This document shows positions 1-42,584 of a stretch of DNA of 42,584 nt, one piece after another (position 1 is the stretch's first letter; the number at the start of each line of letters is the position of its first letter). Below the pieces are notes generated by a model that saw only the letters and a program-made list of their open reading frames with translations, made no database searches and was not told the origin of the DNA. The DNA comes from Gemmobacter lutimaris (GTDB lineage: Bacteria > Pseudomonadota > Alphaproteobacteria > Rhodobacterales > Rhodobacteraceae). The stretch spans positions 1-42,584 of the forward strand of contig NZ_QXXQ01000022.1 in the NCBI RefSeq assembly GCF_003570715.1, written 5' to 3'. The position numbers and the translations under genes were made by a program.

Positions 1-126
1 GTATTGGATCAGCGGGCGGTCCACCAGTGTCATGATCTCTTTCGGGATCGACTTCGTTGCGGGCAGGAAACGGGTTCCAAGCCCCGCAACCGGAAATACC
101 GCCTTGGTGACCTTTCTGGGCTTCAT
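1..126 (-). CDS. galU: UTP-glucose-1-phosphate uridylyltransferase, N-terminal part
   Basis: Only the first 42 codons are in the window; the gene runs off the left edge. The translation carries the GalU N-terminal signature, with [20 protein letters not shown] followed by [13 protein letters not shown], which is the nucleotide-binding loop of this nucleotidyltransferase family. The enzyme makes UDP-glucose from UTP and glucose-1-phosphate for envelope polysaccharides. I chose the ATG at 124-126 because it gives the usual N-terminus and has AAGGAA about 12 bases upstream; ATGs at 148-150 and 154-156 are in frame but would add a tail lacking family features. It lies downstream of a glycosyltransferase and kdsB on the same strand, which fits a surface-sugar role. 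A 5-bp hairpin (166-170 with 175-179) sits in the leader. Confidence 0.9.
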
Positions 127-306
127 GATCTGGCTCAATTCCTTTTGCATTCGCATGTTCTCAATGGCGCAAACGCGCCTCTTTCGGCAATGTTACCGCA
201 TTCCCAAGCCCATAACCAAGAAAAGTGACAAAAAGGCGCCATTTTGGAAGCCAACTGTGGGAATGCCGCCAGCTTGTGTCAGGCCTAACGTGGCCACTTG
301 GCGCGC

Positions 307-1563
307 TCAAGATGCGCGTGAGGTGTCGGACGGGCATGGGCGCACTTCCGCCCATCTGTGACATTCCCGTGTAACGCGGCTCTGGAAGGAAACCAGTCGA
401 AAGGCAGGCTCATCTCGCTGCGCCGCCCCGAAAAGACCACCCCATTGCAGCCAGTAGCCATCGGGGTGAAAGCCCGCACGATGACGCAAGGCCGTCGGGC
501 TGAAACGCAACACAGTCGTTACCGCCCCGGAGGCCACGGCGGCCCGCGCCCGATGCGCCAGCTTCATGCGTTGCCAGACGCGCCCCGCGATCACCACACC
601 GGGTCGCGCGCCAGTTGCGGGAAGCGGCAAAAATGCCGCGTCCCCCGCCGGCAGGGGCGGCAGACCTTGCAAGGGACGGGCTGCCCCCTCCGCTATGCCC
701 GCATCCAGCCCGCGCAGCAGCAGTTCCACATCCCTCGGTTCGATCCGGCCGGCAACCATGTGGCGAAGCAGGCGGTGGCGTTGATCCCCCCGCAGTCTGT
801 CCAGCGCCGCAGCCCATTCGCGTTCTCCGGCATGGCGGCGCAGAAACACCATGCTGGAGGCGCCGATTTCGCGCAGATCCAGTGGCACACGGTCAGCACG
901 GCGGCGCGCACTGGCCTCAAACCCGTGATGCACCTGCGCATCGGGCACAATGGCGGTCAGGCCATGCGGTGCGAGCCGCAGCGCGACATCGGCATCTTCA
1001 AGATAGAACCGATAGGCGAGATCAAAGCCGCCAATGGCCAGAAGGACCTTGCGGTCAAAGGCACAATTGGTGCCCACGGGCTTCACCGCCTGCCGTGATG
1101 TCCCGGCACGCAGGCTGATGCCGGGCGGAAGGTGCAGCGCATGATCCTGCCCGGTCGCATCGACCTCGGCTGCCGTCCACTGGAAGGAAATGCCGTTTCG
1201 TCCGCGTGTGAACCCGGTTGCCGCGATTACTCCGGGGGTGCGGAAAGCGGCGGCCAGACGGCTGGCCCAGGTTGGCTCGGCCACGGCATCATCGTCGATG
1301 AAAGCCACAACGTCGCCCGCCGCAAGCGCAAGACCCGCATTGCGCGCCACAGACAGGTTGGGCACATCGGCCACAGCCAGCTTGCAGCCCACCCCCGCCG
1401 TCCGCATCGGGGCGACCACCGCCTCACAGGCGGCGTGGTCGGCCACGATACAAAGCTCCAGCTGCGGGTGATCCTGCTGCCGCAGCCCGGTCAGGCAGCG
1501 GCGCAAGGCATCCGGCCGCTGCCAGCTTGCCACGATCACGCTGATCGTGGGCAGATCGGTCAC
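307..1563 (-). CDS. Family 2 glycosyltransferase
   Basis: A 418-residue GT-A type glycosyltransferase. The N-terminus reads PTISVIVASWQRPDALRRCL, typical of GT2 enzymes. The metal/nucleotide-sugar motif IDDD is at about residues 89-92, and a later FYLEDADVALR segment matches the acceptor-side acidic motif. No signal peptide or clear membrane segment is visible, so it probably acts at the cytoplasmic face of the membrane. I start it at GTG 1561-1563, which overlaps the kdsB stop as GTGA; a longer frame opening exists, but the extra 33 residues are arginine-rich and overlap kdsB. Translational coupling to kdsB suggests a role in lipopolysaccharide or capsule synthesis. Donor and acceptor sugars cannot be told from the sequence. 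Confidence 0.8.
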   Translation of the reverse strand: MTDLPTISVIVASWQRPDALRRCLTGLRQQDHPQLELCIVADHAACEAVVAPMRTAGVGCKLAVADVPNLSVARNAGLALAAGDVVAFIDDDAVAEPTWASRLAAAFRTPGVIAATGFTRGRNGISFQWTAAEVDATGQDHALHLPPGISLRAGTSRQAVKPVGTNCAFDRKVLLAIGGFDLAYRFYLEDADVALRLAPHGLTAIVPDAQVHHGFEASARRRADRVPLDLREIGASSMVFLRRHAGEREWAAALDRLRGDQRHRLLRHMVAGRIEPRDVELLLRGLDAGIAEGAARPLQGLPPLPAGDAAFLPLPATGARPGVVIAGRVWQRMKLAHRARAAVASGAVTTVLRFSPTALRHRAGFHPDGYWLQWGGLFGAAQRDEPAFRLVSFQSRVTRECHRWAEVRPCPSDTSRAS

Positions 1564-2354
1564 GCGCTGGCCATCTCGGCCATCATGGCCTCGATCCGGG
1601 GCACGTCTTCGGGGTTGTTCAGTTCCCAGAACTGGCGCCCCTTGGCTTCCACCTCGACGCAAAGCACATTGCGCCCCTGTTCAAGGAAGCGAAGTTGCTC
1701 CAGCCCCTCCAGGGCCTCCAGCGGACCAACCGGCCAGGACGGATAGGCGCGCAGTGCGCGGGGGCGATAGGCATAGACCCCGACGTGGTGGAAAACCGGC
1801 GTCGCATCCTCGTCTGCATAGGTTTTCCCGGTGTAGGGGATCACCTCTTTCGAGAAATAGAGCGCCCGACCACCCGTGCCGAATACAGCGGTGGTGCCGC
1901 CGACGCGCCCTGACCGGCGATCCGCCAGAAAGCCGTTCAGCGCCCGGCCATCGCAGCGCAGCACCGGCGTCGCAATGTCGGCCTGACTGTCCGAGCGCAG
2001 CCCGGCAATCAGATCCTCGACGAACCATGCAGGCGTCAGCGGCGCGTCGCCTTGCAGGTTCACCACCATCTCGTACCCCGGCAGTTTCGCCGCCACTTCG
2101 GCGCAGCGCTCGGTGCCGTTCTGGCAGGCAGAGGAGGTCATCACCACCTCGGCGCCAAAGCTTTCGGCATGGGCCTTGATACGGTCGTCATCGGTGGCAA
2201 CCACCACGCGATCCACCCCCTTCACGCCCTGCGCGGCCTCCCACGAACGACGGATCAGGGTCTTTTCTCCGTCCGGCCCTTTCAGCGACACCAGCGGCTT
2301 GCCCGGATACCGGGTCGAGGCATAGCGGGCAGGGATGGCCAGAAGGACGCTCAC
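1560..2354 (-). CDS. kdsB: 3-deoxy-manno-octulosonate cytidylyltransferase (CMP-KDO synthetase)
   Basis: 264 residues, close to the usual KdsB length of about 250. The N-terminal AIPARYASTRYPGKPL is the signature CTP-binding loop, and QGDAPL and the downstream PETP-equivalent region are recognisable. The enzyme activates KDO to CMP-KDO for transfer to lipid A or capsule anchors, in the cytoplasm. It overlaps cysQ by four bases (ATGA at 2351-2354) and is itself overlapped by the glycosyltransferase start, so the three genes look like one transcript read leftward from the 3.15-3.27 kb intergenic region. A KdsB next to a polysaccharide-export type permease may belong to capsule rather than core LPS synthesis; this is inference. 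Confidence 0.93.
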   Translation of the reverse strand: MSVLLAIPARYASTRYPGKPLVSLKGPDGEKTLIRRSWEAAQGVKGVDRVVVATDDDRIKAHAESFGAEVVMTSSACQNGTERCAEVAAKLPGYEMVVNLQGDAPLTPAWFVEDLIAGLRSDSQADIATPVLRCDGRALNGFLADRRSGRVGGTTAVFGTGGRALYFSKEVIPYTGKTYADEDATPVFHHVGVYAYRPRALRAYPSWPVGPLEALEGLEQLRFLEQGRNVLCVEVEAKGRQFWELNNPEDVPRIEAMMAEMASA

Positions 2355-3145
2355 TTCTTCAGCTCCACGCCCGGCGCGTAGGCGATGAAGAACGGGTTGT
2401 CCCAGCCCGCCTTGCCATAGGCCAGCGGCGTGTGATCATCAAAACGCACGACATGGCCCCCTGCCCCGCGCAGCACCGCATCGCCCGCCGCCGTATCCCA
2501 TTCCATCGTTCGGCCAAGGCGCGGGTAAAGATCGGCTTCCCCCGTCGCCACCAGACAGAATTTCAGCGACGACCCGGCCGAGGTCATGTCCTTGACGCCA
2601 TATTTTCCGATGTAATCATCTGTCGCAGCATCGCGGTGCGACTTGGAAGCAACGACCATCAGCGCATCATTGTCCGGCGCGCTGACGCGCAGCGGGGTGA
2701 CCGGGCCGCGCGCGGCCTTGTCGAAAGCGCCGGTTTCCTCGACCGCAGCGCCATCCTCCTGCGTGTAGAACAGCCGCCCCTTGGCCGGGGCATAGACCAC
2801 ACCGCGCAGCGGCACGCCATTTTCGACATAGGCGATGTTGACGGTAAAATCGCCGCGGCGCTGCACGAATTCCTTGGTGCCATCCAGCGGATCGACGATC
2901 AGGAAGGTCGAGGCACGCAGATCATGGCTTGCCGCCTGTTCCTCTGTGATCAGGGTTACATCCGGAAATTCCGCGCGCAGGCCCGCCGCGATGATGGCAT
3001 CGGCCGCCTCGTCCGCCTCGGTCACCGGGCTGGAATCGCTTTTGGACTTCACCTCGAACTCGGGCGAATTGTAGATCTCCATGATCCGGTCACCCGCTTC
3101 AAGGGCAAGGCGGCGAATGACGGGAATGAGGGTCGAATGATCCAT
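2351..3145 (-). CDS. cysQ: 3'(2'),5'-bisphosphate nucleotidase, inositol monophosphatase family
   Basis: 264 residues. The inositol-monophosphatase metal sites are visible: TEE near residues 67-69, DPLDGTKEF at 85-93 and WDTAAGDAV near the C-terminus. DPLDGTKEF, with F after KE, is typical of the CysQ subgroup, which removes the 3'-phosphate from PAP produced by sulfotransfer from PAPS. It is cytoplasmic or membrane-associated. The ATG at 3143-3145 is followed by a normal family N-terminus; an AGCCTGCC-type weak ribosome site precedes it. It is the first gene of the cysQ-kdsB-glycosyltransferase run. Its presence beside polysaccharide genes could mean that sulfated sugars are made here, but CysQ is also a general housekeeping enzyme. 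Confidence 0.9.
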   Translation of the reverse strand: MDHSTLIPVIRRLALEAGDRIMEIYNSPEFEVKSKSDSSPVTEADEAADAIIAAGLRAEFPDVTLITEEQAASHDLRASTFLIVDPLDGTKEFVQRRGDFTVNIAYVENGVPLRGVVYAPAKGRLFYTQEDGAAVEETGAFDKAARGPVTPLRVSAPDNDALMVVASKSHRDAATDDYIGKYGVKDMTSAGSSLKFCLVATGEADLYPRLGRTMEWDTAAGDAVLRGAGGHVVRFDDHTPLAYGKAGWDNPFFIAYAPGVELKK

Positions 3146-3194
3146 GGGCAGGCTCCGGTTGGCCCGTCGGGCCTTAATGTTGCTTCATTTTTCT

Positions 3195-3224
3195 GATCCC
3201 CTTATCATCCGTCGCTAAGGGATC
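3195..3224. promoter_or_regulatory. Imperfect inverted repeat in the cysQ/permease divergent region
   Basis: GATCCCCTTA at 3195-3204 pairs with TAAGGGATC at 3216-3224, with one bulged C and an 11-base spacer. It sits midway in the 130-bp gap between the divergent cysQ (start 3145) and the ABC permease (start 3276), where it could be an operator serving either side. No T-tract follows on either strand, so a terminator is unlikely. I cannot place convincing -35 and -10 boxes. Confidence 0.35.
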
Positions 3225-3275
3225 GGCAAGATTTCCCGCGCAAGATGGGAACAGAGCCCAAAGAGGTGCGGCAGA

Positions 3276-4100
3276 ATGTTCGAGGCAGAACGCGCAAGGT
3301 CGTCGGCACAGTCGGCCTTTGCCACGCTGGAACTTATTTTCCATGCCAGTGTGCGGCATGTGCGGCAAGGCCACGGCAATGCCGTCATCGGACTGCTTCT
3401 GAACATGGTGCAGACCGTCGTTCTGGTTCTGGTCTTCTATACAATGATGACGCTGATGGGTTCGAACCGAGCGGCGGCGGTACGCGGCAATTTCGTGCTT
3501 TACGTCATGTCAGGCGTCTTCATGTTCATGACCCATTCCAAGGCGCTTGGGGCCGTGGCGGGGGCCGAGGGGCCGACCTCTGCCATGATGAAACACGCGC
3601 CGATGAACACCATCGTTTCGATCGCCTCCTCGGCGCTCAGTTCGCTTTACCTGCAACTGCTCTCGGCCTCGTGTGTGCTATACGGCTATCATGCGGCCTT
3701 CACGCCCATCACCATCCATGATCCTGTCGGCGCAATGGCAATGATGCTGTTGTCCTGGGCCTCGGGGGTAGCCATCGGCATGATCTTCCTTGCCGCAAAA
3801 CCATGGGCGCCGGATATTTTCGGTGTCGTGACAATGGTTTACATGCGCGCGAACATGATCGCCAGTGGCAAGATGCTGATCGCCAATCAGGCGCCACACA
3901 AGATTCGGCAATGGTTCGACTGGAATCCGCTGTTCCACACGATTGACCAGGGCCGTGGCTTCGTTTTCATGAATTATCACCCGCATTACACTTCGATCGC
4001 CTATGCGCTGAAGGTAACTTGCATTTGCTTCGTCATCGGGATGATGGCGGAATTCTATACCCGGAAACATATCTCGGCCAGTTGGTTCTCCAAACGATGA
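3276..4100 (+). CDS. ABC-2 type permease, polysaccharide export (KpsM-like)
   Basis: 274 residues with a short cytoplasmic N-terminus and six likely membrane segments, starting near residue 35 (LLLNMVQTVVLVLVFYTMMTLMG) and ending near 255. The layout and length match ABC-2 permeases that export capsular polysaccharide or O-antigen (KpsM/Wzm group). Such proteins need a separate ATPase, and none is encoded next to it here. GAGG lies about nine bases before the ATG. The stop overlaps the start of the next gene as ATGA, so it is coupled to a secreted SH3 protein. It diverges from the cysQ-kdsB operon, consistent with an envelope sugar role. The substrate is unknown. Confidence 0.72.
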   Translation: MFEAERARSSAQSAFATLELIFHASVRHVRQGHGNAVIGLLLNMVQTVVLVLVFYTMMTLMGSNRAAAVRGNFVLYVMSGVFMFMTHSKALGAVAGAEGPTSAMMKHAPMNTIVSIASSALSSLYLQLLSASCVLYGYHAAFTPITIHDPVGAMAMMLLSWASGVAIGMIFLAAKPWAPDIFGVVTMVYMRANMIASGKMLIANQAPHKIRQWFDWNPLFHTIDQGRGFVFMNYHPHYTSIAYALKVTCICFVIGMMAEFYTRKHISASWFSKR

Positions 4101-4726
4101 AGCGGCTCGTTGCTGTCCTGATATCCTGCCTCTGCCTCCCTGCCATGGCACAGGACATGCCCGCATTGTTCGATGTGCAGGGCGTGGCCGTAAACGACGT
4201 GCTGAACATCCGTGCCGCGCCTGAAGCCGGGGCTGGCCTGATCGGCAGCCTGTCACCCGGTGCCCGTTCGGTCGAGGTGGTGGAGATTGCGCCGAATGGC
4301 ACATGGGGCCGCATCAATACGGGCGAGGCATCGGGCTGGGTTTCGATGCGCTACCTGACACCCGCGTCGGGACCCGGGTGGCAAAGCCTTGACCGGCCGA
4401 TGCGTTGTTTTGGCACCGAGCCCTTCTGGTCGCTGGCCTACGATCCCGCGCGGCGCAATATGACCCTGTCGCAGATGGGCGATGAAAACGGGCCTCTGGG
4501 TCTGTGGATCGACTGGCATCTGTCCAGCAGCAGCCGTTCCGGGCAGATCGGCTGGGCCATCGAAGGCCCGGCGCGACGCGGCTTTGCCACGCTGACCGCC
4601 GAAGCCTGCAATGACGGGATGAGTGACCGGAGCTATGGCCTTTCGATCAGCCTGTTCGTCAATCCATCACAGGAAAGCAGCGCCGAACCCGTCGCGCTTT
4701 CGGGCTGCTGTTCGCTTGCGCCCTGA
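4097..4726 (+). CDS. Secreted SH3-domain protein
   Basis: 209 residues. Residues 1-18 (MKRLVAVLISCLCLPAMA) form a signal peptide ending in an AMA-type cleavage site. Residues 25-80 read as a bacterial SH3 domain (VNDVLNIRAAPEAGAGLIGSL, then WGRINTGEASGWVSMRYL). The C-terminal half begins with MRCFGTEPFWSL, a motif I know from the COG3650-like periplasmic domain of unknown function. Bacterial SH3 domains often bind peptidoglycan, so an envelope role is likely. The ATG at 4097 overlaps the permease stop; frames opening further upstream lie within the permease gene and would destroy the signal peptide. The function is otherwise unknown. Confidence 0.75.
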   Translation: MKRLVAVLISCLCLPAMAQDMPALFDVQGVAVNDVLNIRAAPEAGAGLIGSLSPGARSVEVVEIAPNGTWGRINTGEASGWVSMRYLTPASGPGWQSLDRPMRCFGTEPFWSLAYDPARRNMTLSQMGDENGPLGLWIDWHLSSSSRSGQIGWAIEGPARRGFATLTAEACNDGMSDRSYGLSISLFVNPSQESSAEPVALSGCCSLAP

Positions 4727-4785
4727 TCCGGCGGAACACCGGGCCGAAATGCCGACGTTCCGCAGAAATTCATCCGATTGTCATG

Positions 4786-4814
4786 CTTGCAGGGGCTTTT
4801 CCCCCTGCCTATAT
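4786..4814 (+). promoter_or_regulatory. Heat-shock-type promoter of dnaK with an inverted repeat in its spacer
   Basis: CTTGC at 4786-4790 and CCTATAT at 4808-4814 are separated by 17 bases. This resembles the alphaproteobacterial RpoH (sigma-32) pattern, with CTTG at -35 and a C/T-rich TAT box at -10. A perfect 7-bp inverted repeat, GCAGGGG (4789-4795) and CCCCTGC (4802-4808) with a 6-base loop, spans the whole spacer. The predicted leader to the dnaK ATG is roughly 105 bases and holds another small hairpin at 4833-4847 (GGAGCG/CGCTCC). No CIRCE element for HrcA is visible. Confidence 0.6.
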
Positions 4815-4927
4815 ACGCCGGGAAGCCGGTTTGGAGCGGGCCGCTCCGCCGCTTGAAATGGGATCGGGGACGGAAGCCTTTTCAGGGTCCGCCTCCACAA
4901 CATCGCCGAAAGAAGAGGTATCATATC

Positions 4928-6838
4928 ATGGCCAAAGTCATCGGGATCGACCTCGGGACCACGAACTCCTGCGTTGCCATCATGGATGGGTCGCAACCGC
5001 GCGTCATCGAGAACTCCGAAGGGGCTCGCACCACGCCCTCCATCGTGGGCTTTACGGAAAATGAACGTCTGGTCGGACAGGCCGCCAAGCGGCAGGCCGT
5101 CACCAACCCCACCAACACCGTTTTCGCGGTCAAACGCCTGATCGGGCGCCGCGTGACCGATGCCGAGGTGGAAAAGGACAAGAAACTGGTTCCCTATTCC
5201 ATCGTGAACGGTGGCAACGGCGATGCCTGGGTCGAGGTCCGGGGCGAGAAATATTCGCCGGCGCAGGTCAGCGCCATGATCCTTCAGAAGATGAAGGAAA
5301 CCGCCGAAGCCTATCTTGGTGAAACCGTCACCCAAGCCGTGATCACGGTTCCGGCCTACTTCAACGACGCCCAGCGGCAAGCCACCAAAGACGCGGGCAA
5401 GATCGCCGGTCTTGAAGTGCTGCGCATCATCAACGAGCCTACCGCCGCTGCGCTGGCCTATGGTCTCGACAAGAAAGAAACCCGCACCATCGCGGTCTAT
5501 GACCTTGGCGGCGGCACCTTCGACATCACCATTCTTGAAATCGACGACGGCCTCTTTGAGGTGAAATCCACCAACGGGGATACGTTCCTCGGCGGTGAGG
5601 ATTTCGACATGCGCATCGTCAATTACCTCGCCGAAGAGTTCAAGAAAGAGCATGGCGTTGACCTGACGCAGGACAAGATGGCCCTGCAACGCCTGAAGGA
5701 AGCCGCCGAAAAGGCGAAGATCGAGCTGTCGTCCTCCAGCCAGACCGAGATCAACCAGCCGTTCATCTCGATGGACCGCAACTCGGGCACGCCGCTGCAC
5801 ATGGTCATGAAACTGACCCGCGCCAAGCTGGAAAGCCTGGTGGATGACCTGATCAAGAAGTCGATGAAGCCCTGTCAGGCGGCGCTGAAGGATGCGGGCC
5901 TGTCGATCAACGACATCGACGAGGTGGTTCTGGTCGGCGGGATGACCCGCATGCCGAAAGTCATCGCGGAAGTGACCAAGTTCTTCGGGAAAGAGCCCCA
6001 CAAGGGCGTGAACCCCGATGAGGTCGTGGCGCTGGGTGCCGCCATTCAGGCCGGCGTGCTGCAAGGCGACGTGAAGGATGTGGTTCTGCTGGACGTGACC
6101 CCGCTGTCGCTGGGTATCGAAACGCTGGGCGGTGTGTTCACCCGTCTGATCGACCGCAACACCACCATCCCGACCAAGAAAAGCCAGGTCTTCTCGACCG
6201 CCGAGGACAACCAGAATGCCGTGACGATCCGGGTGTTCCAGGGTGAACGCGAGATGGCCGCCGACAACAAGCTGCTGGGCCAGTTCAACCTTGAAGACAT
6301 CCCGCCGGCCCCGCGCGGCATGCCGCAGATCGAGGTGACCTTCGACATCGACGCCAACGGCATCGTGTCGGTTTCCGCCAAAGACAAGGGCACCGGCAAG
6401 TCACAGAACATCACGATCCAGGCTTCGGGCGGTCTGTCCGATGACGAGATCGACAAGATGGTCCGCGACGCCGAGGCCAATGCCGAAGCCGACAAGAAGC
6501 GCAAGGAACTGGTGGAAGCCCGCAATCAGGGTGAAGGCCTGCTTCACTCGACCAAGAAATCTCTGGCCGAGCACAGCGACAAGGTCGATCCCTCGACCGT
6601 CGAGGTCATCGAACTGGCGATGGGTGCGCTTGAGGAAACGCTCAAGTCCGATGATGCGGGCAAGATCCGCGGCGGCATCCAGAACCTGACCGAAGCCGCG
6701 ATGAAGCTTGGCGAAGCCATCTACAAGGCGCAGCAGGCCGACGGTGACGGCGGTGGCGACGAAGATGGCCCCCGTTCGGTCGATGACGACATTGTCGATG
6801 CTGATTTCGAGGATCTCGGCGAAGACAAGCGGAAGTAA
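4928..6838 (+). CDS. dnaK: Chaperone protein DnaK (Hsp70)
   Basis: 636 residues, full length for DnaK. The N-terminus is [20 protein letters not shown], with phosphate loop GTTNS; the second phosphate motif [12 protein letters not shown] follows near residue 195. The substrate-binding domain begins after [17 protein letters not shown], and the acidic C-terminal tail ends [13 protein letters not shown], as in other alphaproteobacteria. DnaK is the ATP-driven cytoplasmic folding chaperone working with DnaJ and GrpE. The ATG at 4928 is preceded by AAGAGG; an upstream in-frame opening at 4778 lies over the promoter and is not used. dnaJ follows 70 bases downstream, the common arrangement, while grpE is not in the window. 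Confidence 0.98.
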
Positions 6839-6856
6839 GACCGCGGAAATCCGAAG

Positions 6857-6882
6857 GGGGCGGTCCGGCAACGGGCCGCCCC
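6857..6882 (+). other. Hairpin between dnaK and dnaJ
   Basis: GGGGCGG (6857-6863) pairs with CCGCCCC (6876-6882), extended inward by TCC with GGG (6864-6866, 6873-6875) to a ten-pair stem with one G-U pair and a 6-base loop. No T-tract follows, so it is more likely an mRNA processing or stabilising element that sets the dnaK:dnaJ ratio than a full terminator. It is flanked by an 11-base direct repeat, TCCGAAGGGGG, at 6850-6860 and 6891-6901; the second copy supplies the dnaJ ribosome site. Confidence 0.6.
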
Positions 6883-6908
6883 TCTCCGGTTCCGAAGGGG
6901 GATAAGCC

Positions 6909-8063
6909 ATGGCAAAACGTGACTACTACGAGGTGCTCGGCGTCTCGCGCGGGGCATCTGCGGATGAACTGAAGAAAGCCTACCGGGCCAAGGCCAAAGA
7001 GCTTCACCCCGACCGCAACTCCGACAATCCCAATGCCGAAGCCGAGTTCAAGGAAGTGAACGAGGCTTATGACGTTCTGAAGGATGCCGACAAGAAGGCC
7101 GCTTATGACCGTTTTGGCCATGCGGCGTTCGAAGGCGGCATGGGCGGCGGCGGCGGCCCGCGCGGTGGCGGCTTCAGCGGCAATGGCGATTTCGCCAGCG
7201 CCTTCTCGGACGTGTTCGAGGATCTGTTCGGCGATTTCATGGGCGGCGGCGGTCGTGCCGGAGCACGCTCGCGTGCACAGCGCGGCTCGGACCTGCGTTA
7301 CAACCTGCGGATCAATCTGGAAGAAGCCTACAAGGGTGTCCAGAAAACCATCAACGTCCCGGCTTCGGTACCTTGCGATGCCTGTCACGGCACCGGCGCC
7401 GAAGGCGGTGCCGAGCCTGTCACCTGTCCGACCTGCTCGGGTATGGGCAAGGTGCGGGCGCAACAGGGCTTTTTCACCGTCGAACGCACCTGCCCGACCT
7501 GCAACGGCATGGGGCAGATGGTGAAGAACCCCTGCAAGGTCTGTCAGGGTGCCGGCCGGGTGGAGAAAGAGCGCGCGCTTTCCGTCAACATCCCCGCCGG
7601 GGTGGAAACGGGCACCCGCATCCGGCTGGCTGGTGAGGGCGAGGCCGGTCTGCGCGGGGGGCCGACGGGCGACCTTTACATCTTCATCGAGGTGAAGGAG
7701 CACGCGATCTTCCAACGCGACGGCGTGCATCTGTTCTTCCGCGTGCCGGTGCCGATGGCCACCGCTGCGCTGGGGGGCGAGGTCGAGGTGCCGACAATCG
7801 ACGGGGGCCGCAGTCGCGTGAAGGTGCCTGCGGGCAGCCAGACCGGCAAGCAGATGCGGTTGCGCGGCAAGGGTATGCCTGCGCTGCGCGGGGGCGGCAC
7901 CGGCGATCTGCTGATCGAACTGGTGGTGGAAACCCCGGTGAACCTGACCGCCCGTCAGCGCGAACTGTTGCGCGAATTCGAGAAGCTGTCGGAAGAAAAC
8001 AACCCCGAGGCCAGCTCCTTCTTCAAGAAGGTGCGCAGCTTCTGGGACGGGATGAAGAACTGA
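6909..8063 (+). CDS. dnaJ: Chaperone protein DnaJ (Hsp40)
   Basis: 384 residues. The J domain covers residues 1-70 with the HPD motif (KELHPDRN) that stimulates DnaK ATPase. A Gly/Phe-rich linker follows ([20 protein letters not shown]). Four zinc-binding CxxCxGxG repeats are all intact: [24 protein letters not shown] and CKVCQGAG. The C-terminal substrate-binding region is complete, so this is a type I DnaJ. AAGGGGG overlaps the region before the ATG at 6909. It is cotranscribed with dnaK, through a hairpin, and ends at a strong terminator shared with the convergent metal ATPase gene. Confidence 0.97.
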
Positions 8064-8070
8064 AATGACC

Positions 8071-8100
8071 GGGGCGCCCTTGTGGCGCCCCTTTCGTTTC
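8071..8100. terminator. Rho-independent terminator after dnaJ
   Basis: GGGGCGCC (8071-8078) and GGCGCCCC (8084-8091) form a perfect 8-bp stem with a CTTGT loop, followed by TTTCGTTTC (8092-8100). It lies seven bases after the dnaJ stop. The T-rich tail overlaps the stop codon of the convergent ATPase gene (TCA at 8099-8101), so little space separates the two transcripts. Confidence 0.85.
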
Positions 8101-9976
8101 AGGCCCGGCGGATCGGATCTGCCAGTAACCGCAGCCCGTTCAGCACCACCAGAACCGTGCCGCCCTCGTGCCCCAGCACTGCCAATGGCAACGGCAGGTC
8201 GAAGAACAACCCGCCCACCACCAGCACCAGCATGGCGCCCAGCGCGAAGATCAGGTTCTGCCGGATGATGCGCGCCGTGCGGCGGGCCAGATGTCGGGCA
8301 GCGGCCAGTTGCCCCATCTCGTTCGACATCAGAGCCACATCGGCGGCCTGCAAGGCGACCTCGCTGCCTGCCGCACCCATTGCAATGCCAACATCTGCGC
8401 GGGCCAGCGCGGCCGCATCGTTCACCCCGTCGCCGACAAAGGCCACGCGCCCCTGCGCCGCCAGATCACCCACCAGCGCCACCTTGTCCGCGGGCAGAAG
8501 ATCGGCGTGGATCTCGGCCTCCTGAAACCCCAGTTCGGCCCCGATGCGGCGGGCGACAGCGTGTCGGTCGCCGGTCATCAACGCAAGGTTCAACCCCTCG
8601 GCCCGCAGCCGTGCCACAGCGGCGCGCGAGCTGTCGCGCGGTCGGTCTGCCACCGTTACCGCGCCGATCACCTGCGCCTCGCGCCCCAGCCAGATCAGCG
8701 TTTCCGCTCCGTCGCTGACACCGCCCAAATGCGGCAGATCGACCCCCATGCGGGCCGCCATCCGGGCGTTTCCGGCCCAGAGCGGGCCATCAGAATGCTG
8801 GCCGGTCACGCCTTCGCTGGGATGCGCACGCACCTCATGCACACCGACGGCGGCGATGCCACGCGTGGCGGCCTCGCGGCGGATCGCATCGGCAATCGGG
8901 TGCTCGGACTGCGCCTCGATCCCGGCGAGCAGGGCCAGAAAGGCGGTTTCGTCGGTCGTGTGCAGACCCGTCACCTCGGCCCGGCCGGTGGTCAGCGTGC
9001 CGGTCTTGTCAAAGGCGAAGGCACGCACCTCGGCCAAAGCTTCGAGGGCGCCACCGCCCTTGAACAGCACCCCGCCACGCGCCGCAGCCGACAAGGCCGA
9101 CAGGATCGCGGCGGGAACCGAGATCACCACCGCACAGGGGCTGGCCGCGACCAGCAGCGTCGCCGCCCGGTAAAGCGCAGTATCGGTATCGGTGCCGACC
9201 GCCAGAAACCCCAGAAAAGCGGCAATCGCCCCCAGCAAGACCGCAATCGTATACCGCTGCCCGAACCAGTCAGAGAACCGCTCCGACGGCGCCTTTTGCG
9301 ATTGGGCTTCAGTCACCAGCGCAACCATGCGGGCCACCGTGCTGTCAGCGGCGGCATGGCTGACCTCCACTTCCAGCACACCGTTCAGGTTCACCGTCGC
9401 CTCGAACACCCGGTCGCCCGGCGCCTTGTGCGCAGGCATCGATTCGCCCGTGATGGTCGAGAGGTCCATCGACGCCTCGCCTTCGAGGATCACACCATCC
9501 ACCGGCACCCGCGCACCGGGCCGCACCACGACCATATCACCGGGCAGCAGGCTGGCCGAAGGCACCTCCACCACTTTATCGCCCTGTCGTTTCAGCGCTG
9601 TATCAGGGCGCAGCGCCATCAACGCCTCGACCGCGCGGCGGGCACGGCCCATCGCCCGCGTTTCCAGCGTTTCGGAAATGGCGAAAAGTGTCAGCAGGAC
9701 GGCACCTTCCAGCGCCGAATCGACTGCGGCGGCGGCAAGCGCGGCAAGCACCATCAACAGGTCAATGTCGAGCCGCCGCTCTTGGAACAGCGCACCGAGT
9801 GCCGAAAGGCCTGTCGGCACACCAGCCGCCAGATAGACAGCGATCAGACCCGCCGGTCCCCACCAGCCGGGCAGCAGGAACGCACTGACCAAGGCCGCCG
9901 CCATGCCGGTCAGGACCAGGGCAGTCAACGGCAGATCCATGTCACCATGGTCGTGGGAGTGGCTGTGTTCGGTCAT
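8099..9976 (-). CDS. P1B-4 type heavy-metal translocating ATPase (CoaT/CtpD/PfeT group)
   Basis: 625 residues. The phosphorylation motif DKTGTLT is at 323-329, the actuator motif TGES near 176-179 and the hinge GDGVNDAAAL near the C-terminal third. The membrane metal site is SPC (279-281) rather than CPC, and the last membrane helix carries HEGGT (about 603-607). These two together mark the P1B-4 class, which exports cobalt, iron(II) or zinc. There is no N-terminal CxxC domain; instead the first eleven residues are histidine-rich (HSHSHDHGD) and may bind metal. I use the ATG at 9974-9976, preceded by AAGGGG eight bases away, rather than a TTG 21 bases upstream. It converges on dnaJ and starts 23 bases downstream of the mtaB stop. 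Confidence 0.87.
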   Translation of the reverse strand: MTEHSHSHDHGDMDLPLTALVLTGMAAALVSAFLLPGWWGPAGLIAVYLAAGVPTGLSALGALFQERRLDIDLLMVLAALAAAAVDSALEGAVLLTLFAISETLETRAMGRARRAVEALMALRPDTALKRQGDKVVEVPSASLLPGDMVVVRPGARVPVDGVILEGEASMDLSTITGESMPAHKAPGDRVFEATVNLNGVLEVEVSHAAADSTVARMVALVTEAQSQKAPSERFSDWFGQRYTIAVLLGAIAAFLGFLAVGTDTDTALYRAATLLVAASPCAVVISVPAAILSALSAAARGGVLFKGGGALEALAEVRAFAFDKTGTLTTGRAEVTGLHTTDETAFLALLAGIEAQSEHPIADAIRREAATRGIAAVGVHEVRAHPSEGVTGQHSDGPLWAGNARMAARMGVDLPHLGGVSDGAETLIWLGREAQVIGAVTVADRPRDSSRAAVARLRAEGLNLALMTGDRHAVARRIGAELGFQEAEIHADLLPADKVALVGDLAAQGRVAFVGDGVNDAAALARADVGIAMGAAGSEVALQAADVALMSNEMGQLAAARHLARRTARIIRQNLIFALGAMLVLVVGGLFFDLPLPLAVLGHEGGTVLVVLNGLRLLADPIRRA

Positions 9977-9999
9977 GGCTGTCCCCTTGCGGGACAAGC

Positions 10000-11253
10000 C
10001 TATGCGAGAAGCTGTTCGCCCGCAAAGCCGGTAATGCGCGCCGTGACGATCTGACCCTCGGGTTGATCGCTTTCGAAGCGGACTTCGGCGAAATGCTCTG
10101 TCCGGCCCATGCGCGGGGTCTCGGTCAGGATGTGACGCATCTCGCCTGCCTGGCTGGCCAGATACCGCGTCAGTGCGGCTTCACCCTCGGCCCGCAGCCG
10201 CGCGGCACGGGCCTTGGTGACCGCACCGTTCACCTGTGGCATACGGGCGGCGGGCGTGCCCTTGCGCGGGCTGAAGGGAAAAACGTGCAGGAAGGTCAAA
10301 CCACAATCCCTGATCAACCGGACCGAGTTTTCGAACATCTGTTCGGTTTCCGTGGGGAAGCCAGCAATGATGTCGGCGCCGAACACGATGTCAGGCCGCA
10401 GACGCCGCGCCTCTTCACAGAAACGGATCGCATCGTCGCGCAAATGTCGGCGTTTCATCCGCTTCAGGATCATGTCATCCCCGGCCTGAAGGCTCAGGTG
10501 CAGATGCGGCATCAGGCGCGGCTCGGTCGCGATGGCCTGCATCAGCATCTCATCCGCCTCGATCGAATCGATGGAGCTGATGCGCAGGCGCGGCAGATCC
10601 GGCACCAGCCGCAGGATGCGCATCACCAGATCGCCAAGCCGCGGCGTCGCGGGCAGGTCTGCCCCCCAGCTCGTCAGATCAACGCCGGTCAGCACGACTT
10701 CCTGAAAACCCTTGTCTACCAGACGCTTGATCTGCTCAACCACGACGCCAGCAGGCACGGACCGCGAATTGCCCCGGCCATAGGGGATGATGCAGAAGGT
10801 GCAGCGATGGTCACAGCCGTTCTGCACCTGAACATAGGCACGATGGCGGCCGAACCCGTCGATGAGATGCCCGGCGGTTTCCCGCACCGACATGATGTCA
10901 TCGACCTGAACCTTCTCGGTCAGACCGATCAGGTCGGGCGCACGCAGGCTTTGCCAGGTGTCGGCCTTCATCTTCTCGGTATTGCCGATGACCTTGGTCA
11001 CCTCGGGCATTCCCGCAAAGGTTTCCGGCTCGGTCTGCGCAGCGCAGCCGGTAACGATGACCGGCGCACCGGGGTTTTCGCGAGCAAGGCGGCGGATTTC
11101 CTGCTTGGCTTTGCGCACCGCCTCTGCCGTAACCGCACAGGTGTTCACAATGACAGCATTATCCACACCCGCCGCTGCGGCGAGTTCCTTCATCGCTTCG
11201 GTCTCATAGGCATTCAGCCGGCAACCGAGTGTCGAAAACACCGGTACCGTCAT
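10000..11253 (-). CDS. mtaB: tRNA t6A37 methylthiotransferase MtaB
   Basis: 417 residues of the MiaB/RimO/MtaB radical-SAM family. The N-terminal UPF0004 domain has its cluster cysteines at C11, C39 and C70 ([22 protein letters not shown]). The radical-SAM cluster is CDHRCTFC with cysteines at 147, 151 and 154, followed by [16 protein letters not shown]-like C-terminal domain follows. The TLGCRLN start and NTCAVT motif place it with MtaB, which converts t6A to ms2t6A at position 37 of tRNAs reading ANN codons; MiaB and RimO differ here. It overlaps dapF by ATGA, a conserved pairing in alphaproteobacteria. TsaD, which helps make the t6A substrate, is also in this window at 31.6 kb. Confidence 0.92.
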
Positions 11254-12086
11254 AGCAGGCCCGACAGGAAATCCGGCCGCAGAATGCCGTCAAAGACACG
11301 GGCCACCGGCCCCGCCATCCAGACCCCGTCGTCGCGCCAGTCGATTTCCAGCATGCCGCCATCCACCACGATCTCGACCTTGCGCCCGGTCAGACCACGC
11401 TCCGCCGCAGCCACCGCCGTAGCACAGGCCCCCGAGCCGCAGGCCAGCGTGATCCCCGCGCCGCGTTCCCACACCCGCATGCGCAGCCTGTCGGGCCCCA
11501 GCAGGCTGGCAAATTCGACATTGGTGCGTTCGGGGAACAGCGCATGATGTTCGTAGACGGGGCCTTCGGCAGGCAAATCCACTGCCTCGGCATCCGCGAC
11601 AAAGAAAACGCAATGGGGGTTGCCCATGCCGACCGCCACAGGCGTGCCGGGCAAGGGCAGGTGCGCGGTATCCTGCGGCGCGGCAAGCGGAATCTCCTGC
11701 CAGTCGCGTTGCGGGTGCCCCATGTTCACCGACACACGGCCGTCGGGCAGACGGCGGGCCAGCAACCGGCCGCGCTGAGTCACCAGTTCGACCGCATCAC
11801 GGGCAAGCTGCCCCATCATGTAATCGCTGACACAGCGCGTGGCATTGCCGCAGGCCCCGGCCCGGCTGCCATCGGAATTCCAGAAATCCAGTGCGAAATC
11901 TGCCTCGGCCGAGTCGCGGATTTCAGCAAGCTGGTCAAACCCCACGCCGCGATTGCGGTCCCCCACCGCGCGCGCCAGCGCAGCAGTGACCACCGCCCCG
12001 CGCCCGCGCGAGTCGATCACCACGAAATCATTGCCTGCACCGTGCATCTTCATGAAGGGCAGGCCATGGGGGAAAAGCTCTGTCAT
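11250..12086 (-). CDS. dapF: Diaminopimelate epimerase
   Basis: 278 residues. The two catalytic cysteines are visible: C79 in GACGNATRC and C216 in ACGSGACAT. The N-terminus [15 protein letters not shown] is the family signature. DapF interconverts LL- and meso-diaminopimelate for lysine and peptidoglycan synthesis. A strong ribosome site, TAGGAGG, lies seven bases before the ATG at 12084-12086. It is the first gene of the dapF-mtaB unit and is divergent from tRNA-Lys; its promoter must lie within 12.09-12.18 kb, but I cannot fix the boxes. Confidence 0.95.
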
Positions 12087-12149
12087 GCCCGCCTCCTACC
12101 CCAGTTCAAAGGATTCTTCCAGAGATGACAATTTTCTGCGGATTGGCCC

Positions 12150-12178
12150 TTGACCGCCTCGGACGAACTCCGTAGTTA
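12150..12178 (+). promoter_or_regulatory. Sigma-70 type promoter of tRNA-Lys
   Basis: TTGACC (12150-12155) and TAGTTA (12173-12178) are spaced by exactly 17 bases, placing transcription start near 12185, about ten bases before the mature tRNA 5' end at 12195. This is a good housekeeping promoter for this GC-rich genome. Confidence 0.7.
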
Positions 12179-12194
12179 GCCGCTCACAGAAGGC

Positions 12195-12270
12195 GGGCCC
12201 GTAGCTCAGTTGGTAGAGCAACTGACTTTTAATCAGTGGGTCACAGGTTCGAATCCTGTCGGGCTCACCA
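12195..12270 (+). tRNA. tRNA-Lys (anticodon TTT)
   Basis: 76 bases including an encoded CCA. The acceptor stem pairs GGGCCCG with CGGGCTC (one G-U pair), the D arm is GCTC...GAGC, the anticodon stem ACTGA/TCAGT encloses the loop CTTTTAA, and the T arm is ACAGG-TTCGAAT-CCTGT. The anticodon TTT reads lysine codons. It is transcribed alone, with its own promoter. Confidence 0.97.
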
Positions 12271-12522
12271 CTGTATCTTCCATTGCAGCATGACATAGAC
12301 GTTACCCTCAGGGGTTCGTGTTGCGCTGCGGAAATTCATCGGAAAATGGCGCAAAACCCCGCCGTGCTGACGCACCGCGAGGTCGCATGAGTTTGTTTTT
12401 GATCTATAATTTGCAGACCGTGCCCCAGGACCATGGTGGAGCCCCCGCCTGACAAATGCGCCCTCCGCCCCTGCGCGTCGGGCCAGCAGTGTGAAGAGCG
12501 CGATTGTTGGTTGCAAACTGGG

Positions 12523-12840
12523 TCAGGTGTGGTTGGGACCATCGTCGCGGCCCCGGCCCCGGCCACCTTTCCGCCCGCCCCTGTCGTCGCCCGGCGCATC
12601 ATCAGCCCCGCGCCCCTTGCCACCCCGGCGACCGCCCTTGTCGTCGCCCAGATCATGCGTTGCACCGTCATCGGCGCCACGTCCCCTGCGAACCTTCAGG
12701 ATCTCGGCCCCGTCCTTCATGGAAAGGGAATGACCAAGCCGCGGCAGATGCGGGGTCGCGCCACCTGCACCGGGGGCAAGCGTGATGACGAAGGCGGTGA
12801 GCAGTGCGGCAGAAAGGCCGGGCTTCAGGATCTTGGACAT
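12523..12840 (-). CDS. Small secreted Arg/Gly/Asp-rich repeat protein
   Basis: 105 residues, with a strong ribosome site GGAGGA eight bases before the ATG at 12838-12840. Residues 1-28 form a signal peptide (MSKILKPGLSAALLTAFVIT, then LAPGAGGA). The mature part is low complexity: from about residue 51 it repeats a unit of the form K/RGRGADD...GDD-K/R-GG-R-R/K-GG, seen as RGRGADD, KGRGADD and RGRGRDD. It should be disordered and rich in paired positive and negative charges. I do not recognise the family; it could bind metal, polysaccharide or nucleic acid outside the membrane. It is divergent from a NarX/NarL-type two-component system with a palindromic operator between them, which suggests it is a target of that system. 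Longer in-frame openings upstream lack the signal peptide. Confidence 0.6.
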   Translation of the reverse strand: MSKILKPGLSAALLTAFVITLAPGAGGATPHLPRLGHSLSMKDGAEILKVRRGRGADDGATHDLGDDKGGRRGGKGRGADDAPGDDRGGRKGGRGRGRDDGPNHT

Positions 12841-12964
12841 ATGAAGTTCCTCCAATGAACGCAGGCATCTTGCCTGGGCAAACCCAGCCTGACATTCCGC
12901 CCTCCCCGCTGGCGACAGCACCCGGACCCCTGCCCCGGCCACTCAGACCTCCGCTGTCCCTGCG

Positions 12965-13003
12965 TCGGACCTCAGGCAGACCCGAGTTCGGACCTTGGTC
13001 CGA
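12965..13003. promoter_or_regulatory. 7-2-7 palindrome and half-site, likely NarL-family operator
   Basis: TCGGACC-TT-GGTCCGA (12988-13003) is a perfect palindrome of two 7-base arms separated by two bases, the arrangement bound by NarL-family dimers. A further copy of the left arm, TCGGACCT, lies at 12965-12972, exactly 23 bases upstream. The site lies between the divergent small secreted protein (start 12840) and the histidine kinase (start 13066). Control by the adjacent response regulator is inference. Confidence 0.5.
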
Positions 13004-13065
13004 TGAGACTTGCAATCCTCCGGTCCCCACCGCCTGATAGATGGCGACAACGAGGATGACCCGAT

Positions 13066-14502
13066 GTGACGACAATGCGCGACGATTTTTCCTCCATGCA
13101 GGGGAACAGCCGGGCGGCATCGCTCCGGACGCGGCTCGTCGGCCTGCCCCTGCATTACCGTTTTGCGCTGGCGGGCAGCCTCGTCACCCTGATCGGCATG
13201 GCCGTTATCGGCTCGATCGTCAGCAGTAGCATCGAAACGGGCGTTGTCCGCAACTCGGCAATTTCAAGCGCGGTCTACATGGAAAGCCTCGTCGCGCCGA
13301 TGTCGCAAGAGCTTGTCCGGTCTGCAACCCTGTCGGCGGAAACCATCGAGCGGATGAACGATCTGTTGACCCGGTCCCCGCTTTCAGAGCGGGTCATCTC
13401 GGTCAAGATCTGGCGCCCCGGCGGGTTGCTTGCCTTCAGCAGCGATGCAGACCTGATCGGACAGCACTTCCCGCCAAGCGAGGAATTGCAGCAAGCCTGG
13501 GACGGGCAGTTGAACGCCTCGTTCGATCAGCTTGAGGGCGCGGAAAGCCTGCGCGAACGCGAAACCGGCGTGCCGCTGCTGGAAGTCTACAATCCCATAC
13601 ATTCCATCGTATCGGGCGAGATCATCGCGGTAGCCGAATTCTACCTTGATGCGACCGAGCTGGAGGCCGATCTGCGCGGCGCCCATGCCCGCGCCTGGGC
13701 CGCGGTCGCCATCGTCACCGGCATGACCTTTCTGGCACTTTTCAGCATCGTGCGCTCGGGCAGCCGGACCATAGAAGACCAGACCCGGCGCCTGAGGCAT
13801 CAGGTGGACGAACTCGCGCGGATCTCGGCCCAGAACGAAGCGCTGCGAACCCGTGTTCAGGGCGCGTCGCAACGGGTAAGCGAGACGAACGAACGCTACA
13901 TGCGGCGGGTCAGTGCGGAATTGCATGATGGCCCGGCACAAGCGCTGGCACTGGCCTCGCTGCGTCTGGATGCGGTGATGCGCCGGGCTGGCGTGGCCCC
14001 CGATGACCCGGAGGCATTGCAGATGCGTGGCTGTCTGGACGAGGCGCTGCGCGACGTGCGCGACCTGTGCAGCGGGCTGACTCTGCCGGAACTTGACAGG
14101 CGTTCGGTGGCGCAGACGCTGGACCTTGCCATTTCGGCACACGAACGGCGATCAGGCGCAACGGTGTATCGGTTGTTCGGGCGCGAAGGCCCTCTGGCGG
14201 TGCCCGCACCGCATCCCTTCCTGATCTGTATCTACCGCTTTGTGCAGGAGGGCTTGATGAATGCCTACCGCCATGCGCCCGACAGCAAGGTGCAGGTCAG
14301 CGCAAGGGCCACCGACGGGCAGATGATCATTCGCGTGACGGATGACGGCCCCGGCTTCGACCCTGCACAGCGCAGCGTCACAGGGCTTGGCCTTGCCGGC
14401 CTGCGGGAAAGAGTGGAAAGCATCGGCGGCAGTTTCGAGATTGAAAGCTGTCCGCAGGGCGGCACCCGCCTTGCAATGACGCTGCCATGGGAGGCCACTT
14501 GA
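13066..14502 (+). CDS. Membrane sensor histidine kinase, NarX/HisKA_3 type
   Basis: 478 residues. One membrane segment lies at about 33-53 and another at 211-229, enclosing a periplasmic sensor of about 155 residues that I cannot assign to a ligand family. The dimerisation/phosphoacceptor region has SAELHDGPAQALALASLRLD with the phosphorylated histidine near residue 287, as in the HisKA_3 group. The ATPase domain shows the N box (FVQEGLMNAYRHAP), DDGPGFD and GLGLAGLRERVESIGG. I start it at GTG 13066-13068, nine bases after GAGGA; ATG 13075 is an alternative. Its stop overlaps the start of the response regulator (TGATG), so the pair is coupled. Confidence 0.85.
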   Translation: MTTMRDDFSSMQGNSRAASLRTRLVGLPLHYRFALAGSLVTLIGMAVIGSIVSSSIETGVVRNSAISSAVYMESLVAPMSQELVRSATLSAETIERMNDLLTRSPLSERVISVKIWRPGGLLAFSSDADLIGQHFPPSEELQQAWDGQLNASFDQLEGAESLRERETGVPLLEVYNPIHSIVSGEIIAVAEFYLDATELEADLRGAHARAWAAVAIVTGMTFLALFSIVRSGSRTIEDQTRRLRHQVDELARISAQNEALRTRVQGASQRVSETNERYMRRVSAELHDGPAQALALASLRLDAVMRRAGVAPDDPEALQMRGCLDEALRDVRDLCSGLTLPELDRRSVAQTLDLAISAHERRSGATVYRLFGREGPLAVPAPHPFLICIYRFVQEGLMNAYRHAPDSKVQVSARATDGQMIIRVTDDGPGFDPAQRSVTGLGLAGLRERVESIGGSFEIESCPQGGTRLAMTLPWEAT

Positions 14503-15146
14503 TGCCGGGCAAGGTGCATATCGTGGTTGCCGACGATCACCCTCTGTTTCGCGGCGGTGTCGTGCTGACGCTTCAGGAGCATGGCGGTTTCGCGGTTGTG
14601 GCACAGGCCGGAACCGCGAAAGACGCCGTTGCCGCCGTCGAGGCACATATGCCCGACATCGTTTTGCTGGACATCTCGATGCCGGGTTCCGGGCTTGCGG
14701 CGGCGGACGAGATTGCAAGGCGTTTTCCTGCGGTCGCCATCGTCATGCTGACCGCCTCGGAGACCGACGAAGACCTGCTGGCGGCGCTGAAGGCCGGGGC
14801 GCGGGGGTATTCGCTGAAAGGTGTTGGGGCGGATGAACTGACTGGCATCCTGCTGGGCGTGGCAGAGGGGGCTTCCTATGTGCCTCCGGCGCTGGCGGGC
14901 CGCGTACTGGCCGCCTTGCAGGACCGCCGCCGGGCAACCGCATCCCCGGAAGTGGAGGATCTGACGGAACGCGAAGCTGCGATCCTTCGTCATGTCGCGC
15001 TGGGGCAAAGCAACAAGGAAATTGCCCGCGCCCTCGACCTTCAGGAAAAGACGATCAAGCATTACATGACGAATATCCTGCAAAAGCTTCAGGTCAGAAA
15101 CCGCGTAGAGGCGGCCCTGAAAGCGCGCGATCTCGGGCTGTCCTGA
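14502..15146 (+). CDS. NarL/FixJ family response regulator
   Basis: 214 residues. The receiver domain has the acidic pair ADDHPLFRGG, phosphoacceptor D57 (PDIVLLDISMP), the conserved threonine region MLTASE and lysine in YSLKG. The C-terminal LuxR-type helix-turn-helix reads LTEREAAILRHVALGQSNKE and then IARALDLQEKTIKHYMTNIL. I use ATG 14502, which overlaps the kinase stop and has GGGAGG eight bases upstream, not the earlier in-frame ATG at 14487. It is the partner of the preceding kinase. The 7-2-7 palindrome in front of the kinase gene is a good candidate for its own binding site, giving autoregulation and control of the divergent secreted protein. Confidence 0.9.
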   Translation: MPGKVHIVVADDHPLFRGGVVLTLQEHGGFAVVAQAGTAKDAVAAVEAHMPDIVLLDISMPGSGLAAADEIARRFPAVAIVMLTASETDEDLLAALKAGARGYSLKGVGADELTGILLGVAEGASYVPPALAGRVLAALQDRRRATASPEVEDLTEREAAILRHVALGQSNKEIARALDLQEKTIKHYMTNILQKLQVRNRVEAALKARDLGLS

Positions 15147-15163
15147 GCGGGGCTCAGATCTGT

Positions 15164-15200
15164 GATGTGTCAGAAATGACCCATCTCTGGCGTCACGCCG
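15164..15200. promoter_or_regulatory. Operator in front of the PgtC-like sensor operon
   Basis: GATGTGTCA (15164-15172) and TGACCCATC (15177-15185) are 9-base arms with one mismatch around a 4-base spacer; the core is GTGTCA-N4-TGACCC. A half-site GCGTCAC begins at 15190, exactly 23 bases after the first core begins (15167). The same pair of elements with the same 23-base offset lies in front of the ABC transporter operon at 19730-19770. I see no sigma-54 -24/-12 element here. Confidence 0.6.
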
Positions 15201-15260
15201 ACAGGTGCTGGACAAGGGAACGCCCTTTCCGTTTCTGATGAGCCGGGGAGGACGATACTT

Positions 15261-16535
15261 ATGGGCAGTTTCTGGCCCGGCAGGGCGCACCGCAAGGCGG
15301 CGCTGGCCGTTTGCATATACGGCTTGGGCCTGCTTGTGGGGATCACACCCGCGCGGGCCGAGGTGCTGCGCATCCTGACCTCGATGCCGCCCGCGATGAC
15401 CGATCCCTATGTCGCCCGTATCAAGGCACAGATCCCGGAACTGGATGTTCTGGTGCTGAACAAGAACACCGTTTCGGCGGTGGAGGAACTGCTGCGCGGA
15501 AATGATCGCGCCTTCGACATCTTCTGGGCTTCCGCCCCCGAGTCGTTCGAGTTGCTGGCGCGGCGCGGACGGTTCGCACATGAGTCCGGCTGCACCGCAA
15601 TCCCGGCCGAAGGCTATGGCCCCTTCGCGCTGTCTTCGATCGGCTGGACCTTGCGCCGTGACGGACCGCGCGCGCCGCAGGACTGGGACGACCTTCTGGC
15701 GCCCCAATGGCGCGGCCAGATCGGCATGGCGCCGCCCTCGCGTTCCGGCACTGCGCATATGACGGTGGAACGCTTTCTTCAGGTGCGGGGCTGGAACGAT
15801 GGCTGGCGATACTTCCTCGCCCTGACCGAAAACCTTGCCACCATCACCTCGCGCAGCTTCGGGGTGACCGACGGCATCCGCAGCGGGCGGTTCGACATCG
15901 GGTTGACCATCGACTTTCTTGCCGGAACGGCGGAACCGGAACTGCAATTCCACTATGGCACGCCCGCCATCCTGTTCCCGGCGCAGATCGGGTTGCTGGC
16001 GGGTGCAGGCAATCCGCTAGGTGGCTGCGCCTTCATAGCCGCCGTCACCGATGACGCGGGGCAACGCCTGTTGCTGCAACCCGGCATCGGCCGTATCCCG
16101 ATTTCCCCCCGCGTGCGCGAAGCGGCGGGCGACCTGATACCACCGGAAATCCGGGCCGCCGTCCGCTCGCAATGGCTGCGCTATAATGCCGGGCTGGCCT
16201 CGGAACGCTATTGGGCGGTAAACGTGATCTTCGATCTGGCGATCACCGACCGGCTTGACCGGCGCCGCGCCCTCTGGACACGCCTGCACGCCCTGGAAAG
16301 CCGCGCGCCTGCGGCCGAAACAGCCGCTATCCGAAGGGCGATGCAGTCGATTCCGATTTCGGAACTTGAGGTGCGCACCGCGGGCGACACCAGTTTCGCC
16401 AATCGCGTGATGGAACTGACAGACCTGCCGACACCCCAGCGCGATCTGGTCCGCGCATGGCAGGCCCGGATCGACCGGCAACTGGCCGAGATTGAGCTCG
16501 CGCTGTCCGGTCTTGAACAGCGGGGCCGCCCATGA
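15261..16535 (+). CDS. Periplasmic binding protein of a sensory cassette (PgtC-like)
   Basis: 424 residues. A signal peptide ends after ARA at residue 33. The mature protein is a family 1 extracellular solute-binding fold: ILTSMPPAMTDPY, FDIFWASAPESFELL, PPSRSGTAHMTVE and SRSFGVTDGIRSGRFDIGL. The FWASAP, SRSGT and RSFGV-DG motifs recur in the transporter binding protein at 19871, so the two are paralogues, probably with the same ligand class. A C-terminal extension of about 130 residues is helical. In Salmonella, PgtC works with PgtB and PgtA to sense phosphoglycerate; here too the gene is coupled (ATGA) to a kinase gene and then a regulator. GGGGAGGA precedes the ATG. I infer that it presents ligand to the kinase rather than to a permease. 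Confidence 0.75.
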   Translation: MGSFWPGRAHRKAALAVCIYGLGLLVGITPARAEVLRILTSMPPAMTDPYVARIKAQIPELDVLVLNKNTVSAVEELLRGNDRAFDIFWASAPESFELLARRGRFAHESGCTAIPAEGYGPFALSSIGWTLRRDGPRAPQDWDDLLAPQWRGQIGMAPPSRSGTAHMTVERFLQVRGWNDGWRYFLALTENLATITSRSFGVTDGIRSGRFDIGLTIDFLAGTAEPELQFHYGTPAILFPAQIGLLAGAGNPLGGCAFIAAVTDDAGQRLLLQPGIGRIPISPRVREAAGDLIPPEIRAAVRSQWLRYNAGLASERYWAVNVIFDLAITDRLDRRRALWTRLHALESRAPAAETAAIRRAMQSIPISELEVRTAGDTSFANRVMELTDLPTPQRDLVRAWQARIDRQLAEIELALSGLEQRGRP

Positions 16536-18490
16536 TCCGCCATCTGGGCATTTGGCAGCGCCTGTTGCTGGTCGTGGGGCTGATCATTCTTCTGCTCTGG
16601 GTCAATCTGGCGCTGGCAATCTATTTCCTGTGGCAGGCGCAGGGCCGGTATCGCGCCCTTGCCGATACCGAAGTGCCACGCCTTGTGCTGACCGGCGAAC
16701 TCGCCCGCCATTCGGCGGATCTCGCGGGGCTGGCAACCTCAGTTCTGGGCGGTCAGGCGGATGAGGCCGCGCTACTGGCGGAAACGCGCCGTATCGACGC
16801 CGCGCTGACGCAGGCCCTTGCCGCACAGCCCTCGGGCACGGCGCCGGTTACCGGGATGCCACTGCGGGCCAGCATGCAGAAAGTCATTCAGGGCACACAG
16901 GCCCAGCTTGCCCTGTCACGCGACATCGCGACATCGCTGGACAGCCTGCGCTGGCTGAACATCGACATTCAGGACGAGATCGAACCGATCTTGCGGGATT
17001 TCGATTACAACATCGAAAGCCGGATGCTGGAGCTGCGCCGCGCCGAAAGTCCGCGCGACCGCGATGCCCTTGCCGCCGCCATCTCGCGCGAACGGCGCAA
17101 CCGTGATGTCTTTGCCGAGATCGGCGCCGATGCGGCCACGGCGATGACCCTGATCGTGCAGGGCGCGGTGGCAGACGACGCCGAGCGGATCGACCAGTTG
17201 TCCACGCTGTTGCAGGACTTTGCCACCCGCATGGCAGAACGCCTGTCGCAAGTGCCCGAAGCGCCAGAATATCTGACCCTGCGCCAGTCGTTGCAGCGGC
17301 TGTTTGCACTGGTCGAGGGCGACAGGTCGATCCTTGGGCAGCGGCAGATCTGGCTGGAAACGCGGGCGCAATCCTATGCCGCCATCGAAACCACGCTTCA
17401 GGGGATCAAGGCGCTGCAGACCCGGCTGGAACGGCTTTCCGCCCATGAAAAGACCGAGGTTCTGGCCCGTATCGAAGCCTCGGCCACCGGCGTCCGGCGC
17501 ATGGCGCTCTGGCTGATCGGGGGCACTTTTCTGGTGGGTTTACTGGGCGCGATGGCGCTGGACAGGCTGATCCGCACCCGGATCGTGGTGCCGTTACGCA
17601 GCCTGACCGAAGATCTGCTGGCGACGGCGGAAGGTCAGGCCCCGCCCCCGCCCGCCAGCGATGACATGGCCCGACTGACCTTTGCGGTGGGTGAATTTCG
17701 CCGCGCCATTGCCGCGCGGGATCGCGCCATCGCCGATCTGCGCACCACGCAGGACGAGTTGGTTCAGGCGGGCAAGATGGCAGCGCTTGGCACCCTTGCC
17801 GCCGGGATCAGCCACGAATTGAACCAGCCGCTTGGCGCCATGACCTATCGCATGGCGTTGCTGAAATCGGCGGCCGAGGCGGGCGACATGGCTGGGGTGG
17901 AACGGCAGGCGCAGCTTGTCACCGCACTGGCCGAGCGGATGCAGGGCATCATCCAGCATCTGCGACGCTTTGCGCGGCGTGGCCGGTTCGAAAGCCAGAC
18001 GCTGAATCTTGGTGCAATGGCCGATGAGGCGGCAGCCCTGCTGGATACAAGGTTTGCCGAAACCGGCGTCAGGCTGGACATCGCCCCCGGCACCCGCGCA
18101 GCGAACGTGACCGGCGATCCGATCCTGACGGAACAGGTGATCCTCAACCTGCTGACGAATGCGGTGGATGCGATCGAGGATCTGGGCCCGGATGCCCCAC
18201 CCGATCGCCGCAGGATCGAGGTTGCGGCGTTGCGGCAGGGCGCCGACTGGTTGCTGCACATCTCTGATACTGGTGTGGGGTTGGGCAATCTGGATCCCGA
18301 CAGCGCCATGATGCCCTTCGTTTCCACCAAGGAAGCCGGGCGCGGGCTGGGGTTGGGGCTGTCGATTTCCTACAACATCATGCGCGACATGCAGGGCGAT
18401 CTGCGCATCTCGTCGCGGGACGAGGGTCAGGGCGCAGTCGCCACGTTGCGCCTGCCCTGCGCGAAAGAGGGTCCGACCGATGGGACATGA
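16532..18490 (+). CDS. Sensor histidine kinase, DctB/PgtB-like
   Basis: 652 residues. Membrane segments at about 9-35 and 324-346 flank a 290-residue helical periplasmic domain. A HAMP-like linker follows (345-395), then the phosphoacceptor box LGTLAAGISHELNQPLGAM with H428. The ATPase domain has ILNLLTNAVDAIED, DTGVGLG and GRGLGLGLSI. The box sequence and overall layout match DctB and the PgtB kinase of Salmonella. It overlaps the binding-protein gene by four bases and the regulator gene by eleven (18480-18490), so the three proteins are translated together. The long helical periplasmic domain is a plausible docking surface for the binding protein at 15261. Confidence 0.83.
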   Translation: MIRHLGIWQRLLLVVGLIILLLWVNLALAIYFLWQAQGRYRALADTEVPRLVLTGELARHSADLAGLATSVLGGQADEAALLAETRRIDAALTQALAAQPSGTAPVTGMPLRASMQKVIQGTQAQLALSRDIATSLDSLRWLNIDIQDEIEPILRDFDYNIESRMLELRRAESPRDRDALAAAISRERRNRDVFAEIGADAATAMTLIVQGAVADDAERIDQLSTLLQDFATRMAERLSQVPEAPEYLTLRQSLQRLFALVEGDRSILGQRQIWLETRAQSYAAIETTLQGIKALQTRLERLSAHEKTEVLARIEASATGVRRMALWLIGGTFLVGLLGAMALDRLIRTRIVVPLRSLTEDLLATAEGQAPPPPASDDMARLTFAVGEFRRAIAARDRAIADLRTTQDELVQAGKMAALGTLAAGISHELNQPLGAMTYRMALLKSAAEAGDMAGVERQAQLVTALAERMQGIIQHLRRFARRGRFESQTLNLGAMADEAAALLDTRFAETGVRLDIAPGTRAANVTGDPILTEQVILNLLTNAVDAIEDLGPDAPPDRRRIEVAALRQGADWLLHISDTGVGLGNLDPDSAMMPFVSTKEAGRGLGLGLSISYNIMRDMQGDLRISSRDEGQGAVATLRLPCAKEGPTDGT

Positions 18491-19727
18491 AATCTATGTC
18501 GTGGACGACGATCCCGATTTCCGCGACGCCACGCTGGAACTTCTGCAAGGCTCGGGCTTTGACACGCGCGGTTTCGCGGCAGGGCCGGATCTGCTGGCGG
18601 TGCTGGAGCCGGAATTTGAGGGGATCATCCTGTCAGACCTGCGCATGGCGGGCATGTCAGGGATGGACCTGCTGACCGCCGTGCGCAAGGCCGCGCCTTC
18701 TGTTCCCTTCGTGCTGATCACCGCGCATGGCGACATCAAGGCCGCCGTCGGTGCCATCCGCAGCGGTGCCTTCGACTTTCTGGAAAAGCCCGCCCCGCCC
18801 GAACTGTTGATCGCTACCGTCCGGCGCGCATTGAACGCCCGTAAACTCGTGCTGGAAAACCAGCGACTGAAAGCCCGGATCGCACGCGGCACTGACATCC
18901 GCGCCCGCATTCTTGGCAAGTCAGATCCGGTCAAGACCCTGCGCCGCGAGGTGGAGGCGGTGACCGGGCATCGTGTTGATGTGCTTCTGGTCGGTGAAAC
19001 CGGCACTGAAAAGGGCCAGATCGCCCGCGTGATCCACGATTTTTCCGGGTCAGAGGGCGAATTCGTCATGCTGGATGGCGGCGGTCTGACCGAGACGAAT
19101 TTCGATGAAACCTTCCTTGGCAATGGCGCAGGCCGCCCCGGCGTGCTGGAGCTTGCGGCGAAAGGCACGCTGTTCATCGACCGTATCTCCACCATGAGCA
19201 AGGCGCTGCAACTGCGTATGGTTTCGCTTCTGACCAGCCCCGAAACCGCGGGAGGGTGCCGGGTCGTGGCCGCGATGCCGCCCGAGGATCTGGCGGATCT
19301 GCCTACCGATCTGATCTTCCGGCTGAACCTCGCCGAGATCGAGGTGCCACCTCTGCGCGAGCGTGGCGAAGATTTCTTCCTGCTGTTCGAACATTTCCTG
19401 CGCGAGGCCGTCGCCCGTCACAAGCGCCCGTTTCCTGAAATTTCGGCCACCGAAATCCGTCGCCTGCGCAACCACGCCTGGCCCGGCAACCTGCGAGAGT
19501 TGCGCGGCGTGGCCGAACGGCTTGTGATCGGGCTGCGCGTTTCGCTGCGCGAAGACAATGCGCAGGCGGCTGGTCCGCAAAGCTATGACGAGGCCATGCG
19601 CGAATTTGAAACCGCGCTGCTGATGTCCGCGCTGCGGCACAGCGGCGGCCGCAAGGCCGAAGCCGCTGATTCTCTGGCCATTCCGCGCAAGCGGCTTTAC
19701 CTGCGCCTGAAAGCCTGCGGGTTGTGA
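18480..19727 (+). CDS. NtrC-family response regulator with degenerate AAA+ domain (PgtA-like)
   Basis: 415 residues, the length I recall for Salmonella PgtA. The receiver domain is complete: DDDPDFR, D53 (LSDLRMAGMSG), T81 and K103. The central domain keeps the fold and the LRER arginine region (FRLNLAEIEVPPLRERGEDF), but Walker A reads GETGTEKG (172-179; E replaces the glycine before lysine), Walker B reads GTLFIDRI (R instead of the catalytic E), and the GAFTGA loop that contacts sigma-54 is missing, replaced by FLGNGAGRPG near 213-221. A Fis-type helix-turn-helix ends the protein. I therefore expect a DNA-binding, phosphorylation-dependent regulator that works with sigma-70 polymerase and does not hydrolyse ATP. 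Its likely sites lie at 15164-15200 and 19730-19770. Confidence 0.85.
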   Translation: MGHEIYVVDDDPDFRDATLELLQGSGFDTRGFAAGPDLLAVLEPEFEGIILSDLRMAGMSGMDLLTAVRKAAPSVPFVLITAHGDIKAAVGAIRSGAFDFLEKPAPPELLIATVRRALNARKLVLENQRLKARIARGTDIRARILGKSDPVKTLRREVEAVTGHRVDVLLVGETGTEKGQIARVIHDFSGSEGEFVMLDGGGLTETNFDETFLGNGAGRPGVLELAAKGTLFIDRISTMSKALQLRMVSLLTSPETAGGCRVVAAMPPEDLADLPTDLIFRLNLAEIEVPPLRERGEDFFLLFEHFLREAVARHKRPFPEISATEIRRLRNHAWPGNLRELRGVAERLVIGLRVSLREDNAQAAGPQSYDEAMREFETALLMSALRHSGGRKAEAADSLAIPRKRLYLRLKACGL

Positions 19728-19729
19728 CG

Positions 19730-19770
19730 GCGGGTCAGAACTGACCCGCACCGCGCGTCACAGTTGACCC
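19730..19770. promoter_or_regulatory. Tandem operators in front of the ABC transporter operon
   Basis: Site 1 is the perfect 20-base palindrome GCGGGTCAGAACTGACCCGC (19730-19749), three bases after the regulator stop. Site 2 is GCGTCA-N4-TGACCC (19755-19770). The core starts are 23 bases apart, as in front of the sensor operon. Site 2 contains TTGACC (19764-19769), which could be a -35 box, followed by an AT-rich stretch to about 19800; no sharp -10 or sigma-54 element is evident. Confidence 0.65.
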
Positions 19771-19870
19771 GAAACTTATAGAAATATCAATTAAAATCAA
19801 TAATTTGTGCAAACCTCATGCACCCCCTACCCCTAAGCGGGCGAAATGAAACGCTCAAGGGAGGAGAACC

Positions 19871-21199
19871 ATGGGCAAAGCACTCCGCGGGTCCGTCGCT
19901 GTCGCGGCGCTGACCTGTCTTGCCAGCACGGCCTATGCGGCCGACAAGGTGGTGATCGTCACATCGTTCCCCGAGGACATGACCTCGGTGATCGAAAAGG
20001 CCTTCGAGGCCGCACACCCGGAATATGATCTGGAGGTGCTGAACAAAAGCACCTCATCCGGTGTGAAATACATCAAGGAAATCGCTTCGAACAACACCGC
20101 CGACATGTTCTGGGCCTCAGCCCCGGATGCATTCGAGGTGCTGAAGAAAGAGGGCCTGCTGCTGAAGGCCGGTCTTTCGACCGAAGGCATCCCCGACCAG
20201 ATCGGCAGCTACCCGATCAACGATCCCGACGGGTTCTATTACGGCTTTGCCGCCTCGGGCTACGGCATCATGTGGAACACCCGCTACATGGAGGCGAACG
20301 GGCTGGAGCCTGCACGCGAATGGGCGGATCTGGAGAAGCCCGAGTATTTCGGCCATGTCGGCATGTCCTCGCCCTCGCGGTCGGGCACCACGCATCTGAC
20401 GGTGGAAACCGTGCTTCAGGGCGAAGGCTGGGATCAGGGCTGGGCCGACTGGAAATGGATGGCGGGCAACTTCGCCAGCGTGACCGAACGGTCCTTCGGC
20501 GTGCCGGACGGGGTGAACACCGGAAATTTCGGCATGGGCATCGTGATCGACTTCTTCGCCTTTTCGTCGCGCGCCTCGGGCTTCCCGGTCGATTTCGCCT
20601 ATCCGACGGTCACCGCGCTGGTGCCCGCCAATATCGGCATCGTCGCCAATCCGGCGAACGAGGCGGGGGCGAAGGCTTTCGTATCCTTCCTGCTGTCGGA
20701 ACCGGGGCAGGAAACGCTGTTCGATCCGGCAATCATGCGTCTGCCGGTCAACCCCTCCACCTATGCCAAGGCACCCGAGGGGCTCCCGAACCCGTTCACC
20801 GACAATTCCATCGGCGCGGCGGTGAAGTTCGATGTCGATAAATCGGGCGCGCGTTACTACGTCGTCAGCTCGCTTTTCGACGTCATGGTCACCTACCGGC
20901 TGGACGACCTGCGCGCCGCCGTGCGCGCTGTGCAACTGGCTGAAGAAAAGCATGCGGGCAGCGACAATGCCGAAGCCAAGGCGCTGATCGCCGAGGCGCG
21001 CAAGCTGATCGAGGCCATGCCGATCACCGAGGAACAAAGCCTCGACCCGGCCTTTGCAGGCGCCTTCACGAAGGTCCGCAAGGAACAGGGCGACGAGATC
21101 GGCCAACGTCAGGCCGAGCTTGAACAGCAATGGGATGCGATGGTCGTGGCCAATTACGCCAAGGCCCGTGAACTGGCGGAAAAAGCCGCCGGCATGTGA
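19871..21199 (+). CDS. ABC importer periplasmic binding protein (AfuA/FbpA-like)
   Basis: 442 residues with a signal peptide ending AYA at residue 23. The mature sequence is a paralogue of the sensory protein at 15261: FWASAPDAFEVL, SSPSRSGTTHLTVE, TERSFGVPDGVNTG and GIVIDFFAF align well. It shares the C-terminal helical extension. The family includes iron-binding FbpA and the sugar-phosphate binder AfuA; the FbpA-type tyrosine pair is not obvious, and linkage to a PgtCBA-like cassette favours an organophosphate ligand. GGGAGGAG lies about seven bases before the ATG. It is the first gene of the importer operon, with tandem operators in front and strong hairpins after it, which would favour a high level of this protein relative to the membrane parts. 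Confidence 0.85.
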   Translation: MGKALRGSVAVAALTCLASTAYAADKVVIVTSFPEDMTSVIEKAFEAAHPEYDLEVLNKSTSSGVKYIKEIASNNTADMFWASAPDAFEVLKKEGLLLKAGLSTEGIPDQIGSYPINDPDGFYYGFAASGYGIMWNTRYMEANGLEPAREWADLEKPEYFGHVGMSSPSRSGTTHLTVETVLQGEGWDQGWADWKWMAGNFASVTERSFGVPDGVNTGNFGMGIVIDFFAFSSRASGFPVDFAYPTVTALVPANIGIVANPANEAGAKAFVSFLLSEPGQETLFDPAIMRLPVNPSTYAKAPEGLPNPFTDNSIGAAVKFDVDKSGARYYVVSSLFDVMVTYRLDDLRAAVRAVQLAEEKHAGSDNAEAKALIAEARKLIEAMPITEEQSLDPAFAGAFTKVRKEQGDEIGQRQAELEQQWDAMVVANYAKARELAEKAAGM

Positions 21200-21209
21200 T
21201 GCCCGAACC

Positions 21210-21276
21210 GGCGCCGCGGAAAGTAGGGCCCCGCGGCGCCCGTCAGCGTGGTGCGGCCGCTCCCGGCGGCACCACG
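21210..21276 (+). other. Two hairpins between binding-protein and permease genes
   Basis: Hairpin 1 pairs GGCGCCGCGG (21210-21219) with CCGCGGCGCC (21231-21240), ten perfect pairs. Hairpin 2 pairs CGTGGTGC (21247-21254) with GCACCACG (21269-21276), with an inner GCCG/CGGC stem. Neither has a T-tract. They lie in the 101-base gap after the binding-protein stop and probably stabilise its mRNA and reduce read-through to the permease, as is common in ABC importer operons. Confidence 0.7.
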
Positions 21277-21300
21277 CACCCTTTCCAGCAGGACACCCCC

Positions 21301-23052
21301 ATGAGCCACAGACCCGCCACGGGCACGGGACGGCAGACGCTTGCCGACCGGCTTCCCGCCTTCCTGTTTCCGCGCCTCAGCCCCATCGCGCTGACCGGCG
21401 TCTTCATCGCCATCTTCCTGATCGGTTTCCTGATCTTCCCGGTGCTTCAGGTCATCCATGTCGCCTTCCAGAACCCGGCGACCGGCGCGCTGACGCTTCA
21501 GAACTTCGGTGATTTCTTCGCCACGGCGCTGTTCCGCGAAAGCTTTGTCAATTCCTTCTACGTTTCGGCCATGTCGGTGGTGGTGGCGACGGTAATCGCG
21601 CTGCCGCTGGCCTATATCACCACGCGGTTCAACTTCGGTGGCTCCGCCCTGATCCAGAGCCTTGGCTTCATCCCGCTGATCATGCCGCCCTTCGTGGGCG
21701 CGGTAGCGATGCAGCTGATCTTCGGGCGCAATGGCACGATCAACCTGCTGCTGCGGCAGCATCTGGGCTTTACCATTCCCTTCATGGAGGGGCTGAACGG
21801 TGTGATCCTCGTGCAGTCGATCCACTATTTCCCCTTCATCCTGATCAACCTGTCGGCCAGCCTGCGCAACATCGACCGTTCGATGGAAGAAGCGGCGCAA
21901 AACCTTGGCGCGCACGGGCTGCGGCTGTTCCGCCGCGTGGTGTTTCCGCTGGCAACGCCGGGCTATGTGGCTGGGGCCGCACTGGTGTTCATCAAGGTGT
22001 TCGATGATCTGGGCACACCGCTGCTGCTGAACGTCAACAACATGCTGGCCCCGCAGGCCTATCTGCGCATCACCTCTGTCGGGATCAGTGATCCGATGGG
22101 CTATGTGATCTCGGTCATTCTGGTCGCCTTCTCGATCCTGTCGCTCTGGGCCTCGTTCCTCGTGATGCGCGGCAAGGATTATGCGACGGTCCAGAAGGGC
22201 GGCGGCGGTCTGGCAAAGCGCGACCTCGCCCCGCGCGAGAAGGTGCTGGCCTATGGCGTGGTGATGTTCATCCTCGCCGTGGTGCTGTCACCGCATATCG
22301 GGCTGTTCCTGCTGTCCATCGGCACGATCTGGAGCTTCGCGCCATTGCCCGACGGCTATACCCTCGCCAATTACGCCCGGATGTGGGAAGCGTCGCAGGA
22401 TTACGTCGTCAACACCGTCCTTTACGCGGGCCTCGCCGCCACGCTGGACGTGCTGATCGGCACCGCCATCGCCTATATCGTGCTGCGCACCGGCATCGCA
22501 GGGCGCAAGTGGCTGGATTACCTTGCCACCGCCGCGCTGGCCGTTCCGGGCGTGGTGCTCGGGATCGGCTATCTGCGCACCTTCCAGGATGTGAACGTGC
22601 CCTTCCTCGACAAGCCGCTGGCAAGCTGGTGGGTCATCATCGCGCTGGCGCTGACAATCCGGCGCCTGCCCTACGCGCTGCGCGCCTGCATGGCGGCGCT
22701 GCAACAGGTCAGCCTCGCCCTGGAGGAAGCGGCCGAAAGCCTTGGCGCAACCAAGCTGCGTTCGATCCGCAAGATCGTGGTTCCACTGATGACCGGCGGC
22801 ATTCTTGCGGGCTTCGTGACCAGCTTCGCCACAGCGGCGGTGGAACTGTCGGCCACCATCATGCTGGTGTCCTCGGACAGCGACAGCCCGCTGGCCTATG
22901 GCATCTACCTGTTCATGCAGACCCCGTCGGGGCGCGGTGCGGGGGCGGCGCTGGGAATGCTGGCCGTGGTCATCGTCGCACTGGGCACGGTCCTGTCCCA
23001 GATCATCATCGAACGCGACAAGAAGCTGCGCACCACCGGGCGCGAGCACTGA
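21301..23052 (+). CDS. ABC importer permease, fused two-domain FbpB/AfuB type
   Basis: 583 residues with about twelve membrane segments in two homologous halves. Each half has the cytoplasmic EAA loop that contacts the ATPase: MEEAAQNLGAHGLRLFRRVV in the first and EEAAESLGATKLRSIRKIVV in the second. This fused layout is that of FbpB and AfuB. I start it at ATG 21301, preceded by AGGA eight bases away; an in-frame GTG at 21196 overlaps the previous stop but would translate the two hairpins into a proline/glycine-rich tail without family features. It sits between the binding protein and the ATPase and forms the membrane channel of the importer. Confidence 0.87.
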   Translation: MSHRPATGTGRQTLADRLPAFLFPRLSPIALTGVFIAIFLIGFLIFPVLQVIHVAFQNPATGALTLQNFGDFFATALFRESFVNSFYVSAMSVVVATVIALPLAYITTRFNFGGSALIQSLGFIPLIMPPFVGAVAMQLIFGRNGTINLLLRQHLGFTIPFMEGLNGVILVQSIHYFPFILINLSASLRNIDRSMEEAAQNLGAHGLRLFRRVVFPLATPGYVAGAALVFIKVFDDLGTPLLLNVNNMLAPQAYLRITSVGISDPMGYVISVILVAFSILSLWASFLVMRGKDYATVQKGGGGLAKRDLAPREKVLAYGVVMFILAVVLSPHIGLFLLSIGTIWSFAPLPDGYTLANYARMWEASQDYVVNTVLYAGLAATLDVLIGTAIAYIVLRTGIAGRKWLDYLATAALAVPGVVLGIGYLRTFQDVNVPFLDKPLASWWVIIALALTIRRLPYALRACMAALQQVSLALEEAAESLGATKLRSIRKIVVPLMTGGILAGFVTSFATAAVELSATIMLVSSDSDSPLAYGIYLFMQTPSGRGAGAALGMLAVVIVALGTVLSQIIIERDKKLRTTGREH

Positions 23053-23076
23053 GACAAGCTGCAAGGAGTTCTTCAC

Positions 23077-24135
23077 ATGCACAGCGAAATGGCCGGAATC
23101 GAAATCCGCGACCTGCATCTGTCCTTCGGCAGCACCAATGTGCTGACCGGGGTCAACCTGACCATCGAACCGGGCGAATTCTTCGCCTTCCTCGGCCCCT
23201 CCGGCTCTGGCAAATCGACGCTTCTGCGGTCGATTGCCGGCTTCGGGCCACGTCCGCAGGGCGAAATCCGCATCGGCGGGCGACCCGTGGCCGATCTGCC
23301 GCCGTGGAAGCGTGATGTCGGCATGGTGTTCCAGTCCTACGCGCTCTGGCCGCATATGTCGGTGCGCGAGAATGTGGCTTTCGGCCTGCGCGAACGCAAG
23401 GTGGCCAGCGCCGAGATCCGCCGCCGCGTAGATGAGGCGCTGGAGCTGGTGGGCCTTGCCCATCTGGCCGACCGCATGCCGAATCAGCTTTCGGGCGGGC
23501 AGCAGCAGCGCATCGCACTGGCCCGCACGGTGGTCATCGCGCCCAAGGTTCTGCTTCTGGACGAGCCGCTGTCGAACCTCGACGCCAGCCTGCGCGTGCA
23601 GATGCGGCGCGAGCTTCTGGCACTGCAACGCAAGCTGGGGCTGACCACGATCTTCGTGACCCATGATCAGGAGGAGGCCAATACCACCGCCGACCGCATG
23701 GCGGTGCTGGATGGCGGCGTGATCCAGCAGGTTGGCACGCCGCAGCAGCTTTATGACACGCCAGTCAACCTGTTCGTGGCACAGTTTCTGGGCACGGCGA
23801 ACATTCTGGAAGGCACGGTCGAGGCTGATACCGGCGGCGCCCGATTCCGCACCCGCACCGGCGATACGCTGTCGCTGCCTTCCAGCGCCGGCCGGACCGG
23901 CACGCGCATGGTTCTGCGGCCGCAGAACATCACGCTGCGCCGCGAGGCGGGCGCGAATGCGCTTTCCGGCCAGATCCTGCACCGCGAGTTTCTGGGCAGC
24001 CAGATCCGCTATCTGGTGCAGGCAGGCGGTGCCGAAATCGTGGTCGATCAAAGCCACAGCGCCGGGCAGGACTGGTTCGAACCCGGCACCGCCGTGCATC
24101 TTTCCGCCAATACCGACAGCGCGGTGCTGCTGTGA
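23077..24135 (+). CDS. ABC importer ATPase (FbpC/AfuC-like)
   Basis: 352 residues. Walker A is GPSGSGKST, the Q loop VFQSYALWPHMSV, the signature LSGGQQQRIALAR and Walker B VLLLDEPLSNLDA, with the switch histidine in FVTHDQEEA. A C-terminal TOBE-like domain of about 110 residues follows, as in FbpC, PotA and MalK-type ATPases; it may carry a regulatory or ligand-sensing site. AAGGAG lies eight bases before the ATG. The gene follows the permease by 24 bases and its stop overlaps the phosphatase start (GTGA), tying the phosphatase to the transport unit. Confidence 0.92.
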   Translation: MHSEMAGIEIRDLHLSFGSTNVLTGVNLTIEPGEFFAFLGPSGSGKSTLLRSIAGFGPRPQGEIRIGGRPVADLPPWKRDVGMVFQSYALWPHMSVRENVAFGLRERKVASAEIRRRVDEALELVGLAHLADRMPNQLSGGQQQRIALARTVVIAPKVLLLDEPLSNLDASLRVQMRRELLALQRKLGLTTIFVTHDQEEANTTADRMAVLDGGVIQQVGTPQQLYDTPVNLFVAQFLGTANILEGTVEADTGGARFRTRTGDTLSLPSSAGRTGTRMVLRPQNITLRREAGANALSGQILHREFLGSQIRYLVQAGGAEIVVDQSHSAGQDWFEPGTAVHLSANTDSAVLL

Positions 24136-24728
24136 GCGCCGCCGAAATCCTGCTGTTGCGCCACGGCGAAACCGAATGGAACCGGGAAGGGCGCATTCAG
24201 GGCAGCAAGGACTCGCCGCTGACCGAACTGGGCCTGCGGCAGGCCGAACAACAGGCGCGCATTCTTGCCACCCATCTGCCGGACCTCGGCGGGCATGCCT
24301 GTTACGCCAGCCCCCTGCCCCGCGCGCAACGCACCGCCGCCATCGCGCTTGGCGGGGTGGGTCCCGTGACGGATGCGCGCCTGCGCGAACTGGATTGCGG
24401 GGCGTGGGAAGGGCTGACCCCCGCCGAACGCGCCGCGCAATTCCCTTCACTGGCGGCCAGTTGCAAGGATGATTTCGACCTCTACCAGAACGCGCCGGGC
24501 GGCGAGGGGCTGGAAAAGCTGACCCTCAGGCTCCGATCGTTTCTTGACGACATGCAACGCCCTGCCATCATCGTGGCGCATAAAGTGGTTTTGCTGGTGC
24601 TGCGCGGGCTGCTGACAGGGCGGGACATCCCTGCCCTGCACAACCTGACCTCGCCACAGGGGGTCGTCATCCGCCTCGCGGACGGGCAGGAAACCATTCT
24701 GACCGGGGCAGATTGTGTCAGCTCCTGA
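24132..24728 (+). CDS. Histidine phosphatase family protein (phosphoglycerate mutase-like)
   Basis: 198 residues. The catalytic motif LLLRHGETEWNREGRIQG carries the phosphohistidine near residue 11 and the conserved arginine. YASPLPRAQRTA supplies the second arginine, ELDCGAWEGLT the acid, and IIVAHKVVLLVLRG the second histidine. No signal peptide is visible, so it acts in the cytoplasm. It starts at GTG overlapping the ATPase stop. Members remove phosphate from sugar phosphates, phosphoglycerates and similar compounds. Translational coupling to an importer with a PgtCBA-like control system suggests that it dephosphorylates the imported compound; the substrate is inferred from context only. 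Confidence 0.82.
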   Translation: MSAAEILLLRHGETEWNREGRIQGSKDSPLTELGLRQAEQQARILATHLPDLGGHACYASPLPRAQRTAAIALGGVGPVTDARLRELDCGAWEGLTPAERAAQFPSLAASCKDDFDLYQNAPGGEGLEKLTLRLRSFLDDMQRPAIIVAHKVVLLVLRGLLTGRDIPALHNLTSPQGVVIRLADGQETILTGADCVSS

Positions 24729-24779
24729 ACGGGCCAAGGGCCTACGGATTTTCTGCTGATCGGAACTGAGAAGAAATAC

Positions 24780-24817
24780 GCACCACTAACCGCTTGTCTT
24801 CATTTGGTTAGTGGTGC
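24780..24817 (-). terminator. Stem-loop at the 3' end of tRNA-Thr, includes the CCA end
   Basis: GCACCACTAACC (24780-24791) and GGTTAGTGGTGC (24806-24817) are a perfect 12-base inverted repeat with a 14-base loop. Read on the minus strand, the first arm is the last six bases of the tRNA plus TAACC, and the second arm is followed by GTATTTCTTCTC, a partly T-rich tract. It is probably the tRNA terminator; the folded form would hide the CCA end until 3' trimming. Confidence 0.6.
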
Positions 24818-24887
24818 CGGTGAAGGGACTCGAACCCCCGACCCCATCATTACGAATGACGTGCTCTACCAGCTGAGCTACACCGGC
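24812..24887 (-). tRNA. tRNA-Thr (anticodon CGT)
   Basis: 76 bases with encoded CCA. Read on the minus strand: acceptor GCCGGTG/CACCGGC, D arm GCTC...GAGC, anticodon stem CGTCA/TGATG with loop TTCGTAA, and T arm GGGGG-TTCGAGT-CCCTT with one mismatch-like pair. Anticodon CGT reads the threonine codon ACG. Confidence 0.95.
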
Positions 24888-25002
24888 ATTCTTCTCTGCT
24901 GCGGCCTACAACGGGCGGGCCGCGCGCACAAGTCTTTCCTGCTGTCGTGGCCAGTCATCCGACCCAAGCATCGCGGCTTCGTTTAAACGAGCGCAGGAAG
25001 AC

Positions 25003-25053
25003 GTGCAACAGCTATTCCTTTGCCACGGGGTCGGCAGCGAAAGGCTGTTGCAC
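25003..25053. other. Nested inverted repeat 3' of the thiolase gene
   Basis: GTGCAACAGC (25003-25012) and GCTGTTGCAC (25044-25053) are perfect 10-base arms enclosing a second stem, TGCC (25021-25024) with GGCA (25033-25036). It ends eight bases from the thiolase stop. There is no T-tract on either strand, so it is a structured 3' element or T-less terminator. The rest of 24888-25002 holds no gene I can support, apart from a 12-base palindrome TCGTTTAAACGA at 24979-24990. Confidence 0.5.
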
Positions 25054-25061
25054 ACCGATCC

Positions 25062-26252
25062 TTACAGTAGCTCCAGCGCCACCGCCGTTGCCTCGCCACC
25101 GCCGATGCAGATCGAGGCGACGCCGCGTTTCAGGCCATATTTCTGCAAGGCAGACAGCAGCGTGACCATGATCCGTGCGCCGGAAGCCCCGATCGGATGG
25201 CCCAGCGCGCAGGCGCCACCATGCACGTTCACCTTGTCATGCGGCAGGTCCAGCTCGCGCATCGAGGCCATGGCCACCACCGCGAAAGCCTCGTTCACTT
25301 CGAACAGGTCCACATCGGCCAGCGACCATCCGGCGCGATCCATCAGCCGCCGCGTGGCGCCGATGGGCGCGGTGGGAAACAAGCCCGGCTTGTCGGCATG
25401 GGTGGCATGACCGCGAATCGCGGCAAGCGGGGTCAGGCCGCGCTTTTCCGCCTCGGACCGGCGCATCAGCACCAGCGCCGCCGCCCCGTCCGAGATCGAC
25501 GAGGAATTGGCCGCCGTCACCGTGCCGCCCTCGCGGAACGCCGGGCGCAGGGTCGGGATACGGTCTGGCCGTGCCTTGCCGGGCTGTTCATCGGTGTCGA
25601 TGACCGTCTCGCCCCCACGGCCCTTCAGCACCACGGGCGCAATCTCGGCCGCAAAACTGCCATCGGCAATCGCAGCCCGCGCCCGCGACAGCGAGGTGAG
25701 CGCATAGCCGTCCTGTTCCTCGCGGGTGAAGCCCATGGTCTGCGCGCAATCCTCGGCAAAGGTGCCCATCAGGCGACCCTTGTCATAGGCATCTTCCAGC
25801 CCGTCGAGGAACATGTGGTCCATCACCTGCCGATGGCCCATACGGTAACCTGCGCGAGCCTTGGGCAGCAGGTAGGGCGCATTTGACATGCTTTCCATCC
25901 CGCCCGCCACGATGATTTCGGCGCTGCCCGCCAGCAACGCGTCATGTGCCAGCATGGCGGCCATCATGCCAGAGCCGCACATCTTGTTCAGCGTCACCGC
26001 CCCGGTGGACAATGGCAGCCCGGCGCCCAGCGCGACCTGCCGCGCGGGCGCCTGCCCCTGCCCGGCGGGCAGGACGCAGCCGAAATAAAGCTGCTCCACC
26101 GCCTGCGGGTCCAGCCCGCTGCGCGCCAGCGCGCCTTTGGTCGCCACCAGCCCCAGTTCGCTGGCGGAAAGGGCAGCGAAATCGCCCATGAAGCCGCCCA
26201 TCGGTGTCCGGGCATAGCCGGTGATGACAACGGGATCGTCCGTTCGTGCCAT
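25062..26252 (-). CDS. Acetyl-CoA acetyltransferase (thiolase family)
   Basis: 396 residues, normal thiolase length. The nucleophile is C92 in NKMCGSGM, the conserved NEAFAVV follows in the second half, H352 is in GHPIGASG and the second active cysteine C382 is in CIGGGEA. The closest functional class is a degradative or biosynthetic acetoacetyl-CoA thiolase; chain-length preference cannot be read. AGGAGG lies before the ATG at 26250-26252. It follows a short-chain dehydrogenase by 15 bases; the pair would carry out the last two steps of a beta-oxidation-like route. The operon is divergent from an AraC-type regulator. Confidence 0.9.
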   Translation of the reverse strand: MARTDDPVVITGYARTPMGGFMGDFAALSASELGLVATKGALARSGLDPQAVEQLYFGCVLPAGQGQAPARQVALGAGLPLSTGAVTLNKMCGSGMMAAMLAHDALLAGSAEIIVAGGMESMSNAPYLLPKARAGYRMGHRQVMDHMFLDGLEDAYDKGRLMGTFAEDCAQTMGFTREEQDGYALTSLSRARAAIADGSFAAEIAPVVLKGRGGETVIDTDEQPGKARPDRIPTLRPAFREGGTVTAANSSSISDGAAALVLMRRSEAEKRGLTPLAAIRGHATHADKPGLFPTAPIGATRRLMDRAGWSLADVDLFEVNEAFAVVAMASMRELDLPHDKVNVHGGACALGHPIGASGARIMVTLLSALQKYGLKRGVASICIGGGEATAVALELL

Positions 26253-26267
26253 GGTTTCCTCCTGTCC

Positions 26268-27035
26268 TCAGCGCGGCGAAAGGCGCAGCGCGCCGTCCAG
26301 CCGGATGACCTCGCCGTTCAGCATGCGGTTCTCAAAGATATGGCGCACCAGCGCGGCATATTCCTGCGCCTGCCCCAGACGTGGCGGGAAGGGCACCGTG
26401 CCGCCAAGGCTGTCCTGCACCTCTTGCGGCAGACCGGCCATCATCGGCGTGGCGAAGAGGCCGGGCGCGATGGTCATGACACGGATGCCGCTGCGCGCCA
26501 GTTCGCGCGCGGCAGGCAATGTCATCCCGATCACCCCGCCTTTCGAAGCGGCATAGGCCGCCTGCCCAATCTGCCCCTCGATCCCCGCGATGGAGGCCGT
26601 ATTGACGATCACCCCGCGTTCGCCATCCGGGCCGGGATCGTTTGCCACCATGGCGGCAGCGGCAAGGCGCAGCATGTTGAAGGTGCCGATCAGGTTGATC
26701 GAGATGGTCCGCGCGAAACTGTCCAGTGCGTGCGGCCCGTCGCGGCCGACGATGCGTTCGCCCGGCGCGATGCCCGCGCAGTTCACCAGCGCATCCACCC
26801 GGCCAAAGGCGCCCAGCGCGGCGGCAATCGCCGCCTGCCCCTCGGCGTCGCTGGTGACATCGGTGCGCTGGAACAGCGCGACCGCGCCAAGCTCGGCCGC
26901 GAGCGTGGTGCCCGCTTCGGCATTCACGTCCAGCAGGACGACCTTGCCGCCGCCCTCCACCACCATGCGCGCCACGGCACCCCCAAGGCCCGATCCGGCC
27001 CCGGTCACCAGAACGACCCGATCCCTGATTTCCAT
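26268..27035 (-). CDS. SDR family 3-hydroxyacyl-CoA dehydrogenase-like protein
   Basis: 255 residues. The NAD-binding motif TGAGSGLG is at 11-18, D61 follows the usual pattern, NCAG is at 85-88, and the catalytic set is S148, Y161 and K165 (YAASKGG). The sequence resembles type 2 3-hydroxyacyl-CoA dehydrogenases (HSD17B10-like): [16 protein letters not shown], the [13 protein letters not shown]-terminus and the [12 protein letters not shown] stretch. I place the start at ATG 27033-27035 with GGGAGG upstream, rather than 18 bases earlier, where the ribosome site itself would be translated. It pairs with the thiolase for acyl-CoA breakdown. Confidence 0.85.
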
Positions 27036-27087
27036 GCCTTCGCCTCCCTTCATTCTCCGCGCGCAAGGTTAGGCGGTTGCGGGTTGC

Positions 27088-27118
27088 ATTCAATGACATT
27101 CACTATCTAATTCAGTGA
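27088..27118. promoter_or_regulatory. Direct repeats in the AraC/SDR divergent region
   Basis: Three ATTCA-type repeats lie one helical turn apart: ATTCAATGA (27088-27096), ATTCACTAT (27098-27106) and ATTCAGTGA (27110-27118). They sit in the 96-base gap between the divergent SDR operon and the AraC-type regulator. Direct repeats of this spacing are typical for AraC-family monomers with two helix-turn-helices. The third repeat is 13 bases from the regulator ATG, so autorepression is plausible. Confidence 0.45.
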
Positions 27119-27131
27119 TCGAAATTACCAT

Positions 27132-28112
27132 ATGCGCATGGAAGACCGTCCCATAACCCCCGGCTTTGTCGCCGATGCCCTGTCCTGCCTGCCCCGCGCG
27201 GGGCTTGAACCTGCACCCCTGCTGGCCCGCCTCGGCCTGCCGGAGGATACAACCAGCCCGCTTGGCACAGCGGAATATGGCCGCCTGTGGACCGAGATTG
27301 CGCGCGTGACGGGGGATGAATTCTTCGGCCTTGCCGCCCGCCCGATGCGGCCGGGCAGTTTTGCCCTTCTGTGCCACGCCAGCCTTGGCAGCGAGACACT
27401 GGCCCCCGCGCTGCGTCGGGCCATCGCCTTTCTCGGGGTGGTGCTGGATGACCCGCGCGGGGAACTGACGATCCGCGACGGCCTTGCCGTGATCGAATTG
27501 ACCACCGCCGAACCGCGCAGCGCCTTCGCCTATCGTACCTACTGGTTGATCCTGATGGGCGTGGCCTGCTGGCTGATCGGGCGGCGCATCCCGTTGCGGC
27601 AAGTCACCTTTGCCTGCCCGGCCCCGCCTCAACGCGACGATTATCAAAGCTTTTTCGGCGCCCCCGTGTTGTTCGACCAAGCGCTTACCAGCCTCAGCTT
27701 CGATGCAAGCTGGCTGCGCCTGCCGGTCAACAGGGATGAGGCCGCGCTGCAACGGTTTCTGCGCGGGGCGCCGGGCAATATCCTTGTGCGTTACCGCGAG
27801 GATGGCGGCACGGCGGCGCGGGTGCGGCACCTGCTGGCAAGCCACGTTCCGGCAGACTGGCCCGATTTTCCCGAACTGGCGCGGGGCTTCGGCATGTCCA
27901 CCGCCACATTGCGCCGACGCCTGCACGCCGAAGGCCAAAGCTTTGCCGCCCTCAAGGACGCGCGCCGCGCCGCACTGGCGCGGCAGTTGCTGCAAGAAGG
28001 ATGCCTGTCCGTCGCCGAAGTCGCAACCAAGCTCGGCTACAGCGAACCCAGCGCCTTCTACCGCGCCTTCCGCAAATGGACGGGCGGCAGCCCGGCGGCC
28101 TCGCGCCCCTAG
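27132..28112 (+). CDS. AraC family transcriptional regulator
   Basis: 326 residues. The N-terminal 200 residues resemble the arabinose-binding-like domain of the OruR/ArgR-type AraC subgroup (VADALSCLPRAGLEPAPLLA, then RLGLPED). The C-terminal domain has both helix-turn-helices: LARGFGMSTATLRRRLHAEG and VAEVATKLGYSEPSAFYRAF. It is divergent from the SDR-thiolase operon and probably controls it in response to a fatty or aromatic acid derivative; the ligand is unknown. No clear ribosome site is seen before ATG 27132; ATG 27138 is in frame. Its TAG stop shares the palindrome CTAG with the convergent hemY stop. Confidence 0.87.
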   Translation: MRMEDRPITPGFVADALSCLPRAGLEPAPLLARLGLPEDTTSPLGTAEYGRLWTEIARVTGDEFFGLAARPMRPGSFALLCHASLGSETLAPALRRAIAFLGVVLDDPRGELTIRDGLAVIELTTAEPRSAFAYRTYWLILMGVACWLIGRRIPLRQVTFACPAPPQRDDYQSFFGAPVLFDQALTSLSFDASWLRLPVNRDEAALQRFLRGAPGNILVRYREDGGTAARVRHLLASHVPADWPDFPELARGFGMSTATLRRRLHAEGQSFAALKDARRAALARQLLQEGCLSVAEVATKLGYSEPSAFYRAFRKWTGGSPAASRP

Positions 28113-29629
28113 CTTGCGCTGCGGACAATCGCCGCGAGGTCGATCGGCTCGTCTTCCTTTGCCTGTTTCGGCGCAGGTTGCGGCGGGTCGATCACCTCCG
28201 GCTCGATCACCTCGGCAACTTCAGGTTCCGGTTCCGGGGCAGCAGCCGGCACGGGCGGGTTGACCAGCAGCGGCAGCATTTCCGTCCCGGTGGGCGAAGG
28301 TGTCGCGGTCTGCGGCGGTTCGCGCCAGCTCAGCGTGTCGAACCCGCCGCAATTGTCGCAGATCGGGCCCCATGCGGCATGGATCGCCTGACATTTGTCG
28401 CAGCACCATTGCGGCCCGCGTGGCGCGGTCAGTGCCTTGGCCAACCAGCCACGCACCGCAGCCTCATCCGCACCTTCGCCACGTTCGATGGCCGCCATCA
28501 ACGCCAGCGCCCGCCCGGTGGGTTTGGTCTCGACCAGATCGCCCAACGCGCGACGGGCCGCCGGGAAATCCTCGGCCGCGATGTTCAGCTCGGCCAGCAA
28601 CATCCGGGTTTCCGGGTGATCGGGATGCACCGCCGTCAGCGTGCGGAAGCGTTTCAGACGGGCCTCCGGGGTTTCCTCCGGCTCAATCTCGGCGAAAGCC
28701 GCTGCCAGATCGGGATGCGGCTGCGCCTCCCATGCCTTTTTCAGGATGCGGGTCGCGCCCTTGGCATTCCCGGCGGTCGCCAGACTGCGCGCGGCCATGG
28801 CGGCGGCGGGGATCAGATCGGGCGATTGCTTGTTGGCGGCAATCGCCGCCTCGCGCGCCTCGATCGAGGCGCTTTCATCCATGATCCCCTGCGCCTCTTG
28901 CAGCGCGAGCACCGCATCGCGGCGGCGGAACACATCCTTTGTCAGCCCCCCGCCGCGCATCTTGGCCTGAAGCGTTTGCCGCGCGCCTTTCCAATCCTGC
29001 GCATCGGCCTGCAATTTCAACAGAATGTCTTGCGTCTCGGCGTGGCGCGGTTTCAGTGCAAAAGCCTTCTCGGCCAGCTTCAACGCCGTTTCGCGGTCAC
29101 CTTCGGCCACTTTCTGCGACAGAAGTCCCCGGATGGCGACGAACCGGGTGCGGTCATGTTCCAGCAGCCGCTTGTAAGCCTCGGTTGCCTTGGCATTATC
29201 ACCCGAAGCCTCGGCCGCCTGCGCCACCAGAAGATCGGTCAGTTCCGGGTCACCCAACAGCTTTTCAGCCTTGTGCGCCCGCGACAGCGCCACGCGGTTT
29301 TCCCCTGCCGCCAGCGCCACCATGCCATCGGCCAGCGCGCGATAGCCCTTGCGTTCCCGGTTGCGGTCAAAATAGCGGCTGAGCGCGGTTTCATCGCCGT
29401 TGATGAAGCGCAGCAGCGCAAACAACAGGCTGACCGCCTTCAAAAGCAACCACATCCCTGCCAGCAGAACGAACAGCCCGACCACAACCTGAAGCGGGCC
29501 AAGCGTCAATTCGTATCCGGCAGCGGCCACACGCACCGGCTCGCCGTTTTCCAGCAGCATGACACCGCCCCAGGTCAGCCCGGCGACGATGGCAAAGAAC
29601 AGAAGAACTTTAACAAGGGTCCAGATCAT
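28109..29629 (-). CDS. hemY: HemY-like TPR membrane protein with C-terminal zinc ribbon
   Basis: 506 residues. Two N-terminal membrane segments (about 3-26 and 43-68) match the HemY_N region, followed by TPR helices to about residue 395. A four-cysteine site, CDKC (410-413) and CDNC (424-427), forms a likely rubredoxin or zinc-ribbon knuckle, reminiscent of the one in LapB. A proline/glutamate-rich tail ends the protein. This HemY is the heme-locus protein of proteobacteria, not the Bacillus protoporphyrinogen oxidase; its biochemical role is still uncertain, perhaps assembling heme enzymes at the membrane. It is the last gene of hemD-mic60-hemY, 12 bases after mic60, and its stop overlaps that of the convergent AraC gene. 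Confidence 0.88.
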   Translation of the reverse strand: MIWTLVKVLLFFAIVAGLTWGGVMLLENGEPVRVAAAGYELTLGPLQVVVGLFVLLAGMWLLLKAVSLLFALLRFINGDETALSRYFDRNRERKGYRALADGMVALAAGENRVALSRAHKAEKLLGDPELTDLLVAQAAEASGDNAKATEAYKRLLEHDRTRFVAIRGLLSQKVAEGDRETALKLAEKAFALKPRHAETQDILLKLQADAQDWKGARQTLQAKMRGGGLTKDVFRRRDAVLALQEAQGIMDESASIEAREAAIAANKQSPDLIPAAAMAARSLATAGNAKGATRILKKAWEAQPHPDLAAAFAEIEPEETPEARLKRFRTLTAVHPDHPETRMLLAELNIAAEDFPAARRALGDLVETKPTGRALALMAAIERGEGADEAAVRGWLAKALTAPRGPQWCCDKCQAIHAAWGPICDNCGGFDTLSWREPPQTATPSPTGTEMLPLLVNPPVPAAAPEPEPEVAEVIEPEVIDPPQPAPKQAKEDEPIDLAAIVRSAS

Positions 29630-29641
29630 CGCGTTCTCCTG

Positions 29642-30721
29642 TCAGCCGGCGGAAAGAAGGTCGGCAATCGCGGTATTGGCGGCAAGCCAGCGGTCGGCCT
29701 CGGTCGTCCAGCCCGCCATTGCGGTCTGCGCCACCTCGGGAAGCTGTGCGACCAGCGCGCGGGCGCCCGCCACGTCCCCCTGACGCAGGGCCGCCTCGGC
29801 GCGCGACAGGATCGCATCTGCATCGTCCCCCTCGCGCGGTTCCAGCGACCTTGCGCCTGTCTGGCTGACAAGGAAGCTCGCCATCCGCTCGCCCAAGCCT
29901 GCTTCGGCCCCGGTGCTGGTGGCTGCGGCCGAGATCGCGGCACGGGCGGCTTCGGCAAAGCCATCCTGCAAGGCGGTGATTGTCACCGGGGCGGCGGCGA
30001 AATCGGCCAGCGGCGCGGGTGTCGTCACCCTGGCGGCCTCGGCCCGGCTGATCGCCGCCGCCAGACCATTGCCGGTGCGCAGCGCAGTTTCCACCTCCAG
30101 CAGCGCCGCACGGCGCTCGGCCGCGGCGCGCAGTTGTGCAGTCTCCACCTCGGCCGCATCCAGCCGTTCCTGAACCTGGCTCTGGATTTCCTCGGCAATC
30201 CGGCCCGCATCGCCCGCCTGCGCCGCCACTTTGGCGGCAAGGTCGGCCACCTGCGCCTGAAGCGCGGCCAGGGCGGCCCCGCCATCGCCCTGCGATTCCA
30301 GCTTCGCCATCCGGTCCTCCAGCGGCGTCAGGTCCGCAACGGGGGCGGGACGCTGCTCCAGCGCGTCGACACGGGCAGCTAGCGCGGTCGCGCCCTCAAG
30401 CTGCCCGCGCAGACTGTCGATCTCTTGCTGCATGGCCTCGACCCCGGCTTGCGGCGGCGTGACCAGCGGCCAGCCTTCACGCACGCCATAGGTGGCAAGA
30501 CCAAAGCCAAGACCCGCCGCCACGACCCCCCCGAAGGTCAGGCCCATAAAGCGGCCGAACCCGCCGCCGCTGGCAGGCTCTGCCGCAGGCGGTGCTGGCG
30601 GATCGGACACAGGCGACACAGGCTCGGGTTGCGGATTTTCCGCCGCCGGTTGCTTTTCCGGCTCCGTCAGGGTGACGGGCTCCGCCTGCTGATCCGCCGC
30701 GCGGTCCTCGGTCTCGGCCAT
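29642..30721 (-). CDS. Mitofilin/Mic60-like inner membrane protein
   Basis: 359 residues. An acidic, proline-rich N-terminus leads to one membrane helix at about residues 60-85 (FMGLTFGGVVAAGLGFGLA), then a coiled coil of about 130 residues and a C-terminal mitofilin-like domain. This layout and its place between hemD and hemY identify the alphaproteobacterial homologue of Mic60, the protein that shapes mitochondrial cristae; in photosynthetic relatives it is linked to intracytoplasmic membranes. I start it at ATG 30719-30721 with AAGGGGG upstream, not nine codons earlier, where the ribosome site would be translated. Confidence 0.82.
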   Translation of the reverse strand: MAETEDRAADQQAEPVTLTEPEKQPAAENPQPEPVSPVSDPPAPPAAEPASGGGFGRFMGLTFGGVVAAGLGFGLATYGVREGWPLVTPPQAGVEAMQQEIDSLRGQLEGATALAARVDALEQRPAPVADLTPLEDRMAKLESQGDGGAALAALQAQVADLAAKVAAQAGDAGRIAEEIQSQVQERLDAAEVETAQLRAAAERRAALLEVETALRTGNGLAAAISRAEAARVTTPAPLADFAAAPVTITALQDGFAEAARAAISAAATSTGAEAGLGERMASFLVSQTGARSLEPREGDDADAILSRAEAALRQGDVAGARALVAQLPEVAQTAMAGWTTEADRWLAANTAIADLLSAG

Positions 30722-30754
30722 AGCATCCCCCTTTTCCTGCGTTTCCACTACAGG

Positions 30755-31528
30755 TTAGTCATTCGATCCCCGTGCCTCAAGGCGCGGATTGTCCCACGGA
30801 AGCGGATCAAGCACATCCAGCATCGCCGCGGCCTCAGGTCGGGCCGCTACATCCACCGGCCCAAGACAGGAACGCAGAAGCGGTGCGGCGGTTGCACGGG
30901 AAATTGCCGCGAAATGCAGCATGGCCGTCAGCGTCGGCAACGAAGCCAGCGCGATGACAAGCTGTTCTGCTGTTTGCGGCGAAAACACCGGGAAAGCCAC
31001 GGGCCCCGGTTGTGCCAGCCGGGCCGTGGCCGCCTGTGTCAGTGGCAAGGCCCGCTGTCGATAGACGCACAGCCCCTCTGCCGCCACCCCCGCAGCCATC
31101 AACCGCGCCACCAGATCGCCGCGCGGTGCTTCGCCATGCAGGTGCAGAAGCCCACCCTCGGGGCGCTGGTCCAGCAACAGCGCCAGCAAGGCCTCCGCAT
31201 CGCCATCGGCAGACACCGCATCAAGGCCCAGCGCACGCGCGGCCTCTGCCGTGCGATGCCCCACGCAATAAGCCCGGCGCGGCAGGGCGCCAGTCAGATG
31301 CGGCAACGCCTCCAAAGCGGTGCCCGAGGTCAGGATCAGCGCACTGAATGGGCCATCGGGAAGGCGGGTTGCGGGAAACTCCGGCGCCATCAGCGGCGCG
31401 GTCAGTATATCGAATCCCTCCCCCAGCCGCGCGCGAAGCTGCGTGGCGAAACGGGCAGATTGCGCAGCGGGCCGGGTCAGGATGACCGCAGGCCGCACCA
31501 CAGCAGGGGCGCGGGATTGCCTGAGCAT
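30755..31528 (-). CDS. hemD: Uroporphyrinogen-III synthase
   Basis: 257 residues with the low conservation usual for Hem[18 protein letters not shown] at the N-terminus, [28 protein letters not shown] and [15 protein letters not shown]. The enzyme closes and inverts ring D of hydroxymethylbilane to give uroporphyrinogen III, the branch point to heme, siroheme, cobalamin and chlorophyll. I use ATG 31526-31528; GTG codons at 31499-31501 and 31496-31498 are alternatives, and longer openings overlap tsaD. It heads hemD-mic60-hemY and is divergent from tsaD across 46 bases. hemC, normally found at this position in relatives, is absent. Confidence 0.88.
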
Positions 31529-31574
31529 GACTGCGGTGTTACCCCGGTCGCATCTGCGTTTCAACGGAAAGCCC

Positions 31575-32657
31575 ATGACCGAAAGCCTGACCCTGCTGGG
31601 CATCGAAAGCAGTTGCGACGATACCGCTGCCGCCGTGGTGCGCCGCCGCGCGGGCACCACGCCGGAAATCCTGTCCTCGGTGGTCGAGGGTCAGGTGGCG
31701 CTGCATGCCGATTTCGGCGGCGTCGTGCCGGAGATCGCCGCCCGCGCCCATGCCGAACGCATTGACCTTTGCGTCGAACGCGCGCTGGCCGATGCGGGGC
31801 TGCGCCTGACCGATCTGGACGGCATTGCCGTGACCGCCGGGCCGGGGCTGATCGGTGGCGTCCTATCCGGGGTCATGTGCGCCAAGGGATTGGCCGCCGC
31901 GACCGGGCTGCCGCTGATCGGGGTCAACCATCTGGCGGGCCATGCGCTGACGCCCCGGCTGACCGACGGAATCGCCTATCCCTATCTCATGCTGCTGGTT
32001 TCGGGCGGGCATTGTCAGTTCCTGCGCGTGGACGGGCCAGATGATTTTACCCGTCTGGGCGGCTCGATCGACGATGCACCGGGCGAGGCGTTCGACAAGG
32101 TTGCCAAGGTTCTGGGCCTGCCACAACCCGGCGGCCCCGCCGTGCAGGCCGAAGCGGCCATGGGCGACGCGAAGCGCTTTGCCCTGCCGCGCCCGCTGCT
32201 GGACCGGCCCGGTTGTGACATGTCCTTCTCGGGCCTGAAAACCGCCGTGCTGCGCCAGCGCGACGCACTGATTGCCGAACACGGCGGGCTGAGGCGGCAG
32301 GATCGCGCGGACCTTTGCGCAGGATTTCAGCGGGCGGTGGCGGATGTGCTGTTTGAGAAATCGCGCCGTGCACTGGCCGCACATCCGGTGGATGCGTTCG
32401 CCGTGGCGGGTGGCGTGGCAGCCAATACCGAGATTCGCGCCCGCCTGACCGCGCTTTGCAATGACGTCGGGGTGAAGTTTCTCGCTCCGCCCCTTGCGCT
32501 TTGCACCGACAATGCGGCGATGATCGCCTGGGCGGGGATCGAGCAATTGGCAACCCGTGGCCCTGACGGGCTGGATCTGTCGGCCCGCCCGCGCTGGCCG
32601 CTGGACCGCACCAGCCCCGCCCTTCTGGGGTCGGGCAAGAAGGGGGCGAAGGCATGA
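31575..32657 (+). CDS. tsaD: tRNA threonylcarbamoyladenosine transferase subunit TsaD
   Basis: 360 residues. The N-terminus [16 protein letters not shown] is the family signature, and the metal-binding HxxxH is GVNHLAGHA (H119 and H123). TsaD, with TsaB and TsaE, transfers the threonylcarbamoyl group to A37 of ANN-decoding tRNAs. It is cytoplasmic. The ATG at 31575 has GGAAAG upstream; the open frame extends 85 codons further but crosses hemD. The stop overlaps gpsA (ATGA), giving tsaD-gpsA-YciI-EVE as one unit. Its product is the substrate modification for MtaB, encoded elsewhere in the window. Confidence 0.96.
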
Positions 32658-33589
32658 AGATTGCCATTCTCGGGTCTGGCGCCTTCGGCGCGGCGCTGGC
32701 CGCCGCGCTTGGCCGCGAAGGCCCGGTGGTGCTGTGGGGGCGCGGTCAGGCGGGACGCGAGATCCGCCGGCTTCCGGGTCTGGTGCTGCCAGAAACCGTG
32801 ACCGTGACCGCCGATCTTGCCGAGACCGATAGCGCCGATCTGCTGCTGCTGTCGGTGCCGATGCAGGCCCTTGGCCGCTTCGTGGCGGACCACGGCGCCC
32901 GCCTTGCCAGCCGTCCGCTGGTCGCCTGCTGCAAGGGGGTTGATCTGACCACCGGGCTTGGCCCCGTCGAGATTCTTGAAACCCTCGGCGGTCCCGCCCC
33001 GGCCGTGCTGACCGGGCCAAGCTTCGCCGCCGACATTGCCATCGGCCTGCCCACGGCGCTGACCCTCGCCTGCCGGGATGATATGCTGGGCGCACATCTG
33101 CAAGCGCGGCTTTCAACCCCGGTTCTGCGGCTTTACCGCAGCACCGATGTCATGGGGGCCGAGCTGGGCGGCGCCCTGAAGAATGTCATGGCCATTGCCG
33201 CAGGCGTGGTGATCGGCGCAGGGCTTGGCGATTCCGCCCGCGCCGCCCTGATGACACGCGGCTATGCCGAAATGCTGCGTTTTGCGCTGGCGCGGAGTGC
33301 GCGGGCCGAAACACTGGCCGGTCTGTCGGGCTTTGGCGACCTTGTGCTGACGTGCACGTCATCGCAATCGCGCAATTTCAGCTTCGGCCTGTCGCTGGGC
33401 CGGGGCGAAAGCTTTGACCCCGCAACAACGGTTGAGGGCGCCGCCACGGCGCGCGCCGTGGCAAGGATCGGCCGCACGCAAGCGCTGGACCTGCCGGTTT
33501 CGACCGCCGTTGCCGCGCTGGTCGATGGCCGCATCACCGTCACCGAAGCCATCCAGAGCCTTCTTTCCCGCCCCCTGAAACAGGAGTAG
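32654..33589 (+). CDS. gpsA: Glycerol-3-phosphate dehydrogenase [NAD(P)+]
   Basis: 311 residues, slightly short for GpsA (about 330). The dinucleotide motif [14 protein letters not shown] opens the protein. [25 protein letters not shown], the catalytic lysine region [15 protein letters not shown] and the late SRN-SFG segment are all family landmarks. The enzyme makes sn-glycerol-3-phosphate from dihydroxyacetone phosphate for phospholipid synthesis in the cytoplasm. It overlaps tsaD by four bases and is followed three bases later by the YciI-like gene. The tsaD-gpsA pairing is common in alphaproteobacteria. Confidence 0.95.
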
Positions 33590-33592
33590 CCC

Positions 33593-33865
33593 ATGCGCGT
33601 CGCCCTCGTCTGCAAGGACAAACCGCAATCCCTGCATATCCGGCAGGAAAACCGTCCCGCCCATCTGGAACACATCCAGTCGACCGGCGTGGTCGAAATG
33701 GCCGGACCGTTCCTGAACGAGGCGGGTGAGATGTGCGGCTCGCTGGTGATCCTTGAGGTCGAGACGCTGGATCAGGCGCGCGCCTGGGCGGAGGCCGATC
33801 CCTATGCCAGGGCCGGGCTGTTCGAAAGCGTGCAGATCACCGAATGGAAGAAGGTGATCGGATGA
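33593..33865 (+). CDS. YciI-like protein
   Basis: 90 residues with a ferredoxin-like fold of the YciI family: the HLEH segment includes the conserved histidine, followed by GPFLNEAGEMCGSLVILEV and then DPYARAGLFESVQITEW, which holds the conserved aspartate. Family members include 5-chloromuconolactone dehalogenase relatives, but most have no known reaction. AGGAG overlaps the gpsA stop and lies six bases before the ATG. It is coupled by ATGA to the EVE-domain gene. Confidence 0.9.
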   Translation: MRVALVCKDKPQSLHIRQENRPAHLEHIQSTGVVEMAGPFLNEAGEMCGSLVILEVETLDQARAWAEADPYARAGLFESVQITEWKKVIG

Positions 33866-34281
33866 ACTACTGGCTGTTCAAATCCGAACCCGACACCTGG
33901 AGCTGGGACCAGCAGGTCGCCAAGGGTGAGGCGGGCGAGGAATGGGGCGGCGTGCGCAACTATCAGGCCCGCAACAACATGCGCGCCATGAAGATCGGCG
34001 ACCGGGGATTCTTTTACCACTCCAATCAGGGGAAAGAGATCGTCGGCATCGTCGAGGTCAGCGCCGAAAGTGCGCCGGACAGCACCACCGACGATCCGCG
34101 CTGGGATTGCGTGCATATCCGCGCCATTCGCCCGCTTGCACGGCCCGTAACGCTGGAGGCCTGCAAGACCGAACCGGGGCTGGAGGAGATGGCGCTGGTC
34201 AAGACCTCGCGCCTGTCAGTGCAGCCGGTGACGGACGCCGAATGGAAGATCGTCTGCCGGATGGGGGGCGTCGAGCCATAA
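33862..34281 (+). CDS. EVE domain protein
   Basis: 139 residues covering a single EVE domain: MNYWLFKSEPDTWSWDQ, WGGVRNYQARNNMRAMKIGD, FFYHSNQ and IVGIVEV. EVE is a PUA-like fold related to YTH domains that binds modified bases in DNA or RNA, such as 5-methylcytosine derivatives. This stand-alone form is related to human THYN1 and is common in alphaproteobacteria. ATG 33862 overlaps the YciI stop. It is the last gene of the tsaD operon and ends just before a long GC-rich hairpin. Its place with tsaD may hint at RNA rather than DNA ligands, but this is speculative. Confidence 0.9.
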   Translation: MNYWLFKSEPDTWSWDQQVAKGEAGEEWGGVRNYQARNNMRAMKIGDRGFFYHSNQGKEIVGIVEVSAESAPDSTTDDPRWDCVHIRAIRPLARPVTLEACKTEPGLEEMALVKTSRLSVQPVTDAEWKIVCRMGGVEP

Positions 34282-34283
34282 AA

Positions 34284-34316
34284 ATGGAGGGCCCCAACCC
34301 CAAAGGGGCCCTCCAT
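34284..34316. terminator. 12-bp stem-loop after the EVE gene
   Basis: ATGGAGGGCCCC (34284-34295) and GGGGCCCTCCAT (34305-34316) form a perfect 12-base stem with a 9-base loop, three bases after the TAA stop. The T-tract (TTTTTA) is on the minus strand only, so by sequence it is a better terminator for leftward transcripts than for the tsaD operon it ends. It may serve both directions. Confidence 0.65.
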
Positions 34317-34437
34317 CCACCCCACGCGCTCCCTTGGCACCACGCGTGTTCTGAAAAAGGCCCCGGACATCCTGTCCATGGATTGACGATAGCGCGACTC
34401 GGGCAGGCCCTGCAAAGACCAAGTCCTTAAAATGCAA

Positions 34438-34462
34438 AACGCCCGCAGGATCTGCGGGCGTT
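34438..34462 (-). terminator. Rho-independent terminator of the DUF2853 gene
   Basis: AACGCCCGCAG (34438-34448) and CTGCGGGCGTT (34452-34462) form a perfect 11-base stem with a 3-base loop. On the minus strand the second arm is followed by TTGCATTTTAAGG. It lies 19 bases after the end of the minus-strand gene at 34482. Nothing coding is seen between 34317 and 34437. Confidence 0.8.
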
Positions 34463-34481
34463 GGCAGGAAAGGGAGAGGCA

Positions 34482-34823
34482 TCAGCCGTAAACAGCTTCC
34501 TTGCCGAAATGCTTGGTCAGCATGTAGTAGACGACCGCGCGATATTTGTTGCGCTCGGACCGGCCATAGATTTCCACCACAGCATTGATCGCTTCCATCA
34601 GCGCCGGGCTGTCGGCCAGACCCAGCTTCTTCATCAGGAAGTTCTTCTTCACGGTTTCCAGCTCGTCCGGCTGCGAGGCCGCAACGGTTTCGGCATCGGC
34701 GTTGTAGATCGCCGGGCCACAGCCGATGGTCACCTTGCGCAGCAGATCCATATCCGGGTCCATCTTGCACTTGTTGCGCAGGTCATCGGCATATTTGGCG
34801 ATCAGTTCGTCTCTTTTGCTCAT
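34482..34823 (-). CDS. DUF2853 family protein
   Basis: 113 residues, all-helical in appearance: KRDELIAKYADDLRNKCKMD, PDMDLLRKVTIGCGPAIYNA, DAETVA and a C-terminal ALMEAINAVVEIYGRSERNK followed by YRAVVYYMLTKHFGKE. This matches DUF2853, a small cytosolic family of unknown function found in alphaproteobacteria and others. ATG 34821-34823 has AAGGAG nine bases upstream; a longer frame opening would translate that site. It stands alone between a methyltransferase gene upstream and its own terminator. Confidence 0.85.
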   Translation of the reverse strand: MSKRDELIAKYADDLRNKCKMDPDMDLLRKVTIGCGPAIYNADAETVAASQPDELETVKKNFLMKKLGLADSPALMEAINAVVEIYGRSERNKYRAVVYYMLTKHFGKEAVYG

Positions 34824-34926
34824 CCCATGCTCCTTTTCGCCCCTCACGGGCCACGACGGCAGCCTAGGCCATCGCCGGGCCACGACAAAGGGAATTATCG
34901 CCGCGGGTTCCCCGCTGGCGGAAGGG

Positions 34927-35496
34927 TCAGGCTGCCGGGCGGTTGAGCTTAACGATCCACTGGTTCGCCATCAGCTTCAGTTCGGCCTGATCACCGAGTT
35001 CCTCCACCATGGCCTCGACCGCGCGTTTCACCGGGGCGCCCTGTGCATCGGACATCCAGTTGAAATCGTCGCCCGAGATGATGCCGTCATGCTTCACCTT
35101 CTTCAGGCACAGGGCGATGTCCTGACCGATGAAGGGCTCGTTATGGTTGCCGTCGATATAAACCCAGTCCAGCGAGGCATCGGGCAGCGCGGCCAGCGCC
35201 GCATCCGACATGGCGCGATGGATCTTCACCCGCGCGTCATCCCTGAACATGTCGCAGACGTCCTGATACTTCTGCTCCATCAGGTTTTCGTTCTTCTTCC
35301 GGCCAAAGCCGGTATTGCCGAATTCGGGTTGATAGAGCCACGGGTCGATCAGGTGCAGTTCTGCCGGTTCGCAGATTTCAAGGATGCGCTTGCTGAAGCC
35401 GCCTTCCCAGACGCCGATCTCGGCCACCCGCGCGCCTTTCGGCATGCCTTCCAGCATCCGGCCGCGCAGCTTTTCGCGTTTGGTTTCTTCTGACAT
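34927..35496 (-). CDS. Class I SAM-dependent methyltransferase
   Basis: 189 residues. Motif I is VAEIGVWEGGFSKRIL, then HLIDPW, DASLDWVYIDGNH and GIISGDDF, the pattern of the Methyltransf_24 group, which often modifies sugars or small molecules in polysaccharide and secondary-metabolite loci. The substrate is not evident. ATG 35494-35496 has GAGGCGGGAC just upstream; a GTG four codons earlier is possible. It lies downstream of ahcY on the same strand, which recycles the S-adenosylhomocysteine such enzymes release, but a 180-base gap with a hairpin separates them. Confidence 0.78.
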   Translation of the reverse strand: MSEETKREKLRGRMLEGMPKGARVAEIGVWEGGFSKRILEICEPAELHLIDPWLYQPEFGNTGFGRKKNENLMEQKYQDVCDMFRDDARVKIHRAMSDAALAALPDASLDWVYIDGNHNEPFIGQDIALCLKKVKHDGIISGDDFNWMSDAQGAPVKRAVEAMVEELGDQAELKLMANQWIVKLNRPAA

Positions 35497-35636
35497 GTCC
35501 CGCCTCACTCATTGATATGTTTTGCTTCGGATTACCGCGACATCGCCAAATTTTCCAATGAAAGCTGCGATTTTCGTGCAGTATCGACTGCTTGATGCAA
35601 TCATAACCCAGTTTGCGCGGCACGCAGGCCAGCGCC

Positions 35637-35665
35637 CTGGCGCGAGACATCCTGCCTCGCGCCAG
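35637..35665 (-). terminator. Stem-loop downstream of ahcY
   Basis: CTGGCGCGAG (35637-35646) and CTCGCGCCAG (35656-35665) form a perfect 10-base stem with a 9-base loop, ten bases past the ahcY stop. A competing stem GCCAG...CTGGC overlaps it. There is no T-tract, so termination strength is uncertain. Confidence 0.5.
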
Positions 35666-35675
35666 TCTTGCCGCC

Positions 35676-37070
<1,395 letters not shown>

Positions 37071-37156
37071 CCGCCGGTCTCCTTGCATTTCCGTTTGACG
37101 CTGAGATAGCACTCTGTAACTCGAGCGGCAATTGTCGCGGGTCCGGTGGTAAAACT

Positions 37157-37777
37157 ATGACGAGATCAGGAAACAATCGGGGCAAGCCCGCCCGGGCATG
37201 GCAGCGCATGCTGTCGGGCCGGCGGCTGGACCTGCTGGACCCGACCCCGATGGACATCGAGATCGCCGACATCGCCCACGGCCTTGCCTTCGTAGCGCGC
37301 TGGAACGGGCAGACCTCGGGCGACTGGCCCTATTCGGTGGCCGAACATTCGTTGCTGGTGGAACAGATCTTCGCGCGGCAAAACCCCGGCATCGCCGCGC
37401 GCTGGCGGCTGGCGGCCCTGCTGCATGACGCACCGGAATATGTGATCGGCGACATGATCAGCCCGGTGAAGGCCGCCATCGGTCCGGATTATGCCGAGCT
37501 TGACCAGCGCCTGACCGCCGCCATCCATCTGCGCTTTGGCCTGCCCGCCGCGCTGCCTGTGGCGGTCAAGAAGGCGATCAAGGCCGCCGATACGGTTTCC
37601 GCCTGGGCCGAGGCGGTGCAGATCGCGGGCTTCACGCGGGACGAGGCCGACCGGCTGTTCGGCCGCCCGCCGCATGCGCTGATCCCCGATCTGTCGATCC
37701 GGCTGCGCCCGCCGGTGCAGGTGCGCGCGGATTACACCGCCCGCCACCAGCAGCTTCTGGCCGAGATCGACGCCTGA
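37157..37777 (+). CDS. HD-domain hydrolase, YfbR-like
   Basis: 206 residues. The metal-binding set of HD phosphohydrolases is seen as AEHSLLV (first histidine), LLHDAPEYVIGDMISPVK (HD pair) and a later aspartate in KAADTVSAWAEA. The overall pattern resembles YfbR-type 5'-deoxynucleotidases, which act on deoxynucleoside monophosphates. The N-terminus WQRMLSGRRLDLLDPTPMDI is typical of the alphaproteobacterial form. The ribosome site before ATG 37157 is weak. It is divergent from ahcY and convergent with nadC, ending 12 bases from it. Confidence 0.83.
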   Translation: MTRSGNNRGKPARAWQRMLSGRRLDLLDPTPMDIEIADIAHGLAFVARWNGQTSGDWPYSVAEHSLLVEQIFARQNPGIAARWRLAALLHDAPEYVIGDMISPVKAAIGPDYAELDQRLTAAIHLRFGLPAALPVAVKKAIKAADTVSAWAEAVQIAGFTRDEADRLFGRPPHALIPDLSIRLRPPVQVRADYTARHQQLLAEIDA

Positions 37778-37789
37778 CGCGCCCCGCGC

Positions 37790-38626
37790 TCAGGCATCCA
37801 GCCCCAGATCGACCACCGGGGCAGAATGCGTCAGCGCCCCGACCGAGATGTAATCGACCCCGGTCGCCGCCACCTCGGCGATGCGCGGCAGTGCCATGTT
37901 GCCCGACGCCTCCAGCACCACCCGCCCCGCCGTCATGGCAACAGCTTCGGCCAGTGTCGCGGTCGTCATATTGTCCAGAAGCACGACATCCGCCACGCCC
38001 AGCGCCAGCACCTCCTCCAGCTGGTCCAGACGATCCACCTCGATCTCGACCCGCATCATATGGGACCGCGCCGCCCGCGCGGCCTCCAGCACCGGCCGGA
38101 TTCCCCCGGCGGCGGCGATGTGATTGTCCTTGATCAGAATGGCATCCGACAGGCCAAAGCGATGGCTGGAGCCGCCACCGTGCCGGACGGCAGCCTTTTC
38201 CACCGCGCGCAGGCCCGGTGTGGTCTTGCGGGTGCAGGTGATGCGGGCGCGGGTGCCCCGCGTTTCGGCCACGAAAGCGGCGGTCAGCGTGGCGATGCCG
38301 GTCATGCGCCCGGCAAAGTTCAGCGCCACCCGTTCCGCCATCAGGATCGACCCCGCCGCCCCTTCAACGGTCATCAGCGTCGTGCCGGGTTCGAAACGGT
38401 CGCCATCCTCAGCCAGCGCCACAACACGCAGCGCCGGATCGACCATGCGGAACGCCATCGCCGCCAGCCGCAGGCCCGAGGCCACCCCGGAACTGCGCGC
38501 ATTCAGCCGCGCCGCATGGTGCAGCCCCGGCGGGATGACCGCTGCGACGGTCGCATCGCCGGTCGGACCAAGATCCTCGGTCAGGGCATTGCGGACCAAG
38601 GGTTCCAGAAGAAGGTCGGGCAGCAT
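37790..38626 (-). CDS. nadC: Nicotinate-nucleotide pyrophosphorylase (carboxylating)
   Basis: 278 residues. Landmarks are ALTEDLGPTGDAT at the N-terminus, the RITCTRKTTPGLRAVEKAAV segment carrying active-site basic residues, GGSSHRFGLSDAILIKDNHI and the late VLLDNM and LEASGNM. The enzyme converts quinolinate and PRPP to nicotinate mononucleotide, the third step of de novo NAD synthesis. Its ATG overlaps the nadB stop by one base (TGATG), so it is translationally coupled. It is the last gene of nadABC. Confidence 0.96.
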   Translation of the reverse strand: MLPDLLLEPLVRNALTEDLGPTGDATVAAVIPPGLHHAARLNARSSGVASGLRLAAMAFRMVDPALRVVALAEDGDRFEPGTTLMTVEGAAGSILMAERVALNFAGRMTGIATLTAAFVAETRGTRARITCTRKTTPGLRAVEKAAVRHGGGSSHRFGLSDAILIKDNHIAAAGGIRPVLEAARAARSHMMRVEIEVDRLDQLEEVLALGVADVVLLDNMTTATLAEAVAMTAGRVVLEASGNMALPRIAEVAATGVDYISVGALTHSAPVVDLGLDA

Positions 38627-40173
38627 CAGGCAGTCACCTTTTCATCACGAAGCGCCTCGGCCTCCGCCAGCGTCAGGCGGCTGCGGCGGGCCAGAGTGGG
38701 GTCGGGTTGCGGATGGTCGGCGCGGAAATGCCCGCCCCGGCTTTCGCACCGCAACAGCGCGGCAGCAGCAATCAGCGTTGCCGCCGCCACCATGTTAAGC
38801 ATCGGTTCCGGCAACGCGCGCCGGGACATCAGGGCCAGATCCCCCAGCGCACGGCGCAGGCCGGATTCGCTGCGGATCACGCCGCAACAATCGGTCATCA
38901 GCCCGCGCAGATCGGCCACCATGGCAGGGTCAGGGCCCACGCCTTCGGTCCGCGGTGCCAGATGCACCTCCGGGGCTTCCCCGAGGGGAAGGTTCTCTGC
39001 CAGATCCGCCGCCGCGCGCGTGGCCATCACCAGCGCCTCCAGCAGTCCGTTGGAGGCCAGACGGTTCGCACCATGCAGCCCGGTCGCCGCCACCTCGCCC
39101 GCCACCCACAGCCCCGGCAGCGAACTGCGGCCACGCGAGTCGCAGGCAATGCCGCCCATATGGTAATGCGCGGCTGCGGCAACCGGGATGGGCTGTCGCG
39201 CCGGGTCGATCCCTACCTGCGCACAGGCCGCGGCCACCGTCGGGAAATGCGCTTTGCCGTTCCCGGCAAAGATCGCCCGTGCATCCAGCGCCGGCGCCAG
39301 CCCGGCCCGGCTTTGGGCAAAGACCGCACGGGCCACGATGTCGCGCGGCGCAAGCTCGGCCGCCGGATGCGCACCCGCCATGAAGCGCTGCCCCCGGCTG
39401 TTGACCAGCAAAGCGCCCTCGCCCCGCAGCGCCTCGGTCGCCAGCGGCGCGGGGTCGCCACCGCAGGCGATGGCAGTGGGATGGAACTGCACGAATTCCG
39501 CATCCGCCACTCGCGCACCCGCCCGTGCGGCAAGGCCCAGCCCCTGCCCGCGCACCCGGCCCGGATTGGTAGTGATCGCATAAAGCCCCGCCGCCCCGCC
39601 CGAGGCCAGCAGAACCGCAGGTGCCTTCAGGAGAACGGGCTGCGAGGGCACATCCGCGCGACCCAGCCAGACGCCGGTGACGCGGCCAGACGAAAGCGCC
39701 AGCCGTTGCGCCGCGAACCCCTCCAGCACCTGAACCGAAGGTGTGGCGCGCAAGGCCATGATCAGCCGCGCCATGATGGCGGCCCCGGCGCTGTCGCCCT
39801 GCACCCTTGCGACACGCGCCTGCCCATGCGCCGCCTCGCGCGACAGGGCGAAGGCCCCTGCGGCATCGCGGTCGAACGGCACGCCCAACGCCACGAGTGC
39901 CGCAACCGTCTCGGGCGCTGCCTCGGCCACGGCCTGCGCGACGGCGACGTCAACGATGCCCGCCCCTGCCACCACGGTATCGGCCACATGCGCCGCCACG
40001 CTGTCATCCGGCCCCAGCGCCGCCGCCACGCCGCCCTGGGCCCAGACCGACGAGGCGCCCTGCCCCAAAGGATCGGGCGAGATCACCAGAACCGGACGCG
40101 GGGCCAGCCGCAGCGCCGCCGTCAGCGCGGCAATCCCCGCCCCCAGAATGACGATGCGGCCGGTCTCGATCAT
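38626..40173 (-). CDS. nadB: L-aspartate oxidase
   Basis: 515 residues. The FAD motif is VILGAGIAALTAAL; SVWAQGGVAAAL, EFVQFHPTA, GIACDSRGRSSLPGLWVAGE and HGANRLASNGLLEALV are the landmarks of the NadB/succinate dehydrogenase flavoprotein family. It oxidises aspartate to iminoaspartate for NadA. I start at ATG 40171-40173, overlapping the nadA stop (ATGA); the open frame continues 72 codons upstream only as a shadow of nadA. The length agrees with the family, about 510-540. Confidence 0.96.
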   Translation of the reverse strand: MIETGRIVILGAGIAALTAALRLAPRPVLVISPDPLGQGASSVWAQGGVAAALGPDDSVAAHVADTVVAGAGIVDVAVAQAVAEAAPETVAALVALGVPFDRDAAGAFALSREAAHGQARVARVQGDSAGAAIMARLIMALRATPSVQVLEGFAAQRLALSSGRVTGVWLGRADVPSQPVLLKAPAVLLASGGAAGLYAITTNPGRVRGQGLGLAARAGARVADAEFVQFHPTAIACGGDPAPLATEALRGEGALLVNSRGQRFMAGAHPAAELAPRDIVARAVFAQSRAGLAPALDARAIFAGNGKAHFPTVAAACAQVGIDPARQPIPVAAAAHYHMGGIACDSRGRSSLPGLWVAGEVAATGLHGANRLASNGLLEALVMATRAAADLAENLPLGEAPEVHLAPRTEGVGPDPAMVADLRGLMTDCCGVIRSESGLRRALGDLALMSRRALPEPMLNMVAAATLIAAAALLRCESRGGHFRADHPQPDPTLARRSRLTLAEAEALRDEKVTA

Positions 40174-41228
40174 GCGGCGGCCTTCGCGGCGGAAAGCGCG
40201 ATCATCCGCTCCACCGCCGCGCGGGCGGGGGCCACGAGTTCCGCCGCCACCTCGACCGGGGTCGTCATGGAATGCAGCGACCACAGCACCTTTTCCAGCG
40301 TGATCATCTTCATGTAGGGGCACATGTTGCAGGGGCCGACAAACTCCACCGCCGGATGGGCATCGGCGATGTTCGAGGCCATTGAACATTCCGTCACCAG
40401 CAGCGCCTTCGTCGGGCGTTCGCGCGCGACGAAATCAATGATGCCCGCGGTAGAGCCGGTATAATCCGCCTCCGCCACCACATCGGGCGGACATTCGGGA
40501 TGGGCGATGATGGTGGTATCGGGCTGGAACGCGCGGAAATCCCGCAGATCCTGCGCGGTAAAGCGTTCGTGGACGATACAGGCGCCATCCCACCAGACCA
40601 CCCGCTTTTCCGGCACCTGCCGCGCCACGTTCTGCGCCAGATACTTGTCGGGCGCCATGATGACAGTATCGCCCGGCAGCGCCCGCACGATCTGCGCCGC
40701 ATTGGCCGAGGTGCAGCAGATGTCCGAGGCCGCCTTCACCGCTGCCGTCGTGTTGACATAGCTGACCACCGGCGCCCCCGGATACCGCGCGCGCATTTCG
40801 GCGATGCCCTCGGGCGTAATCGCCTCGGCCAGCGAACAGCCCGCCGCCATGTCGGGCATCAGCACCGTTTTGCAAGGGTTCAGGATTTTCGAGGTCTCGG
40901 CCATGAAATGCACGCCGCATTGCACGATCACCGGCGCGTCCACCCGCGTCGCGGCAATTGCCAGTTGCAGGCTGTCGCCCACCACATCGGCGATGCCGTG
41001 ATAGATTTCGGGCGTCATGTAGTTATGCGCCAGCACCACCGCACCGCGTTCCGCCTTCAGCCGGTTGATCGCCTGAACATAGGGCGCGTGCATGGCCCAG
41101 TCGGCAAAGGGCACCACCCGCGCCATGCGGCCCCATATGCCGCGCGTCGCCTCTGCCAGATCCAGCGAGGGACTCAGGTCATAGGCGCGGCTCAGGGTTG
41201 CGCGGATCTCGGGCAGGCTGGGCGACAT
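40170..41228 (-). CDS. nadA: Quinolinate synthase
   Basis: 352 residues. The 4Fe-4S ligands are expected among CGVHFMAETSKILNP, the VSYVNTTAAVKAASDICCTS region and CNMCPYMKMITL near the C-terminus. LAHNYMTPEIYHGIADVVGD and HPECPPDV are further landmarks. NadA condenses iminoaspartate with dihydroxyacetone phosphate to quinolinate. The cluster is oxygen-sensitive. It leads the nadABC operon, with ATG at 41226-41228 preceded by GAAGGGATGCCCC, a modest ribosome site, and a palindrome-bearing promoter 70-100 bases upstream. Confidence 0.96.
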   Translation of the reverse strand: MSPSLPEIRATLSRAYDLSPSLDLAEATRGIWGRMARVVPFADWAMHAPYVQAINRLKAERGAVVLAHNYMTPEIYHGIADVVGDSLQLAIAATRVDAPVIVQCGVHFMAETSKILNPCKTVLMPDMAAGCSLAEAITPEGIAEMRARYPGAPVVSYVNTTAAVKAASDICCTSANAAQIVRALPGDTVIMAPDKYLAQNVARQVPEKRVVWWDGACIVHERFTAQDLRDFRAFQPDTTIIAHPECPPDVVAEADYTGSTAGIIDFVARERPTKALLVTECSMASNIADAHPAVEFVGPCNMCPYMKMITLEKVLWSLHSMTTPVEVAAELVAPARAAVERMIALSAAKAAA

Positions 41229-41297
41229 GGGGCATCCCTTCGGCTGAAACGGGCTGAGCGGGCTTTACCGAAGAACTGAATGAGTTGCAATATATTG

Positions 41298-41331
41298 AAA
41301 ATAATAGATTATTTGTTTGCAGGCAAACAAA
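41298..41331 (-). promoter_or_regulatory. nadABC promoter with overlapping palindrome
   Basis: On the minus strand TTGCCT (41326-41321) and TATTTT (41303-41298) are 17 bases apart, a good -35/-10 pair. The -35 lies inside a perfect 20-base palindrome, TTTGTTTGCAGGCAAACAAA (41312-41331). A repressor bound there would block polymerase. NAD synthesis repressors such as NadQ control nadABC in other alphaproteobacteria; whether this matches their site I cannot verify. Confidence 0.65.
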
Positions 41332-41340
41332 ACCGCTTGC

Positions 41341-41825
41341 AGAGATCGCCCAAACTCCCCGGTTTGCGCTAGACCCGATGACCGAACCTGCCCCCGGCAG
41401 TATCGAAGCCGGCGCCGCAGCGCACCAGGTCTGCCGAACCTGAACGATCTGCTGCACAGGAGGCTGCCAAGCGTCATGACTCCGCCACGGGTGCAGCCGC
41501 CATCATCCCTTGCAGCCCAAAGATACATGGCACGGCGCAAGCCTTCACCGGCCCGACCATACCGTAGCGCATGCCTTTGAAGCCCCTATGTCCAGCACCA
41601 CCGTATCAGGGCCCTTGCCGAAACGGGTTCTCTGGATCGCCCCGCATTTCAGATGCGCGCCCACCTCCTTGTTCCGGGAAGGACGGATCGGCAGAGAGGA
41701 GGTGGCCGTCAGGCCCCGCCCCTGAACTCGTCAGCGCACGGGAATGGGCGGAACGTGCGGGCACCCCGGCGGGGTCGCACCGGGCGGCAATCAGGCAGCG
41801 GAAAGTCCAGCCACAGCGTCTGCCG
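41341..41825. other. Gene-poor stretch between nadA promoter and marR
   Basis: About 480 bases with no supported gene. Several short frames are open on both strands, but none has a ribosome site, a family resemblance or a composition clearly unlike chance in GC-rich DNA. It may be the remains of a decayed gene. I see no repeats or terminal inverted repeats in it. Confidence 0.5.
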
Positions 41826-42278
41826 TCAATCGGCCGGGTTTGCGCCTTCCTTCAACAACTGGTCCAGCGCCGCCTCCAGCCCTTCAAAGGCCGCCCCGAG
41901 GCGTTTTTCGATCTTTTCCTGATAGGCGCGCGCCAGCGGCAAGAGATCGGCCATCAGAGCCCGGCCCTCTGTCGTCAGGGCCAGCCTGATCAGACGGCGA
42001 TCCGTCGTGCTGGCTGATTTCGTCACCAACCCCCGTTCTTCCAGCCGCGATGCCGTCCGGCTGATCTCGTATTTCTCCAGTGCGACCCGCGCCTCGATGT
42101 CGCGCACTGAAATGTCGCCACCCGCACTTTCCAGATGCACCAGAACACGCCATTCCGGGATCGAGATGCCGAACCGCGTCCGATACTGGATCGCCAGTTC
42201 CTCACTGGTGCGCTTGGCTGCCACGGCGAGCCTGTAGGGCGTGAATCTGTCCAGATCGAACACATCGGCATCGGTCAT
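41826..42278 (-). CDS. MarR family transcriptional regulator
   Basis: 150 residues with a winged helix: ISIPEWRVLVHLESAGGDIS, VRDIEARVALEKYEISRTAS, RLEERGLVTKSASTTDRRLI and RLALTTEG, where the DRR of the wing is conserved. N- and C-terminal helices form the dimer interface. I start at ATG 42276-42278 with AAGGAG ten bases upstream; the longer frame crosses the promoter region. It is divergent from hmgA, so it probably represses homogentisate breakdown until a pathway intermediate binds; the ligand is inferred. Candidate sites TTGC-N4-GCAA lie in the gap. Confidence 0.9.
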   Translation of the reverse strand: MTDADVFDLDRFTPYRLAVAAKRTSEELAIQYRTRFGISIPEWRVLVHLESAGGDISVRDIEARVALEKYEISRTASRLEERGLVTKSASTTDRRLIRLALTTEGRALMADLLPLARAYQEKIEKRLGAAFEGLEAALDQLLKEGANPAD

Positions 42279-42341
42279 GACCCACGTCTCCTTTGCTATC
42301 TGCGCGTGGTTTCTTCGCCCGTGTATCGTCACCATTTTTCG

Positions 42342-42390
42342 TTGCCGTCGCAATGAGTATGTTGACATCGTTGCACATGCAACAATAATG
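42342..42390 (+). promoter_or_regulatory. hmgA promoter and two MarR-type operators
   Basis: TTGACA (42362-42367) and ATAATG (42385-42390) are 17 bases apart and point to hmgA. Between them lies the palindrome GTTGCA-CA-TGCAAC (42370-42383). A second inverted repeat with the same core, TTGC-N4-GCAA, lies at 42342-42353, its centre 29 bases away and closer to the MarR gene. Binding there would repress both directions. Confidence 0.65.
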
Positions 42391-42436
42391 ATCCGCAAAG
42401 CTCAAACACAGATTCGGAATTTGCGGAGACCCATCT

Positions 42437-42584
42437 ATGACAGACGAGACCTTTCTCTCCGGGCTTCGGCGTGCTGGTGGTATTTTTGCTGGCGGGCAGT
42501 TTGGGTACATGTCTGGTTTTGGGAATGATTTTGAGACGGAGGCCTTGTCGGGTGCTTTGCCTCAGGGTCAGAATTCGCCGCAGA
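42437..42584 (+). CDS. hmgA: Homogentisate 1,2-dioxygenase, N-terminal part
   Basis: The first 49 codons only; the gene runs off the right edge. [15 protein letters not shown] followed by [12 protein letters not shown] is the diagnostic HmgA N-terminus. The enzyme opens the ring of homogentisate in tyrosine and phenylalanine breakdown, using Fe(II) and O2. GGAG lies eight bases before ATG 42437. Codon use is unlike the rest of the window: 21 of 49 codons end in T, and all five phenylalanines are TTT, whereas neighbours use mostly C- and G-ending codons. This suggests recent acquisition of the catabolic cluster to the right. A divergent MarR gene probably regulates it. Confidence 0.88.

Follow-up and report, generated by a model that had tools for sequence, protein, structure and literature searches.

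The Salmonella PgtABC-PgtP system, in which the sensor PgtC, the kinase PgtB, and the NtrC-type regulator PgtA induce the uptake of phosphorylated compounds, is described in the passages cited of PMC11077982, where a sigma-54-interacting domain in PgtA is suggested from a model. A word search did not return PgtA in the text available of a review of Salmonella sigma-54 activators (PMC4987338). NtrC-type regulators without the GAFTGA loop are described in the cited parts of several papers: the Rhodobacterales member Rhodobacter capsulatus has an NtrC whose loop is deleted, which works with the housekeeping sigma factor and is reported to need ATP binding (PMC10274813, PMC6925177), and Caulobacter NtrC and Vibrio VspR, enhancer-binding proteins that lack GAFTGA, act at sigma-70 promoters, the former being reported to need both ATP binding and hydrolysis (PMC10274813). 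Dickeya VfmH, according to the cited part of PMC10714721, carries GAFTDA. In Pseudomonas GltB-GtrS-GltR, the two-component system is switched on by a periplasmic binding protein and acts chiefly on the promoter of the importer genes (PMC7927077, as excerpted), and AfuABC is a sugar-phosphate importer of the ABC type (PMC4546632, as excerpted).

This study analyzed a locus within a 42,584-nucleotide stretch of Gemmobacter lutimaris DNA (contig NZ_QXXQ01000022.1; hereafter the window), all features of which are given on the forward strand. The first gene encodes a PgtC-like periplasmic binding protein that would act as a sensor (15261-16535; SBP_bac_11/SBP_bac_6) and is a paralogue (35% identity) of the binding protein of the importer downstream (19871-21199; SBP_bac_6). 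It is followed by a PgtB-like sensor histidine kinase (16532-18490; HisKA and HATPase_c), whose best NCBIfam match, HisKinPtgB, reached 156.8 bits, under the cut-off of 1000, and by a PgtA-like response regulator (18480-19727; REC, a degenerate AAA+ domain without GAFTGA, and a Fis-type HTH), which scored 240.6 bits against the PgtA equivalog ResRegPgtA (NF047793) and did not reach the curated cut-off of 650. With an adjacent binding-protein-like sensor, a kinase, and a REC-AAA-Fis regulator, the locus encodes a three-part PgtABC-like sensing system. No PgtP-like carrier was found among the ten genes scanned; the transporter downstream is an ABC importer comprising the binding protein, a fused permease (21196-23052; BPD_transp_1 in two stretches), and an ATPase (23077-24135; ABC_tran and TOBE_2), followed by a histidine phosphatase family enzyme (24132-24728; His_Phos_1). 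The importer binding protein has a weak sequence match (E 4e-11) to PDB 4r72, which we take to be AfuA, and the importer probably takes up phosphorylated nutrients. Nothing on the operator or the system itself appeared among the literature matches listed, the scope of which lay mostly outside subscription journals.

Proposed paired operator upstream of the importer

Two inverted repeats separate the regulator gene from the importer. The distal operator GGGTCAGAACTGACCC (19732-19747) lies 4 bases past the regulator stop codon, and the proximal operator GCGTCACAGTTGACCC (19755-19770) lies 23 bp from it. Re-reading confirmed the motif letters and coordinates that the first-pass annotation had reported at 15167, 15190 (GCGTCAC), 19732, and 19755; its perfect 20-base palindrome at 19732 proved to be two arms of 9 bases each, separated by the two bases AA. 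That annotation had also proposed comparing relatives that keep the genes, and the comparison revealed that the tandem is conserved: each of the 15 loci that encode an orthologous, GAFTGA-less regulator has two GGGTCA-N4-TGACCC-type sites spaced by exactly 23 bp, and across the 24 positions the mismatches number between 0 and 5. Several of these loci belong to close relatives, so that the 15 are not 15 independent events.

The genome scans revealed the same association. At two or fewer mismatches, the tandem was found in 8 of 394 family genomes, once in each, and all 8 were among the 10 genomes with a regulator ortholog; it was found in none of the 384 genomes without one (Fisher p 3e-15), and a reversed-pattern control gave no matches in the 394 genomes. 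The remaining two ortholog-bearing genomes carry the tandem with 3 mismatches to the searched pattern. The tandem was likewise absent from all eight control loci of the class (L228-L235), in which the importer was present and an adjacent regulator was not seen. These findings place the importer tandem far beyond chance and support, at the level of sequence comparison, the view that the paired site goes with the PgtA-like regulator.

The genome was also scanned for the single motif GNGTCA-N4-TGACCC, as had been proposed earlier. The window contains three exact sites, all in the two gaps upstream of the sensor and the importer, and the whole 4.66-Mb genome contains six distinct ones, the other three of which lie inside coding frames, namely two copies of one frame (an ISL3-type transposase according to Pfam; one copy scanned) and one XdhC gene. 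The reversed control pattern gave two forward matches and one reverse match in this genome. Across the 11 regulator-bearing genomes searched, 17 distinct single sites were found outside the locus, compared with 3 for the reversed pattern, an excess that may stem from further targets, from a different protein recognizing a similar site, or from chance. Reading around each of the 17 placed every one in one or more mechanical frames, a weak indication in GC-rich DNA; Pfam matches back such a frame in the cases of XdhC, the ISL3 transposase, the rpoZ end, and an LPD5 protein. One site stands out: in a genome whose operon has no phosphatase (G139), a phosphatase homologue is encoded elsewhere, and its frame is preceded at 44 bp by a perfect operator. 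A tRNA-Val gene separates this homologue from a second phosphatase gene, which need not share the transcript for that reason. This case rests on one genome, and in another whose operon also has no phosphatase (G354), the best phosphatase homologue has no site at two or fewer mismatches. A perfect site at the rpoZ end of a further genome (G141) lies 31 bp before a frame read as RelA/SpoT-like, and another site (G001:C54) lies 24 bases inside a frame; the two are possible but unconvincing regulon members.

At all 15 loci, the distal site begins no more than 12 bases to either side of the end of the regulator stop codon, a placement that would also suit inverted repeats working in RNA as terminator or mRNA-stabilising hairpins behind the regulator gene. 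Such a role could draw on the ability of the sites to form short stems, on runs of 5 T (L041) and 7 T (L148) behind the proximal site, on 1 of 180 stem pairs that keeps a wobble pair through a two-sided change (L152), and on two sensor-side sites (L041, L149) that changed symmetrically. However, the stem pairs are broken in 20 of 180 cases, at 13 of the 15 loci no run of more than 3 T occurs within 12 bases behind the pair, and copies of the site precede the sensor operon in seven loci and the unlinked phosphatase genes of G139. We consider an RNA function very improbable and favor binding of DNA by the regulator.

Proposed single operator upstream of the sensor operon

The sensor-kinase-regulator operon is preceded by a single operator, GTGTCAGAAATGACCC (15167-15182), which is an exact match. 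A sensor-side site with 1-2 mismatches was found at 7 of the 14 GAFTGA-less loci examined, and these seven make up exactly one supported clade; the site was missing in the other seven and in all five GAFTGA-bearing loci examined.

The first-pass annotation had predicted the same tandem at both promoters, with a weaker second site (GCGTCACGCCGACAGG, 15190-15205) upstream of the regulator's own operon. This second site was not supported as an operator: it has 7 mismatches over 12 positions to GGGTCA-N4-TGACCC, which is the chance level; Gemmobacter caeni has the same count with no motif visible, and the equivalent position of the other 12 GAFTGA-less loci has 8-11. A second half-site was found in none of the 13 other GAFTGA-less loci examined, the closest relative included. 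In the window itself, GCGTCAC does stand at the right offset and its left half alone matches in 5 of 6 letters. By plain arithmetic with equal base frequencies, such a match would turn up at a given position approximately once in 200, and on this account a half-site peculiar to the window strain may exist. A tandem shared by both promoters nonetheless appears highly unlikely. Control of the transporter and of the regulator's own operon by the PgtA-like protein, which the tandem had been taken to imply, thus survives in altered form: the single conserved sensor-side site fits autoregulation in one clade.

A NarL-type response regulator is encoded immediately upstream (14487-15146), with 20 bases between the end of its gene and the sensor-promoter site, raising the question of whether it, or some other regulator, binds there instead. 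In 11 other loci compared (L040 and L154 being cut by contig ends), no homologue of this regulator or of its kinase exceeded 55 bits, and the importer sites are conserved. Another regulator as the binding protein is therefore hardly plausible, and the PgtA-like regulator is the preferred candidate.

Regulator and promoter types among relatives

Alignments revealed that the GAFTGA loop is absent from the window regulator and from 14 relatives and is present in six related loci outside the family. On the tree, one change of this character suffices (support 100/99). In the window regulator, Walker A (GETGTEKG) is altered and the acidic pair of Walker B (GTLFIDRI) is D-R, which makes ATP hydrolysis by this protein unlikely; both motifs are intact in the clade of L152-L154, L221, and L227. 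With GAFTGA missing and REC, an AAA-like domain, and a Fis-type HTH retained, the protein has the domain features of NtrC-type regulators that work with the housekeeping sigma factor. The recognition segment IPRKRLYLR is common to all 15 GAFTGA-less loci, and loci with a [TS]RKTLYLKM segment have a different, GTTACC-N4-TKACCC-like motif. Further GAFTGA-bearing proteins from a class search at 1e-125 were set aside as paralogues; L203 and L204, opened at length, had no adjoining importer. No PF04552 or PF04963 match indicating rpoN was found in the window's genome (76 contigs, 100% complete). Among the 11 GAFTGA-less genomes examined, rpoN was present in 6, including that of Gemmobacter caeni, and not found in 5; loss of rpoN is therefore not the general cause.

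The importer promoters differ accordingly in type. A sigma-54 box scored with our own weights (maximum 15) reached 14-15 in all six GAFTGA-bearing loci, at most 11 in all 15 GAFTGA-less loci, and up to 11.5 in regulator-less loci; the best -24/-12 box at the window importer promoter scored 9.5. The proposed -35 element is TTGTGC (19805-19810), its promoter role being predicted from a fixed TTG offset: 34-35 after the proximal operator in all 10 loci of the window's group and 25 in all five of the other group. These groups were noticed before being tested and coincide with tree clades; the offset differs between the two clades by 10 bp, approximately one helical turn. A weak -10 element, TACCCC (19828-19833), is proposed at an assumed 17-bp spacing, with transcription starting near 19840; the -10 boxes are poor across the window's group. 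A conserved CAA-N4-TTG element, AATCAATAATTTG (19795-19807), overlaps the proposed -35 and recurs in 13 of the 15 loci. This element fits the IHF consensus, perfectly so in 5 of 15 loci; we make no claim for an IHF site, because the commoner CAA-N4-TTG form may belong to the -35 region. The predicted start lies 84 bp from the operator in 4 of 7 sigma-54-type loci and 98-107 bp in the other 3; among the 15 GAFTGA-less loci, it lies at 84-85 bp in ten and at 75 bp in the remaining five. A more flexible operator spacing in the sigma-54-type loci was considered and dropped, since the two Azospirillum loci also have a spacing of 23, their distal sites carrying 2-3 mismatches.

On the basis of these comparisons, we propose that the sensor signals through the kinase to the PgtA-like regulator, dimers of which, once phosphorylated, would occupy both inverted repeats on approximately the same face of the DNA, 23 bp being close to two turns. 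The bound regulator would activate a weak promoter of the housekeeping-sigma type, with the proposed -35 at 50 bp from where the proximal site begins, and would turn on the importer together with its phosphatase; in the window's clade, the extra site at 15167 would extend the regulator's action to the operon that encodes it. The protein would have descended from sigma-54 activators, losing the GAFTGA loop and, here, ATPase residues too, and the importer promoter would have lost its -24/-12 box on the same branch. Regulator and promoter thus seem to have switched together, in a single step, from sigma-54 to the housekeeping sigma factor; the first-pass annotation had foreseen neither the loop loss nor the difference in promoter type. 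We consider this model likely as a whole: the comparisons show the conservation of the sites, their co-occurrence with the regulator, the GAFTGA difference, the two promoter types, and the lack of an rpoN match in the window's genome, with binding, activation, sigma factor use, direction of change, and substrate as its inferred elements.

The regulator could instead bind these sites and repress the importer and its own operon, in that operators this close to perfect, together with a site of likely autoregulation, are typical of repressors too. However, measured from where the proximal operator begins, the proposed starts are approximately 75-85 bp away, which leaves the proposed promoter uncovered by either operator; the -10 boxes are weak, as at activated promoters, and the sigma-54-type relatives, in which an activator is needed, have operators at a similar place. 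Repression thus seems improbable, and activation remains the preferred reading.

Comparison with known systems

The locus predicts a small regulon with an exact operator in cultured species (Gemmobacter caeni and Paracoccus denitrificans PD1222). Its relatives form a comparative series, from the sigma-54 type through loop loss with ATPase motifs kept to loop loss with ATPase motifs decayed, which would allow gene-by-gene tests of how an ATP-driven activator turns into one that simply activates housekeeping RNA polymerase. We lean toward the view that an entire enhancer-dependent regulon was naturally converted on one alphaproteobacterial branch: the sigma-54 loop would have been lost, the -24/-12 box would have given way to a housekeeping promoter while the distance between operator and predicted start stayed almost unchanged, and the ATPase motor would then have decayed in part of the group. 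The regulator on plasmid 1 of Paracoccus denitrificans PD1222 is annotated 'sigma-54 dependent'; such automatic labels are probably wrong for the GAFTGA-less PgtA-like group.

The three-part sensing arrangement resembles that of Salmonella PgtABC, but an ABC importer and a phosphatase take the place of the PgtP carrier as the target in this locus, and the NCBIfam scores fall far under the equivalog cut-offs. AfuABC likewise imports phosphorylated compounds by an ABC transporter, and its binding protein is distantly similar, but the sequence match is weak, and a phosphorylated substrate is a prediction for the importer studied here. In the cited part of the account of GltB-GtrS-GltR, one binding protein does both jobs, whereas sensor and importer appear to use separate paralogues in this locus. 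Caulobacter NtrC and Vibrio VspR serve other regulons. Rhodobacter capsulatus NtrC is likewise a different regulator with a different regulon; that protein is reported to need ATP binding, whereas the altered Walker motifs of the window regulator make ATP hydrolysis unlikely. For the present system, relatives of the sigma-54 type survive and can serve for comparison.

Composition and distribution of the block

The block comprises a binding-protein-like sensor (15261-16535), a histidine kinase (16532-18490), and a REC-AAA-Fis response regulator (18480-19727), followed by an importer operon (19871-24135) encoding an ABC binding protein, a fused permease, and an ATPase, plus a histidine-phosphatase-family enzyme (24132-24728). 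The nearest NCBIfam names were PgtB for the kinase (156.8 bits vs a cut-off of 1000) and PgtA for the regulator (240.6 vs 650), which places both proteins outside those equivalogs. A UhpB/NarL-like two-component pair lies immediately upstream of the sensor operon (13066-15146); no homologue turned up in the other loci compared, which suggests a neighbour peculiar to this site.

A search of 394 genomes of the family with the regulator alignment separated ten orthologues clearly, at 762.8 to 461.3 bits, from the next match at 354.8. The system is patchy: the regulator occurs in 2/11 genomes at genus level and in 10/394 at family level. Together with Gemmobacter caeni and Zongyanglinia marina, the ten orthologues gave 12 loci, in all of which the genes run from sensor through kinase, regulator, binding protein, and permease to ATPase as far as the contigs extend; three Paracoccus plasmid loci were added afterwards, giving 15. 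The phosphatase gene was absent from loci L042, L148, and L150. The record of locus L041 (JAFKDC010000026.1, genome G012) is titled Enemella evansiae, an actinomycete, yet G012, with the same contig, was placed in the Rhodobacteraceae, and the proteins at the locus are 57-88% identical to those of the window, which points to a mistaken title or a mixed assembly. A permease homologue in another genome (G694:C2:581269-582993) carries one in-frame TGA.

Operator sites before the importer and the sensor

The first-pass annotation had proposed that the same tandem operator, with an identical 23-bp offset, precedes both the sensor and the importer and is bound by the regulator. The motif's positions and letters proved correct on re-reading. 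Exact matches to GNGTCA-N4-TGACCC number three in the window, one in the gap before the sensor (15167) and two in the gap before the importer (19732 and 19755). The genome scan called for by that annotation revealed six distinct exact sites in the window's own genome, three of them in the window and three inside coding frames (two in ISL3-type transposase frame copies, one in an XdhC gene). The transposase copies, each with a motif match, lie 1745 bases apart (G000:C7, 60528 and 62273). The "20-base perfect palindrome" described at the importer is actually two 9-base arms flanking AA.

The tandem held at the importer, where 15/15 loci carry a pair of sites whose starts are exactly 23 apart, with 0 to 5 mismatches in 24 positions per pair; relative to the end of the regulator stop codon, the distal site starts between 12 bases upstream and 12 bases downstream. 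The half-site positions were near-invariant; the exceptions were position 2 in the left half of the proximal site (T in 10, G in 4, C in 1) and position 6 in both left halves, where A or G occurs. The four central bases were more variable. A scan of the 394 family genomes allowing two mismatches located a single tandem in each of eight genomes, all of which belong to the ten with the regulator; the other two have it with three mismatches to the searched pattern. It occurred in none of the 384 remaining genomes, and a reversed control pattern occurred in none of the 394. Eight importer loci of the class without an adjacent regulator homologue had no tandem in the approximately 420 bases before the estimated gene start (best, 10-12 mismatches).

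At the sensor, only one site is conserved. It was present in seven of the 14 examined loci whose regulator lacks GAFTGA, the sigma-54 contact loop (1 or 2 mismatches to GGGTCA-N4-TGACCC); in the regulator tree these seven, and no others, make up one clade with 100/98 support. Equally good sites arose in 0/500 shuffles for five of them and in 11/500 and 15/500 for two. No sensor site within two mismatches was found in five GAFTGA-bearing loci. A second site 23 bp on was absent in all seven; the window has a GCGTCAC half-site at that offset, but its 16-base stretch has 7/12 mismatches, equal to G. caeni and against 8-11 in the other loci; the proposed conserved second site is not supported. Because its left half alone matches 5/6 letters, it may be a strain-specific half-site.

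Outside the locus, GKGTCA-N4-TGACMC gave 17 single sites vs 3 for the reversed pattern in 11 genomes. One of the 17 could be assigned, in genome G139, whose importer operon lacks the phosphatase gene. There the window's phosphatase has its two nearest homologues (41% identity each) close together on a different contig, separated by a tRNA-Val gene, and a perfect GGGTCAATCCTGACCC stands 44 bp upstream of the first frame, as expected, in this single case, if the operator marks a regulon. The best phosphatase homologue of G354 has no site within two mismatches.

The 15 regulators with the recognition helix IPRKRLYLR pair with GGGTCA-N4-TGACCC-type sites. Those with VPRKKLYLRM (G700 and Maritalea) accompany looser single versions, GTGTCAAAAGTAACTC and GAGTCATTTTTGACAC, and those with ITRKTLYLKM (Azospirillum and Chelatococcus) or ISRKTLYLKM (Ensifer) accompany GTTACC-N4-TKACCC-like sites. 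This joint change of helix and site is supporting evidence, short of proof, that the regulator recognises the operator.

Regulator and importer promoter types

The GAFTGA loop was missing from 15/15 regulators of the tandem-bearing loci. Both Walker motifs are altered in the window (GETGTEKG and GTLFIDRI) and its nearest relatives, and intact in L152-L154, L221, and L227. Neither of two sigma-54 domains had a match in the window's own genome; among 11 GAFTGA-less genomes examined, rpoN was not found in five (own, G012, G139, G240, and G354) and was present in the other six. Searching the class and plasmids for the permease uncovered six loci with a GAFTGA-keeping regulator (G700, Maritalea, two Azospirillum, Ensifer, and Chelatococcus); in L223, regulator and importer have two genes between them. 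On an unrooted tree of 21 regulators, the GAFTGA label required one change (support 100/99; 100% of 200 bootstrap trees), and loss is the natural reading because the loop is a feature of the NtrC family at large.

By our own weights, all six GAFTGA-bearing loci have a -24/-12 box before the importer with a score of 14 to 15 out of 15, and so does Aminobacter, for which the search showed no nearby regulator. Scores reached at most 11 in the 15 GAFTGA-less loci and 11.5 in the eight regulator-less loci. The L221 regulator (Paracoccus denitrificans PD1222 plasmid 1, 5126-6397) is annotated as sigma-54 dependent; contrary to this, it lacks GAFTGA and its importer promoter lacks the box.

Downstream of the proximal operator, a TTG begins at offset 35 (8 loci) or 34 (2) in one group and at 25 in all five loci of the other, approximately one helical turn (10 bp) apart. 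None of 2000 shuffles per group reached the observed maximum, the groups having been noticed before testing and several loci being closely related. The five offset-25 loci form one clade of the regulator tree and have CACAGT (4) or CACAAA (1) at 17-bp spacing behind the TTG; the ten-locus group has a weak -10. CAA-N4-TTG occurs at the proposed -35 in 13/15 loci (window, 19795-19807), and the A/T-rich stretch around it fits the IHF consensus in five. With TTG as the -35, transcription is predicted to start 84-85 bases (10 loci) or 75 bases (5) from the proximal operator start; in the sigma-54-type loci, whose operators differ in sequence, it is 84 in four of seven and 98, 104, and 107 in the others.

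Substrate and comparison with known systems

Two loci encode a pyruvate kinase after the phosphatase (L041, 14372-15793; L151, 9972-11405), hinting at a glycolytic phosphorylated substrate. Other neighbours at the loci compared are annotated phosphoglycolate phosphatases, a HAD-type hydrolase in Maritalea, and a pyridoxal-phosphate synthase in P. denitrificans. Together with the phosphatase, these neighbours suggest import of a small phosphorylated compound that is dephosphorylated afterwards. By sequence, the nearest solved binding proteins, all weak matches, were 8x1a (iron-compound protein), 4r72 (AfuA), and 6wce (pyridoxal-phosphate binder).

Among the literature matches listed, neither the operator, its exact spacing, and its link to this regulator nor the paired change of regulator and promoter was found in print. 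GAFTGA-less enhancer-binding proteins at sigma-70 promoters have been described, namely R. capsulatus NtrC, Caulobacter NtrC, and VspR (PMC10274813, PMC6925177). In Salmonella, PgtC-PgtB-PgtA is described as sensing 3-phosphoglycerate (PMC11077982).
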